A stretch of 48,862 nt of DNA from an uncultured Spirochaetales bacterium (GCA_949293335.1 CASFDA010000026.1:1-48862), one strand, 5' to 3'. Positions 1 to 48,862 are shown, numbered from the stretch's first letter. A program made the numbers and translations. Notes: generated by a model from the sequence alone, not told the origin.

Positions 1-132
1 ACAGTAACAAAGAGCGCTTACATATTAAGATCTTCTTAAAAACCTTGTACTCCAAGGTTCACTTCTTCATGCCCTTTTGTCAACCATCTTGAGTGGAAAT
101 CAATGCCTTCATTTTCTTCTTGACTTACGGGC
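1..132. other. Region downstream of truncated radC, no recognised gene
   Basis: This is where the missing C-terminal third of radC should lie. On the minus strand one frame stays open for roughly thirty codons after the break, but its sequence has none of the RadC motifs, so it looks like unrelated DNA joined to the radC remnant rather than a simple frameshift. No RNA gene or clear repeat is visible. Confidence 0.4.
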
Positions 133-612
133 TCAAATAAACACTTCCCGTGGATGGACTACAGTCATGTTCACGAGACCTATCGTGCTGACTTCCATTG
201 AAATGATCTCATGTGCTCCGTTGAGTGCCAGCATTATCAGGTTTTCCTGTTTTCTTGTCGCGTAATGCCTCACCTCATTATATATGTCATCAGGTGTCCG
301 GATAGGCCTTCTTCTTGCAAGCACGCGTCTTCTTCCCATCTCGACTGTAGCACAGAGCAAAGAGGCTTTTGCAATGCCAAGGCCGCCTATGGAAAGGAAG
401 TCATTGAAATCAGGCTCGCTTTTCCTGTCAAAGAGGGCAAGTACTTCACTGCTTATCCCCTCCAGGCTTCTTGCCCTCGTTCCACTCTGCACAAGCAGCA
501 TTACAAGTTCCATGTCAGAAAGTTTCCTGACCCCGTCTTCCCTGAGTTTTTCCCTTGGCATTTCAGGCCAAGTGAGATCGAATTCAAGTTCTGCCATACC
601 TCTAGAGAACAT
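133..612 (-). pseudogene. radC: RadC-like protein, truncated before its JAB/MPN metal site
   Basis: The 159-residue product matches the N-terminal two thirds of the RadC family: a helix-hairpin-helix-like region (FLSIGGLGIAKASLL, about residues 72-86) followed by the start of the MPN/JAB domain ending in VHPREVF. Normal RadC proteins are about 220-230 residues and continue with an AHNHPSG segment and an Asp that bind zinc. Here the frame stops at TGA two codons after VHPREVF, and the DNA beyond it (1-132) encodes no HxHPSG in any minus frame that I can read. The metal site is therefore absent and the gene is probably inactive, either a remnant or cut by a rearrangement near position 130. RadC function is poorly defined even when intact. 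The first ATG has no good ribosome-binding site, and an ATG five codons later is also possible. Family assignment is firm; loss of function is inferred. Confidence 0.75.
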
Positions 613-631
613 CGGGACAGAAAAGTGTTCA

Positions 632-672
632 CCTTGCCGGCTAATGGATAAATTATTATTTTATTAGCAAGG
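632..672 (+). promoter_or_regulatory. Inverted repeat covering the fucO ribosome-binding site
   Basis: GCTAAT (640-645) pairs perfectly with ATTAGC (663-668). After a four-base bulge, CCTT (632-635) can pair with AAGG (669-672), which is the first part of the fucO Shine-Dalgarno AAGGAG. The fold could limit translation, or the repeat could be an operator in the 70-bp gap between the divergent radC and fucO. This is seen by eye only and the stem is AT-rich. Confidence 0.3.
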
Positions 673-682
673 AGATCAAATT

Positions 683-1831
683 ATGTCATATCGTTTCATG
701 CTCAACGAAACCAGCTACCATGGTTCTGGAGCTATAAAGGAAATTGCAACAGAAGCGAAGGCCAGAGGATTCAAAATGGCATTCGTATGCTCAGATCCGG
801 ACCTCGTGAAGTTCGGAGTAACAGGAAAGGTTCTCTCTGTACTGGATGAGAACGGACTCAAATACATCCTCTATTCTGACATCAAGGCAAATCCAACTAT
901 CGAGAATGTCCAGCATGGAGTAAAGGCCTTCAAAGAGGCAGGGGCAGACTACATTGTCGCCATCGGAGGAGGCTCCTCGATGGATACGGCAAAGGCAATC
1001 GGTATCATCATCGCAAATCCGGAGTTCGAGGATGTACGTTCACTGGAAGGAACGGCACCTACAAAGAACCCATCTGTTCCTATCATCGCAGTACCGACAA
1101 CAGCAGGCACCGCGGCAGAAGTCACGATCAACTATGTCATCACAGACACGGAAAGAAAGAGAAAGTTCGTATGTGTGGATCCACATGATATGCCAGTAGT
1201 GGCAGTCGTCGATCCTGACATGATGGCCACAATGCCGAAAGGACTCTGCGCAGCAACAGGAATGGACGCACTTACTCATGCAATCGAAGGATATACGACG
1301 AAAGGCGCATGGGAAATGTCAGACATGTTCCATCTCAAAGCCATAGAGATCATCGCAAGGAGCCTCAGGAAGTCTGTTTCAGGAGACCCGGCTGGAAGGG
1401 AAGAGATGGCACTCGGCCAGTACATTGCAGGAATGGGATTTTCCAATGTCGGACTCGGAATCGCACATTCGATGGCACACACCCTCGGTGCTGTATATGA
1501 CACACCTCATGGCGTTGCATGCGCAATGATGCTCCCTATCGTAATGGAGTTCAACCAGGAAGCAACTGGTGAAAAATACAGGGAGATTGCAAGGGCGATG
1601 GGCGTTAAGAACGTCGACTCCATGTCCACAGAAGAGTACAGGAAGGCAGCAATCGACGCTGTAAGACAGCTTGGAAAAGATGTGGGAATCCCAGAGAAGC
1701 TCGAGCAGATCAAAGAGTCCGATCTCAATTTCCTTGCAAACAGCGCAAAGAACGACGCATGCGCTCCAGGAAATCCAAAGGATGCGACGATCGACGATTT
1801 CAAAGCTCTTTTCAGAAAGATAATGAAATGA
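683..1831 (+). CDS. fucO: Lactaldehyde reductase / 1,2-propanediol dehydrogenase, FucO type
   Basis: This iron-dependent group III alcohol dehydrogenase of 382 residues should reduce L-lactaldehyde to 1,2-propanediol with NADH, the fermentative end of fucose or rhamnose breakdown. It follows E. coli FucO closely along its whole length. Shared blocks are GGGSSMDTAKAIGI (95-108), PTTAGTAAEVTINYVITD (138-155), RKFVCVDPHD (160-169), GMDALTHAIEGY (193-204) and GMGFSNVGLGIAHSMAH (250-266). The iron ligands expected from FucO fall at Asp195, His199, His262 and His276. The ATG is preceded by AAGGAG at good spacing. It stands alone, with radC divergent upstream and a hairpin terminator downstream. No fucose or rhamnose aldolase lies in the window, so other aldehydes remain possible substrates. 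Confidence 0.9.
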   Translation: MSYRFMLNETSYHGSGAIKEIATEAKARGFKMAFVCSDPDLVKFGVTGKVLSVLDENGLKYILYSDIKANPTIENVQHGVKAFKEAGADYIVAIGGGSSMDTAKAIGIIIANPEFEDVRSLEGTAPTKNPSVPIIAVPTTAGTAAEVTINYVITDTERKRKFVCVDPHDMPVVAVVDPDMMATMPKGLCAATGMDALTHAIEGYTTKGAWEMSDMFHLKAIEIIARSLRKSVSGDPAGREEMALGQYIAGMGFSNVGLGIAHSMAHTLGAVYDTPHGVACAMMLPIVMEFNQEATGEKYREIARAMGVKNVDSMSTEEYRKAAIDAVRQLGKDVGIPEKLEQIKESDLNFLANSAKNDACAPGNPKDATIDDFKALFRKIMK

Positions 1832-1836
1832 ACAAA

Positions 1837-1873
1837 GATGCATGGGCCAACACCCATGCATTTTTTAATTTTT
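1837..1873 (+). terminator. Intrinsic terminator of fucO
   Basis: The perfect 8-bp stem TGCATGGG (1839-1846) / CCCATGCA (1853-1860) with a 6-base loop is followed by TTTTTTAATTTTTAA. It lies 8 bp after the fucO stop codon and also sits just beyond the 3' end of the convergent hisIE. Confidence 0.9.
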
Positions 1874-1881
1874 AAATCTGC

Positions 1882-2490
1882 TCATCTCGAGTGTCTTGCT
1901 TTCAGTATATCGACAACCTCAGAAAGAGATGAATTCTTCTCTGTCAGGAGCACGAGAAAATGGTAGACGAGGTCAGCCGCCTCACCAACAAAGAGATCCT
2001 TGTCATCATCCTTGCTGGCAATCACAAGTTCGACTGCCTCTTCACCTACTTTCTGGGCGATCTTATTAAGTCCCCTTGAAAAGAGATGATTAGTATAGCT
2101 CCCTTCGACAGGATTATCCCTGCGATCCTTGATTACAGATTCAAGATAGAAAAGGAATTCCGGAGATGATACTTCAGAGGGCTCATTATCCTCTCCGAAG
2201 CACGTATCACTTCCCGTGTGACAGACAGGGCCTGAAGGTATTGCCTTGACAAGCAATGTATCTCCATCGCAGTCTGCTAGGATCTCCCTCAGCTGCAGGA
2301 AATTTCCGCTCGTCTCCCCTTTTGTCCAGATTCGCTGACGGCTTCGCGACCAAAACGTGACAAGCCTGCGATCCAAGGTAAGTCTATATGCCTCTTCATT
2401 CATGTAGCCGAGCATCAGGACTTTCCCTGTAACAGCATCCTGCACGACCGCAGGAACCAATCCATCACCTTTGGTAAAATCTATTGTCAT
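1882..2490 (-). CDS. hisIE: Bifunctional phosphoribosyl-AMP cyclohydrolase / phosphoribosyl-ATP pyrophosphatase
   Basis: This cytosolic enzyme carries out steps 2 and 3 of histidine synthesis: hydrolysis of PR-ATP to PR-AMP by the HisE half, then opening of the adenine ring by the HisI half. The 202-residue length fits a fused HisIE. The N-terminal HisI domain (about 1-105) has VTFWSRSRQRIW and the metal-binding cluster DCDGD ... CHTGSDTCF. The HisE domain (about 110-200) has SYTNHLF and KVGEEAVELVIA. No other histidine gene is nearby, so the gene is separated from the rest of its pathway or the pathway is incomplete. It begins with ATG at the left end of the gap that follows the DUF308 gene and has its own promoter and a strong inverted repeat in its leader. 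Confidence 0.93.
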   Translation of the reverse strand: MTIDFTKGDGLVPAVVQDAVTGKVLMLGYMNEEAYRLTLDRRLVTFWSRSRQRIWTKGETSGNFLQLREILADCDGDTLLVKAIPSGPVCHTGSDTCFGEDNEPSEVSSPEFLFYLESVIKDRRDNPVEGSYTNHLFSRGLNKIAQKVGEEAVELVIASKDDDKDLFVGEAADLVYHFLVLLTEKNSSLSEVVDILKARHSR

Positions 2491-2512
2491 ACACTCCCCA
2501 ATGAATAGGATG

Positions 2513-2528
2513 TTCTTCCGAGGAAGAA
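2513..2528 (-). promoter_or_regulatory. Inverted repeat in the hisIE leader, candidate operator
   Basis: TTCTTCC-GA-GGAAGAA is a perfect 7-bp inverted repeat. It lies between the predicted transcription start (about 2533) and the hisIE start codon, where a bound repressor would block transcription. With a 2-bp centre it suits a dimeric protein better than an RNA hairpin. Confidence 0.4.
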
Positions 2529-2539
2529 ATCATATGGTT

Positions 2540-2569
2540 AATATCTCATGCAGAGCATATTTATGTCAA
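2540..2569 (-). promoter_or_regulatory. Sigma-70-type promoter of hisIE
   Basis: Read on the minus strand, a consensus -35 TTGACA (2564-2569) is followed after 18 bp by GATATT (2540-2545) as a -10. Transcription would start near 2533, about 43 bp before the hisIE ATG. Confidence 0.5.
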
Positions 2570-2579
2570 ATAGGCTGTT

Positions 2580-3140
2580 TCACGCCATCATATCAGTCTT
2601 TCCGTCATTGCTATGCTGGATATACCAGATGCGTGTGAGCCCTATCGCACCAGATACGATCAGCAGGATAGCAATCAATGTCATGAAGATAGAACCTACA
2701 AGATGAGGGAACAAAAGGACGATCGCAGAGAGGATAAAATGCACGATGACATCGAAACCTATATTTTCCCTCAGGTTCATCTTCTTGAGCTTGTATTCAT
2801 CGATCAGATCGCAGAGCGCTGTGATGAAGAAGGAGAAAGCGATCAGGTAGACCAGAAGGGAAAGTGCCCTTGCATTATCTCCCATAACAAAGAAGATGGT
2901 GAGGACTGAAAGAATGATCACAACTATGTCCTTCGTGAAGGATATTTTAAAAATTCCCTTCAGATGTTCCCTCCTGTTTATCCCATTGAGGACAATTATA
3001 TTCTTCAGGGATGTAAAGATAAGGTATATCGAAAAGACCAGGACAAAGATAGAGGCGATCTGATCAGGGAAGATCAGGAAAACCACACCTGAACACAACA
3101 TCACTATATAGGGGAAGATCATCCCGATTAGATTCTTCAT
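2580..3140 (-). CDS. DUF308 / HdeD-like integral membrane protein
   Basis: The 186-residue protein is almost wholly hydrophobic. Six or so membrane segments appear as three helical pairs, for example at about 5-22 (GMIFPYIVMLCSGVVFL), 25-42, 68-86, 90-108, 130-148 and 150-168. The pattern of paired helices, with a short charged linker (DEYKLKKMNLRE, about 113-124), is that of the DUF308/HdeD family, whose role is unclear apart from acid-stress links in enterobacteria. The ATG has a Shine-Dalgarno AGGAG at proper spacing. It is divergent from the HAD gene with a palindromic site between them. The family call is moderate; no function is claimed. Confidence 0.65.
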   Translation of the reverse strand: MKNLIGMIFPYIVMLCSGVVFLIFPDQIASIFVLVFSIYLIFTSLKNIIVLNGINRREHLKGIFKISFTKDIVVIILSVLTIFFVMGDNARALSLLVYLIAFSFFITALCDLIDEYKLKKMNLRENIGFDVIVHFILSAIVLLFPHLVGSIFMTLIAILLIVSGAIGLTRIWYIQHSNDGKTDMMA

Positions 3141-3157
3141 ATGAACTCCTATTTCTA

Positions 3158-3178
3158 AATTAACACAAAGTGTGAATT
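3158..3178. promoter_or_regulatory. Palindromic operator candidate between divergent genes
   Basis: AATTAACAC-AAA-GTGTGAATT is an inverted repeat with 9-bp arms, one mismatch and a 3-bp centre. It sits 18 bp upstream of the DUF308 start codon and 84 bp before the HAD gene, a suitable place for a dimeric repressor controlling one or both. Confidence 0.45.
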
Positions 3179-3261
3179 AGTGAACCTCCCAACCTTATAG
3201 AAGATGGAGACTACGCAGACTTTATAAGTTCAAAACCTTGAAAACCTGCTAATATCGAAGA

Positions 3262-3933
3262 ATGAGATATCTTCTTTTCGATATAGACGGCACACTCCTT
3301 GATTTCAGAAAAAGTGAGAGAACGAGCCTTGGCCTCCTTTTCGGGAAGCTGGGCATTTGCAAAAGTGAAGAGAACTACACACTCTATCATGAATGCAACG
3401 AGAATCTATGGAGGGAGTACGAGAAAGGAACAATCTCGCAGGATGACATCAGAAAGAACAGATTCAGACTGTTCTTCTCAAAGATCGGCTTTGATTATGA
3501 TCACGTTGAGGCAGACAGGGAATACGAGGAATTCCTCTCATCTCATGGCTATCTTATTGACGGTGCAGAGGATCTGATGGAGAAGATCAGAATAGAAGGG
3601 AACAAGAAGTGCTATGCCATTACAAACGGCATCTCCCACGTTCAGAGAGGAAGATTGAAAGGAACAGGCATGGACAAGTACTTCGAGAAGATCTTCATAT
3701 CTGGGGAAATCGGGGTGCAGAAACCAGATAAGGCATTCTTTGATTATATTTTCCAGAATAGCGGCATAGTGAAAGAGGAGTCCATCGTCATCGGAGATGG
3801 AATAAAGAGCGATATCGCTGGGGCGAACAATGCCGGCCTGAAGTCGATTCTGATCTCCTCAGAGAAATCTGACCTGGCTACTTACACGGTAAGGGATCTC
3901 AGGGAACTGGATGAACTACTTGATCACATCTAG
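3262..3933 (+). CDS. HAD-superfamily hydrolase, YjjG-type 5'-nucleotidase
   Basis: This cytosolic phosphatase of 223 residues shows all four HAD motifs: the nucleophile motif DIDGTLL (7-13), ITNG (about 118-121), the Lys of VQKPDK (about 152-157) and IGDGIKSDIAGA (about 170-181). The helical cap between residues 15 and 95 and the order of motifs fit the YjjG branch, which dephosphorylates unusual or damaged pyrimidine nucleotides in E. coli. Substrate is inferred from family only. The Shine-Dalgarno is weak (GAAG very near the ATG). The last 18 bp overlap the 3' end of the convergent FKBP gene, so both reading frames end inside each other. Confidence 0.8.
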   Translation: MRYLLFDIDGTLLDFRKSERTSLGLLFGKLGICKSEENYTLYHECNENLWREYEKGTISQDDIRKNRFRLFFSKIGFDYDHVEADREYEEFLSSHGYLIDGAEDLMEKIRIEGNKKCYAITNGISHVQRGRLKGTGMDKYFEKIFISGEIGVQKPDKAFFDYIFQNSGIVKEESIVIGDGIKSDIAGANNAGLKSILISSEKSDLATYTVRDLRELDELLDHI

Positions 3934-4659
3934 TAGCTTCACTTCGAAAATGAGCATCTCATTTGGACCGACGGGATCCCGTCCTGATGAACCGAAACCA
4001 AGCTCAGGAGGAATCCAGAAACGGAAGCAATCGCCTTCCTCCATCTCCATCAGGGCCTCCCTGAAACCGGGAAGCATCGAATCAACGGCAAACTCATCCC
4101 CTTCTGTTCCACGGTTCAAGGAAGCGTCTGCCAGAGTTCCGTCAGAGAGCGTTATCGAATAATCGATTATGACGACATCCCCCTCTTCAACACATTCTCC
4201 CCCATTGCCCTTCGAGATGATCTCATACTCAAGACCACTGTCAAGAGTATAGACTCCGGAGCGGAGGCTGTTCATCTCAAGAAAGGCCTCAGCACTTTCC
4301 CTGTTGAGCCTTGAAAGTGCCTCGAACTGCGTGTTCTCGATCACAAGCCTGCTCATCTGGTATTCAAGGAGGATGTCATCAAGTTCATCCTGTGAAAAAT
4401 AGCTGGTGCCGAAGTAATCGAGCATTCCCCGGAGAAAATACTCCTCGGAAATATCTTTTCTCTCCTCGATCGTCGAAGAGAACAGATATCCATACGCATA
4501 AGAGAACCTGTCTGTCAGATCTTCCGGTGCGGGGAGAGAACGTACTGCCTGAATTCCCACGTTTGCTCCATCCACACTCTTTTCTCCATCTGGATTGAAG
4601 CGATTGCAGGAAGGAAAAAGAAAGAGGAGGATCATCAAAAGCGCGGGCAGTCTATTCAT
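3916..4659 (-). CDS. FKBP-type peptidyl-prolyl isomerase lipoprotein
   Basis: This is a predicted envelope-anchored prolyl isomerase of 247 residues that would help proteins fold in the periplasm. A signal peptide ends in LFPSC with Cys18 as the lipid attachment site. It is followed by an N-terminal dimerisation-like helical region (about 45-125, beginning DLTDRFSYAYGY) and a C-terminal FKBP domain (about 135-247) with GDVVIIDYSITLSDGTLADAS, ending in PVGPNEMLIFEVKLLDV. This is the FkpA/Mip arrangement. It is the last gene of the glpK-cdaA operon and overlaps the fumarase beta gene by 4 bp (ATGA). No terminator is visible, and the gene runs 18 bp into the convergent HAD gene. Confidence 0.88.
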   Translation of the reverse strand: MNRLPALLMILLFLFPSCNRFNPDGEKSVDGANVGIQAVRSLPAPEDLTDRFSYAYGYLFSSTIEERKDISEEYFLRGMLDYFGTSYFSQDELDDILLEYQMSRLVIENTQFEALSRLNRESAEAFLEMNSLRSGVYTLDSGLEYEIISKGNGGECVEEGDVVIIDYSITLSDGTLADASLNRGTEGDEFAVDSMLPGFREALMEMEEGDCFRFWIPPELGFGSSGRDPVGPNEMLIFEVKLLDVIK

Positions 4660-5177
4660 AAGGTCTCCCCATCAGAGTCTATTATGCATAAAGTCGGGAA
4701 ATCATGGACTGTTATCCTCAACAGAGCCTCAGGGCCGAGCGATGAGTACGCAACAACCTCGCTCTTGTCGATTTTCGACGCATATAGCGCACCACAGCCA
4801 CCTATAGCCTGCAGATAGACTCCCTTATAGTTTTTTATTGCGTTCTGGACAGATCTGTCCCGGGGACCCTTTCCTATCATCAGACGGAGCCCCTTTGAAA
4901 TGAGGAGGGGGGAGAAAGGATCCATCCTTGCACTCGTTGTAGGACCTGCAGCACCAAAGACATGATTGTTTTTGGCAGGCGACGGCCCCATGTAATATAT
5001 CCCGTTATGTTCAAACTCAAACGGGAGAGGAAGGGATAACGATATGGCCTCTTCCAGCTTCTTGTGGACCATGTCCCTTCCAACATAGATAATTCCGGAA
5101 AGATAGACCTCATCCCCTTTCCTGATGGAAAGAAGCTCCTTTTCTTCATATGGAAGTTCAAGCGTCCTCTTCATCAT
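4656..5177 (-). CDS. Class I fumarate hydratase (or related dehydratase), beta subunit
   Basis: This is the C-terminal (beta) subunit of the two-part, iron-sulfur fumarase/L-tartrate dehydratase family, which interconverts fumarate and malate. The 173 residues contain the hallmark GAAGPTTSARMDPFSPLLI (about 75-93) followed by MIGKG, and a late block AIGGCGALYA. The beta subunit normally supplies substrate-binding residues while the cluster sits on alpha. Two ATGs in tandem start the gene, with AAGGGGG just before. It overlaps alpha by 20 bp, so the two are surely translated together. TtdB-type tartrate activity cannot be excluded from sequence. Confidence 0.85.
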   Translation of the reverse strand: MMKRTLELPYEEKELLSIRKGDEVYLSGIIYVGRDMVHKKLEEAISLSLPLPFEFEHNGIYYMGPSPAKNNHVFGAAGPTTSARMDPFSPLLISKGLRLMIGKGPRDRSVQNAIKNYKGVYLQAIGGCGALYASKIDKSEVVAYSSLGPEALLRITVHDFPTLCIIDSDGETL

Positions 5178-6003
5178 AACCCCCTTTTATCACGAGTGAG
5201 GTATATCTGTCTGCCCAGCAGTTGATGCTGACGGCAACAGGAAGCGATGCAATGTGTGTCCCTTCATAGCATATGGAACAAGAAAGTGCGGTGTGTGCCC
5301 CGCCAAGACCGGCTGCGCCGATCCTCAGATCATTCACTTTCCTGAGGATCTCATCCTCCATCTCCTTGTATCTCTTGTCCTTTTTCCTCTCATCAGAAAC
5401 CAGTGCTCTTTTGCTCAGGATGGCAGCTCTGTCCATAGTTCCGCCGATCCCGACCCCTATGAACATCGGAGGACAAGGCTTTCCTCCTGCAGTCCGCACC
5501 ACATCAAGGACAGCATCCACAACACCATCCTTTCCCGCTGTAGGCCTGAGCATCCTGACCGATGAGCAGTTCTCGCTCCCGAACCCCTTGAGGAGGAACG
5601 TTATGGTGATGTCTTTCCCATCCACGAAGAAATAGTTTATTACCGGAGGAAGATTCGTTTTCGTATTCACCCTGTCAAACACAGGATCAGAGACGAGACT
5701 CGGACGGAAAGATCCTTCCTTCATCGCCTTCCTGATCCCCCTTTCCAGAACAGAAGAAAAGGCCTTGTAGGAAAAGCGTGCCTCCTTTCCTATATCACAG
5801 AATACATACAAAAGGCCTGTATCCTGACATAGCGGAAGCTCCTCACCTGCGGCTATATCGATATTCTCCACGATCTTCGAGAGTGCGAACCTTGCATAGC
5901 CGTTCCTCTCTTCCTTGAGAGCTTTCCTTATCTTCTTCTCTACGCTTTCAGGCAAATGCATGGATGCATCGATTATCGATGATGCGATCATCTCTTCAAG
6001 CAT
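5158..6003 (-). CDS. Class I fumarate hydratase (or related dehydratase), alpha subunit
   Basis: The alpha subunit holds the [4Fe-4S] cluster that binds the substrate hydroxyl. The 281-residue product has conserved LCQDTG, GSENCSSVRMLRPTAG, GVGIGG and IASLPVAVSINCWADR. Cysteines are present in the first, second and last regions, as the cluster requires. An upstream TTG at 6138 would add 45 residues with no family similarity. The ATG at 6003 matches the usual N-terminus (MLEEMIASSIIDAS) and gives an 8-bp overlap with the radical SAM gene before it. The split alpha/beta form resembles FumAB of anaerobes and TtdAB. Fumarase is the likelier role, because no tartrate genes are near. Confidence 0.87.
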   Translation of the reverse strand: MLEEMIASSIIDASMHLPESVEKKIRKALKEERNGYARFALSKIVENIDIAAGEELPLCQDTGLLYVFCDIGKEARFSYKAFSSVLERGIRKAMKEGSFRPSLVSDPVFDRVNTKTNLPPVINYFFVDGKDITITFLLKGFGSENCSSVRMLRPTAGKDGVVDAVLDVVRTAGGKPCPPMFIGVGIGGTMDRAAILSKRALVSDERKKDKRYKEMEDEILRKVNDLRIGAAGLGGAHTALSCSICYEGTHIASLPVAVSINCWADRYTSLVIKGGYDEEDA

Positions 6004-6967
6004 CGTACAGATCTCCTTGGAAATAGTTCTCCTCTTCCATCTTCTTGCAAAGACGGGAGATGAAGGCAGATTTATCTGGAAAATCCCTCGGAGCGAGCAG
6101 ACGATGCATCGGACTCTCCCCGATGAGCCTTCCGACAATAACTTTAGAAGAAAGATGACGCAAAAACAATATCAGAGCATCCATGTATTCATCTGGAGAG
6201 AGGAGCTTTATCTCGCCTCTCCTGTACTCAGCTTCCATCTCAGTTCCACCAAGAATCTGGAGATTATGGATCTTCACGGCATCGGTTTTCACATCATCAA
6301 GAACTTCCGCGGTATGGATGAAATCATCATCACCCTCATCAGGGAGGCCGAGTATCACATGGGTAGATAGCAACAGGCCATGTTCCTTGATCCTCCTTGA
6401 TGCATCTGTGTACGCATCAACCCCATGTCCCCTGTTGATCCTCTTCAGTGTGTTGTCATTAGCGCTCTGAAGTCCAAGTTCCACCCAGACATCCATATTT
6501 TCTGTTTTATAGGATGCCAGGAGATCAAGCACATCATCTGGCACGGTATCCGGACGGGTCGATACAATGAATTCCGCAAATGGCCCATAGGAAAGCGCTT
6601 CATCATACTTTCTCTCAAGGACATCCAGAGGAGCATAGGTATTCGTGAATGACTGGAAATAGAGGGAAAAACCCTCTGCCTTGTACCTCTCTTTCAAAAA
6701 TGCCTTGCCCCTTTCTATCTGCTCCCTGACAGGGGGCGTGGATGCGAATCTGGAAGAGACTTCAGGATCAAATGGACTGTCATGGTGGAAACAACCTTCC
6801 CCTTTTCTCTGGTAGACTGCAACCGAACCGCTTCTGTCACAGAAAGTACATCCGCCATTTCTGCCGACCCTGTTGGGACATGAGAAACCACCATCTATTC
6901 CTATCCTGAATATTCTCTTGTGAAACCTTTCCTCCAAATAAGAGGAATATGTCCGCCACCTCATCAT
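5996..6967 (-). CDS. Radical SAM protein of the YhcC (TIGR01212) family
   Basis: The 323 residues are a TIM-barrel radical SAM enzyme. The cluster-binding cysteines are in the atypical spacing C-x10-C-x2-C (CPNRVGRNGGCTFC, about 30-43), preceded by IGIDGGFSCPNR, which is the YhcC signature rather than the usual CxxxCxxC. Further conserved pieces are YFQSFTNTYAP, VELGLQSAND, INRGH and LSTHVILGLPDE. The reaction catalysed by this family has not been settled as far as I know. It overlaps the patatin gene by 4 bp upstream and fumarase alpha by 8 bp downstream, so it belongs to the long operon. Confidence 0.87.
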   Translation of the reverse strand: MMRWRTYSSYLEERFHKRIFRIGIDGGFSCPNRVGRNGGCTFCDRSGSVAVYQRKGEGCFHHDSPFDPEVSSRFASTPPVREQIERGKAFLKERYKAEGFSLYFQSFTNTYAPLDVLERKYDEALSYGPFAEFIVSTRPDTVPDDVLDLLASYKTENMDVWVELGLQSANDNTLKRINRGHGVDAYTDASRRIKEHGLLLSTHVILGLPDEGDDDFIHTAEVLDDVKTDAVKIHNLQILGGTEMEAEYRRGEIKLLSPDEYMDALILFLRHLSSKVIVGRLIGESPMHRLLAPRDFPDKSAFISRLCKKMEEENYFQGDLYDA

Positions 6968-9150
6968 CTGAAAGATACCCCCAGAGAAAGAGCGCCATGA
7001 TGATCGAAACCGAAATAGACAAGCACATCTCCGAAATCTGTAGAATATCCTACCCCCACTTTAGCGCCGAGAGAATAGTCTGAAAGAAGTGCAAATGGTA
7101 TGAGGTTGTCACTGAAAGTCCAGAGCCTGCTCTGACTGTGCAGAGCCGGATCCTCATACCCTTCTGCTATGAATGCGATATCCATGTAGAGATCTTCGGA
7201 AAAGAAGATCCTGAGTCCGAGAAGTGCAGATATCCAGTCACGTGTAAGATGCCCGGATGTGCTCACTGCATAACTTGAGCCGAGGAGGGCATCGGAACGT
7301 GACGTGAACAGATTTGCATCGAAAAGGACGCTGATGGCATCAAGCCCCGTCGGAATCACAGAGTCCAGGTCAAAAGAGAGTGTGTAATAAAGGGAAGAAC
7401 GCATATGGATGTTTCCTTCGAAGATAGCTTTAGCTCCATACTTGTTCGAACCTCTTCCATGGAAACCATCGTATGTCATCCTGAAGGTTGCTTTCGGAGA
7501 GATGTGGAAAGATCTCGGGAGATCATTACCATACAAAAGACCCCTCACTTCGCCCAGGACGGCCATATCGAGATCAAAAGAGAGATCCAGATAAAGATCG
7601 TCATCGATATCATACGAAAGGCCGAGAGAGAACATCACGCCGAAATCTGTGGTATCGAGCCTGTCAATCCTCATGGGCTTTGAAAGCATCGAAAGGCTTC
7701 CGACTCCTATGTCCATCTCTGCAAAGAGGGAAAGGGAATCGTCCGGGAGGAATGAATGGTAATACCCGAGGAGTATATCTGAATAGTGATCGATATCGAG
7801 GCCGATCAGGAGATTGCCGTCATCCACGACATTCATATCAACATATAGATCAAAAACAGGCTGGAAATTGAAACTGAAAGCGTTCTTGTTGATATGATAG
7901 GAACCGCTGAGATCGAGACCGAATCCGATGGAAATGGCAGAGGGCAACTTGGCATACTCTTCATATTTTATGTCAATCTTCCCCTCTTCATCGATTTCGT
8001 AATTGATGTTCATCAGTGATCTGTCTGTCCGTATGAACGTCAGGAGCTTTCCGAATTCACGCGCTGTCTCCCTGTCGAAAGTGCGTCCGATGAAAGCCGA
8101 GAACTCACTATCATACTCTTCAAGCCCTGGGTAAGAGATGGAAGTGATTACTTCTGGCTCAAGATCACTGTATGATTTTCTCTTCTCCCGTTTCCCATTG
8201 AGCATCTCTTCAAGCCGATCGAAAGCTTCTTCATTCTCACTTACACACTCATCCCCGACTTCAAGGATCTGCCTGACCTTTCCGAAGTCCAGCACCCCGA
8301 ACGCCCTTGCATTCGGGATCAGCATGAAGTCCGCATCCTCATAGTTCTCTTCCACAAGGCGGTATGTAATCATGTCCAAAAATGCTGTGATTATCCCCGA
8401 AAATGAATCTATATTGTCTCGATCTGTGTTCTCGGTTACGAGTGTGTTGTTCACATCAACAGCCAGTATGACATCTGCCCCTTCTGCCCTTGCAACATCA
8501 ACAGGGATATTGTCGACAAGACCACCGTCAACTATATTCCTTCCATCGGCAAGGGTGACTGGATTGAAAACAAGCGGTATGGAGATTGATCCGCGGATTG
8601 AATCATAGAAGCTTCCTTCTGAAAAGATTACCCTGTCACCGCTCTCTATATCAGTTCCTACTGAACGGTATGGGATAGGAAGATCATCAAATGCTTTTAC
8701 AGAAAGAGCCGCGCTGAGGTTCTCCTTTATGAATGCAGATATCTTGGCATCTGAAATGAGGCCATTGGACGAGCCTACGTCACGAGGGGAAAACCCGATC
8801 ACAGCTATATTGTCAATGAACCTCGCACCGCTTCCCTTGACCCGCCTGTTGCATCCGCGAAGAAGGTAATTGTTGAAAAGTTCAGAGAGGTTGTTCTCCA
8901 GCACCAAAGTCCTGATCTCCTCTCCAGAGTATCCTGCGGCATAGAAGGCCCCTATGAGGGCACCCATCGAAGTCCCGACTATCAGATCCGGATAAAGTCC
9001 CCTCCTGTCAAGCTCTTCGAGAATGGGAATGTGAGCCAGTCCCCTTGAGCCTCCCCCTGAGAGCACAAGCGCAAACTTCGGAGAAGAAAAGAGAGATGAT
9101 GCGATGAATGCAAATAGCAAGACAGAAAGGAAAACCCTCTTCACGATCAT
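6964..9150 (-). CDS. Patatin-like phospholipase fused to an outer-membrane beta-barrel-like domain
   Basis: This is a predicted secreted or surface lipid acyl-hydrolase of 728 residues. A signal peptide (1-22, ending SSLFSS) is followed by a patatin domain at about 25-300. The oxyanion loop is GGGSRG (31-36), the serine elbow GTSMG (about 59-63) and the catalytic Asp lies in DGGLVDNIP (about 211-219), so the Ser-Asp dyad is complete. A POTRA-like linker may lie at about 340-400. The remainder is rich in alternating hydrophobic and Asp/Tyr/Ser residues, typical of transmembrane strands, and ends in GALSLGVSFR with a terminal aromatic. This resembles the RssA/PlpD-type patatin-barrel group. It shares 4-bp overlaps with fmt and with the radical SAM gene. 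Patatin is certain; the barrel is inferred. Confidence 0.85.
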   Translation of the reverse strand: MIVKRVFLSVLLFAFIASSLFSSPKFALVLSGGGSRGLAHIPILEELDRRGLYPDLIVGTSMGALIGAFYAAGYSGEEIRTLVLENNLSELFNNYLLRGCNRRVKGSGARFIDNIAVIGFSPRDVGSSNGLISDAKISAFIKENLSAALSVKAFDDLPIPYRSVGTDIESGDRVIFSEGSFYDSIRGSISIPLVFNPVTLADGRNIVDGGLVDNIPVDVARAEGADVILAVDVNNTLVTENTDRDNIDSFSGIITAFLDMITYRLVEENYEDADFMLIPNARAFGVLDFGKVRQILEVGDECVSENEEAFDRLEEMLNGKREKRKSYSDLEPEVITSISYPGLEEYDSEFSAFIGRTFDRETAREFGKLLTFIRTDRSLMNINYEIDEEGKIDIKYEEYAKLPSAISIGFGLDLSGSYHINKNAFSFNFQPVFDLYVDMNVVDDGNLLIGLDIDHYSDILLGYYHSFLPDDSLSLFAEMDIGVGSLSMLSKPMRIDRLDTTDFGVMFSLGLSYDIDDDLYLDLSFDLDMAVLGEVRGLLYGNDLPRSFHISPKATFRMTYDGFHGRGSNKYGAKAIFEGNIHMRSSLYYTLSFDLDSVIPTGLDAISVLFDANLFTSRSDALLGSSYAVSTSGHLTRDWISALLGLRIFFSEDLYMDIAFIAEGYEDPALHSQSRLWTFSDNLIPFALLSDYSLGAKVGVGYSTDFGDVLVYFGFDHHGALSLGVSFR

Positions 9151-10082
9151 ACTCCCAGGATTTTTCCTATTACACTGCTATTCCCATTGATGTAGCTTCC
9201 TGCGTCCATCTCCTTCTTGCAGGGAGGCTGTACTCTTGTGATGTAGATGTAACCGTCTCCAGTCGCGACCTTGAGGCCCTTCCCTTTCTCAAATGATACG
9301 ACTGTTCCAGGTTCCTCCCCGTTTGTCTCTTCGAATGGAGAGAACACTGAACCGTGAACACCGAGGATATATAGGACCTCACCAGAAACTGACGTATAGC
9401 ATTTTGGCCATGGATAAGATGCCCGTATCAGGGAATGGAGCTTTTTCGCACTCTCCTTGAAATCAAGCTTTCCATCCTCTTTCCTGATGAACGAAGAATA
9501 TGTGGCATCTCCATGCTGGGCTTCTCCTTTCTTCGTCCAGAGTTCAGCAAAGCTCTCCTCAACCAGTTTTTCTGCCTCAAGAGAGACCTTTCTCCTCAGC
9601 ACTTCCATGTCCTCAGTTCCATCGAGCATGAATGTGGATCGGAAGAAGACATCTCCTTCATCAACCCCGAGACTTATATCCTGAATTGAAATACCCCCCT
9701 CCTTATCTGCGTTTATCAGCATCTGGTAAAGAGGAGAAGGCCCCCTGTATTTCGGAAGAAGGGAGGGATGTATATTGAACTTGTACTGGAAAAGAGACAG
9801 GAACTTCGGGCCGAATATCTTCCCATAACTGAAAGAGATGAGCGTATCGGCATCCGTATTTGCCCTGATGTATTCTCTCGCATCCTTACCAAGCCTCTCC
9901 GGCTGATAGACCTTTACACCCAGAGAGAGTGCCTCGAGCTTTATTTGCGGAGGAATTAGTTTGCCCGATCTCTTCTTGGGAGAATCCGGGGATGTGATGA
10001 GCATATCGACAAGCCCTTTGGAAACAAGGAAACGGAAAACAGGAATCGATATCTCATCGGATGAAGCGAATACTATCTTCAC
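9147..10082 (-). CDS. fmt: Methionyl-tRNA formyltransferase
   Basis: The enzyme transfers a formyl group from 10-formyl-tetrahydrofolate to initiator Met-tRNA. The 311 residues match the family length. Catalytic elements are NIHPSLLPKYRGPSPL (Asn and His of the active site) and GVDEGDV with its Asp. The C-terminal tRNA-binding OB-like domain (about 205-311) contains IRASYPWPKCYT. The start codon is GTG within a GTGA overlap with def, the classic def-fmt pair. The usual SLLP-x-WRG motif carries Tyr instead of Trp, which is within family variation. Confidence 0.95.
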   Translation of the reverse strand: MKIVFASSDEISIPVFRFLVSKGLVDMLITSPDSPKKRSGKLIPPQIKLEALSLGVKVYQPERLGKDAREYIRANTDADTLISFSYGKIFGPKFLSLFQYKFNIHPSLLPKYRGPSPLYQMLINADKEGGISIQDISLGVDEGDVFFRSTFMLDGTEDMEVLRRKVSLEAEKLVEESFAELWTKKGEAQHGDATYSSFIRKEDGKLDFKESAKKLHSLIRASYPWPKCYTSVSGEVLYILGVHGSVFSPFEETNGEEPGTVVSFEKGKGLKVATGDGYIYITRVQPPCKKEMDAGSYINGNSSVIGKILGV

Positions 10083-10591
10083 GCCTTTCTTTTCCTCTTC
10101 TTCCTCTCAATGCGCATAACTCTCCTTTCGATCTTCGCCCTCTCCTCCTCTGGAAGATAATCGACGAAAAGCTTTCCATTGAGATGGTCATTCTCGTGCT
10201 GTATTACACGCGCAAGGAGCCCGAAGGCTGAGATGGTGAACCTTTTTCCCCTGGCATCCTGAGCCGTTACCTTCACCCTTTCAGGGCGTACTATCTCCCT
10301 GTAGATTCCGGGAATGGAGAGACAGCCTTCCTCATAAGGCACTTCCTCTACGCTGGTCTCGATTATCTCAGGATTCACAAATACGAACTTCCCCTCATCT
10401 CCCTTTCTCAGATCTACGATAAAAAAACGCTGGGGAATTCCCACCTGTGGAGCGGCAAGGCCGACTCCATCAGCTTCTGCGAGTGTTTCAAACATGGCAT
10501 CGAGCAAGGTTGAGAATGCGGAGTCGAATGTTTTTACATCACTCGTCTTCTCCCGCAGGACCTCCTCGCCTATTTTACAGATATCAAGCAT
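10079..10591 (-). CDS. def: Peptide deformylase
   Basis: This metalloenzyme removes the formyl group from nascent proteins, undoing the work of Fmt, whose gene follows directly. All three motifs are present: GVGLAAPQVG (motif 1), EGCLSIPG with the Cys ligand (motif 2) and QHENDHLNG with the two His ligands and catalytic Glu (motif 3). The basic tail KIERRVMRIERKKRKRK is longer than usual. The ATG at 10591 gives MLDICKIG, the normal N-terminus and 170 residues. A TTG 24 bp upstream is possible, but neither has a clear Shine-Dalgarno. The 46-bp gap to priA is the largest within the operon. Confidence 0.94.
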   Translation of the reverse strand: MLDICKIGEEVLREKTSDVKTFDSAFSTLLDAMFETLAEADGVGLAAPQVGIPQRFFIVDLRKGDEGKFVFVNPEIIETSVEEVPYEEGCLSIPGIYREIVRPERVKVTAQDARGKRFTISAFGLLARVIQHENDHLNGKLFVDYLPEEERAKIERRVMRIERKKRKRKA

Positions 10592-10637
10592 AAGATCAGT
10601 GTAAAGATTATCCAAAATGGAAGCAACAGAGGAATCA

Positions 10638-12611
10638 TCAGAAAAGATCGACTGGATCTGTATCTATCTCCAGATAGACATTATAGGGAAGCCTGAACAC
10701 AGCTATAACTGAATCGACAGCTTTCAGAAGACGGAAGAACGCACTCTCCTTCGCAGATACAAGCACATGGTAGCGGTAACTTCCGTTCAGCTTCTCGACA
10801 AGAGAGCTTGTTGCCGGGAATATCTCGACGCCAGCAATCTTCCCGGCCATCTGCCTAAGTACCTCTTCCAGCGAGATTGCAGTACGCTCTGCCCTCTCTT
10901 CGTCTTTTGACCTGAGGGTGAAATTGATCAGACGTGAATATGGGGGATACGAAAGCTTTCTTCTCTCATCCAGTTCCTTGTAATAGAACTCCTCGCTCTC
11001 ATTGAGCTCGACCGCCCTTATCGCCCTGTTTGAGACAAACGACGTCTGGATTATCACCTTGCCATCCGGCCTGTAGCGTCCCACCCTTCCTGCAACTTGG
11101 AGAAGAAGAGAATACGTTCTTTCGTTCGCCCTGAAATCAGGAAGGGAGAGGGATGTATCCGCGTTTATTATCCCTACAAGGCTGACTAATGGGAAATTAA
11201 GTCCTTTTGCGATCATCTGGGTCCCGAGTAGGATGTCCACTTTCCCTTCCCGGAAATCTGAAAGGGCTGAGGCGATGTATTCCCTTTTTCCCTTTGCGCT
11301 GTCCGAATCAAGCCTCCTTATCGTCCTGAACGGGAAAAGCTTCCTTATCTCGTCCTCAATCCTCTCTGTTCCATAGCCGATAGTCATGATATCCCTGCTC
11401 GAACAGTTCGGGCACGATGAGGGAACTGGCTCTGAATAACCGCACATATGGCACTCGAGCCGCCTGTCCTTCCTGTGATACGTAAGGGAAACAGAACAGT
11501 TCGGACAGAGGAACACTTCACCACAAGTATTGCAGACAAGGCTCTTTGAATAACCTCGCCTGTTCAGAAAGAGAATCACGCCCTTCTTCTCCCTGAACTC
11601 TTTCTCCATCTGGATCTTCAGCGGTTCGGAAATCAGATTGCGGGATGAGAGTATATTGACCACTCTGACGCTCGGGAAGGCCCCTTCTCCGATCCTGTTC
11701 CTCATCCTGAGCGCAACGATCCTTCCCTCTCTCATTTTCTCGAATGATTCGAATGACGGAGTGGCCGAGCCCATGACAAGGTAAGCGTTCTTGTTGTACG
11801 AGAGACGCATCTGTGCTATCTGACGGGCATGGTAACGTGGAGTACTTCCGCTTTTGTAGCTGGTCTCATGCTCCTCATCGATGATTATTAGGCCAAGGGA
11901 TCGGAAAGGTGCAAAGACAGCACTGCGGGCACCGATGACAAGCGAGACAGAGCCATCCTTTATCGCGTTGTGGGCCTTTAGCCTCTGACTTGCTGTAAGG
12001 GCAGAGTGAAGGATCGAGACTTTCTTGTCAAAACGTTCATATACTTCTGCCGAAAGCTGCTCAGAGAGCGTTATTTCCGGAACGAGATACAGAACCTGAT
12101 TGCCCTTCTCTATCTCCCTTTCCGCAAGGCGCAGGTAGACTTCGCTCTTCCCGCATCCGGTAACACCATAGATATAGAATATCCTCTTTCCCTCTTTCCT
12201 CTTCTCCCCTATTTCATAAAGAACCCTTTCCTGATCTGGAGAAAGCTGCTCTATCCTCCTGAACGATGAAGGAGCGTCAAATAGTGACGAATCCTTCTCT
12301 ATCTTTGCATTGGGAACCATCAGTGAAAGGGCCTCGCCCTCTGAGCATTTGTAGAGGAACGCCATCTCAGATGAGAGGAATATGTGTTCAGGATTTATCA
12401 CCTCTTCCTTGTCCAGCACTCTGAGGATTGGAAGTATTTCATACTCCCCTGAAGGCTTTTCCACCTCACCGACTACAAATCCTGTCAGCGTACGGTGATT
12501 GAAGTTCACTTTCACCCTTCTGAAGACAAGAGGGCCCTCTTCATCGCTATAATATGTGTAGGTGCTGTTTCTCAGCGGAAGCTTCAGGCTCACAGAGAAA
12601 TATCTTCTCAT
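10638..12611 (-). CDS. priA: Primosomal protein N' (replication restart helicase PriA)
   Basis: PriA binds stalled forks and reloads the replisome. The 657-residue product has the Walker A motif GVTGCGKSEVYLR, the DEEH box IIIDEEHETSY, the paired zinc-binding cysteines CNTCGEVFLCPNC and CHMCGY ... CPNC, and helicase motifs such as GTQMIAKGLNFP and RVGRYRPDGKVIIQT. The N-terminal 3'-end-binding domain is short. The ATG at 12611 (MRRYFSVSL) was chosen over an upstream alternative start because it creates a 4-bp ATGA overlap with the UDG-like gene and matches family N-termini. Confidence 0.95.
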   Translation of the reverse strand: MRRYFSVSLKLPLRNSTYTYYSDEEGPLVFRRVKVNFNHRTLTGFVVGEVEKPSGEYEILPILRVLDKEEVINPEHIFLSSEMAFLYKCSEGEALSLMVPNAKIEKDSSLFDAPSSFRRIEQLSPDQERVLYEIGEKRKEGKRIFYIYGVTGCGKSEVYLRLAEREIEKGNQVLYLVPEITLSEQLSAEVYERFDKKVSILHSALTASQRLKAHNAIKDGSVSLVIGARSAVFAPFRSLGLIIIDEEHETSYKSGSTPRYHARQIAQMRLSYNKNAYLVMGSATPSFESFEKMREGRIVALRMRNRIGEGAFPSVRVVNILSSRNLISEPLKIQMEKEFREKKGVILFLNRRGYSKSLVCNTCGEVFLCPNCSVSLTYHRKDRRLECHMCGYSEPVPSSCPNCSSRDIMTIGYGTERIEDEIRKLFPFRTIRRLDSDSAKGKREYIASALSDFREGKVDILLGTQMIAKGLNFPLVSLVGIINADTSLSLPDFRANERTYSLLLQVAGRVGRYRPDGKVIIQTSFVSNRAIRAVELNESEEFYYKELDERRKLSYPPYSRLINFTLRSKDEERAERTAISLEEVLRQMAGKIAGVEIFPATSSLVEKLNGSYRYHVLVSAKESAFFRLLKAVDSVIAVFRLPYNVYLEIDTDPVDLF

Positions 12612-13288
12612 TTTCCAAGGCTCCTTCTGATCTTCAGCAGATCTTCCATAACCTTCCTCTTCAGTTCCGGGTTCTCGATGCATTCCTTCTGACTGTATGT
12701 GACATAAGCGGGAATCCCGTTTATGCGGAACCTCTTATTCCTCAGTTCATCCATTCCTCCGTCCTTCCTCAGCATATAATGCGCACAATCAGAACCGAAA
12801 AGGATCATCACTCCAGGCTTGTACTCCTCAAGTTCCGTCCTGAGGAAATGCTTGCACTTATCTGCATAATCGGAGGAAAAAGATGGTGCATGGCACTTCA
12901 TGATGGCAAGGATCTTCCTTCTGCTCTTTTCAACTCCAAGGACCTTGTTCATCTGGTTTTCATACATCTCCTCTTCCTCTCTAGGGAGAATGTGTCCATT
13001 CTCACCTGGCATGGAGACGACGGAAAGGACTTCCAGAGGAATGGAGAAATATGAGTTGTCGATCACCTTTCCTGGCCAGAGAGGGCATGAGTGGCAATCT
13101 TTATAATCATCGGACGGCAAGGTTTTCTTGCTTTTATCCTCGCTCACTTCATATTCGACTTTTTTTATCCTCTCATGGAGGAAATCACCATCTACCGCTC
13201 CCGAGAGATCATCGAGAAGAGAAAGGACGACTGAGAGCCCATCATTGTTTTCCATCGTGCTCGAACCATTCATACTTCTTCTCATCAT
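12608..13288 (-). CDS. Uracil-DNA-glycosylase-like Fe-S protein lacking catalytic motifs
   Basis: The 226 residues fit the fold of type 4/5 (Fe-S) uracil-DNA glycosylases. CHSCPL, the Cys of MKCHAP and the Cys of ADKCKHFL occupy the four cluster-ligand positions. The stretch KPGVMILFGSDCAHYML matches the usual P-x-x-x-LG-x-x-A segment, and the tail ENPELKRKVMEDL matches the end of the family. However, the catalytic GEAPG motif is replaced by VVSMPGENG and the HPS motif by TYSQKE. An acidic insert LPREEEEM is also present. It may be a non-catalytic DNA-binding relative or have another chemistry. ATGs at 13285, 13273 and 13255 are alternative starts. It overlaps truA by up to 47 bp and priA by 4 bp. 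Confidence 0.6.
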   Translation of the reverse strand: MMRRSMNGSSTMENNDGLSVVLSLLDDLSGAVDGDFLHERIKKVEYEVSEDKSKKTLPSDDYKDCHSCPLWPGKVIDNSYFSIPLEVLSVVSMPGENGHILPREEEEMYENQMNKVLGVEKSRRKILAIMKCHAPSFSSDYADKCKHFLRTELEEYKPGVMILFGSDCAHYMLRKDGGMDELRNKRFRINGIPAYVTYSQKECIENPELKRKVMEDLLKIRRSLGK

Positions 13289-14090
13289 AACTCACATCGG
13301 CAAGATATAGCCCGGACGAGGGGGCCGTCTTTCCTGCAAGCTTCCTGTCCATGCTCTCCAGGATGCGAAGGAATTCAGAAGATGGAATTCCTTTCTCCCC
13401 ATAAGAGAGCATACTGCCGACCATGCTTCTCACCTGATGGTAAAGAAACGCATTTCCAGCCACCCTGTAACGGAGCACCTTCCTGCCGAACCTGTCATAT
13501 ATTACATCCCACTCGGAAAGATAGATATCGCGCACTCTAGATTCCGACTGATCCCTTGCAGATGCAAAGGTAGTGAAATCATGCGTGCCCTCAATAGTCT
13601 TCGCATAAGAATTCAGAAGTCCGATATCAGGGAGTTTCTCAAGCTGCAGCACGTAGTTCTCGTCAAAAGGAAGGAATGACTCGTAATCCTTTACAAGATA
13701 CCAGTATTCCCTGCTCATCGTCGAATACCGCGCATGGAATGGTGAAGTGCACTCAACGCTCTCAGCTATCCTGATACCTTTCGGAAGCCTTGTATTGAGG
13801 ATGATCTTGAATTTCTCCGCATCTATGCCGACGGGGAAATCGAAATGAGCCACCTGCATCAGCGCGTGCACCCCGCTGTCTGTACGGCCTGAGCCCTGAA
13901 CATGTACAGGTTTTCCCGCAATATCCGAGAGGACCCTCTCTATCTCGCTCTCAACCGATACATCGCCACCCTTCTGGGTCTGCCAGCCATGGAAAAGAGA
14001 ACCGTCATATGAAAGGGTAAGCTTCACCCTCCTCTCACCCTCAGCGGGAAGAGGAAAGGAAAGAGGTCGCTTCCAGTCGCTTCTAGCCAT
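13242..14090 (-). CDS. truA: tRNA pseudouridine(38-40) synthase
   Basis: TruA converts uridines 38-40 of the tRNA anticodon arm to pseudouridine. The 282-residue protein has LSYDGSLFHGWQTQ, the catalytic Asp motif GSGRTDSGVHA, FHARYSTMSREYWY, GTHDFTTFAS and the late block AFLYHQVRSMVGSML. An N-terminal extension of about 20 residues (MARSDWKRPLSFPLP) precedes the conserved start VKLTLSYDG. The ATG overlaps the acpS end by 8 bp. Confidence 0.95.
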   Translation of the reverse strand: MARSDWKRPLSFPLPAEGERRVKLTLSYDGSLFHGWQTQKGGDVSVESEIERVLSDIAGKPVHVQGSGRTDSGVHALMQVAHFDFPVGIDAEKFKIILNTRLPKGIRIAESVECTSPFHARYSTMSREYWYLVKDYESFLPFDENYVLQLEKLPDIGLLNSYAKTIEGTHDFTTFASARDQSESRVRDIYLSEWDVIYDRFGRKVLRYRVAGNAFLYHQVRSMVGSMLSYGEKGIPSSEFLRILESMDRKLAGKTAPSSGLYLADVSYDEKKYEWFEHDGKQ

Positions 14091-14436
14091 CGATTATCAC
14101 AGCCGCGATGGCGACGCTCCTTTCGTGACTGATCGAAAGCAGCACGTTCATCCCGTCTACTTTCTCCAATGCTTTCCCTGCCAAGCTGAAATAAGGCCGT
14201 CCGCTGGAATCATTCCGGACAGTTATGTCCTTCGGCTGAACATCTCCGAATCCTTCCCCGATCGCTTTCACGAAAGCCTCTTTTGCAGCAAAACGGGACG
14301 AGAGGTACTCACTTACCCCTCCTCTTCTCTTCCATTCGGAAATCTCCTCATCTGTAAATAGCTTTTTCAGGAAACTCTCTTCCTTGTTGTCGAATCTGCA
14401 GACTTCGACGACATCGACACCCAAGCCCCTGATCAA
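14083..14436 (-). CDS. acpS: Holo-[acyl-carrier-protein] synthase
   Basis: AcpS attaches the phosphopantetheine arm of CoA to apo-ACP for fatty acid synthesis. The 117 residues carry GVDVVEVCRF with the metal-binding Asp, SRFAAKEAFVKAIG with the catalytic Lys/Glu, and the terminal LLSISHERSVAIAAV. The start is TTG, supported by an ideal GGAGG seven bases upstream. The TTGA junction makes a 4-bp overlap with the stop of the CdaR-like gene. Confidence 0.95.
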   Translation of the reverse strand: MIRGLGVDVVEVCRFDNKEESFLKKLFTDEEISEWKRRGGVSEYLSSRFAAKEAFVKAIGEGFGDVQPKDITVRNDSSGRPYFSLAGKALEKVDGMNVLLSISHERSVAIAAVIIDG

Positions 14437-14831
14437 TTTCCGGCCTCCGAGAACAATATCCTCACACTCGATGGATCTGCCCTGACTGAAAGCGCATCCC
14501 TCTGATATACATCCTGATTATATTCCAGAAGAACAGGGGTACGGACGATGCCAGAACTGTCAACGAACGAAAAATCCGCATAAGCGTGTATGTCAGACGG
14601 CTCCACCAGATAGATCAGATCCTCGCTGCCGGAGATGACTACATCGATCGATGTCGGCACGAGAGATGATGTCACGAGGGACGAAGACTGTGGAAGATAT
14701 ACAGTGAGAGGTATCCTCACCACACGGTTGGTGATCGTCGAGAACTCGATGCCGAGAACTACGAAAAGGGAGAGCACGACTGCAATTATCTTGGCTCCCC
14801 AGTTGGATATCCATTTATGACTCAGCTTCAT
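14433..14831 (-). CDS. YbbR-domain protein, CdaR-like regulator of CdaA
   Basis: The 132-residue protein has one N-terminal membrane helix (about 12-30, IIAVVLSLFVVLGIEF) and then a single extracytoplasmic YbbR-type beta domain (about 35-130). In Firmicutes CdaR has three or four such domains and modulates the neighbouring diadenylate cyclase. Here only one is present, so it is a minimal version. It overlaps cdaA by 17 bp. The call rests on position next to cdaA, topology and the overall YbbR pattern rather than on a strict motif. Confidence 0.75.
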   Translation of the reverse strand: MKLSHKWISNWGAKIIAVVLSLFVVLGIEFSTITNRVVRIPLTVYLPQSSSLVTSSLVPTSIDVVISGSEDLIYLVEPSDIHAYADFSFVDSSGIVRTPVLLEYNQDVYQRDALSVRADPSSVRILFSEAGN

Positions 14832-15633
14832 TATCCCTCTCCTTCATATCTTTGGGCAGAACATCCTTATAGGAAAAGAGATCCAAAAGAACCGATTTGA
14901 TCGTGCTGTTGTCCAAGTCGTAATAAATATTCGCATTGTAGGCCAGTGAGATCGCTCCTGTCTCCTCAGATACCACGAGCGCAATCGCATCGGAATTCTC
15001 AGCCAGACCTAAAGCGGCCCTGTGCCGGGTACCGAACGACGCCTTTATCCCAGTCTGCTCGGAAAGAGGAAGATAGCATGCTGCATATGTGATCCTTCCA
15101 CCTTCGATGACAAGCGCACCGTCATGCAGTGGCGTATCATGATCGAAAACAGTGAGGATAAGCGTAGATGACAGATCTGCATTCACTCTGGTTCCTGAAT
15201 CCAGGACGCTCTTTATGTCAGTATGGCGTGGAAATATTATCAGTGCGCCCCTCTTCTTCTCAACGAGTATGTTGCATGCATTCAGGATCGAATCGATCTG
15301 TTCTCCAGTGGTCTGGCCACCCATCCGGAAAAATCCTGTCTTCCTCAGGAATGCAGAAGAAAATGCCCTTCGAAGTTCTGGATGGAAGAACACTAGCACC
15401 AAAAGGAGAAGTGGTATGAACGCCTTTCTTAAAATGTATTCGAGGACAGAGAGCTTGAAAAGGAAACAGAAGACATAGAAAAGCGCATAGGAAACGGCGA
15501 TGATGACAATCTGCTTAGCCTTGCTTTCGGCAAAAATAAGATAGAGACGATAAAAGATGAAGGAGAGAATAGCGACCTGCAGGGCAAGACGCACATAATC
15601 CCCGACTGACAAATTGTTTACTACATCCAGCAT
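14815..15633 (-). CDS. cdaA: Diadenylate cyclase CdaA, c-di-AMP synthase
   Basis: This membrane enzyme condenses two ATP into cyclic di-AMP, a signal for potassium, osmotic and envelope balance. Three membrane helices lie in the first 85 residues (for example ALQVAILSFIFYRLYLIF and AFIPLLLLVLVFF). They are followed by a DisA_N catalytic domain with HDGALVIEGGRI and the RHR motif in FGTRHRAALGL. The 272-residue length fits CdaA. The ATG has a GAAGGGAAAGGG ribosome-binding region. It lies 11 bp after glpK and its partner gene follows. No c-di-AMP phosphodiesterase or c-di-AMP riboswitch was seen in the window. Confidence 0.93.
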   Translation of the reverse strand: MLDVVNNLSVGDYVRLALQVAILSFIFYRLYLIFAESKAKQIVIIAVSYALFYVFCFLFKLSVLEYILRKAFIPLLLLVLVFFHPELRRAFSSAFLRKTGFFRMGGQTTGEQIDSILNACNILVEKKRGALIIFPRHTDIKSVLDSGTRVNADLSSTLILTVFDHDTPLHDGALVIEGGRITYAACYLPLSEQTGIKASFGTRHRAALGLAENSDAIALVVSEETGAISLAYNANIYYDLDNSTIKSVLLDLFSYKDVLPKDMKERDNEAES

Positions 15634-15644
15634 CCCTTTCCCTT

Positions 15645-17150
15645 CTACTCCTCATCCGGCAGTATCCAATCCAGTGTACGCGACACCGCCTTCTTCCAAA
15701 ATCCTACCTTCTTTCTCCTCTCTTTGTCATCCATTGTAGGAGTCCATCTCATCTGCTCGCGCCACATTGCTTTCAATGTCTCCCTGCTTTTCCAGAATCC
15801 TACTGACAATGCAGCTGCATAAGCTGCACCAAGGGCTGTTGTCTCAATTATCTGAGGCCTTATGACAGGGACCTGCAGGATATCACTCTGGAAAGCCATC
15901 AGGGGAAATGAATTCGTGAGGCCACCATCCACTTTCAGCGTCTTCACACTTATAGACGAGTCCTTCTCCATTGCAGAGAAGATATCGTATGCCTGGAATG
16001 CTGTTGCCTCCAGTACTGCCCTGCATATGTGCGCTCTATTGGCAAACCCCGTAAGCCCTGCGATGACCCCGCGCGCATCACTACGCCAGTAAGGTGCGAA
16101 TAGCCCTGCAAACGCGGGAACTATATATACTCCACCCGAATCGGGAACACTAGCAGCAAGTTCGTCCAGTTCCTTCACATCGCTTACCATCTTGAGGCTG
16201 TCACGTGTCCACTGTACCAGGGAGCCCGCGACTGCGACAGATCCCTCAAGGGCATAGAGCGGCTTCTTCCCTTCCTCTCTGAATGCGACTGTAGTAAGGA
16301 GCCCATGCTTGCTTGTACAGAGATTCTCCCCGGTGTTCTGGAGCATGAAACAACCTGTCCCGTATGTACACTTTCCCTCCCCCTTGTCAAAACACACCTG
16401 CCCGAAGAGCGCAGCCTGCTGATCTCCCAAGATCCCGGAAACAGGTATCTCATCTGAAAAAGGACCGTCAGAGAAAGTATTTCCATAAACAAGGCCGTAG
16501 GACGATGCTATTTCGGGAAGATTATTTTCAGATATGCCGAAAAGAGAGAGCATCTGGTCATCCCAAGTACATTTCTCTATATCCATGAGCATGTAGCGGG
16601 ATGAGTTTGTCACATCGGTATATACCTTTCCTGTGAGTTTGTAGAGGATATAGGTATCGATCGTTCCGAATACCAGATCGTCATTTTTCTCCCATTTCCT
16701 GATTTCAGGAACATTATCCAAGAGCCACCTTATCTTGCTTGCGGAAAAGTACGGGGAATAAAGAAGCCCGGTCCTTTCACGGATAAAACTCTCATCTGTC
16801 TTCTCTTTGAGGGAATCGATGAATGCCGATCCTCTCAGATCCTGCCAGACAATGGCGTTATAAAGCGTCTTTCCGCTAGAGCGGAGGAAAGGAATCACCG
16901 TCTCTCTCTGGTTTGTGATGCCTATTGCCTTTATATCGCCTTTACGGACACGGGCTTTCCTGATTACATCCCGTATCACATGACAAGTATTTTCCCATAT
17001 CTCATCAGAATCGTGCTCAACCCATCCAGGGAGAGGATATATCTGACTGTGTTCCTTGTGGCTCTCTGCGACAATCTGCCCCTGAGAATCAAATAGAATG
17101 AACCGTGTACTGGTCGTTCCCTGATCAATGGCACCTACAAATCCTTCCAT
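15645..17150 (-). CDS. glpK: Glycerol kinase
   Basis: The enzyme phosphorylates glycerol with ATP to sn-glycerol 3-phosphate. The 501 residues match the family. Visible signatures are GAIDQGTTSTRFILFD (nucleotide loop), GITNQRET, NAIVWQDLRG, FGTIDTYILYKLTGK, GILGDQQAALFGQ, GTGCFMLQNTG and VDGGLTNSFPLMAFQSDIL. The ATG at 17150 was chosen because AAGGAG precedes it. The longer TTG start at 17168 would lie upstream of that site. It appears to be the first gene of the 14-gene operon. No glpF or glpD is adjacent, which is unusual. Confidence 0.95.
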   Translation of the reverse strand: MEGFVGAIDQGTTSTRFILFDSQGQIVAESHKEHSQIYPLPGWVEHDSDEIWENTCHVIRDVIRKARVRKGDIKAIGITNQRETVIPFLRSSGKTLYNAIVWQDLRGSAFIDSLKEKTDESFIRERTGLLYSPYFSASKIRWLLDNVPEIRKWEKNDDLVFGTIDTYILYKLTGKVYTDVTNSSRYMLMDIEKCTWDDQMLSLFGISENNLPEIASSYGLVYGNTFSDGPFSDEIPVSGILGDQQAALFGQVCFDKGEGKCTYGTGCFMLQNTGENLCTSKHGLLTTVAFREEGKKPLYALEGSVAVAGSLVQWTRDSLKMVSDVKELDELAASVPDSGGVYIVPAFAGLFAPYWRSDARGVIAGLTGFANRAHICRAVLEATAFQAYDIFSAMEKDSSISVKTLKVDGGLTNSFPLMAFQSDILQVPVIRPQIIETTALGAAYAAALSVGFWKSRETLKAMWREQMRWTPTMDDKERRKKVGFWKKAVSRTLDWILPDEE

Positions 17151-17163
17151 CCCTTGCTCCTTT

Positions 17164-17194
17164 TTCAAAGATTATACAGGACGAAAATGGAAAA
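17164..17194 (-). promoter_or_regulatory. Probable promoter of the glpK-cdaA operon
   Basis: On the minus strand a perfect TATAAT (17171-17176) lies 20 bp upstream of the glpK ATG. The -35 region about 17 bp further up (TTTGTT) is poor, so an activator or an alternative promoter may be involved. It is the only good -10 box I can see ahead of the operon. Confidence 0.4.
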
Positions 17195-17288
17195 ACAAAT
17201 CGAAGGCTGCAAAACTCGCTTGGAGCATGCAAAAATCTGCTAAAAACTCTTGAAATGCGCTTTCAATGTAGTATAAAAATATATCAGG

Positions 17289-17304
17289 ATGGTTTTAAAA
17301 CCAT
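17289..17304. promoter_or_regulatory. 16-bp perfect palindrome upstream of glpK
   Basis: ATGGTTTTAAAACCAT reads the same on both strands. It lies about 115 bp upstream of the glpK -10 box, and a second looser repeat, AGCTTT...AAAGCT (17312-17331), lies beside it. It may be a binding site for a regulator of glycerol use, but the AT-rich centre makes chance occurrence possible. Confidence 0.35.
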
Positions 17305-17350
17305 TCCATTCACAGCTTTCAGTTTTAAAAGCTCAAAGCAAAGGGGATGT

Positions 17351-17377
17351 GGAAGCAGCAGGTCTTCTGCTGCTTCC
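17351..17377 (-). terminator. Hairpin after the PepSY gene
   Basis: GGAAGCAGCAG / CTGCTGCTTCC is a perfect 11-bp stem with a 5-base loop, starting 18 bp beyond the stop codon of the PepSY gene. There is no clean U-run on either side, so it may act as a weak or factor-assisted terminator. Confidence 0.6.
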
Positions 17378-17395
17378 GTTGTCTAAAGCAATCAG

Positions 17396-18115
17396 TTACC
17401 AGATTTCACGGGAAAACGAGAGCATATCACCGCTGACTGCGTCCATTTCAAAGTCATAAATCACTCCGTCAAGACGTATTTTGCCCTCATATGTTCGTCT
17501 GCCATCATCCCGTTCTTCCCATACTCTGATGTCATCACTTGTAGCTTCTGGTACCATGGCAAGAGCTATTTCCTCAGCCTTATCAACGCCGATTACAGGC
17601 TGGCTGCTGTCTTGTCTCTGACCTCTTTTCTCCCAGTCTGCACTGATGATCTCCCCACTCTCAATCAGTATCTGATAATCATAGGAAACATCCCCTGCGC
17701 GGAAGTCGATGTCATATACAGATTTTCCGTCATCGCGATCCTGTTCGACGCTGACCCGAGAAACATCGCTATTTGAAAGTTTGGCATCGTTAAGCGCGAT
17801 CATGAGCGCTTCATCCCCCGTGAGCCTGCCCTTTGGCGCAGCTGGTCTCGCTGGGGCCTGTGATCTCTCCATTGAAAGGATGTCTCCAGACTCACGATCT
17901 ATCTCGTAGTCGAATCTGTAATCTCCGGATATGAATTCTACATCATAGACATTACGTCCATCGTCTTTGGAGCTGTGTGTCCTGATGTTGGAAACAGAAT
18001 CTGCTTTTACTCCAGCATCATCAAGCGCTATGTTCTCAGCCTCTGAAAGCGAGATGGAAAAAAGCATCACAGAACCGAGTAATAGTACTAATAGAAATGA
18101 AAAACCTCTTTTCAT
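17396..18115 (-). CDS. Secreted protein with three PepSY repeats
   Basis: The 239-residue protein has a signal peptide (1-22, KRGFSFLLVLLLGSVMLFSISLS). Three PepSY-type repeats of about 60 residues follow. Each runs from a helix with A-xx-IAL-xDA to a beta hairpin with DDGR/K-xxYD, F-xxG and YxY/F-I, and ends SGDIL or SGEII, at about 25-90, 100-165 and 175-239. A Pro/Ala-rich linker (SQAPARPAAPKG) joins the first two. PepSY domains are thought to bind or inhibit peptidases, but no peptidase is adjacent. The start at 18115 was chosen because GGAGGAG precedes it; an upstream TTG frame overlaps the GntR gene and has no signal peptide. A short repeat, CACAT...ATGTG, lies in the leader. Confidence 0.82.
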   Translation of the reverse strand: MKRGFSFLLVLLLGSVMLFSISLSEAENIALDDAGVKADSVSNIRTHSSKDDGRNVYDVEFISGDYRFDYEIDRESGDILSMERSQAPARPAAPKGRLTGDEALMIALNDAKLSNSDVSRVSVEQDRDDGKSVYDIDFRAGDVSYDYQILIESGEIISADWEKRGQRQDSSQPVIGVDKAEEIALAMVPEATSDDIRVWEERDDGRRTYEGKIRLDGVIYDFEMDAVSGDMLSFSREIW

Positions 18116-18224
18116 AACTCCTCCTCTAACAAAGATAACATCAATTTCCGTTATGCAGTACACATGAAATATGTGATTTCCATGAAAGAAGCGGAGGGGA
18201 AGAAATGAAAAGAGGCAAGCTGAT

Positions 18225-18953
18225 CTAGCCAAGCTTGGACATCATGTTCTCATCAAGATTGTATCTCTTCTTGAGTTCTTCAGGCGAAAGGACATGATTG
18301 TCCATAGCGAGATCGACAGCCTTGACAGCCTCATCAACATCTCTGTTCTTCAGTGCCTTTATTATCTCATCATGAAGGACATAAGAAAGAACGCCAAGAA
18401 AGTCCGAACGTGTATAGATCCTGTAGACATCATGGAAACAGAAGTCGAGGATCTTGTCATACAGTATTGACTCGAGAACGTTATGGGTTATCTCGCCAAG
18501 CGCCCTGTGAAACTCAAGATCCAGGGCAACCTGCGTATCGATCGATAGGTTATTGTCCACAGCCTGCTTGAGGACATTGTTCTTGATAGAGAGGGAATCA
18601 ATCTCTTCGTCACTCGCCTTCTCGATTATCTTCCTGACAACCATATGCTCTATGTCGCCACGGAACTCTGCGAGTTCCTCATAGCTGTATGAACTCTTCT
18701 GGAATCGCAGGACAAAGGAATCGATAACAGATTCGGTCCCGTCATTTGCAAGATAAGTGCCATCCCCTCTCCTGATTTCAACGATGCCAGTTGCGGAAAG
18801 GACTTTCATAGCCTCCCTCACGCTACCTCTGCTGACACCTGACTGGGCACATAGCTCAGTTTCAGTCGGAAGTTTATCGCCACTTTTATACTTGCCGCTC
18901 CAAATAGCGTCATTAATAAGGTTTATGACTCTGTTGACTGCACTCTCTACCAT
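18225..18953 (-). CDS. GntR-family transcriptional regulator, FadR/FCD subfamily
   Basis: This 242-residue regulator has an N-terminal winged helix (about 5-72: KLPTETELCAQSGVSRGSVREAMK split over helices, then the wing RRGDGTYL) and a C-terminal all-helical FCD ligand domain (about 90-225). Metal or ligand-binding residues are visible in DLEFHRAL, LHDEIIKAL and DLAMDNHV. Its gene is last in the TTT operon, 8 bp after the isomerase, so it probably represses its own operon until the transported acid or a product binds. The palindrome at 23870-23890 is its likely operator. Confidence 0.88.
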   Translation of the reverse strand: MVESAVNRVINLINDAIWSGKYKSGDKLPTETELCAQSGVSRGSVREAMKVLSATGIVEIRRGDGTYLANDGTESVIDSFVLRFQKSSYSYEELAEFRGDIEHMVVRKIIEKASDEEIDSLSIKNNVLKQAVDNNLSIDTQVALDLEFHRALGEITHNVLESILYDKILDFCFHDVYRIYTRSDFLGVLSYVLHDEIIKALKNRDVDEAVKAVDLAMDNHVLSPEELKKRYNLDENMMSKLG

Positions 18954-18961
18954 TTTTCAAC

Positions 18962-19891
18962 TCAACCTAATGCCTTCTTGAAAGCAGTGTCCATCTTCTG
19001 GTATGCCGCTTTTGCGGAAATGAGCGGACTTACTCCAGGATATGGCCGCATCTCATACGAAAGGCCTGGCCTCTTGTCATATGATACATCCTTCTTCAGA
19101 TAGCCACAATCAAAGAGGGCCTTCAGGAACTCTGATGCCTCATCGACATCATATTCACCACCGCTGACGCCCAGCGCTGGATGCGTATGTCCATAGAATA
19201 TGCTCTTTTCGTCCCTGACTACTGCATTCCCCATATGTATATGGTTGATTCCAGCGATCAGAGAATTCCTCAGCACATCAAGAGGTTCCTCCTCCATCAG
19301 AGGGCAATGTGCAGTATCTACCATGAGATAGAGATTATCCAGACCCTCATCACGGAGTTTCTTGATATAGTTTGCAGCTTCCAGGCTAGGACCGAGAAGA
19401 AGCTTCTTGAATCTGTTCCTTTCTGCCGTTTCAAGAGCTATCTCGATTCCGAATTCCCTGCACTTTTCACTTACAGCCCTGAGATAACGAGAAAAGCTTT
19501 CATATTCCTTTTCTCTCTCAGAGGGCATATAGTCAGGTCCGGATGTGATCGCGACAATCCGGCTTTCAGCCTCTGCGGCGTATTCAATCTGTCTTTCCGC
19601 ATACCCTATTGCATTATCCACTTCGCTCTTGTCGAGTGAACACGGATTGAATTTGCCAGGGACCTGGAAATCGATCGTGAAGTTGTAGTTGATCCCTTTG
19701 CCCTCTTCACGTGCGATCTTGATCTCCTCTTTCCTCACGTTCTCATCATCAGGAAGAAAGGTCTCAAGCATCTCGTAATCCGGAAGCATTGCAGTCTTTG
19801 CGAATGCAGCCAGATGAGAAAGCGGTGAAGAAGTGCATTCAGGATAGAGGACAGGGACGCTGATTCCAAACTTAATGAAACGTTCAAGCAT
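18962..19891 (-). CDS. Sugar phosphate isomerase/epimerase family TIM-barrel protein
   Basis: The 309-residue product is of the AP-endonuclease-2/xylose-isomerase-like fold. Metal-binding and core pieces are visible as EIALETAERNRF, LYLMVDTAHCPLMEE, INHIHMGNAV and a His pair in GHTHPALG. Members isomerise, epimerise or dehydrate sugars and sugar acids; the substrate cannot be read from sequence. The ATG at 19891 has a GGAG seven bases upstream and overlaps the dehydrogenase by 8 bp, and the longer frame start has no support. The context with a hydroxyacid dehydrogenase suggests that it handles a keto- or hydroxy-acid sugar. Confidence 0.78.
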   Translation of the reverse strand: MLERFIKFGISVPVLYPECTSSPLSHLAAFAKTAMLPDYEMLETFLPDDENVRKEEIKIAREEGKGINYNFTIDFQVPGKFNPCSLDKSEVDNAIGYAERQIEYAAEAESRIVAITSGPDYMPSEREKEYESFSRYLRAVSEKCREFGIEIALETAERNRFKKLLLGPSLEAANYIKKLRDEGLDNLYLMVDTAHCPLMEEEPLDVLRNSLIAGINHIHMGNAVVRDEKSIFYGHTHPALGVSGGEYDVDEASEFLKALFDCGYLKKDVSYDKRPGLSYEMRPYPGVSPLISAKAAYQKMDTAFKKALG

Positions 19892-20861
19892 AGATGCTCC
19901 TATTGACGACATTCCTCGGAACAGTGTTCTCAATAAGAAGAGAGTTCACTCCTTCAAGAAGCTCACCAAGCATATTGAGCCTGATTTCCGCCATGTTCGT
20001 ACATATGTGTGGCGTGAGCACGACATTCTCAAACTCTGTCATCCTCTTGTTCAGATTAGGTTCATGCTCATGCACATCAAGGGCAGCCCCCCTGATGGCA
20101 TTTTCCTCAAGAGCCTTGATCAGTGCCTCCTCATCGACGATTGGTCCACGGGAGGCATTGACCAGGTAAGCAGTCTTCTTCATCAACGAGATCCTTCTTG
20201 AATCCATGAAGTGATGGTTCTCTTTTGAATAAGGAAGGTGAAGTGAGATCACATCAGCATCACGGATAAGGGAATCGGGATCGGTATAATAAATTGCCCC
20301 GATCTTCTTCTCCATCTCCTCGTCCCTGTACGGATCATAATAAAGAACCTGCATATCGAAAGCGGAGGCAAGATGTCCGAGCCTCTTGCCAATCCTGCCA
20401 AAACCAATGATCCCGAGTTTTTTTCCAGCAAGGCACATATCCCTCTCAAGAAGGAGATCCCCCTTGCAGTAAAGTGTCTTTCTGAGCGTACGGTCATATC
20501 TCACTACACTTCTTGCGATGCTCAGGATCAGGGCCATCGTCATCTCGGCTGTCGGAGCAACGACAGCATTCGGTGTATTGAGCACAGGGATTTTCCTCTC
20601 TGTGGCAGTCTTGACATCGATGTTATCGAACCCAGAACCCAGATTGCCTATGGCCTTTAATTTCACACCCTTGTCAATGATCTCCTTATCACACTTCGTA
20701 TCTGCAATGAATATGAACGCATCGCAGGATGGGATCAGCGAGAGTATCTCCTCCCTCGAAAAGGAGGAAAGATACTCTTTGGGTCTGACGATTTCAAATT
20801 TCTCAGCTATCTCAGGATATTTATCCAGAGGGAAATTGTGGGAAAGTCCAATCCTCATCAT
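19884..20861 (-). CDS. D-isomer-specific 2-hydroxyacid dehydrogenase
   Basis: This is an NAD(P)-dependent dehydrogenase of 325 residues acting on 2-hydroxy or 2-keto acids. The Rossmann motif is GIIGFGRIGKR (about 150-160), followed by the acidic residue in YYDPYRDEE that favours NAD over NADP. The catalytic Arg is in NASRGPIVDEEAL, the Glu in DVHEHEP and the His in TPHICTNMAE. It could reduce glyoxylate, hydroxypyruvate or a sugar-derived keto acid. It overlaps tctA by 4 bp (ATGA) and is co-transcribed with the transporter, pointing to oxidation or reduction of the imported acid. Confidence 0.9.
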   Translation of the reverse strand: MMRIGLSHNFPLDKYPEIAEKFEIVRPKEYLSSFSREEILSLIPSCDAFIFIADTKCDKEIIDKGVKLKAIGNLGSGFDNIDVKTATERKIPVLNTPNAVVAPTAEMTMALILSIARSVVRYDRTLRKTLYCKGDLLLERDMCLAGKKLGIIGFGRIGKRLGHLASAFDMQVLYYDPYRDEEMEKKIGAIYYTDPDSLIRDADVISLHLPYSKENHHFMDSRRISLMKKTAYLVNASRGPIVDEEALIKALEENAIRGAALDVHEHEPNLNKRMTEFENVVLTPHICTNMAEIRLNMLGELLEGVNSLLIENTVPRNVVNRSIYA

Positions 20862-22345
20862 TTTCCAGCCGCCTTCTTTTCTTTGTGGTAGTTTATCCTT
20901 CCCTTGATGATAGGATAGAAGAACGCCACAAGCGAAATGACGATGAATGCCGCCGCGATCGGGCGCTCAAAGAAGATTGCCCAGCTTCCATGACTCATGA
21001 CAAGGCTTCTTCTGAGGTTTCCTTCGGCCATAGGTCCGAGAATAAGTGCAAGGACTATCGGAGAAAGAGGGAAGCCACCCTTCACGAGGAAATATCCGAT
21101 AACTCCAGAGATGAACATGACGAGTATGTCGAGGAAGTTTCCGTTAACGGCATATGCACCGATGACACACATCATGACTATTACCGGATTGAGAATTGAC
21201 TTCGGGATCTGAACGATCTTAGTAAATGCCCTGATCCCGCTGAGACCTGCGATAAGCATCACGAGGTTGGCAAGCATGAAACCTACAAAGAGGCTGTTGA
21301 CGATGAAACCCTGCTCCACGAAGAGCATCGGTCCCGGTGTGAGGTTATGAACCATGAGCGCGCCAAGCATGACAGCTGTGTTCGCATCCCCAGGAATGCC
21401 GAGCGTGAGGAGAGGAATAAGTGCTCCACCTGTTGTTCCGTTGTTACTTGCCTCTGGAGCTGCAACCTCCTCCGGGATACCAGTTCCGAACATCTCAGGA
21501 CGCTTTGAAAGTCTCTTTTCCATATCATAGGAGACGAATGCAGAGATATCTCCGCCAGCTCCTGGGATAATTCCGATGAAAGTACCGGTAAGTCCTGCCC
21601 TGATGATGGTCGGGAAAATGAGCTTCAGGTCTTCTTTCGTCGGAAGGACACGACCGACCTTCGTTGTTATCTTGTTCCTGATGTGAAGTTCCTCAATCGA
21701 GACAAAACACTGGCTCATAGCAAAAAGTCCGACAAGGACAGGAATGAACGAAAGACCGTTCATGAGGAATACAGATCCGAACGCAAAACGGGTATATCCG
21801 GAAATGTTATCCATTCCGATAAGTGAAAGCAGAAGACCCATAGTTCCAGCCATGAGGCCCTTGATGATCGTCTTTCCGCTTATCGAGGAAATGATGGAAA
21901 TTCCGAAGAAAGCGAGTGCGAACTGTTCAGGTGCACTGAATTTGAGCGCAATCTGAGCAAGGCGAGGGGCGATAAGGATAAGACAGATACCACTTATGAT
22001 ACCGCCGCCAAAACTCGATACAGTCGAGATGCCGAGCGCACGGGCAGATTCGCCACGTTTTGTGAACTGATAACCTCCGATGACCGTAGCCGCAGCTGAC
22101 GGAGTACCGGGCGTGTTTATAAGGATAGCAGTGATCGAGCCACCATAGATTGCTCCACAGAACTCACCGATCAATACCATGAGACCCATCGTAGGTTCCA
22201 TGCGAAACGTGAGCGGCATCAGGAGGGCAATACCCATTGTAGATGTCAGTCCAGGCATGGCTCCGATCGCAATACCCGCAATGACACCACCAACAATGCT
22301 CAGAAGAACACTAGGAGAAAAAACATTCAATAATACTTCAACCAT
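20858..22345 (-). CDS. Tripartite tricarboxylate transporter, large membrane subunit TctA
   Basis: The 495-residue protein has about 11-12 membrane segments and is the channel-forming part of a TTT importer. Family signatures are GAMPGLTSTMGIALLMPLTF (near 28-47), YGGSITAILINTPGTP (about 68-83) and its mirrored second copy GIIPGAGGDISAFVSYD and LLTLGIPGDANTAVMLGALM. The ATG has GGAGG at 5 bp. It lies 9 bp after tctB. Substrates of the family are di- and tricarboxylates, aromatic acids and sugar acids. Confidence 0.93.
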   Translation of the reverse strand: MVEVLLNVFSPSVLLSIVGGVIAGIAIGAMPGLTSTMGIALLMPLTFRMEPTMGLMVLIGEFCGAIYGGSITAILINTPGTPSAAATVIGGYQFTKRGESARALGISTVSSFGGGIISGICLILIAPRLAQIALKFSAPEQFALAFFGISIISSISGKTIIKGLMAGTMGLLLSLIGMDNISGYTRFAFGSVFLMNGLSFIPVLVGLFAMSQCFVSIEELHIRNKITTKVGRVLPTKEDLKLIFPTIIRAGLTGTFIGIIPGAGGDISAFVSYDMEKRLSKRPEMFGTGIPEEVAAPEASNNGTTGGALIPLLTLGIPGDANTAVMLGALMVHNLTPGPMLFVEQGFIVNSLFVGFMLANLVMLIAGLSGIRAFTKIVQIPKSILNPVIVMMCVIGAYAVNGNFLDILVMFISGVIGYFLVKGGFPLSPIVLALILGPMAEGNLRRSLVMSHGSWAIFFERPIAAAFIVISLVAFFYPIIKGRINYHKEKKAAGK

Positions 22346-22354
22346 TTCATCCTC

Positions 22355-22801
22355 CTAGAAAAGCATGCCCTGAGGCAGTCGTACGGCGAGGACCATATAA
22401 AAGACAACGTAGATGGCCAGAGTCGTACCAAGGGCTGTGATGATGATCGGAAGAGGTCTTCTCTCCTCGAAATCAAGCATCAATGCAGCAATTGCAACCG
22501 GTGTGACATAGATGTAACTGATATATTCCATCAATATGATATATGCGGCCATGATGACTGCACAAATTACAACTTTCAAGAAATTATTTCTGAAAACAGG
22601 TTCATCGCTGTCCCTGTTTACTCCATTCTCCTTGATGATCAGGGAGATAGAAAGACCAATGATGATTATCGCAAGGATGGTTGGAAAGAATCCTGGACCT
22701 GGTGCGCCATTGCTTGCACCTGGGAAACTCCTTGCCGCGACAATTACATAAAGGCTGATTGCAATCATCACGGCTGAAATGACAATGCTTACTCTTCTCA
22801 T
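22355..22801 (-). CDS. Tripartite tricarboxylate transporter, small membrane subunit TctB
   Basis: This 148-residue protein has four predicted membrane helices (about 5-25, 37-55, 72-95 and 115-140) and the typical N-terminal segment ARSFPGASNGAPGPGFFPTI, followed by IIIGLSISL. It is the poorly conserved small subunit that pairs with TctA. The ATG at 22801 was chosen over a TTG eight codons upstream because AAGGG lies a suitable distance before it. A hairpin separates it from tctC. Confidence 0.88.
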   Translation of the reverse strand: MRRVSIVISAVMIAISLYVIVAARSFPGASNGAPGPGFFPTILAIIIIGLSISLIIKENGVNRDSDEPVFRNNFLKVVICAVIMAAYIILMEYISYIYVTPVAIAALMLDFEERRPLPIIITALGTTLAIYVVFYMVLAVRLPQGMLF

Positions 22802-22829
22802 ACTCGTCAAACCCTTTTTTGACAAAGGA

Positions 22830-22850
22830 CTGTTGCAGCCTGTGCAACAG
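22830..22850 (-). promoter_or_regulatory. Intercistronic hairpin between tctC and tctB
   Basis: CTGTTGCA (22830-22837) and TGCAACAG (22843-22850) form a perfect 8-bp stem with a 5-base loop. There is no U-run, so it is more likely an mRNA-stabilising or partially terminating hairpin that leaves tctC, the binding protein, more abundant than the membrane subunits. Confidence 0.6.
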
Positions 22851-22881
22851 CCCGACTTGAATACCTGACTTGAATCAGTAC

Positions 22882-23850
22882 TTAATTCTGCTTAAGGCCA
22901 AGGGCAACTGCCTGCTCGGCATAGATTGCCTCTTCCCTTGCCATCAGATCGTAAAGCTCAGGACCGCTCATATAAGCCTTGGAATAGCCTCTTTCGTTCA
23001 TGAACTGAGTTACAGCTTCATCGTCGAGAGCAGCCTGGAATGCCTCTGCGAGCCTGTCAACAACTTCCTGAGGAGTATTGAGAGGAACGCCAAAACCACG
23101 CCAGATTGTGAATACGAGGTTGTCATATCCATACTCTGCAGCTGTCGGAACGTCTGGAAGGTATGAAAGACGCTCTGGTGCAAGAACTGCGAGGACCTTT
23201 GCTGTTCCGGCCTTTACCTGAACCTCAACTTCCTGTGGTGTCACAGGTACTGCATCAACATGTCCGCCTGCAAGAGCGACAACTGCTGTACCACCACCTT
23301 CGAAAGGAACATGTGTGACTTCAATTCCAGCAGCCTGTGCGAATGCTGCAGCTACAAAGTGCCAGATTCCGCCGATTCCACTGTTTCCGAACGAAACCTC
23401 ACCAGGATGTGCCTTGCAGTATTCGATGAACTCAGGGAGTGTATCGTAAGGAGCATCTGCCCTGACTGTGATTGTGCCGTACTCAGAGTTGACGTTGCAA
23501 ACAGGAACGAAGCTCTGGTAAGAGAAGTTGACAGGAGAAACCTGAGGAACTGTCAGGAGCTCTGCAACAAGTGATGTGACGTTATAACCGTCAGGCCTCT
23601 GTGATGCACCCTGTGCAAAACCAATAGCACCACCGGCACCTGTCACGTTCTGTACTGTTACAGAAACTCCAAGATTTTCCTGAAGTGCAGGAGCCATAGC
23701 TCTGACAAGAAGGTCTGTTCCGCCACCTGCGGATACTGGTACTGTGATTGTTATTGGCTGCGATGGGAAGGCCGCATCAGAAGCAGCGTTTGCAAATGCT
23801 GCAGAAACAACAATCAGTCCAACAATTAGAACAGAAAGGAATCTTTTCAT
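22882..23850 (-). CDS. TTT solute-binding protein TctC (Bug family)
   Basis: This periplasmic receptor of 322 residues captures an organic acid for the TctAB pair. The signal peptide ends near AAFANA (about residue 20) without a lipobox cysteine. Typical features are the first strand FPSQPITITVPVSAGGGTD, the ligand loop and AGGAIGFAQGA, the PDGYN motif, GNSGIGGIWHF, THVPFEGGGTAVVALAGGHVD and LAPERLSYLPDVPTAAEYGY. The ATG at 23850 follows a GGAGG. It is the first gene of the operon and has its own promoter and operator. Confidence 0.92.
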   Translation of the reverse strand: MKRFLSVLIVGLIVVSAAFANAASDAAFPSQPITITVPVSAGGGTDLLVRAMAPALQENLGVSVTVQNVTGAGGAIGFAQGASQRPDGYNVTSLVAELLTVPQVSPVNFSYQSFVPVCNVNSEYGTITVRADAPYDTLPEFIEYCKAHPGEVSFGNSGIGGIWHFVAAAFAQAAGIEVTHVPFEGGGTAVVALAGGHVDAVPVTPQEVEVQVKAGTAKVLAVLAPERLSYLPDVPTAAEYGYDNLVFTIWRGFGVPLNTPQEVVDRLAEAFQAALDDEAVTQFMNERGYSKAYMSGPELYDLMAREEAIYAEQAVALGLKQN

Positions 23851-23869
23851 GAAATTAAACCTCCAAAAC

Positions 23870-23890
23870 ATCAAACATCAGACGTTTGAT
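23870..23890. promoter_or_regulatory. Palindromic operator of the first TTT operon
   Basis: The two arms ATCAAACATC (23870-23879) and GACGTTTGAT (23881-23890) are inverted copies around a central A, with one mismatch in 10 positions. The size and symmetry suit a dimeric GntR/FCD protein, and the site lies just after the predicted transcription start, where binding would block RNA polymerase. The regulator encoded at 18225-18953 is the natural candidate. Confidence 0.65.
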
Positions 23891-23907
23891 ATAAGACCTT
23901 TAATACT

Positions 23908-23935
23908 AGCATATCATCATTTGCCAGGTTGTCAA
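23908..23935 (-). promoter_or_regulatory. Promoter of the first TTT operon
   Basis: On the minus strand a consensus TTGACA (23930-23935) and TATGCT (23908-23913) are 16 bp apart. Transcription would begin near 23900, about 50 bp before the tctC start codon. Confidence 0.6.
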
Positions 23936-24071
23936 TCAAATTATTCACCTGAGCAAAACAGAAACTTCACAATACAAACACAGTATGCTTTTTCAGTATT
24001 GCATGAAAAAAACTCGGCGGATGTAAAAGTTTTTCTCACTCACAGATATTTTTGTCATATTCTAATCACCT

Positions 24072-24851
24072 ATGGACACCAAAGTTACGCTAGTGTACTT
24101 CTCCCCCACCAACGGGAGCAGACGATATGGAGAAATGGTTGCAAGGAAACTTGCAGACACATTCGATGAAGTGAACCTCACATCACTATCTGAAAGGAAG
24201 AGAACGCATAGCTTTTCATCAGACGAGATTGTGATCTTCTCATTTCCTGTCTACAAAGGGAGGCTCCCGGAGATGACTCCTCCCCTTCTTGATTGCCTGA
24301 AGGGAGACGCTACCCCAGCAGTCATCTTGGTAACATATGGTGTCAGGGCTTATGACGATGCGCTTCTAGAAGAAAAGGAGGAGCTCGAGAAGCGAGGGTT
24401 TTCTCCGCTCTCTGCCGCTGCATTCATCTCAAAGCATACATATTCAGACCAGCTTGGAGCAGCTAGACCAGATCCTGAAGATGAGAAGAGAATCTGTGAA
24501 TTTGCAGAAAAAGTGAAACTAGCGATGAAAAGCGGCATGAAAGACACACTGAACGTGCCAGGTAAAAAGCCATATAAGGAAATTGCAAAAGGGAAAGCGT
24601 TCAGAATAAGCGTGGATGAAAAATGCACAGGATGCATGAAATGTGCTTTCCTCTGCCCGACCGGAGCCATTGACAGAAACGATCCGACAAAGACAGATGA
24701 AGATCTCTGCATCTCGTGTTTTGCGTGTATAGAAGCATGTCCTACAGCCGCCAGAAAATGTGAAGACGAATCTTTCTTTGCAATCAGGGAGCATCTTGAA
24801 AAGGCCTTGCTGAATATGCGGAAAGAAGCTGAATTCTTCTACCTCTCCTGA
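24072..24851 (+). CDS. Flavodoxin-ferredoxin fusion protein (EFR1-type)
   Basis: The 259-residue redox protein joins an N-terminal flavodoxin-like domain (about 1-150; YFSPTNGSRR is the FMN phosphate loop, then FSFPVYKGRLP) to a C-terminal ferredoxin (about 180-240). The ferredoxin holds two CxxCxxC-type [4Fe-4S] motifs: CTGCMKCAFLCP and CISCFACIEACP. Such proteins move electrons among ferredoxin, flavin and unknown partners in anaerobes. It is a single-gene unit with a weak ribosome-binding site, upstream of an ABC transporter and divergent from tctC. The partner enzyme is not apparent. Confidence 0.87.
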   Translation: MDTKVTLVYFSPTNGSRRYGEMVARKLADTFDEVNLTSLSERKRTHSFSSDEIVIFSFPVYKGRLPEMTPPLLDCLKGDATPAVILVTYGVRAYDDALLEEKEELEKRGFSPLSAAAFISKHTYSDQLGAARPDPEDEKRICEFAEKVKLAMKSGMKDTLNVPGKKPYKEIAKGKAFRISVDEKCTGCMKCAFLCPTGAIDRNDPTKTDEDLCISCFACIEACPTAARKCEDESFFAIREHLEKALLNMRKEAEFFYLS

Positions 24852-24880
24852 AAAAAGGGGACTGAGAACCTTCTTTTCAG
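24848..24880 (+). terminator. Probable terminator of the flavodoxin-ferredoxin gene
   Basis: CTGAAAAAAGG pairs with CCTTCTTTTCAG with one bulge, right at the stop codon. A second small hairpin, CAGC-AAAAA-GCTG, follows, then CAATTTTAAC. U-richness is modest. Confidence 0.5.
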
Positions 24881-24986
24881 CAAAAAGCTGCAATTTTAAC
24901 AAGCTTTATTCATTATTCGGTATAATTATACACTTCTCGCCCTTACGGAATTAATCTATACTTCCAAACATATTTGGAGGATCAAC

Positions 24987-25793
24987 GTGAAAAAACTGAT
25001 TACCCTACTATTGGTTTTGCTTTCAGTATCGGCTCTCTTTGCAAACGGACAGCAGGATACAGGAGAGGATCTCTCTCTTCAGTCTGTTCAGGAAAAGGGA
25101 ACTTTCATTCTTGGTCTCGATGACTCTTTCCCTCCAATGGGATACAGGGATGAGAACGGAGAGATCGTAGGTTTTGATATCGATCTCGCAAAAGAAGTAG
25201 CGTCAAGACTCGGAGTCACTCTCGTTACACAGCCAATTGACTGGAGCGCAAAGGAGCAGGAGCTTGCTACAGGAAATATCGACTGCATCTGGAATGGATT
25301 CACAGTCACACCGGAAAGGCTCGAGATGCTCTCTTTCAGCGAACCATATGTAAACAACGCCCAGGTTGTAGTCGTGAACAACAGTTCTCCTTATCAGTCA
25401 ATTGAGGACCTTAAGGGAGCTACAGTCGGTGTACAGGCCGGATCTAGCGGACAGGTTGCAATCGAGGACAACGAGGAATTCAGCTCCCAAATCGGTTCTG
25501 TCGTTGAATTCCGCGATTACCTCACAGCTCTCATGGACCTCGAAGTCGGAGGAGTTGATGCTGTCGTCATGGATGTCATCGTAGCAAATGACAACATCAA
25601 CCGTTCAGGAAAAGACTTCAGGATCCTTCCGGGCAGTCTTGCAGATGAGGAGTATGCAATTGGTTTCAGGAAAGGAGACCTTGCACTTGTGAATGCAGTG
25701 AACGCAACTCTTCATGAGATGGCTGATGACGGAACGCTTGCAGCAATCTCTGAGGCATGGTTCGGTCAGGACATCACTACAATAGGTAAATAA
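24987..25793 (+). CDS. Polar amino acid ABC transporter, substrate-binding protein
   Basis: This periplasmic binding protein has 268 residues (SBP_bac_3 family). The signal peptide ends LFANG at about residue 21, with no lipid-anchor cysteine. The family pattern is clear: GTFILGLDDSFPPMGYRDE, GFDIDLAKEVASRLGV, NIDCIWNGFTVTPER, MLSFSEPYV and a C-terminal AISEAWFG. The start is GTG with TTGGAGG seven bases ahead. TATACT at 24957-24962 may be its -10 box. The ligand is likely a polar amino acid (Glu, Gln, Arg or cystine type); the sequence does not decide. Permease and ATPase follow with gaps of 1 and 4 bp. Confidence 0.92.
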   Translation: MKKLITLLLVLLSVSALFANGQQDTGEDLSLQSVQEKGTFILGLDDSFPPMGYRDENGEIVGFDIDLAKEVASRLGVTLVTQPIDWSAKEQELATGNIDCIWNGFTVTPERLEMLSFSEPYVNNAQVVVVNNSSPYQSIEDLKGATVGVQAGSSGQVAIEDNEEFSSQIGSVVEFRDYLTALMDLEVGGVDAVVMDVIVANDNINRSGKDFRILPGSLADEEYAIGFRKGDLALVNAVNATLHEMADDGTLAAISEAWFGQDITTIGK

Positions 25794-25794
25794 T

Positions 25795-26430
25795 ATGAGC
25801 GGCCTTGTTCTCCAAATGCTGGAAGGGACGATCACAAGTCTCAAAGTATTCTTCCTGACCCTCCTCTTCTCACTTCCCCTTGGTTTTGTCGTGGCAAAGG
25901 GGAAGATGACAAAGATCAGGATAATCAGGTGGGTTACCGACTTTTATATCCAGATCATGAGGGGAACGCCGCTGATCTTGCAGCTGATATTTGTATATTT
26001 CGCCCCGTTCTATATCTTCAATGCCTCGTTTGACCGCTTTACAGCGTGCATCGTGGCATTCGTGTTGAATTACAGCGCATATTTTGCTGAAATATACCGT
26101 TCAGGGCTGCAATCTATAGATGCGGGGCAGCACGAGGCGGCAAAAGTCCTTGGATTCACGAAGGCATACACCTTCTTCCACATCATCCTTCCACAAGTCA
26201 TCAAATCGATCTTTCCTGCGCTTGGAAACGAGGTGATAAGCCTTGTGAAGGATACTGCACTTGCACAGACTATCGGAGTAGCAGAACTCTTCCGTGTCGC
26301 CCAGACATCTGCATCACGGCAGTTCTCGACATTCCCAATCTTCCTCGCAGGGGTATTCTATTTCATCATGAACTACATAGTTTCCCGCTTCTTCGCCTAC
26401 GGAGAGGGAAAGATGAACTATTACAGGTGA
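25795..26430 (+). CDS. Polar amino acid ABC transporter, permease
   Basis: This inner-membrane permease of the HisM/GltK type has 211 residues and about five helices. It begins with the family N-terminus [20 protein letters not shown] and contains [13 protein letters not shown] and the EAA loop that docks the ATPase: [20 protein letters not shown]. As the only permease in the cassette it would act as a homodimer. Confidence 0.93.
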
Positions 26431-26434
26431 GTCT

Positions 26435-27193
26435 ATGGCTAAGATGCTTGAAGTAAATGGCCTATCAAAGTCATTCGGAGATCTTGAGGTACTGAAATCC
26501 ATCTCTTTTTCCCTTGAAGAAGGAAATGTCCTTTCCATAATCGGACCTTCAGGAAGTGGCAAGTCGACTATGCTGAGGATCATCACACAGCTTGAGAAAG
26601 CTGATGACGGGACATTGATAATAGATGGAGAAAAGCTTTTTGAGAGCGTGAACGGAAAGAGTGAATACGCAGAAGTCAGCAAACAGAGGGAAATACTTCT
26701 GAAGACAGGACTCGTGTTCCAGTCGTTCAATCTCTTCCCACATTTCTCCGTGCTCAGAAACATTACAGAAGCCCAGATCGCGGTTCTGAAAAGAAGCAGG
26801 AGCGAAGCAGAAGAAAGAGCTTACGAACTGCTCAAGAAGATGGAACTCGCTGACAGGGCAAAAAGCTATCCATATCAGCTCTCCGGAGGACAGAAACAGA
26901 GGGTTTCAATAGCAAGGGCACTTGCAATGAATCCGAAGATCCTCTTTTTCGATGAACCTACAAGCGCACTGGATCCTGAGCTCACAAGGGAAATACTGAA
27001 AGTGATCAGGGAGCTTGCGGAAGAACATATGACAATGGTAGTCGTGACGCACGAAATGAACTTTGCGAAAGCGATTTCCGACTATGCGATCTTCATGGAC
27101 GGAGGGGTAATCGTCGAAGAAGGCGAACCGGATGCACTCTTCGAGAATCCCAAGATGGAAAGGACAAAAGCCTTCATTAAGAGTTTCAATTGA
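26435..27193 (+). CDS. Polar amino acid ABC transporter, ATP-binding protein
   Basis: This GlnQ/HisP-type ATPase has 252 residues. Walker A is GPSGSGKST (about 38-46), the signature [16 protein letters not shown], Walker [16 protein letters not shown] and the switch His is in [10 protein letters not shown]. The segment [20 protein letters not shown] is a slightly enlarged loop before the Q-loop FQSFNLFPH. It ends the three-gene cassette. Confidence 0.95.
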
Positions 27194-27194
27194 A

Positions 27195-27220
27195 CAGGCT
27201 CTGAGAAATCCCAGAGCCTG
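27195..27220. terminator. Bidirectional hairpin between convergent ABC and dehydrogenase genes
   Basis: CAGGCTCTG (27195-27203) and CAGAGCCTG (27212-27220) make a perfect 9-bp stem with an 8-base loop in the 33-bp gap between two convergent genes. Neither side has a long U-run. Confidence 0.65.
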
Positions 27221-27226
27221 TGCCAG

Positions 27227-28411
27227 TCAGAATGCTTCGGAAAGTATTCTGAGTATATCGTCACGATCTGCAGAACGCGGATTGACTATCAGGGCACCAT
27301 CGTTTATCGCCCTGTCTGCTATCTTCTGGAAATCTTCCTTCACAACACCAGCTTCAGAAAGATTCTTTCTCACAGGAGCGAGGGCCCTTATCTCATTGAC
27401 GAAGGTGGAAAGCACTTCTATGAGTTTCTCCGCCCTCTTCCCTTCTTCTGTCCTTGCATACTCCTCACCATTTATGTAAAGGAGCATCTCGGAATAGTCC
27501 TCTCTCGCATAATCAATGTTATAACGCATAGAAGGAATGAGCAGGATACTCATCGCTTCACCGTGCGGAACATGAGAAACAGCGCCCACACTATGCCCTA
27601 TCGCATGAACTATCCCAACCATGCTGTTTGAAAAGGATGCACCTGCAATGTATGCAGCGTTTGCCATTGCAAGACGAGCCTTCTTGTTCTTCGGTTCCCT
27701 GATTGCAGCAGGAAGATTCTCTACTATCATCTTCATCGCAGCAATCGCATAACTCTGGCTCACTGGATTCTTCTGAAGCGATGAGAACGCTTCGATCGCA
27801 TGAGTCAGGGCATCGAGTCCAGTAATCGCGGTAATACGCTTTGGCATACTCTCAAGCATGCGTACATCCAGCACAGCGATATCTGGAAGCAGGAAAGAAG
27901 AGATGAATTCAAGTTTCACTTCCTTCTCTTCATCCTTGATCACGGCAACTCCTGTCGCTTCAGATCCTGTTCCACTGGTTGTCGGAATTGCAACAAAAGG
28001 TACGCTCATTCCCCTTGGAAGGACCTCAGCGCCCGCATATTTCAGGATGTCCTTTCCTCCTTGGCTTATAAGCATCCTGAGCCCCTTTGCAGTATCGATT
28101 ACAGAACCACCTCCAAGGGCGATGATTCCATCTGCATTCTCTTTTCTGTAGAGGCTTGCAATTTCATTGACCTTCAGGATCGAACTGTCGAGAGGAATGT
28201 CTGTAAAGACACCAGAGACTTTCAAACCAGATGAGGAGAGGATATCAAGCAGAGTCTTTACACTTCCAACGCTCTCGAGTCCTTTATCAGAAAGCAGGAA
28301 AGGTCGGGTCGATCCAAGCAGGGAAAGCTCTTCCCTGATATTCTCGAGGGCATACTCTCCGGAAAGGAGCTTAGCCGAGTTAACGAATTCAAAATACTGT
28401 GGAATATGCAT
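27227..28411 (-). CDS. Iron-containing alcohol dehydrogenase
   Basis: The group III dehydrogenase of 394 residues carries ALGGGSVIDTAKG (NAD site), VAIPTTSGTGSEATGVAVI, and the metal ligands in ITGLDALTHAIEAF (Asp, His), GIVHAIGHSVGA and VSHVPHGEA. It differs clearly from fucO in this window. It would reduce an aldehyde or oxidise an alcohol in fermentation; butanol or ethanol type is possible but unproven. It lies 3 bp after the SCP2-like gene and is probably co-transcribed with it. Confidence 0.87.
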   Translation of the reverse strand: MHIPQYFEFVNSAKLLSGEYALENIREELSLLGSTRPFLLSDKGLESVGSVKTLLDILSSSGLKVSGVFTDIPLDSSILKVNEIASLYRKENADGIIALGGGSVIDTAKGLRMLISQGGKDILKYAGAEVLPRGMSVPFVAIPTTSGTGSEATGVAVIKDEEKEVKLEFISSFLLPDIAVLDVRMLESMPKRITAITGLDALTHAIEAFSSLQKNPVSQSYAIAAMKMIVENLPAAIREPKNKKARLAMANAAYIAGASFSNSMVGIVHAIGHSVGAVSHVPHGEAMSILLIPSMRYNIDYAREDYSEMLLYINGEEYARTEEGKRAEKLIEVLSTFVNEIRALAPVRKNLSEAGVVKEDFQKIADRAINDGALIVNPRSADRDDILRILSEAF

Positions 28412-28414
28412 TGC

Positions 28415-28891
28415 TCATACCCCCAGGAGGACTTTGCGATAGACTGTGATTGAACTTCTCTCCTTATAAGGGACATCGCGAAGGATTCTCTTAGTCATGA
28501 TGCGAGGAAAGAGATAAGCTTCTGCGATATCAATCATCCTGACAAGGCCCATTGTGGTTCCAATGTCCCCTTTGAGAGAAAAGCGGTGTTCTGCATATGC
28601 ACGGGCAATCCCGATCTGTCCTGTAAGGACCTTGAAAGCGCTGTCGATTCCCTTGAAAGCAATCACCACATCATAGCTATCGCGCTTTGTGCATCTGATA
28701 AGCTTTCCTTCCCTTTTCATAACCCGAAGTTCCCCATCACCCGGATTGATTCTGAGCGCAACAGAGAAGTTGTCAGGAAGAGCCTCAAACTCTTTCCTCA
28801 CCCTGCTATCCAGAGTTGAGAGCACCTTAAGTGCCCTGTAGAGGACCACCAATACTATATTTGACACAAGTTTCTTAAATCCCTTTTTCAT
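28415..28891 (-). CDS. SCP2-like lipid-binding domain protein
   Basis: The 158-residue protein starts with a hydrophobic or amphipathic segment (KLVSNIVLVVLYRALKVL). An SCP2-like core follows (about 35-125), with VALRINPGDGELRV, YDVVIAFKGIDSAFKVLTGQIG and RFSLKGDIGTTMGLVRM; the last piece is typical of sterol-carrier-type domains that bind acyl chains. It is the first gene of a pair with the alcohol dehydrogenase, suggesting that a lipid or long-chain aldehyde could be involved, but that is inference. There is no good Shine-Dalgarno. I am only moderately sure of the family. Confidence 0.6.
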   Translation of the reverse strand: MKKGFKKLVSNIVLVVLYRALKVLSTLDSRVRKEFEALPDNFSVALRINPGDGELRVMKREGKLIRCTKRDSYDVVIAFKGIDSAFKVLTGQIGIARAYAEHRFSLKGDIGTTMGLVRMIDIAEAYLFPRIMTKRILRDVPYKERSSITVYRKVLLGV

Positions 28892-28983
28892 AACGGTTAT
28901 TTCTTATTACACTTTTAGTCACTTGTGTCAATTATGACAGCATTACAATATTTGTAATTTTACCAATAAAATCAGCAAGAAAG

Positions 28984-29065
28984 CTCCATCCTCTAAGCAT
29001 CAGCGAAGGATGGAGTAGTTCTCAAGGAAATATCTACTTAGCATGTGAAGTACTCCATCCTTTTT
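28984..29065 (+). ncRNA. Possible attenuator or small RNA: three competing complementary segments
   Basis: CTCCATCCT (28984-28992) and TACTCCATCCT (29051-29061) can each pair with the same middle segment AGGATGGAGTA (29007-29017). The second pairing is a perfect 11-bp stem directly followed by TTTTT, as in an intrinsic terminator on the plus strand. Mutually exclusive stems are the hallmark of attenuators and riboswitches, but no plus-strand gene lies downstream. It could therefore be the 3' part of a small RNA, or act on the minus strand in the leader of the SCP2-like gene. Confidence 0.35.
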
Positions 29066-29329
29066 AAAGACCTGAGAATGGCTTCTTCTTGTCATTTTGT
29101 CCTACCACATCATAATAGAAGAGATCAGTTGATCTCCAAACAGATGAAGCGAAGCCTTCAAAGATCCTCTAGCAAAACACATGACAGCCTGTGAACAAAG
29201 ATATTTTTTCGAAAGCCTCTAGGCTTATCCAGAGGAGCTGGCACTACCGCTATTTTCCAAACATGACAACCAAGCATGTTCATTTTCATATCAGAAATAA
29301 ATTAAACCTTCAAAATATCGTTTTTATAG

Positions 29330-29343
29330 GTGCAATATTGCAC
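29330..29343. promoter_or_regulatory. 14-bp perfect palindrome GTGCAATATTGCAC
   Basis: GTGCAATATTGCAC is perfectly self-complementary. Its half-site GCAATAT reappears in inverted arrangement in front of the TRAP operon (32396-32418), which suggests one DNA-binding protein with sites at both ends of the TRAP locus. No gene on either strand starts near it. Confidence 0.4.
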
Positions 29344-29462
29344 TAAAAAGTAACGTTAATTATGGTTCTATCGAAAAAATGCTACTATTTCCTGCAAAAC
29401 GGAGGACACATGGAAATCAAACATAATAGTCTCTGATGCATCTGGACAACTAATAAAGAAAA

Positions 29463-29494
29463 TATCCCCTGAGGAACAAAGTCCTGAGGGGATA
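29463..29494 (-). terminator. Intrinsic terminator of the TRAP operon
   Basis: TATCCCCTGAGGA (29463-29475) pairs with TCCTGAGGGGATA (29482-29494) with one mismatch. In the minus direction the stem is followed by ATTTTCTTTATT. It begins 7 bp after the dctM stop codon. Confidence 0.88.
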
Positions 29495-29500
29495 AGGGCA

Positions 29501-30781
29501 TCAGCCCATGAGAATATCAGGAAGGAATGTGATTATTCCAGGGAATATAGTCATCAGGAAAAGCACAATTATATATGCTATTACCATTGGCCATACTCTC
29601 TTGAGCAAACTCAGCAGGTCTATCTTGCCGATACTGCATCCGATGTAGAGACAACTTCCGACAGGAGGCGTCAGGAGACCGATGACAAGACCGAATACCA
29701 AAGTCACTCCGAATACAACAGGATCGACTCCGAGTCTCTGCACGATCGGAAGGAATATAGGAGCGACAAGAGTTACAGCAGGTACTACGTCCATGAAGAG
29801 TCCAAGGATGAGGATGAGGACATCGATGATCAGCATGATGATCAGCGGATTGTTGGAAATCGACATCAGGACCTCGGCGACTATCTGCGGAACCTGAAGG
29901 ACTGTAATCAGGATTCCAAGTGCGTTTGTCGCGGCAACTATGAACATGATCACGGCACTCGACTTTGCAGACCCGATCAGTACCTTTCTAAGAGTCTTGA
30001 GAGACATCTTCTTGTTTACAAAACGTGCAATTATATATGCATATACAACTGCGATTACCCCCGCTTCAGTAGGAGTGAATATACCAAAGAGCATGCCACC
30101 CATCATAATGACAGGCATCATGATCGAAGGAAGGGCCTTTTTGCTGGCAATGAGACGCTCTTTCAGACTTGCCTTCGGGGAGACAGGATAATCCTTGTTT
30201 CTGGTCATCAAGTACCAAGTAACCATTACAAGAGCTCCCCCGATTATCCCCGGGACGACTCCACCCATGAAAATACGGGTGACACTTGCCCCGCTTATGG
30301 AACCGAAAACTACGAAAGGAATACTTGGCGGGATGATCGGACCTGTGATGCTTCCGGCACAGACAACAGCAGTGGAATCCGCAGGATCATATCCCTCCTC
30401 CCTCAAAAGAGGCAGCATGATTCCTCCAATTGCGGAGACTGTAGCGACTGCAGCTCCAGAGACACATGCAAAAAGCATACATGCAAGCACAGCAGCATAG
30501 CCAAGTCCTGCCTTGATATGGCCAAGAAGCTTGCGACAGAACTCAATGAGACCACGAGAGAGATCTCCCTCATTCATCAGATCACCTGCAAGAATGAAGA
30601 ACGGGATTGCCATCAGTGAGAAATTATTCAGACCTGCATAGAAATATGTCGGTATCATGGCAAAACTCGTGATGCCGGTAATCTCAATTAGAAACGCGAT
30701 CGTCAGCATGATTCCAAACGCTATAGGAATACCCATCAGCAGGAAAAGGAATAGCGATGCGACGAAAAGGAACATCATCAT
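29501..30781 (-). CDS. TRAP transporter large permease (DctM)
   Basis: This 426-residue membrane protein has about 12 helices and is the sodium-coupled transport subunit of a TRAP importer. Family marks are MGIPIAFGIMLTIAFL, the first half-barrel AIPFFILAGDLMNEG, GSITGPIIPPSIPFVVFG, GIFTPTEAGVIAVVYA and late TPPVGSCLYIGC. It overlaps dctQ by 4 bp (ATGA) and is followed by a terminator. Substrate class is usually C4-dicarboxylates or sugar acids. Confidence 0.94.
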   Translation of the reverse strand: MMMFLFVASLFLFLLMGIPIAFGIMLTIAFLIEITGITSFAMIPTYFYAGLNNFSLMAIPFFILAGDLMNEGDLSRGLIEFCRKLLGHIKAGLGYAAVLACMLFACVSGAAVATVSAIGGIMLPLLREEGYDPADSTAVVCAGSITGPIIPPSIPFVVFGSISGASVTRIFMGGVVPGIIGGALVMVTWYLMTRNKDYPVSPKASLKERLIASKKALPSIMMPVIMMGGMLFGIFTPTEAGVIAVVYAYIIARFVNKKMSLKTLRKVLIGSAKSSAVIMFIVAATNALGILITVLQVPQIVAEVLMSISNNPLIIMLIIDVLILILGLFMDVVPAVTLVAPIFLPIVQRLGVDPVVFGVTLVFGLVIGLLTPPVGSCLYIGCSIGKIDLLSLLKRVWPMVIAYIIVLFLMTIFPGIITFLPDILMG

Positions 30782-31284
30782 TTTGCTTTTCCTCCTTCTT
30801 CTTTCCTTTCCTCCACAGGAGTACGGATAATGCGGACGAGCTTGAACTGATTCATGATGAGCATGATCAGAAGTGATACTGGGAGTATGCCTTGGACAAT
30901 GACTATAGGTAATTTCGTAAGAGGCATTGCCGCTCCCTTATTCACCAGAACAAACCCCGTACAATAATAGAGGAACACGACCAAGATGACCGTGACGAGC
31001 AAATTCGCGATGATATTGACGATCTTCTTCGACATCCCCGGCAGAATATTCACCAGAATATCCACCGTGAGATGTGTGCCCGAATGAAAGCATAGGACGG
31101 ATGCAATGAGGCTGATCCACACAAAGAAGATCTTCGCAAGTTCCTCAGACTCAGTAATGCCATTATGAAAGAAGAACCGTCCTATGACATTCACGAACAC
31201 CAAGAGGATCATCAGGAAAAACAAGATCGCGACAAATGATTCGATCAGATCGATCACTATCTTTGACTTATCTTTCTTTGACAT
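30778..31284 (-). CDS. TRAP transporter small permease (DctQ)
   Basis: The 168-residue protein has four membrane helices (about 12-32, 48-68, 85-108 and 128-150). The DctQ motif FVNVIGRFFFHNGITESEELAKIFFVWISL is recognisable across about 27-56, followed by SGTHLTVDIL. The charged tail EERKEEGGKAK is cytoplasmic. Confidence 0.92.
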   Translation of the reverse strand: MSKKDKSKIVIDLIESFVAILFFLMILLVFVNVIGRFFFHNGITESEELAKIFFVWISLIASVLCFHSGTHLTVDILVNILPGMSKKIVNIIANLLVTVILVVFLYYCTGFVLVNKGAAMPLTKLPIVIVQGILPVSLLIMLIMNQFKLVRIIRTPVEERKEEGGKAK

Positions 31285-31305
31285 TAAAATCCCCTTGGCA
31301 AATTA

Positions 31306-32319
31306 TTAAAGCGCTGCTTCCTTCTCGCGTACGAGAGTCAGGATCTCATTGAATTCAGGAAGGTCATTAGCGTATTTCTCGATTACTCCTTCGCCTATTG
31401 CCCTGAACTCAGCCATATTCTCTTCGCTGATCTCATTCACAGTCACGCCGTTGTCGATGAGCTTCTGGATATCATCAGCAGAGCTTTCCTTGTACATTTC
31501 GACTTCCGCATCAGCAAATGCCTTGCAAGCCTTCTCGAGGAGGGCCTGATCTTCTGCAGAAAGGCTATCCCAGAAAGTCTTAGAGAATGCGATCCAGTCG
31601 TATGTGATCTGATGATTCGTCATTGAGAGGTACTTCTGGACCTCATACCAGCCACTTGTGAGAAGGGTTGTAGGTGGATTCTCCTGTCCGTCAATGACTC
31701 CCTGCTGGAGTGCTGTGAAGATTTCAGACATGCTCATAGTAACGACATTGAATCCCAGAGCGCGGCCATTGTCCACAAACTGTGAGACTTCTGGGAGACG
31801 GAGCTTGATTCCCTGGCAATCTGCTACAGTGTTGATCGGACGTACGTTATTTGAGACTGCCCTCACTCCATTGAGCACAAATCCCTTTCCTACCATGTTG
31901 ACAGATAGTGCGTCTGCGAAAATCGAGTTCTGTACCTCTGGATCTGAAAGGACTGCGTAACTTGAATCGATATCGGAGAAAACCCATGGGAAGTTGATGA
32001 TCTTGAATTTCGGGAACTGGTCTGAAATCGTATTGCCCGCAATGCACATCTCAACGGTACCAATCTTTGTTGCCTCCATGAACTCCTTCTCTGCTCCGAG
32101 TGTGTTGTTCGGATAGATCTGGACCTGGAATCTTCCACCGGACTCTTCCTCGACCATCGGCTTGAATACTTCCTGAAGGGCGATGTTCAACGGATGGGAT
32201 TCAGCATAGTAGTGAGCGACCTTGATCACCTTTGGACCTGATGAGTCGCTGGCGCCACCGGCGAATGCAAACGAAAGTGCAAGAACACATACGAGTAAGA
32301 GAACAAAAATCCTCTTCAT
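31306..32319 (-). CDS. TRAP transporter solute-binding protein (DctP)
   Basis: This periplasmic receptor of 337 residues has a signal peptide ending FAFAGGAS (about 20). Family features are VAHYYAESHPLNIALQEVF, YPNNTLGAEKEFMEATKIG, the conserved Arg in GIKLRLPEV that holds the substrate carboxylate, EIFTALQQGVIDGQENPP and WDSLSAEDQALLEKA. The ATG at 32319 has GGAGG six bases upstream. It heads the dctP-dctQ-dctM operon. No catabolic gene is linked, so the ligand is unknown. Confidence 0.93.
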   Translation of the reverse strand: MKRIFVLLLVCVLALSFAFAGGASDSSGPKVIKVAHYYAESHPLNIALQEVFKPMVEEESGGRFQVQIYPNNTLGAEKEFMEATKIGTVEMCIAGNTISDQFPKFKIINFPWVFSDIDSSYAVLSDPEVQNSIFADALSVNMVGKGFVLNGVRAVSNNVRPINTVADCQGIKLRLPEVSQFVDNGRALGFNVVTMSMSEIFTALQQGVIDGQENPPTTLLTSGWYEVQKYLSMTNHQITYDWIAFSKTFWDSLSAEDQALLEKACKAFADAEVEMYKESSADDIQKLIDNGVTVNEISEENMAEFRAIGEGVIEKYANDLPEFNEILTLVREKEAAL

Positions 32320-32395
32320 ACTAATCCTCCTTTTATGCATATCTTGTTTTAGGCTACATTCGCCCAAATTAGTCGTCAAGAAAAATAATTTTCTT

Positions 32396-32418
32396 GCAAT
32401 ATAAATATCATATATTGC
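32396..32418. promoter_or_regulatory. Inverted repeat upstream of the TRAP operon
   Basis: GCAATATA (32396-32403) and TATATTGC (32411-32418) are 8-bp inverted arms with a 7-bp AT spacer. The repeat lies about 80 bp upstream of dctP, in or near its AT-rich promoter. It shares the half-site GCAATAT with the palindrome at 29330-29343. Confidence 0.45.
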
Positions 32419-32661
32419 GAATATAATAAAATTTAAAAGAAATATTTAGTAAAAGTGAAATTTTTAAAACAATGTAATTAAACAAGAAATATATGCTCTG
32501 AGCCTATTTTTTTATTTAAAGATCTGCTTGAGACACATTGAATTACAAAACAGATAAAATTTTACTTGTTATACTTGTAGCACAAATCTTGTATTAATCA
32601 AAAAGAAGTAAAATAAGTACACCAATTTAAATATTTATTTTTTCTTTTTCCTTCTCTTGAA
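32419..32661. other. AT-rich stretch of the uraA-TRAP intergenic region
   Basis: The 404-bp gap between uraA and dctP is strongly AT-rich. Apart from the inverted repeat at 32396-32418 and the uraA terminator, no gene, tRNA or clear structured RNA is visible. Confidence 0.5.
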
Positions 32662-32704
32662 TTCAAAAAAAAGAACAGGACACAAAGAAAATGCCCTGTT
32701 CTTT
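32662..32704 (-). terminator. Intrinsic terminator of uraA
   Basis: AAAGAACAGG (32670-32679) and CCTGTTCTTT (32695-32704) form a perfect 10-bp stem. In the minus direction it is followed by a run of Ts (TTTTTT at 32665-32670). Confidence 0.9.
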
Positions 32705-32723
32705 GACCTAGATTGATTCCAGA

Positions 32724-34001
32724 TTATTTTTCCTTGTCTTTCGAAGGAAGGATGAAGTTCAGCAGGATTCCGACGACAGTGGCAAGTGCAACTCCACCAA
32801 GGGAGAAGACGAAATCTTTTCCGACATGGAACTCCAGCAATCCACCACCAATTCCGATTACAAGGATTACAGAGGAGATAGTAAGATTACGGTTATCCTT
32901 GTAGTCTACCCCACTTTCTACGATTGTCCTCAGTCCGCTGGAGGCGATAAGTCCATAGAGAAGCATGGAGATTCCGCCCATGACAGGTCCAGGTATAGTC
33001 TGTATGATTGCTCCGAACTTCTGGATGAAGGACAAGAGGACAGCAATCACGGCAGCTCCTCCGATGACCCATACGCTATAGACTTTCGTGATGGCCATGA
33101 CGCCGATGTTCTCTCCGTATGTCGTATTAGGAGGACCTCCCCAAAGAGCAGCCCAGCTGGTTGCAAGACCATCGCCAAGAAGAGTTCTGTGAAGACCCGG
33201 ATCCTTGTAGAAATCTTTTCCGACTACCCTTGATGTGACAAGCGTGTCTCCCAGATGTTCGCAGATCGTCGCAAGCGAAACGATGACAAATGTCACGATC
33301 GGAACCAACGAGAATTTGGGGATCGCAAAGCTTGGCAGTCCGAACCACGCTGCATTGCTCACGATCGAGAAGTCTATCAGCTTGTATGCAGGGAAGATTG
33401 TACCCATGATGAGTGTGAAGATATATCCACCAACAAGACCGATCAGGATCGAAAGGGTATTGAAGAAACCCTTGAAGAAGATCGTAGCAATGATTGCGAT
33501 TCCAAGAGTGACCAGCGCAATCAGGAAGTATGTAAGCGAGTAGTTGTCTGCTGCATCGTACATTGCAGATTTCATTGCTGTTGGAGCAAGATTCAATCCG
33601 ATTACGATGATTACCGATCCAATGACAACAGGGGGAAGAGCCTTATCAAGCCATCCTTTTCCAGCTACTCTGATGATCCCTGCAACCAGCGCATAAAAAA
33701 GGCCTGCCACAAATGCACCACCTAGTGCGTATGGCATGCCGTAAGCAGAACCGATTGAAGTCAGGGCTGGAATAAAGGCGAACGACGAACCTAGAAATGC
33801 CGGTACCTTTGCCCCTGTAATCAGGATATAGATCAAAGTACCAGTTCCAGCAGTGAATAGCGCCGTTGAGGGGCTAAGACCCGTAAGAAGTGGAACGAGG
33901 ATAGTAGCTCCGAACATGGCGAAAACGTGCTGGATGGAAAGCGGTAACCAGCGAGCTAGAGGCGGGCGATCTGATGGCCCTAAAATCTGATTCTCTTTCA
34001 T
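32724..34001 (-). CDS. uraA: Uracil/xanthine permease, NCS2 family
   Basis: This 425-residue proton symporter for uracil (possibly xanthine) has about 14 membrane segments. It shows LPLSIQHVFAMFGATILVP at the start, AFLGSSFAFIPAL, the family region GWLDKALPPVVIG, ICEHLGDTLVTSRVVGKDF with the conserved acidic residue that binds the nucleobase, LLGDGLATSWAALWGGPPNTTYGENIGV, and PGPVMGGISMLLYG. The last blocks favour uracil over xanthine. The ATG at 34001 is preceded by AAGGA; a TTG two codons earlier is less likely. Confidence 0.92.
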   Translation of the reverse strand: MKENQILGPSDRPPLARWLPLSIQHVFAMFGATILVPLLTGLSPSTALFTAGTGTLIYILITGAKVPAFLGSSFAFIPALTSIGSAYGMPYALGGAFVAGLFYALVAGIIRVAGKGWLDKALPPVVIGSVIIVIGLNLAPTAMKSAMYDAADNYSLTYFLIALVTLGIAIIATIFFKGFFNTLSILIGLVGGYIFTLIMGTIFPAYKLIDFSIVSNAAWFGLPSFAIPKFSLVPIVTFVIVSLATICEHLGDTLVTSRVVGKDFYKDPGLHRTLLGDGLATSWAALWGGPPNTTYGENIGVMAITKVYSVWVIGGAAVIAVLLSFIQKFGAIIQTIPGPVMGGISMLLYGLIASSGLRTIVESGVDYKDNRNLTISSVILVIGIGGGLLEFHVGKDFVFSLGGVALATVVGILLNFILPSKDKEK

Positions 34002-34007
34002 TGCCAA

Positions 34008-34308
34008 TCCTTATGTATGAAATTTCTAGCGGTTACTATAGCGCACGATAAGATTTATGAAAACAATGTTTTGCAAAAATGCAACAAACTGCATCAAAAA
34101 TCAATTTAAGCTAATTTATATTATTATTTTACAAGCATTTACTTCTTGCACATCTTTCATATTATATCAAAAATAAGCTGTTTTTGCTGAAAACGTACCA
34201 TCAATAGAACTGCTTTGACCTTCTCAATTTACCGAACATTTATAATTTTGGCAGATCCTTATAAAAGTTTTTCTCATTTTTATAGAAATGTGCTGTTTCT
34301 TATAAACG
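34008..34308. other. AT-rich gap between fic and uraA, holding a repeat copy
   Basis: This 301-bp stretch is the promoter area of uraA and lies downstream of fic. It contains the left copy of the 30-bp direct repeat (34171-34200). No gene or strong terminator is visible. Confidence 0.5.
34171..34200. repeat. Imperfect 30-bp direct repeat, left copy
   Basis: The core ATAAGCTGTTTTTGCTGAAA matches ATAAGCTCTTTTTGCTAAAA at 35543-35562. Across 30 positions 25 agree by eye. The two copies bracket the fic gene. Confidence 0.5.
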
Positions 34309-35403
34309 TCAAGGATTTGCTTTCAATATCCCGTCATCACTTCCTGCGAGGATGTCCATCATACTGACATTGACATAGAAACAATCTCTTCCCTTGCGTA
34401 TTTTTTCCAACAATTTGTCTTCTGTCAGTACATCTAGATATTTTCTTGCCGTAAGATATGAGACTCCAAGACGTTCCTGCAGTATTTTAATCCTCGTGTA
34501 TGGATAGGAGAATATTGTATTCAGCAGGTCTTGGCTGTAAATCGAAGGATGTCTTTCTCTGATCCTGTGTTTATACTCATTCATTTCCTCTCTTAATGCG
34601 ATTACTGTCCTGCAAGTGGATTGAGAAGTTCTTATGACCCCATCCAACATGAAAAGGATATATTCCTCCCAGGTGTCATTACTGTCGACATTCCTCAGTG
34701 ACTGCAAGTATTTATAGTAAAGCCCCTTATTTACATTGATATACCGGGACAAGTAGAGAACTGGATAGTTCAGCAACCCTTCATGTATTAAATAGAGTAT
34801 GTTCAGTATCCTGCCAGTTCTTCCATTCCCATCATAGAAAGGATGGATGCTCTCAAACTGATAATGCAGGACAGACATTTTAACCAAAGGATCGATGTTC
34901 CAGGATGAATCGTCATTAAAAATTTCAAGAAAGTTATCAAGTAAAACTGGAAGCTCATTCGGCTGCGGCGGTTCGTAAATCACCTCATTGGTCCTATCAT
35001 TCACCAATGCCGTTCCTGGAAGCTTCCTGATTCCCGCATTGCTACGCTCAATAGCAGATTGAATCTCTTCTATGCAGCTTAGTGACAGAACACCTTTTTT
35101 ATTGTAGAGATGCAAGCCCTTCATAATTGCATCTACATAATGCAGGACTTCCTTTATAGCAGGCTTTATTTCCTTGAACTCAGGCTGGGCTACCGCAGTA
35201 TATATATCTGCATGGGTTGTAATTATGTTCTCTATCTCTGAACTATCCTTCGCCTCCTGTAAAACCAGTGTATGGACAAGTACAGCCTGGTTTGGCAAGG
35301 ACTCGCAAATACCATTAAGATGCGCCAATTCCTTATGTGCACTTATCAACTTCTTCAGTATTGGTGCCGTTTCAAAATCAAATCGCAAAGGAAGTTTTTC
35401 CAT
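34309..35403 (-). CDS. Fic-domain protein with N-terminal inhibitory motif and C-terminal winged helix
   Basis: The 364-residue protein belongs to the Fic family, which usually transfers AMP to Tyr, Ser or Thr of target proteins. The active loop HPFYDGNGRTGR (187-198) is complete. The inhibitory helix motif SSEIEN (54-59) fits the S/T-xxx-E-G/N rule, making it a class II self-restrained Fic in which Glu58 should block the ATP gamma phosphate. The flap and substrate loop lie near 128-147, and a C-terminal winged helix (about 285-350, LQERLGVSYLTARKYLDVL) may bind DNA. It stands alone with no antitoxin gene and no ribosome-binding site. Its sequence is visibly more AT-rich than its neighbours, suggesting transfer. 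Confidence 0.92.
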   Translation of the reverse strand: MEKLPLRFDFETAPILKKLISAHKELAHLNGICESLPNQAVLVHTLVLQEAKDSSEIENIITTHADIYTAVAQPEFKEIKPAIKEVLHYVDAIMKGLHLYNKKGVLSLSCIEEIQSAIERSNAGIRKLPGTALVNDRTNEVIYEPPQPNELPVLLDNFLEIFNDDSSWNIDPLVKMSVLHYQFESIHPFYDGNGRTGRILNILYLIHEGLLNYPVLYLSRYINVNKGLYYKYLQSLRNVDSNDTWEEYILFMLDGVIRTSQSTCRTVIALREEMNEYKHRIRERHPSIYSQDLLNTIFSYPYTRIKILQERLGVSYLTARKYLDVLTEDKLLEKIRKGRDCFYVNVSMMDILAGSDDGILKANP

Positions 35404-35540
35404 GGAACAAGATTCTCATGGCCAAAGGTTAAAGTCAATACTTTTATAAAATTCCATAATTTTTTATAAACGAATTAATAAACCAGTGAACTACAGTATC
35501 AAATTTCATCTAGACATAAGGTCTGCCAATTTATCCTTCA

Positions 35541-35570
35541 ACATAAGCTCTTTTTGCTAAAACCGTACTA
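35541..35570. repeat. Imperfect 30-bp direct repeat, right copy
   Basis: Partner of 34171-34200, 1370 bp away and in the same orientation. It lies in the 224-bp region between the fic start and the MATE stop codon. That region also contains TTTTATAAA-type runs just upstream of fic (35441-35470) and is otherwise featureless. Confidence 0.5.
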
Positions 35571-35627
35571 CCAGAACCCATCAAAAAAGACACAATTGCA
35601 AAAGCTAAAGAGAATGAAATAGCGCTC

Positions 35628-36992
35628 TTAACAATCTCTGCCATTGCTCATCCTATCCAGCTTCCGTAGAAAACTTCTGAAGAAAAATATGCTCAGGATG
35701 AAGGTGAGGACATCCGCAATCGCCTGTGCGGAGAGAAGGCCGAAAATTCCAAATAAGTGTGGAAGAATAATAACAAGAGGTATGAAGAAAATGCCCTGCC
35801 TCGAGAGCGCAAGTACAGTGGCCGCGACAGACTGCCCTGTGGACTGGAGCGCCATATTGCTTGTAGTCGTCACTCCAGAGAGAAAGAGCGCCACACACTG
35901 GAGTCGTAGAGCGACAGAGCCAAGTGTCACGACAACCTCGTCATCTGCTCGGAAAAGCTTGATTATGTCAGGAGCGAAGAGAAAACAGATTACAGAAATT
36001 GAGAAAAGCAGCAGTGTACCGACAAGAGCTGTAAACTTGGTCGCATCCTTGACCCTCTTGTATAGCCCTGCACCGTAGTTGAAAGCAGCAACCGGCTGAA
36101 AACCCTGTCCGAAACCCAACATGAAGGAAAACAGGAAGTATGCTATCCTGCCAGCGATCGACATTGCGGCGATCGCAGCATCCCCATAGGATGATGCCAC
36201 GACATTGAGGCATATAGTAGAAAGCGAGGCAAACCCCTGTCTTGAGAGTGTCGGAAGACCTGTGACAACTATATCCCTGTACGTCTTCAAATCAAAGCTG
36301 ATGCTCCGGATTCGCAGATTCAGGTCACTTTTCTTGCGGATGAAGAAGGAAAGGAGAATAATGAAAGATATACACTGCGAAATGGCAGTGGCGATTGCAG
36401 CTCCCGCAGTTCCGAGATCCAGGGAAAAGATGAATATCGGATCGAGAATGATATTCAGTATTCCACCTGTCGTTATTCCGATCATCCCATAAAATGCCCG
36501 TCCTTCTGCCCTCAGGTAGTTATTGAGTATGAACGAAAGGCACATCACAGGGGATGCGATGATAATATATTTCGCATATGCCCTGGCATACGGCAACACG
36601 GTCTCTGTAGCGCCAAGGGCCATCATCAAGCGATCAAGGAAAAGAGAGCCAAGGACAAGAAGGATTGACGACAAGAGCAAGCCAAGGAATATGCCAGAAG
36701 AGGCATACCTGTCTGCTTCTTCGTACATTCTCGCGCCAAGACGCCTTGACGACAAATTTCCTGCCCCCATTCCGATGGTGAACCCGATTGCCTGTATGAT
36801 AGCCATCACAGAAAACGTTATTCCTACAGCAGCGGCAGCTGAAGTACCGATCTGAGCGACAAAGAACGTATCTGCCATGTTGTATATGCTCGATACGAGC
36901 ATCGACACAATCGTCGGCAGAGCAAGGGAGATTATCAGAGAAGGGACTGGCGTCTCTGTCATCCTGTAAAAATGTTCATCTTTCGAAAGCAT
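35628..36992 (-). CDS. MATE-family efflux transporter
   Basis: The 454-residue protein has 12 membrane segments in two six-helix halves and is an Na+- or H+-driven exporter of drugs or metabolites. Family hallmarks are SLALPTIVSMLVSSIYNMAD near the start, VGITFSVMAIIQAIGFTIGMGAGN, and in the second half GLPTLSRQGFASLSTICLN and GFGQGFQPVAAFNYGA. It is of the DinF/NorM-like bacterial group. It lies 8 bp downstream of the acyl-CoA synthetase and is presumably co-transcribed; the substrate is unknown. Confidence 0.92.
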   Translation of the reverse strand: MLSKDEHFYRMTETPVPSLIISLALPTIVSMLVSSIYNMADTFFVAQIGTSAAAAVGITFSVMAIIQAIGFTIGMGAGNLSSRRLGARMYEEADRYASSGIFLGLLLSSILLVLGSLFLDRLMMALGATETVLPYARAYAKYIIIASPVMCLSFILNNYLRAEGRAFYGMIGITTGGILNIILDPIFIFSLDLGTAGAAIATAISQCISFIILLSFFIRKKSDLNLRIRSISFDLKTYRDIVVTGLPTLSRQGFASLSTICLNVVASSYGDAAIAAMSIAGRIAYFLFSFMLGFGQGFQPVAAFNYGAGLYKRVKDATKFTALVGTLLLFSISVICFLFAPDIIKLFRADDEVVVTLGSVALRLQCVALFLSGVTTTSNMALQSTGQSVAATVLALSRQGIFFIPLVIILPHLFGIFGLLSAQAIADVLTFILSIFFFRSFLRKLDRMSNGRDC

Positions 36993-37000
36993 CTGGCCCC

Positions 37001-38923
37001 TCAGGACTCGAATATCTCCTGAATCTCCTTTTTATACAGTCTTTCTATCTCAAAGCGCTTGAGCTCCTGCTTAAGCGAAAGTTCTTTCCCTACCTCGAAA
37101 CTCTTGTCAAGAAGGACAAAGCGGGAGACTCTCTCGAAAGGCTTGAAGCCATTGCGGCTGCTGAGGAGACTATGAAGTTCAGATGCGATCAATTCTTTCA
37201 CTTCATTCATCTGGCTCAGTGCCGAGCGGTCAAAGTAAGATATGCCGTTCTTCTTGAGATAGACTTCAACGTTCTTGCGATTGAGGACGATGAGAGAGCC
37301 AAGGAACTTCTTGTCCTGTCCGAGGACAACAGCACTTTCGATGTACTCGCTCTCCTTGATCTTGTTCTCGATCGGAACTGGCTCGATATTCTCTCCTCCA
37401 GAGAGGACGATGGTATCCTTTTTCCTTCCGACGATCTTGAAATCTCCGCTTCTGGTCATCACAGCAAGGTCTCCGGTACAGAGCCATCCATCCTTGTCTA
37501 TGATCTCCATAGTAAGTTCAGGTTGCTTGTAATACCCCTTCATCACCTGCGGTCCCCTGACATAAAGCACGCCCTTTTCTCCAGGTTTTGCAAGCGTCCC
37601 ATCATCGCGGAGTACCTTTATCTCAGTTCCTTCAAAAGGGGTCAGGACATCACGCATCTGATGCCGATAATGCTGTATCCCGATAACAGGACTAGTCTCC
37701 GTCATTCCGTAGCCGTCGATGATTTTCAGTCCGATTGCAGCGAAGAAGGACTGCACATCCTTGCTGACAGCTCCGCCCCCAGATATTCCAGCGAGGAAGT
37801 TCCTTCCGAATTTCTGCGTGATCTGATTGAAGATGAACTTCCTTCCGATGAAAACAAATGGATAAAGGACTAGAAACGGTATTATGCCCAAAAGGATATC
37901 AAGGAAGCGGAACCTGATATGATAATCTGGCACCCTCCCCTCAACCAGTTCACTTGCCCTTACCCAGAGCTTCGATAGAGCCAGGAAGAAATTGAACACT
38001 TTCCTTTCAAAAGGTTTCTTGTTCTTGAGTATCTGATTGACTCCCTGCTTTACAGTCTCCCAGATCCTCGGAACAGAACAGAGAGCATCAGGTTCTGTCA
38101 TCAGCAAGTCGATCATCATGATCTTTCCAATCGGCTTCGAATAGCAGATCGTGTGCTGGTAATATAGCGCAATATACTGTATCAGCCGCTCAAATGCATG
38201 CCAGACAGGAAGGACAGCAAGCCATCGCATCTTCGGCGGCAATTCCTTCTTCACTTCGATTATCCGGCCAAGCTGATAAATGATATTGTGGTGGGTGATC
38301 ATCACCCCTTTGGGCTTTCCTGTAGTTCCGCTTGTGAAGATTATCGTGGCAACGTCATCTCCATGTATTCCCCTTATCCCGTCAAGAAGCTTTTCTCTCT
38401 CCGCTTCAAGCCTTACTGATCCTTCTTCTATCAGCTTGCTGTGCCTGAATATGGAAAGAGAATGCTTCTCCTCCAGTTCTTTCAAAGCCTCATCATCCGG
38501 ACATTTCTTGTTGTCAATGACAATCAAAGTCCTCAGAGAAGGAAGCTTGTTCCTGAATGCCAGAATCCTCATCAGCAGATCAATATTCTCGACAAAAGCG
38601 ACCTTCGCCTCTGTCTCATTAATTATGTACTCGAGTTCATAGTCCATCGCATCCCGTCCACGCGGGGTATCAGATGCACCAAGTGTGAGGATCGCAAGGT
38701 CTGCTTCAAGCCACTCGACTCTGTTGTCTCCTATGTGAGCCACCACATCACCTTTCTTCACACCAAGAGAAGCGAGGGAAAGTGCCAGCGAGAAAGCATG
38801 ATCCTCCAGCGTCTTGAACGACACAGGCTGGAACTGTCCTTTTTCATCCTTAGTCATCTGCGCAGGATAATCCGGATGCCTTGTGGTCCTATCGACCAGC
38901 ATTTCTGGTATTGACTGGAACAA
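37001..38923 (-). CDS. Long-chain fatty acyl-CoA synthetase (AMP-binding)
   Basis: The 640-residue enzyme activates fatty acids with ATP and CoA. It shows the P-loop IIFTSGTTGKPKGVMITHHN, GYGMTETSP, the hinge region TGDLAVMTRSGDFKIVGRKKD and LSGGENIEP, plus the insertion (about 275-345) with hydrophobic DILLGIIPFLVLYPFVFIG found in the FadD15/long-chain branch, which suggests membrane association. The start is TTG, with GGAGG six bases before it and the usual N-terminal MFQSIPEMLVDRT. A later ATG (38902) has no such site. Confidence 0.92.
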   Translation of the reverse strand: MFQSIPEMLVDRTTRHPDYPAQMTKDEKGQFQPVSFKTLEDHAFSLALSLASLGVKKGDVVAHIGDNRVEWLEADLAILTLGASDTPRGRDAMDYELEYIINETEAKVAFVENIDLLMRILAFRNKLPSLRTLIVIDNKKCPDDEALKELEEKHSLSIFRHSKLIEEGSVRLEAEREKLLDGIRGIHGDDVATIIFTSGTTGKPKGVMITHHNIIYQLGRIIEVKKELPPKMRWLAVLPVWHAFERLIQYIALYYQHTICYSKPIGKIMMIDLLMTEPDALCSVPRIWETVKQGVNQILKNKKPFERKVFNFFLALSKLWVRASELVEGRVPDYHIRFRFLDILLGIIPFLVLYPFVFIGRKFIFNQITQKFGRNFLAGISGGGAVSKDVQSFFAAIGLKIIDGYGMTETSPVIGIQHYRHQMRDVLTPFEGTEIKVLRDDGTLAKPGEKGVLYVRGPQVMKGYYKQPELTMEIIDKDGWLCTGDLAVMTRSGDFKIVGRKKDTIVLSGGENIEPVPIENKIKESEYIESAVVLGQDKKFLGSLIVLNRKNVEVYLKKNGISYFDRSALSQMNEVKELIASELHSLLSSRNGFKPFERVSRFVLLDKSFEVGKELSLKQELKRFEIERLYKKEIQEIFES

Positions 38924-38980
38924 GAAGAACCTCCTTCTATCTATTTCGAGTATGCCAACTTCAAAGAATAGTGAATGAAA

Positions 38981-39020
38981 TGAAAAAAAGGAAGGGACTC
39001 CCCTTTTCTGGAAGTCCCTT
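38981..39020 (-). terminator. Intrinsic terminator of the Fe-S scaffold/GGGtGRT operon
   Basis: AAGGGACT (38992-38999) pairs with AGTCCCTT (39013-39020). In the minus direction the stem is followed by CCTTTTTTTC. It lies 22 bp after the GGGtGRT stop codon and upstream of the acyl-CoA synthetase. Confidence 0.88.
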
Positions 39021-39042
39021 GAAAGAAAGTAAAGACCTTTCC

Positions 39043-40044
39043 TTACTTCTGCATCGCCTCAGCAACAGCTACTGCAACTGCAACAGAAGCACCAACCATC
39101 GGGTTGTTGCCCATACCGATGAGGCCCATCATCTCTACGTGGGCAGGAACTGAAGAAGAACCTGCGAACTGAGCATCTGAATGCATCCTTCCCATTGTAT
39201 CTGTCATACCATAAGAAGCAGGGCCTGCAGCCATGTTATCTGGATGGAGTGTGCGTCCTGTGCCACCGCCAGAAGCTACAGAGAAGTACTTCTTGCCCTT
39301 CTCCCAGCACTCCTTCTTGTATGTTCCTGCGACTGGATGCTGGAACCTTGTCGGGTTTGTTGAGTTTCCTGTGATGGATACGTCAACTCCCTCGCGGTGC
39401 ATGATGGCAACGCCCTCGCGTACATCATCTGCGCCATAGCAGAGAACCTGAGCCCTCTCGCCTTTAGAATAGGCTGTGCGGGAAATCTCCTTGAGTTCGC
39501 CTGTGAAATAATCGAACTCAGTCTCAACGTGTGTAAAGCCGTTGATTCTGCTGATGATCTTTGCAGCATCCTTTCCAAGGCCATTGAGGATAACTCTGAG
39601 AGGCTCCTTCCTTGCCTTGTTAGCATTCTTTGCAATTCCGATAGCACCTTCTGCAGCTGCGAATGACTCATGGCCTGCAAGGAATGCAAAGCACTTCGTC
39701 TCGTCAGAAAGAAGCATAGCTGCGAGATTTCCATGACCGATTCCGACCTTCCTGTCGTCAGCAACTGAGCCAGGAATACAGAAAGCCTGGAGGCCTTCGC
39801 CAATGCTCTTTGCTACATCATAAGCTGTCTTGTCGCCCTTCTTGATCGCGATTGCAGCACCTGTGATGTATGCCCAGCATGCGTTCTCGAAGCAGATTGG
39901 CTGGACGCCCTTCACGATCGAGTAGACATCAACGCCCTTCTCATCGCAAAGCTTCTTGGCCTCCTCGAGAGAGGAAATGCCGTATGAATTCAAAACCTTG
40001 TTGATCTTGTCGATCCTGCGTTCATATCCTTCAAACAATGCCAT
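39043..40044 (-). CDS. GGGtGRT family protein of unknown function
   Basis: The 333-residue soluble protein contains the eponymous GGGTGRT at 259-265, followed by a highly conserved-looking C-terminus with HPDNMAAGPASYGMTDTMGR and GLIGMGNNPMVGASVAVAVA. Cysteines appear in VQPICFENACWAY, AFCIPGS, KCFAFLAGHES and QVLCYGADD, a pattern that could bind a metal or cluster. The family is widespread in anaerobes and I recall it next to Fe-S scaffold genes, as here, but no reaction is known to me. The ATG at 40044 follows GGAGG. It is 18 bp downstream of the scaffold gene. Confidence 0.85.
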   Translation of the reverse strand: MALFEGYERRIDKINKVLNSYGISSLEEAKKLCDEKGVDVYSIVKGVQPICFENACWAYITGAAIAIKKGDKTAYDVAKSIGEGLQAFCIPGSVADDRKVGIGHGNLAAMLLSDETKCFAFLAGHESFAAAEGAIGIAKNANKARKEPLRVILNGLGKDAAKIISRINGFTHVETEFDYFTGELKEISRTAYSKGERAQVLCYGADDVREGVAIMHREGVDVSITGNSTNPTRFQHPVAGTYKKECWEKGKKYFSVASGGGTGRTLHPDNMAAGPASYGMTDTMGRMHSDAQFAGSSSVPAHVEMMGLIGMGNNPMVGASVAVAVAVAEAMQK

Positions 40045-40062
40045 TGTACCTTTCCTCCTCAA

Positions 40063-40755
40063 TCACTCTTTTCTAGGATCAATGAACTTGACCCCATCGC
40101 TGAAGCGGCCATATGTCTTCTTTGCATCCTCAAGAGCCTTTGCAGGGTCAACACCCTTCTTGACTGCATCCATGAAGACGCCCATGTTCACATACTCATA
40201 TCCAATGATCTCATTGTTCTCATCGAGAGCCTGCCTGAGGATATATCCCTCAGCAAGATTGAGATATCTTGGTCCCTTGAGCTTTGTTGAGTAGCAGGTT
40301 CCTACCTGTGAGCAAGTTCCCTTTCCAAGATCCTCGAGGCCTGCGCCGATAACAAGGCCATCCTCGCTGAATGCACTCTGGCTTCTTCCGTATACGATCT
40401 GGAGGAAGAGCTCCCTCATGGCTGTGTTGATTGCGTCACAGACAAGGTCAGTATTGACTGCCTCAAGCACAGTCCTGCCAACGATGGCCTCACTTGCCAT
40501 TGCTGCAGAGTGTGTCATGCCAGAACATCCGAGAGTCTCGATGAGAGCCTCCTCGATGATTCCGTTCTTGATATTAAGCGTGAGCTTACAGGCACCCTGC
40601 TGAGGAGCACACCAGCCAACTCCATGAGTAAGACCAGAAATATCCTTGATCTCCTTGGCATAGACCCACTTTCCCTCTTCAGGAATAGGAGCGCAGCCGT
40701 GATGGGCACCACATGTGACTTTGCACATGTTTTCAACTTCTTTTGAGTAGTTCAT
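40063..40755 (-). CDS. Iron-sulfur cluster assembly scaffold-like protein (U-type)
   Basis: The 230-residue protein has an IscU/NifU-like core in which LGCSGMTHSAAMASEAIVGR (about 79-98) matches the GC-x-A-x-AS-S region of IscU, followed by T-V-LEAVN. Extra cysteines lie at the N-terminus (MCKVTCGAHHGCAP), in GWCAPQQGACKL and in GTCSQVGTCYSTKL, so it is longer and richer in Cys than ordinary IscU (about 130). No IscS, SufBC or other assembly gene is adjacent, which suggests a dedicated rather than general role with the GGGtGRT partner. The ATG at 40755 has GGGAGAAAA upstream. Confidence 0.78.
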   Translation of the reverse strand: MNYSKEVENMCKVTCGAHHGCAPIPEEGKWVYAKEIKDISGLTHGVGWCAPQQGACKLTLNIKNGIIEEALIETLGCSGMTHSAAMASEAIVGRTVLEAVNTDLVCDAINTAMRELFLQIVYGRSQSAFSEDGLVIGAGLEDLGKGTCSQVGTCYSTKLKGPRYLNLAEGYILRQALDENNEIIGYEYVNMGVFMDAVKKGVDPAKALEDAKKTYGRFSDGVKFIDPRKE

Positions 40756-40786
40756 ACACTTTTCTCCCAATTCGAATTAAAAGCCA

Positions 40787-40816
40787 TTTGGTCCATGCAC
40801 AAAGAAATGGACCAAA
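40787..40816 (-). terminator. Perfect 10-bp hairpin before the Fe-S scaffold gene
   Basis: TTTGGTCCAT (40787-40796) and ATGGACCAAA (40807-40816) pair perfectly around a 10-base loop. In the minus direction the stem is followed by TGGCTTTTAATTC. It may terminate the upstream cupin/TTT transcript, or act as an attenuator or operator for the Fe-S scaffold operon, which starts 32 bp further on. Confidence 0.55.
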
Positions 40817-40868
40817 GAGAATCATATTACATTAATTTGATTTGGGCTATATTATGGGAGAAAAGAAA

Positions 40869-41282
40869 TTATTTCTTCTCTTCCTGACTTTTCAGATATG
40901 CCTCAACTGCCGCATCTGCCCTCTTCTTGAGGCCTTCCCCAGATATGGCAGGAGAAAATATGCAGAGCACCTTGAGTTTTTCATTTCCCGTATTCTTTAT
41001 CTGATGCAGCTCGCCAGGAAGGGCACAGATCATCGAATCGGGAACGAAATCGAACTCCTCCCCGTTTATAGAGGCTACTCCATGTCCGGAGATGCAGTAC
41101 ATCGCCTCGGTCGAATCCTCATGCAGATGCTCATCCACCTCCGCCCCCGGCTCCCACTCCGTCATGTGGACAGAGAAATCGATATGCCTCTTCTCAAAAT
41201 CTGTCGTCATGATAGGTGTCATCGCCCTTGAAAAGGGATAAGGCACTTTTATAGAGTTCTTCTCATCATATTTGAAATACAT
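40869..41282 (-). CDS. Small cupin protein A (paralogue of 42137-42544)
   Basis: The 137-residue protein is a single-domain cupin. Motif 1 is PGAEVDEHLHEDSTEAMYCISG, in which His-x-His and Glu are metal ligands; motif 2 is PDSMICALPGELHQIKNTG with the last His. A charged helix LKKRADAAVEAYLKSQEEKK ends it. Such cupins linearise or isomerise sugar acids (KdgF-like), bind ligands or act as dioxygenases; the sequence does not choose. It is last in the tctB-tctA operon and about two thirds identical by eye to the other small cupin. Confidence 0.85.
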   Translation of the reverse strand: MYFKYDEKNSIKVPYPFSRAMTPIMTTDFEKRHIDFSVHMTEWEPGAEVDEHLHEDSTEAMYCISGHGVASINGEEFDFVPDSMICALPGELHQIKNTGNEKLKVLCIFSPAISGEGLKKRADAAVEAYLKSQEEKK

Positions 41283-41304
41283 AAATTTACCTCCTTATGA
41301 CATT

Positions 41305-42135
41305 CTATTTTAGCCCATAAGCAGACAAAAGCGGAAGAAGATAGCGTGCACAGTCCTCTGCTGCCTTCATCTCATCAGGTACAGGAAGGACCTCGATCGA
41401 GGCATCATACTGATACTTTTTGTCAGAAAGGACAGACATCACTCTCCGCCAGTCTATCTTTCCCTTCCCAGGGACTTTGCGTTCTGTATCCGCAAAGTGG
41501 AGATGCCTTGCATTGGACATGTGCATCTCCATGGCCTTATACATGTCCTCCTCTTCCAGTTCCATCTGGGAAAAGTCATACATCAGGTGCAAAGCGGGAG
41601 ATCCAACGCTGTTGATGAGGTTCTCGGCCTCATCAAGCGTATTCAAGAAGTCCATCATCGGGCGGGCAACTGTCTCGATCATGAGATCGACATTCTTCCT
41701 CTCCGCATACTTTGACAAGACAGAAAGGGCAGAGATCAGCTTTTCTCTCGTGGTCGTCTCCCCTCCCCCTTCCTTTATCGTCCCTCTTAGTATCCCGATA
41801 TTGACCGGAATGGCCCAGATGGAAGCGAAATCAATTATCTCCTTTGTCCGCATGATCGAATTGATGCGGACAAAATCATCAGGGGAAGTGAGGGAAAGGC
41901 CAAGTTCGCCCCTGACCCTTCCTGTGTTGATCGCAACAAGCGAGAAGCCATGCTCCGAGATAGTTCTCTCAAGTTCCTCCCTGTCAATGGAAAGCGGGTC
42001 TGTAGTGATCAGCTCGAGAGAATCATATCCATAGTCCTTCAGACGCGGAAGAGCATAACTCAAGTCACTCTGAATCGCGAGAAGCCCGGGGACTCTCCTC
42101 ACCTCAGGGGTGAGGATATTCACAGCAAGATGCAT
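41305..42135 (-). CDS. Sugar phosphate isomerase/epimerase family TIM-barrel protein
   Basis: The 276-residue product belongs to the xylose-isomerase-like/AP-endonuclease-2 group. Metal and core residues are visible in NVDLMIETVARP (Glu), LHLMYDFSQME (Asp), ARHLHFADTERK (His, Asp) and ASIEVLPVP (Glu), which is the usual Glu-Asp-His-Glu set. It is only distantly like the isomerase at 18962-19891. Lying between two cupins in a TTT operon, it probably isomerises the imported sugar acid or its derivative. Confidence 0.83.
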   Translation of the reverse strand: MHLAVNILTPEVRRVPGLLAIQSDLSYALPRLKDYGYDSLELITTDPLSIDREELERTISEHGFSLVAINTGRVRGELGLSLTSPDDFVRINSIMRTKEIIDFASIWAIPVNIGILRGTIKEGGGETTTREKLISALSVLSKYAERKNVDLMIETVARPMMDFLNTLDEAENLINSVGSPALHLMYDFSQMELEEEDMYKAMEMHMSNARHLHFADTERKVPGKGKIDWRRVMSVLSDKKYQYDASIEVLPVPDEMKAAEDCARYLLPLLSAYGLK

Positions 42136-42136
42136 A

Positions 42137-42544
42137 TCACTTCTTCCCTGTCTTCAGATAGTTCTCATACGCATCCTCTGCCCTCTTGCGGAGAATCTGG
42201 GCAGATGTCGGAGGAGAGAATATGCAGAGGACCTTCAGCTTCTCAGTTCCTGTGTTCTTTATCCAGTGCCGCTCATTCGGAAGAGCACAGATCATGGAAT
42301 CCGGAACAAGATCGAACACCTCATCCCCTATCGAGGCCTTCCCGCTTCCGGAAAGGCAGTACATCGCCTCAGTCGCGTCTGTATGGATATGTTCATCGAC
42401 CTCCGCTCCCGGCTCCCACTGGGCCATATGTATTGAGAACGGAATATCTCCGCTGGCAGTGTCACTGGTCATGAATGGCGTCATTATCCTCGAATAAGGA
42501 AACGGAACGTGGATTTCATTCTTTTCTTCATACTTGAAATACAT
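42137..42544 (-). CDS. Small cupin protein B (paralogue of 40869-41282)
   Basis: The 135-residue single cupin has EVDEHIHTDATEAMYCLSG as motif 1 and PDSMICALPNERHWIKNTG as motif 2. All expected metal ligands (two His and a Glu, plus the late His) are present. Both small cupins begin MYFKY-EKN and end in the same charged helix, so they arose by duplication around the isomerase gene, which starts 1 bp after this one stops. They may form a heteromer or have split ligand preferences. Confidence 0.85.
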   Translation of the reverse strand: MYFKYEEKNEIHVPFPYSRIMTPFMTSDTASGDIPFSIHMAQWEPGAEVDEHIHTDATEAMYCLSGSGKASIGDEVFDLVPDSMICALPNERHWIKNTGTEKLKVLCIFSPPTSAQILRKRAEDAYENYLKTGKK

Positions 42545-42559
42545 AAAAACCTCCTCTTT

Positions 42560-44044
42560 TCATGCTTTCTTTCTCGCCTTGATCTTGTCCCATGCGAACT
42601 CCTTGAAAAGCAAGAGAACAAGAATAGCGATAAGTACAATGCTTACAGGGCGGGTGAAGAACGGAGAGAAATCTCCCTGTCCTGCGAGGACAGCCCTGCG
42701 GAAATTAGAATCGACAAGATCAGATCCAACTACTACGCCGATGATCATCGGGGCAATCGGGAATCCATTGCGCTTCATGATCAGACCAATGATTCCGAAT
42801 ACGAACATGATCGGAATATCTGCCATGCGGCTGGAGTTTCCGAAACTTCCCATCGCGCAGAGTGCGATGACAAACGAAAGGATGATCGGAAGTGGCGCAG
42901 AGAGAAGACGGACAAGAGCACGTCCGGCAAATGTTCCAATGAACAAGAATACGAATCCTGCAAGGATGAACGAGAGCGAGAGGATCCAGATGAAAGATGG
43001 GTTGTTGTTCATGAACCCAGCACCAGTCTGTACGCCCTGTACAGTAAGGACTGAAAGGACGACAGCAGTAACGCCATCACCAGGAACTCCGAGGGAAAGG
43101 AGAGGCGCGTAAGTGCCTGGTACACAGGCATTGTTTGCAGCCTCACTTCCGATAAGGCCTTCTGACGCTCCGGTCCCGAAAAGCTCCGGATGCTTGCTTG
43201 AGCGCTGTGCCTGATTGTAACCGACCCAGGATGCTATGTTCGATCCGACTCCCGGAATGACTCCGATGATGAACCCGAGGATAGAGACCTTGAGTGCTGT
43301 CCACTTGTACTTCCAGATCTCACTGAACTGGAAAAGCTTGCTCGATTTGATTCCAAGTGGCTTTTCACCATAACCGGCAAGAGACTCGAATACTTCGGAC
43401 ATACCGTAAAGGCCGACCATCGCAGGAATCAGACCTATCCCATCGCGCAGTGCCCTGATGCCGAATGTGAAGCGCAGCGATCCAGCTCCGTAAATCGGGT
43501 CTGTACCGACAAAGGCGACGATCAGTCCGAGGCAGGCTGCGAATATTCCTTTAAGGAAGTTCACGCGGGAAAGCTGGGCGCAGATGACGATTGCGAAGAC
43601 AGAGAACCAGAACATCTCCCATGAACCGAAAAGGAGTGCAAGACGAAGGGCAAACGGCATGATGATTATCAGGAGGATAGCTCCGATTGTGTTGCCCCAG
43701 AAAGATGCCGCGACATTGATTGCAAGGGCTTTTTCACCTTCTCCCCTATTTGCCATCGGATACCCTTCGAGTGCAGTTGCAGCCGAGGCTGGCGTTCCTG
43801 GTATGTTCAGTACGGTCGCGGTGATGCTGCCTCCATACGTCGAACCGACCTGAGTGGCCGCGAGGAACACGATCGCATGAATGAAGCCCATCGTGTATGC
43901 AAACGTGGCAACAAGTGCGACAGTTGTTGTAGATGAGATGCCAGGAAGCGCACCGCCTATGATTCCGACTCCTACTCCGAGAACGATCATCATGAGAACT
44001 TCAGGGGTCAGAAGTTGTGTGATTACTTCAATTGCCAAATCCAT
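42560..44044 (-). CDS. Tripartite tricarboxylate transporter, large membrane subunit TctA (second system)
   Basis: The 494-residue membrane protein has signatures GGALPGISSTTTVALVATFAY, YGGSITATVLNIPGTPASA, GVIPGVGSNIASWVGYN and LLSLGVPGDGVTAVVLS. It clearly belongs to the family but differs from the TctA at 20858-22345, so the two transporters probably import different acids. It follows tctB by 11 bp and precedes cupin B by 15 bp. Its binding protein is not adjacent; it is encoded 3.5 kb away. Confidence 0.93.
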   Translation of the reverse strand: MDLAIEVITQLLTPEVLMMIVLGVGVGIIGGALPGISSTTTVALVATFAYTMGFIHAIVFLAATQVGSTYGGSITATVLNIPGTPASAATALEGYPMANRGEGEKALAINVAASFWGNTIGAILLIIIMPFALRLALLFGSWEMFWFSVFAIVICAQLSRVNFLKGIFAACLGLIVAFVGTDPIYGAGSLRFTFGIRALRDGIGLIPAMVGLYGMSEVFESLAGYGEKPLGIKSSKLFQFSEIWKYKWTALKVSILGFIIGVIPGVGSNIASWVGYNQAQRSSKHPELFGTGASEGLIGSEAANNACVPGTYAPLLSLGVPGDGVTAVVLSVLTVQGVQTGAGFMNNNPSFIWILSLSFILAGFVFLFIGTFAGRALVRLLSAPLPIILSFVIALCAMGSFGNSSRMADIPIMFVFGIIGLIMKRNGFPIAPMIIGVVVGSDLVDSNFRRAVLAGQGDFSPFFTRPVSIVLIAILVLLLFKEFAWDKIKARKKA

Positions 44045-44055
44045 TTCCTACCTCC

Positions 44056-44532
44056 TCATAGCTGAACACCAAGCGCGAGCGCGAATACCAGATAAAGGAT
44101 CACAGTGAGAATGGCGCTGTAGATAACAGCCTTTATCTTGCTTATTCCCTTCACGTAGCAGATAGTGCAGAAGAGCATCACAATGAACGAGCTGGGATAG
44201 AAACCCAGGAACGGGATGCCCAGAGCGATATATACCAGTACGATACCGATCGCCTGAAAGATGTGGATCCACTCCTTGTTGCCAAGTACGTCCTTCAGGG
44301 AAGAAACCAGCTTGCTTACAGGAACAAGGCCCTTCGATCTGATGAGACTGCGCACAGTCATGACTACACTGATTATTATCATCAGCCCTGTGACTATGTA
44401 TGGCATCAGGCGCGGGGAGCCGAGTCCGGGAGCACTTTCCCTGATCGAAAAGCAGGACGCAAACAGAAACAGTGATAGGACAAGCATGCCAATGCTTACT
44501 ACTGTCTCGCGTTCTTCTTTTTTGAGTTGCAT
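44056..44532 (-). CDS. Tripartite tricarboxylate transporter, small membrane subunit TctB (second system)
   Basis: The 158 residues include four membrane helices and the motif FSIRESAPGLGSPRLMPYIVTG near the N-terminus. A basic cytoplasmic loop (SLIRSKGLVPVSKLVSSL) follows the second helix. The ATG at 44532 lies directly after a GGAGGAGGAAAG ribosome-binding region. It heads the five-gene minus-strand operon. Confidence 0.88.
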   Translation of the reverse strand: MQLKKEERETVVSIGMLVLSLFLFASCFSIRESAPGLGSPRLMPYIVTGLMIIISVVMTVRSLIRSKGLVPVSKLVSSLKDVLGNKEWIHIFQAIGIVLVYIALGIPFLGFYPSSFIVMLFCTICYVKGISKIKAVIYSAILTVILYLVFALALGVQL

Positions 44533-44617
44533 CTTTCCTCCTCCTTTTTTTCCTTTCCAGAGCCCTGACAAATTTAGCTTTACAATACCAGAGCTACATG
44601 TTACAAATTATTTTAGG

Positions 44618-44632
44618 ACTTGTTCTACAAGT
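44618..44632. promoter_or_regulatory. GntR operator ACTTGTTCTACAAGT, copy 1
   Basis: This 15-bp site has perfect 6-bp arms around TCT. It lies at the predicted start site of the tctB promoter and in the divergent gap to the lactonase. The identical sequence occurs upstream of tctC at 48655-48669. TTGT-N3-ACAA is a common binding form for FCD-type GntR repressors. Confidence 0.8.
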
Positions 44633-44640
44633 TCAAATGT

Positions 44641-44669
44641 AGTGTAGCATTGGCCTAATTAGCTGTCAA
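44641..44669 (-). promoter_or_regulatory. Promoter of the second TTT operon (tctB)
   Basis: On the minus strand a consensus TTGACA (44664-44669) and TACACT (44641-44646) are 17 bp apart. Transcription would start near 44634, at the edge of the operator. Confidence 0.7.
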
Positions 44670-44699
44670 CAAATGTTTTCAGCTGGCCGAGGAGGAATG

Positions 44700-45833
44700 A
44701 TGGACAAAGGAAAAAGAGGAAAGAGGATCGTATTCGCAGGAACCTACAGTGAGGAGATCCTGCTTGGAACCGGACAGCTCCTTGATTCCAAGGGTGAAGG
44801 GATATACGTATTCGAGATGGACAGGGAAAGCGGAAAACTTACGCTCCTTTACAAAGCCATCGGAGAACCGAATCCCACATATGTCGCTCTCGACAAGAGT
44901 CAGAGATATCTCTACTCGACCAATGAACTCAAGACGTTCAGAGGGCAGAAATCAGGGGCTGTGACATCGTTCAAGTTCGATCGCGAAACAGGAAGACTGA
45001 GCGTCATGAACCGTGTCCTTGTCGGTGGAACAGATGCCGTGCACTGTGCTCTCAACAAAGACTCGACCTATCTGCTTTCTGCGAACTTCATGAGCGGAAG
45101 CGTAACTGTACTTCCTATAAACAAGGAAGACGGTACTATAGAAAGCCCTTCGTGCTTCATGCAGCACTACGGGACAGGGCCTAACCCGATAAGGCAGACA
45201 AACGCACATGCCCACTGCTTCATGCTTGACAATGAGGAAAAGAGGGCATTCATCCCGGATCTGGGTGCAGACAAGGTGTTCATCTACAAAGTCAACTGGG
45301 AGAACGGACACCTCTCTGAAAACGAAATACCATATGTATCGCTGGCACCAGGGGAGGGTCCGAGGCACTGTGTGTTCGACAAGAAAGGGACGCATTTCTA
45401 TGTGATCAACGAAATGGGAAACAGCATATATGTATATGACTATGACAAAGAGAGCGGCAATCTCATCGAGAAGCAGAGGATATCGACCGTTCCTGAGGAT
45501 TTCAAAGGGGAAAGCACATGTTCTGCCATCAAGATCCATCCGGACGGGAAGTTCCTCTATGGCTCGAACAGGGGACATGACAGCCTTGCGACATACAGGA
45601 TCGACGAGGAAAGCGGACTGCTGAGCCTCGTGTCAATCCAGAAGACGAATGGAAACACTCCAAGGGATTTCGAGTTCACCCCGGAAGGCGATTATGTGGT
45701 CGTCGGGAATCAGGATTCAAATTCGATTGTGACATTCAGCGTCAACAAGGAAACAGGAGAGATAAGGGAAACCTCGCGACTGGATGACATTTTCACCGTA
45801 ACCTGCGTGAAAATTTACGATCTTGAGAATTAA
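44700..45833 (+). CDS. Lactonase family protein (seven-bladed beta-propeller, Pgl/YkgB-like)
   Basis: The 377-residue protein is of the 6-phosphogluconolactonase (Lactonase, PF10282) type. It opens with FAGTYSEE, and repeated blades contain YVFEMDRESGKLTLL, SFKFDRETGRLSV, VYDYDKESGNL and YRIDEESGLLSLV. Typical catalytic-face residues lie in NAHAHCFMLDN, GEGPRHCVFDKKGTHFYVINE and FLYGSNRGHDSLATYRID. It would hydrolyse a sugar lactone to the acid. The ATG pair at 44697/44700 follows GGAGG; the upstream ATG at 44673 has no such site. It is co-transcribed with the GntR gene 32 bp downstream. No pentose phosphate gene is near, so a dedicated catabolic role is likelier than Pgl duty. Confidence 0.87.
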   Translation: MDKGKRGKRIVFAGTYSEEILLGTGQLLDSKGEGIYVFEMDRESGKLTLLYKAIGEPNPTYVALDKSQRYLYSTNELKTFRGQKSGAVTSFKFDRETGRLSVMNRVLVGGTDAVHCALNKDSTYLLSANFMSGSVTVLPINKEDGTIESPSCFMQHYGTGPNPIRQTNAHAHCFMLDNEEKRAFIPDLGADKVFIYKVNWENGHLSENEIPYVSLAPGEGPRHCVFDKKGTHFYVINEMGNSIYVYDYDKESGNLIEKQRISTVPEDFKGESTCSAIKIHPDGKFLYGSNRGHDSLATYRIDEESGLLSLVSIQKTNGNTPRDFEFTPEGDYVVVGNQDSNSIVTFSVNKETGEIRETSRLDDIFTVTCVKIYDLEN

Positions 45834-45865
45834 TGTTAAAATGTTCCCCGAATAAGGAATATTAG

Positions 45866-46576
45866 ATGCAAGGCAATACAGAGAACTCAGCTGTCTATGA
45901 TGAGCTGGTGAAGCTCATCACAGATGGTGTCTTCCCGGAGGGGAGCAAGATCCCCTCCGAAAATGAACTGCACGTGCGTTTCGGTGTGAGCAGGAACACG
46001 ATCCGATTGGTCCTGAACAGGCTCAGGACAATGGGAATGATCGAAACAAGGAGGGGAGATGGCAGCTACGTCAAGAAGATGGGTGCGAATCTCCTCCTCG
46101 CATCTGAGGTGCCCACGCTTCTTTATCAGAAGCACGATTTCATCGACATACTTGAATTCAGGAAAGGTGTGGAGATCGAATCTGTGAAGATTGCCTCGAA
46201 AAGGCGCTCTGACGATGACATACTCCAGATGAAAGGCGCGCTTTTGCAGATGAAGAGGAATATAATGGTCATGGACAAGTTCTTCATTGCCGATGACCAG
46301 ATGCACATGCTCTTTGCGAAGGCCACAGGAAACGAGATGTTCACATCCATGCTCGAGATCATCCAGAGCATCCTGACAGAGGATATGAAAAGTTTCTTGC
46401 TCAATCAGGGGACTGACATCGACTCATATTTCTATCATGAGAGCATCCTCTCATGCATTGAGAACAAGAAACCAGAGGAAGCTGGTTTCATGATGGACAG
46501 GCATCTTTCTGCAGTCATAGAGAGGATAAGGAAATATTACAAGGGAGACACGCCGAAAGTATCTCTGGAGACGTGA
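45866..46576 (+). CDS. GntR-family transcriptional regulator, FCD subfamily (second system)
   Basis: This 236-residue regulator has a winged helix (about 5-70: KIPSENELHVRFGVSRNTIR, wing RRGDGSYVKK) and an FCD domain with likely ligand-site residues in DDQMHMLFAKATGN, FYHESILSCI and MMDRHLSAV. It is the natural binder of ACTTGTTCTACAAGT in this module and would sense the imported acid. A Shine-Dalgarno AAGGA precedes the ATG. Its last 40 bp are overlapped by the convergent NTPase gene. Confidence 0.88.
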   Translation: MQGNTENSAVYDELVKLITDGVFPEGSKIPSENELHVRFGVSRNTIRLVLNRLRTMGMIETRRGDGSYVKKMGANLLLASEVPTLLYQKHDFIDILEFRKGVEIESVKIASKRRSDDDILQMKGALLQMKRNIMVMDKFFIADDQMHMLFAKATGNEMFTSMLEIIQSILTEDMKSFLLNQGTDIDSYFYHESILSCIENKKPEEAGFMMDRHLSAVIERIRKYYKGDTPKVSLET

Positions 46577-47001
46577 ATTATCTCGGCATCCTTTATTGAG
46601 AAACAATCCTCGACAAGAGTAAGGAAAGCGGACCTCACGGATATCGTCAGGTCCATTTTATTTTCTTTTATGATCCTATGTAATGCGGGAGAAAAGCCTC
46701 CCCCACTTACTTCCAGACGCCCTACTTCGTCTATGAATATATGTCCGCATTCAAGACTTGAAAGATACTGGTTCGCATAATCAAAAAGCTCCTGCCTGTA
46801 ATGATAGCGACCTATCATGAAGCTGCTCTCAAGATCCTCGCTCATCAGGAGTTCTTCCTTTCCGCTCTTTACATCATAAAGGTAATATCCATTTCCCCTA
46901 TGCCTGCTTATGAACCCAAAAGCCATGGGATCTGAAGAAGAGAGCTTTTCCATCAGCGTGCTTTTCCCCTCTCCCCTTTCTCCTGTCACTATCCTGATCA
47001 T
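46537..47001 (-). CDS. THEP1-type nucleoside triphosphatase
   Basis: The 154-residue P-loop NTPase has Walker A GERGEGKST near the N-terminus and a Walker B region HIFIDEVGRLEVSGGGF, which together mark the THEP1/NTPase_1 family. Members hydrolyse ATP and GTP slowly and have no settled cellular role. The ATG at 47001 gives the normal start MIRIVTGERGEGKST; the longer frame adds unrelated residues and reaches into the upstream terminator. It is convergent with, and overlaps, the GntR gene by 40 bp. No link to the transporter module is evident. Confidence 0.83.
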   Translation of the reverse strand: MIRIVTGERGEGKSTLMEKLSSSDPMAFGFISRHRGNGYYLYDVKSGKEELLMSEDLESSFMIGRYHYRQELFDYANQYLSSLECGHIFIDEVGRLEVSGGGFSPALHRIIKENKMDLTISVRSAFLTLVEDCFSIKDAEIIHVSRDTFGVSPL

Positions 47002-47015
47002 ACGGACATGATAGA

Positions 47016-47056
47016 GAAAAAATAAAAGCGGGCGAAGGGGGTATGTCCTTGCCCGC
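47016..47056 (-). terminator. Intrinsic terminator after the tctC-cupin operon
   Basis: GCGGGC (47028-47033) pairs with GCCCGC (47051-47056), extended inwards by CCTT/AAGG after a bulge. In the minus direction the stem is followed by TTTTATTTTTTC. It lies 25 bp after the cupin stop codon. Confidence 0.88.
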
Positions 47057-47080
47057 AAAAAGAGAAACTCAAGGAGGTCT

Positions 47081-47521
47081 TTACTTCATATGGAAGTTTG
47101 TAGACTTCGCTTCAATGGGAGGTTCAGTGTAATACTTTCCAGTCTCCTCGCCGCTACCGACAGAGTAGACAGTTATGCTCTCAATAGGGATATCACCTGT
47201 GTTTACGAGCTTGTGTATGACGCCGCGTGGAACATAGATGAAAGTACCTGGCTTGAAGTAATACTTCTTCTCATCCTCTGTGCCATAGCCGATGATGTAG
47301 TACCCCTCTCCCTTTATGAAGTACTGGCCGAGAGCTGAATTGATGTGCACATGTGCCCTGGAGATGCTCCCTACTGGAATCACACAATAGTCAACTACGA
47401 AGTCGCTTCCACAGGTTTCCCTGCTGATGGCAAAGAAGTGTTCCATCTGTACTTCATACTGCTCATCTCCCTTAACTTTCTCGTCATACATGCTTACGAT
47501 GTACGCTTCATGATGTGGCAT
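47081..47521 (-). CDS. Cupin-domain protein C
   Basis: The 146-residue cupin is unlike the two small ones. Motif 1 is AHVHINSALGQYFIKGEG (His-x-His), and motif 2 is PGTFIYVPRGVIHKLVNTG with its late His. The usual motif 1 Glu appears to be replaced by Gln in GQYF. Two cysteines (ETCGSDF, VDYCVIP) precede the barrel. It is co-transcribed with tctC (41-bp gap) under the same operator as the tctB operon, so it belongs to the second TTT module. It may process the substrate or serve as a binding protein. Confidence 0.83.
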   Translation of the reverse strand: MPHHEAYIVSMYDEKVKGDEQYEVQMEHFFAISRETCGSDFVVDYCVIPVGSISRAHVHINSALGQYFIKGEGYYIIGYGTEDEKKYYFKPGTFIYVPRGVIHKLVNTGDIPIESITVYSVGSGEETGKYYTEPPIEAKSTNFHMK

Positions 47522-47562
47522 TTTCTTTCCTCCTGTATTCTGTAATTTGCCTTATTTGATCA

Positions 47563-48609
47563 TTACGGGCGCGGTACACCTACATCCTGAGGATCACGAT
47601 ATGTGTATCCGCGGTCATAAAGCATATATGAATATGCCTTTGTCGATTCCTCGAACAAAGCCTTGGCCTCATCGCCGGAGAGTACGTCGTCGACACTGAC
47701 TCCATTGTTGTTCAGGAGATTCACGAAATCCTCGGAATTTACAGCATAGAGAAGCGCTTCAGTAAGTTTTTCCTCAATGTTCTTCGGAGTACCCTTCTTC
47801 ACGGCAAAGCCTCTCCAGCCACCTGCGAGTGAAATTGAATCGGCAAGCTCTGGCACACTGTCGAGAACAGATGGAACTTCCCCGTATCCATTGAGATTGA
47901 ATGGTTTGTCGCTCATGATCGCGAGAGGCCTGACAAGACCACTGAGGATAGCCTCTGAGGATTCCTGATAAATTCCGCATGTCGACCAGTCAACTTCTCC
48001 ACGGGAGACTGCAAGCGTAGTTTCCTTTCCAGATGAATATGGAACGTATGTGACAGGCTTTGCGCCCACTGCATCAGAGAGCATGATGGCAGGGAAGTGC
48101 CATGTGGAGCCAACTCCAGCAGTGCTTGCTGTCGTAGGATTCTCCTGCAAATATGCGATGAAATCCTCCATCGTCTTGATCGGGGAATTCGCATTCACGA
48201 GAACAGCCGGATTATGGGTGACAAACGGCATCACGAGCATATCAAGATCCTGATAAGTCACATCCGAGTTCTCGCTCGATGGATATACGCAGATCGAAGA
48301 TGAGCAGGCAAAGATGCTATATCCATCTGCTTTGTTCCTTGCAATGTAATCTGCCGCAACACCACTTGAAGCACCTGGCATGTTCTCGACAATGACCTGA
48401 CAGCCTAGGTACTCGCCCATTGCTGGGGCAATCGTACGGGCCATGGTATCTATTCCGCCGCCGGGAGCCATGCCTACGATGATGGTTATAGTCTTGTTAG
48501 GTACCCATTCTGCATTTTCATCAACACTTTCTGCATCTGAACCACCCCCTGCAAAGAGAAGAGAGGCCATGGCAATCAAAACCAGCAGGACAGATAAAAG
48601 TTTCCTCAT
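47563..48609 (-). CDS. TTT solute-binding protein TctC (second system)
   Basis: This periplasmic receptor of 348 residues has a signal peptide ending SLLFAGGGSD with no lipobox Cys. Family signs are NKTITIIVGMAPGGGIDTMAR, NMPGASSGVAADYIA, the KADGYS motif, TAGVGSTWHFPAIML, TYVPYSSGKETTLAVSRGEVD and GGWRGFAVKKGTPKNIEEKL. The ATG at 48609 follows GGAGGAAGG. The gene is 3.5 kb from its presumed TctAB partner, but an identical operator links them. Confidence 0.9.
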   Translation of the reverse strand: MRKLLSVLLVLIAMASLLFAGGGSDAESVDENAEWVPNKTITIIVGMAPGGGIDTMARTIAPAMGEYLGCQVIVENMPGASSGVAADYIARNKADGYSIFACSSSICVYPSSENSDVTYQDLDMLVMPFVTHNPAVLVNANSPIKTMEDFIAYLQENPTTASTAGVGSTWHFPAIMLSDAVGAKPVTYVPYSSGKETTLAVSRGEVDWSTCGIYQESSEAILSGLVRPLAIMSDKPFNLNGYGEVPSVLDSVPELADSISLAGGWRGFAVKKGTPKNIEEKLTEALLYAVNSEDFVNLLNNNGVSVDDVLSGDEAKALFEESTKAYSYMLYDRGYTYRDPQDVGVPRP

Positions 48610-48625
48610 TTTTTCCCTTCCTCCT

Positions 48626-48636
48626 TTGTAGAACAA
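48626..48636. promoter_or_regulatory. GntR operator core TTGTAGAACAA, copy 3
   Basis: TTGTAGAACAA is exactly the reverse complement of the 11-bp core of the ACTTGTTCTACAAGT operators. It lies in the tctC leader, about 25 bp after the other copy, overlapping the ribosome-binding region. Two spaced sites may allow cooperative binding or a roadblock. Confidence 0.65.
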
Positions 48637-48654
48637 TTACACTATTTTTATTTC

Positions 48655-48669
48655 ACTTGTTCTACAAGT
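48655..48669. promoter_or_regulatory. GntR operator ACTTGTTCTACAAGT, copy 2
   Basis: Identical in all 15 bases to the site at 44618-44632, and in the same relation to its promoter, directly after the -10 box. Confidence 0.8.
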
Positions 48670-48676
48670 TGGTTTT

Positions 48677-48704
48677 ATTATATCATGCCTCCATACGCTG
48701 TCAA
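48677..48704 (-). promoter_or_regulatory. Promoter of tctC (second TTT system)
   Basis: On the minus strand, TTGACA (48699-48704) and TATAAT (48677-48682), both full consensus, are 16 bp apart. Transcription would begin near 48670, immediately before the operator. Confidence 0.8.
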
Positions 48705-48746
48705 TATAAAATTTGACAAGGTTATCGCTCATGATCTATTGGTTAA

Positions 48747-48838
48747 TTGAAAAAGTAAATGCAGGACAAAAGGGGTAATGACCTGCGCTAACTTTTTCAA
48801 ACCTGAAGTATCACCACAAACAGCATTTACTTTTTCAA
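48747..48838. repeat. 16-bp perfect inverted repeat with an internal third copy
   Basis: TTGAAAAAGTAAATGC (48747-48762) is perfectly inverted as GCATTTACTTTTTCAA (48823-48838). The 60-bp interval contains ACTTTTTCAA (48791-48800), which can also pair with the left arm, supported by GCAGG (48761-48765)/CCTGC (48782-48786). It could be terminal repeats of a tiny element, a large terminator for the gene beyond the window, or an RNA switch. No gene lies inside. Confidence 0.5.
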
Positions 48839-48862
48839 AAAATGAAGGTGTTCCTAACGCTC

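Follow-up and report, generated by a model that had tools for sequence, protein, structure and literature searches.

Background

Transporters of the TTT type that are linked to GntR-family regulators and serve in the uptake of sugar acids or uronates are already known (PMC5507952, PMC13390454). In Halomonas, a TTT and a GntR-family regulator, GguR/TctABC, are predicted to serve galactarate and glucarate, as part of a multi-operon regulon in one strain that includes a full set of catabolic enzymes (PMC5507952). In the alginate locus of Vibrio sp. C42, a TTT encoded with GntR and KdgF genes imports alginate oligosaccharides and is accompanied by lyases and the full DEH/KDG route (PMC13390454). 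The D-galactonate repressor of Escherichia coli, DgoR, is an FCD protein with a metal-containing ligand pocket and inverted-repeat operators that overlap its promoter; its targets belong to the dgo pathway, which has no TTT (PMC7674646). FadR-subfamily operators conform to the consensus TKGT-N3-ACMA, and residues 28 and 39 of the HTH correlate with bases of the site (PMC4494728). TctC encoded at a distance from TctAB has been described as well (PMC5812351).

The locus analyzed here lies in a stretch of 48,862 nucleotides from an uncultured Spirochaetales bacterium (GCA_949293335.1 CASFDA010000026.1:1-48862; hereafter, the window). Like the Halomonas and Vibrio systems, it combines a TTT with a linked GntR-family regulator and is predicted to act on sugar acids; unlike in Halomonas, it encodes a lactonase, an epimerase-like enzyme and cupins, and tctC is located apart from tctAB; unlike in Vibrio, it encodes a lactonase, and its cupins match general cupin models rather than a solved KdgF. 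An earlier note on this DNA had called the whole gene set an unusual combination, a claim that is weakened by the reported TTT-GntR pairs but holds for the enzymes. What sets the locus apart, judging from the predicted gene functions, is the unusual enzyme set within a putative TTT-GntR regulon of a spirochaete.

Results

Genes of the module

The components of the module are listed in Table 1. The Pfam matches of TctA, TctB and TctC are all above cut-off, and tctC belongs to a separate transcript; given the strong terminator that follows cupin C, tctC and cupC probably form a transcription unit of their own. No kinase, dehydratase or aldolase is found among the module genes, and no complete catabolic pathway is encoded.

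Table 1. Features of the module and its putative regulatory sites, in window coordinates
Feature	Position	Strand	Description
Possible weaker operator	32573..32587	.	ACTTGTAGCACAAAT; precedes the probable dctP start of a TRAP operon by about 250 bp
Cupin A	40869..41282	-	67% identical to cupin B
TIM-barrel epimerase/isomerase	41305..42135	-	PF01261
Cupin B	42137..42544	-	PF07883; metal-binding motif intact (H52, H54, E59, H93)
tctA	42560..44044	-	Large TTT membrane subunit; PF01970
tctB	44056..44532	-	Small TTT membrane subunit; PF07331; ATG at 44532
Operator 1 (putative)	44618..44632	.	ACTTGTTCTACAAGT; intergenic between tctB and the lactonase gene; spans tctB transcript positions +2 to +16, approximately
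tctB promoter	44641..44669	-	TTGACA-17-TACACT; 10/12 consensus
Seven-bladed lactonase	44697..45833	+	PF10282; divergent from tctB
gntR	45866..46576	+	GntR/FCD regulator; N28, R38, N39 in HTH
P-loop NTPase	46537..47001	-	PF03266; between gntR and cupC
Intrinsic terminator	47028..47056	-	3' of cupin C; stem-loop of about -17.6 kcal/mol, then T run
Cupin C	47081..47521	-	PF07883; second gene in the tctC transcript
tctC	47563..48609	-	TTT solute-binding protein; PF03401; ATG at 48609
Third core copy	48626..48636	.	TTGTAGAACAA; abuts the tctC ribosome-binding site
Operator 2 (putative)	48655..48669	.	ACTTGTTCTACAAGT; at the 5' end of the tctC-cupC transcript
tctC promoter	48677..48704	-	TTGACA-16-TATAAT; 12/12 consensus; TG before the -10 box

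The lactonase matches PF10282 with an E-value of 5e-108, and its nearest solved structures are 6-phosphogluconolactonase-like and gluconolactonase proteins; assignment as a 6-phosphogluconolactonase proper was rejected (157.6 bits against an NCBIfam equivalog cut-off of 370). Its start, previously placed at 44673, is probably at 44697 or 44700; the starts of tctB and tctC are likewise revised, to 44532 and 48609.

In the IolO family, roles have been assigned to residues at metal-binding and acid/base positions, and the residues of the window epimerase that align with these positions are conserved. The nearest solved relative of this enzyme is IolO, the 5-keto-L-gluconate epimerase of Thermotoga maritima (TM0416; E 4e-30). 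The two proteins differ in that the His of the DTFHM stretch is a Gln in the window enzyme, and annotation of the latter as IolO was rejected at 189.9 bits against an equivalog cut-off of 300.

The three cupins are Cupin_2 proteins according to Pfam, and A and B retain the metal motif of H-x-H, E and H. All match general cupin models, with no KdgF chain among their solved-structure matches; the AlphaFold models are poor (pLDDT 49 for B and 33 for C).

Promoters and operator sites

Inspection of the intergenic regions bears out what the earlier note had reported: an identical 15-mer palindrome is present, exactly as located there, behind a good TTGACA/-10 promoter of both tctB and tctC, and the third core copy constitutes the inner 11 bases of both main operators, unchanged, with its centre 31 bp from that of operator 2. 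At both promoters the site takes the form TTGT-TCT-ACAA, which fits the FadR-subfamily consensus. The operator begins 8 nt past the -10 box at tctB and 7 nt past it at tctC, so that the transcription start is covered. For the divergent lactonase-gntR pair, the sole candidate promoter on the plus strand is weak (TTTACA-17-TACAAA), and none comparable to those of tctB and tctC was found.

Shuffling the window yields about 1 match with three or fewer mismatches, compared to 10 observed. The bases that flank operators 1 and 2 agree at 23 of 76 positions, and the shared 15-mer is therefore not a relic of a copied promoter. Throughout the 1.92-Mb genome, ACTTGTNNNACAAGT has 2 exact matches, both at the tctB and tctC promoters, against an expectation from base composition of about 0.14 per genome; allowing one mismatch adds only two sites, one upstream of TRAP transporter genes and one within a coding frame. 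Outside the module, one-mismatch matches that fall within reading frames were discarded, and it is uncertain whether the TRAP-upstream site at 32573-32587 belongs to the regulon.

The regulator

The gntR product contains a GntR winged helix (PF00392, E 3e-17) and an FCD effector domain (PF07729, E 1e-16), each of which scores above cut-off. Identification as NanR was rejected on two grounds, namely, the score (105.7 bits against an NCBIfam cut-off of 260) and the operator, which is a palindrome here but a direct repeat in NanR.

Within the FadR subfamily, Asn at HTH position 39 goes with A/T at the central flanking positions, Arg at position 28 with avoidance of A/T at the K position, and Gly at position 59 with a statistical preference for G/C at the K position (PMC4494728). 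In the window regulator, positions 28 and 39 are both Asn. Its operators carry A/T at the central flanking bases, in agreement with the Asn39 preference, and the lack of Arg28 is likewise consistent with them; Gly59, which this regulator also has, argues the opposite way, the K position here being other than G/C.

In the FCD domain, the metal ligands are D143, H147, H191 and H213, with the same 4/44/22 spacing as in Ps5454, where the site consists of N144, H148, H192 and H214 (PMC7674646). Such a metal site would suit a carboxylate effector. The best reading of the 45866-46576 product is, on these family features, a putative metal-dependent FCD repressor. It resembles DgoR in the FCD domain, the metal-containing ligand pocket and the inverted-repeat operators overlapping the promoter, with binding predicted in the present case, and differs from DgoR slightly in its metal ligands.

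Related loci in other spirochaetes

An earlier GntR search among 40 relatives had produced matches of only about 30% identity with no gene content in common. When the search was widened to 395 genomes of the class, it recovered regulators with 38-40% identity and an identical recognition helix in three genomes, G132, G353 and G221 (loci L097-L099). G353 and G221 are near-copies, so these loci represent two independent lineages rather than three. Among 43 regulators compared, the combination of E27-N28, SRNT and RG is confined to 4, the window regulator and those of L097-L099. A tree of the same 43 unites them with support of 90/86; in it the window regulator sits on a long branch, and the grouping falls under a strict support threshold.

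Like the window, loci L097-L099, which hold its nearest regulators, encode a PF10282 lactonase (35% identical to the window lactonase over the full length), a cupin and a TIM-barrel enzyme. The last is a divergently transcribed isomerase that is not an orthologue of the window isomerase. Unlike the window, they encode an ABC sugar importer in place of the TTT, together with two zinc dehydrogenases, to which L097, the fully annotated locus, adds a 3HCDH-type dehydrogenase and a PfkB kinase. The intergenic region of L097 contains the perfect palindromes ACTTGTTCCACAAGT and ACTTGTAGTACAAGT and two half-degenerate copies; those of L098 and L099 contain four looser copies each. Most of these copies have the AGA/TCT centre seen in the window, and in L097-L099 the operator follows, at a distance of 7 nt, the end of a candidate -10 box that precedes the isomerase gene. 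In the 4.4-Mb genome G132, the exact palindrome occurs only twice, both times within the regulator locus, and all eight of the other exact or one-mismatch sites checked in the three genomes lie inside reading frames.

Thus, the palindrome accompanies the nearest regulators, the lactonase and the cupin genes in three spirochaete genomes, and the absence from related loci that the earlier note had named as counting against its proposal did not occur. Comparison of the window with L097-L099 shows a predicted operator that is kept with the regulator, the lactonase and the cupin type while the importer appears to have been exchanged.

Genomic neighbourhood and relatives of the transporter

In G001, a genome of the same genus, the order of genes is MATE, AMP ligase, GGGtGRT, NifU-like, cupin A and NTPase, and the module is absent; identity to the window counterparts is 76% for cupin A and 43% for the NTPase. 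Cupin A and the NTPase are thus adjacent in G001, but in the window the segment that runs from the isomerase gene through gntR comes between them. This is what splits the transporter, tctC-cupC being located beyond the NTPase. The split may have originated by one insertion, two insertions or a loss in G001. Because it occupies the same place in G001 without the module, cupin A probably comes from the older neighbourhood and is probably a resident gene drawn into the operon; the P-loop NTPase is probably a resident, too, and outside the module.

The TTT module showed no close orthologue in the genomes searched: with TctA, a scan of 84,980 species genomes returned only two relatives, at 67%, both in Clostridia MAGs, and no further close one was found in 139 genomes of the family, 395 of the class and 391 of Clostridia, nor any match in the viral contigs searched. 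In the one Clostridia relative with readable neighbours, dehydratase and dehydrogenase genes adjoin, and the operator is absent. The genome of the window itself encodes a paralogous TTT, with a TctA of about 66-69%, beside an IlvD/EDD-type dehydratase and several oxidoreductases. These neighbours favour sugar acids as the substrates of this TTT branch, although by association only.

Discussion

A probable local regulon

The findings appear best explained by one local GntR regulon that comprises the tctB operon, the lactonase-gntR pair and tctC-cupC and that would serve to import a carboxylated sugar or its lactone and to carry out the initial steps on it, a reading to which we attach high probability. 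The proposal that one operator joins these three units is strongly supported by the uniqueness of the site in the genome, its fit to the consensus and its recurrence in other spirochaetes, and the sharing of the operator by both gene groups and by the related loci makes a single regulon very likely.

From these data we infer binding, repression, effector, substrate and pathway. A dimer of the GntR/FCD protein would bind ACTTGTnnnACAAGT; at tctB and tctC, the bound repressor would occlude the start and block initiation. At tctC, the second core, 31 bp or three helical turns downstream, could place a pair of dimers along the same face of the helix. The repressor would come off once a hydroxy-acid effector is coordinated by the metal of the FCD domain, upon which the import subunits, the cupins, the epimerase-like enzyme and the lactonase would be made together.

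Several other interpretations have to be considered. A purely coincidental pair of palindromes, with no common regulation, can hardly be credited: even if palindromes with equal arms recur in 9% of simulated windows, the whole identical 15-mer does so in only 7 of 1200, and chance would have to account also for the like placement at two promoters, the third core and the recurrence of the match in other genomes. The palindromes might, instead of being protein operators, act as RNA, with a 5' hairpin of six base pairs that protects or tunes the mRNA, since both sites fall within the first bases of the transcripts and can fold. We regard this as very improbable: the fold of the 15-mer is weak (-3.1 kcal/mol), and a hairpin needs only complementary arms, yet the letters of the arms are identical across two operons and other genomes and fit the known GntR/FadR consensus. 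In L097 and L098, moreover, several copies adjoin side by side, not all of them behind a promoter candidate. Somewhat less remote, albeit still improbable, is binding by some other cellular regulator, such as another GntR protein, with the linked GntR working elsewhere. The genome has at least four further GntR-type genes, one of them in the same window (18225-18953), and motifs of the FadR subfamily resemble one another. However, the N28/SRNT recognition residues are missing from the other regulators of this genome that were examined, the operator is linked to gntR both in the window and in L097-L099, and exact sites occur nowhere else in the genome.

The remaining alternative concerns the substrate and is compatible with a regulon. 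Unsaturated uronates from polysaccharide breakdown, with cupins that would act like KdgF, are suggested by the Vibrio alginate importer and by the metal motif of the cupins. The solved-structure matches of these cupins, however, contain no KdgF, genes for a lyase, DEH reductase, KDG kinase and Eda are all absent beside the module, and a lactonase is foreign to that pathway; we consider such a substrate unlikely.

Within the regulon reading, the substrate is probably a carboxylated sugar or its lactone, judged by gene families and neighbours. The assignment to sugar acids in the earlier note is plausible from the gene families. More tentatively, and less likely than not in our view, the module might embody a new route: the TTT would import a sugar acid or lactone, the PF10282 protein would open it, and the IolO-like enzyme, together with metal cupins, would rearrange it. 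On this reading, a GntR-operator-lactonase-cupin core would have been recombined in spirochaetes with either a TTT or an ABC importer.

The locus provides a defined putative operator and regulon, open to experimental tests, in a spirochaete lineage whose carbon sources are poorly known. With the operator, regulator, lactonase and cupin apparently constant and the importer swapped, comparison of the loci could be used to find the substrate.

Operator-like sites and related importer modules

A copy of the operator with one mismatch is included in ACTTGTTATACTTGTAGCACAAAT (window 32564-32587), which has a TRAP operon downstream; no promoter was found adjoining ACTTGTTATACTTGTAGCACAAAT. In four genomes of one genus (loci L102, L103, L104, and L109), a GntR regulator, 31% related, adjoins tctC-tctB-tctA, and the motif CTTGTCT(C/T)ACAATTT lies at the gntR start, one such match being not above chance.

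The window holds, besides the main module, a further TTT module (Table). Elsewhere in the same genome, a paralogous TTT is present on contig C31 (locus L053; TctA identity about 66-69%), and an operon of the L053 type was also found in a Clostridiales MAG (L063).

Table. Modules and operons in the window and elsewhere in the genome
Feature	Location	Content
Second TTT module	window 18225-23874	tctC-tctB-tctA, 2-hydroxyacid dehydrogenase, TIM-barrel isomerase-like gene, GntR/FCD regulator
L053 operon	own genome, C31:38000-57900	TTT with cupin, old-yellow-type enzyme, zinc ADH, SDR, IlvD/EDD dehydratase, FAD protein, LacI
L073 operon	own genome, C5:12000-22000	two transketolase halves, iron ADH, LarA-like protein, IolO-like epimerase

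CTTGTACTCCAAG occurs at window 44-56 and, likewise about 40 bases in, at the starts of contigs C12, C20, C31, and C33, which suggests that a repeat is shared at contig ends.

Context of the cupin A family

In L114, a locus of genome G263, the neighbours of a cupin A relative include a different set of TTT genes as well as a PdxA-type dehydrogenase; this context is one more indication that the cupin A family goes with acid-sugar modules.
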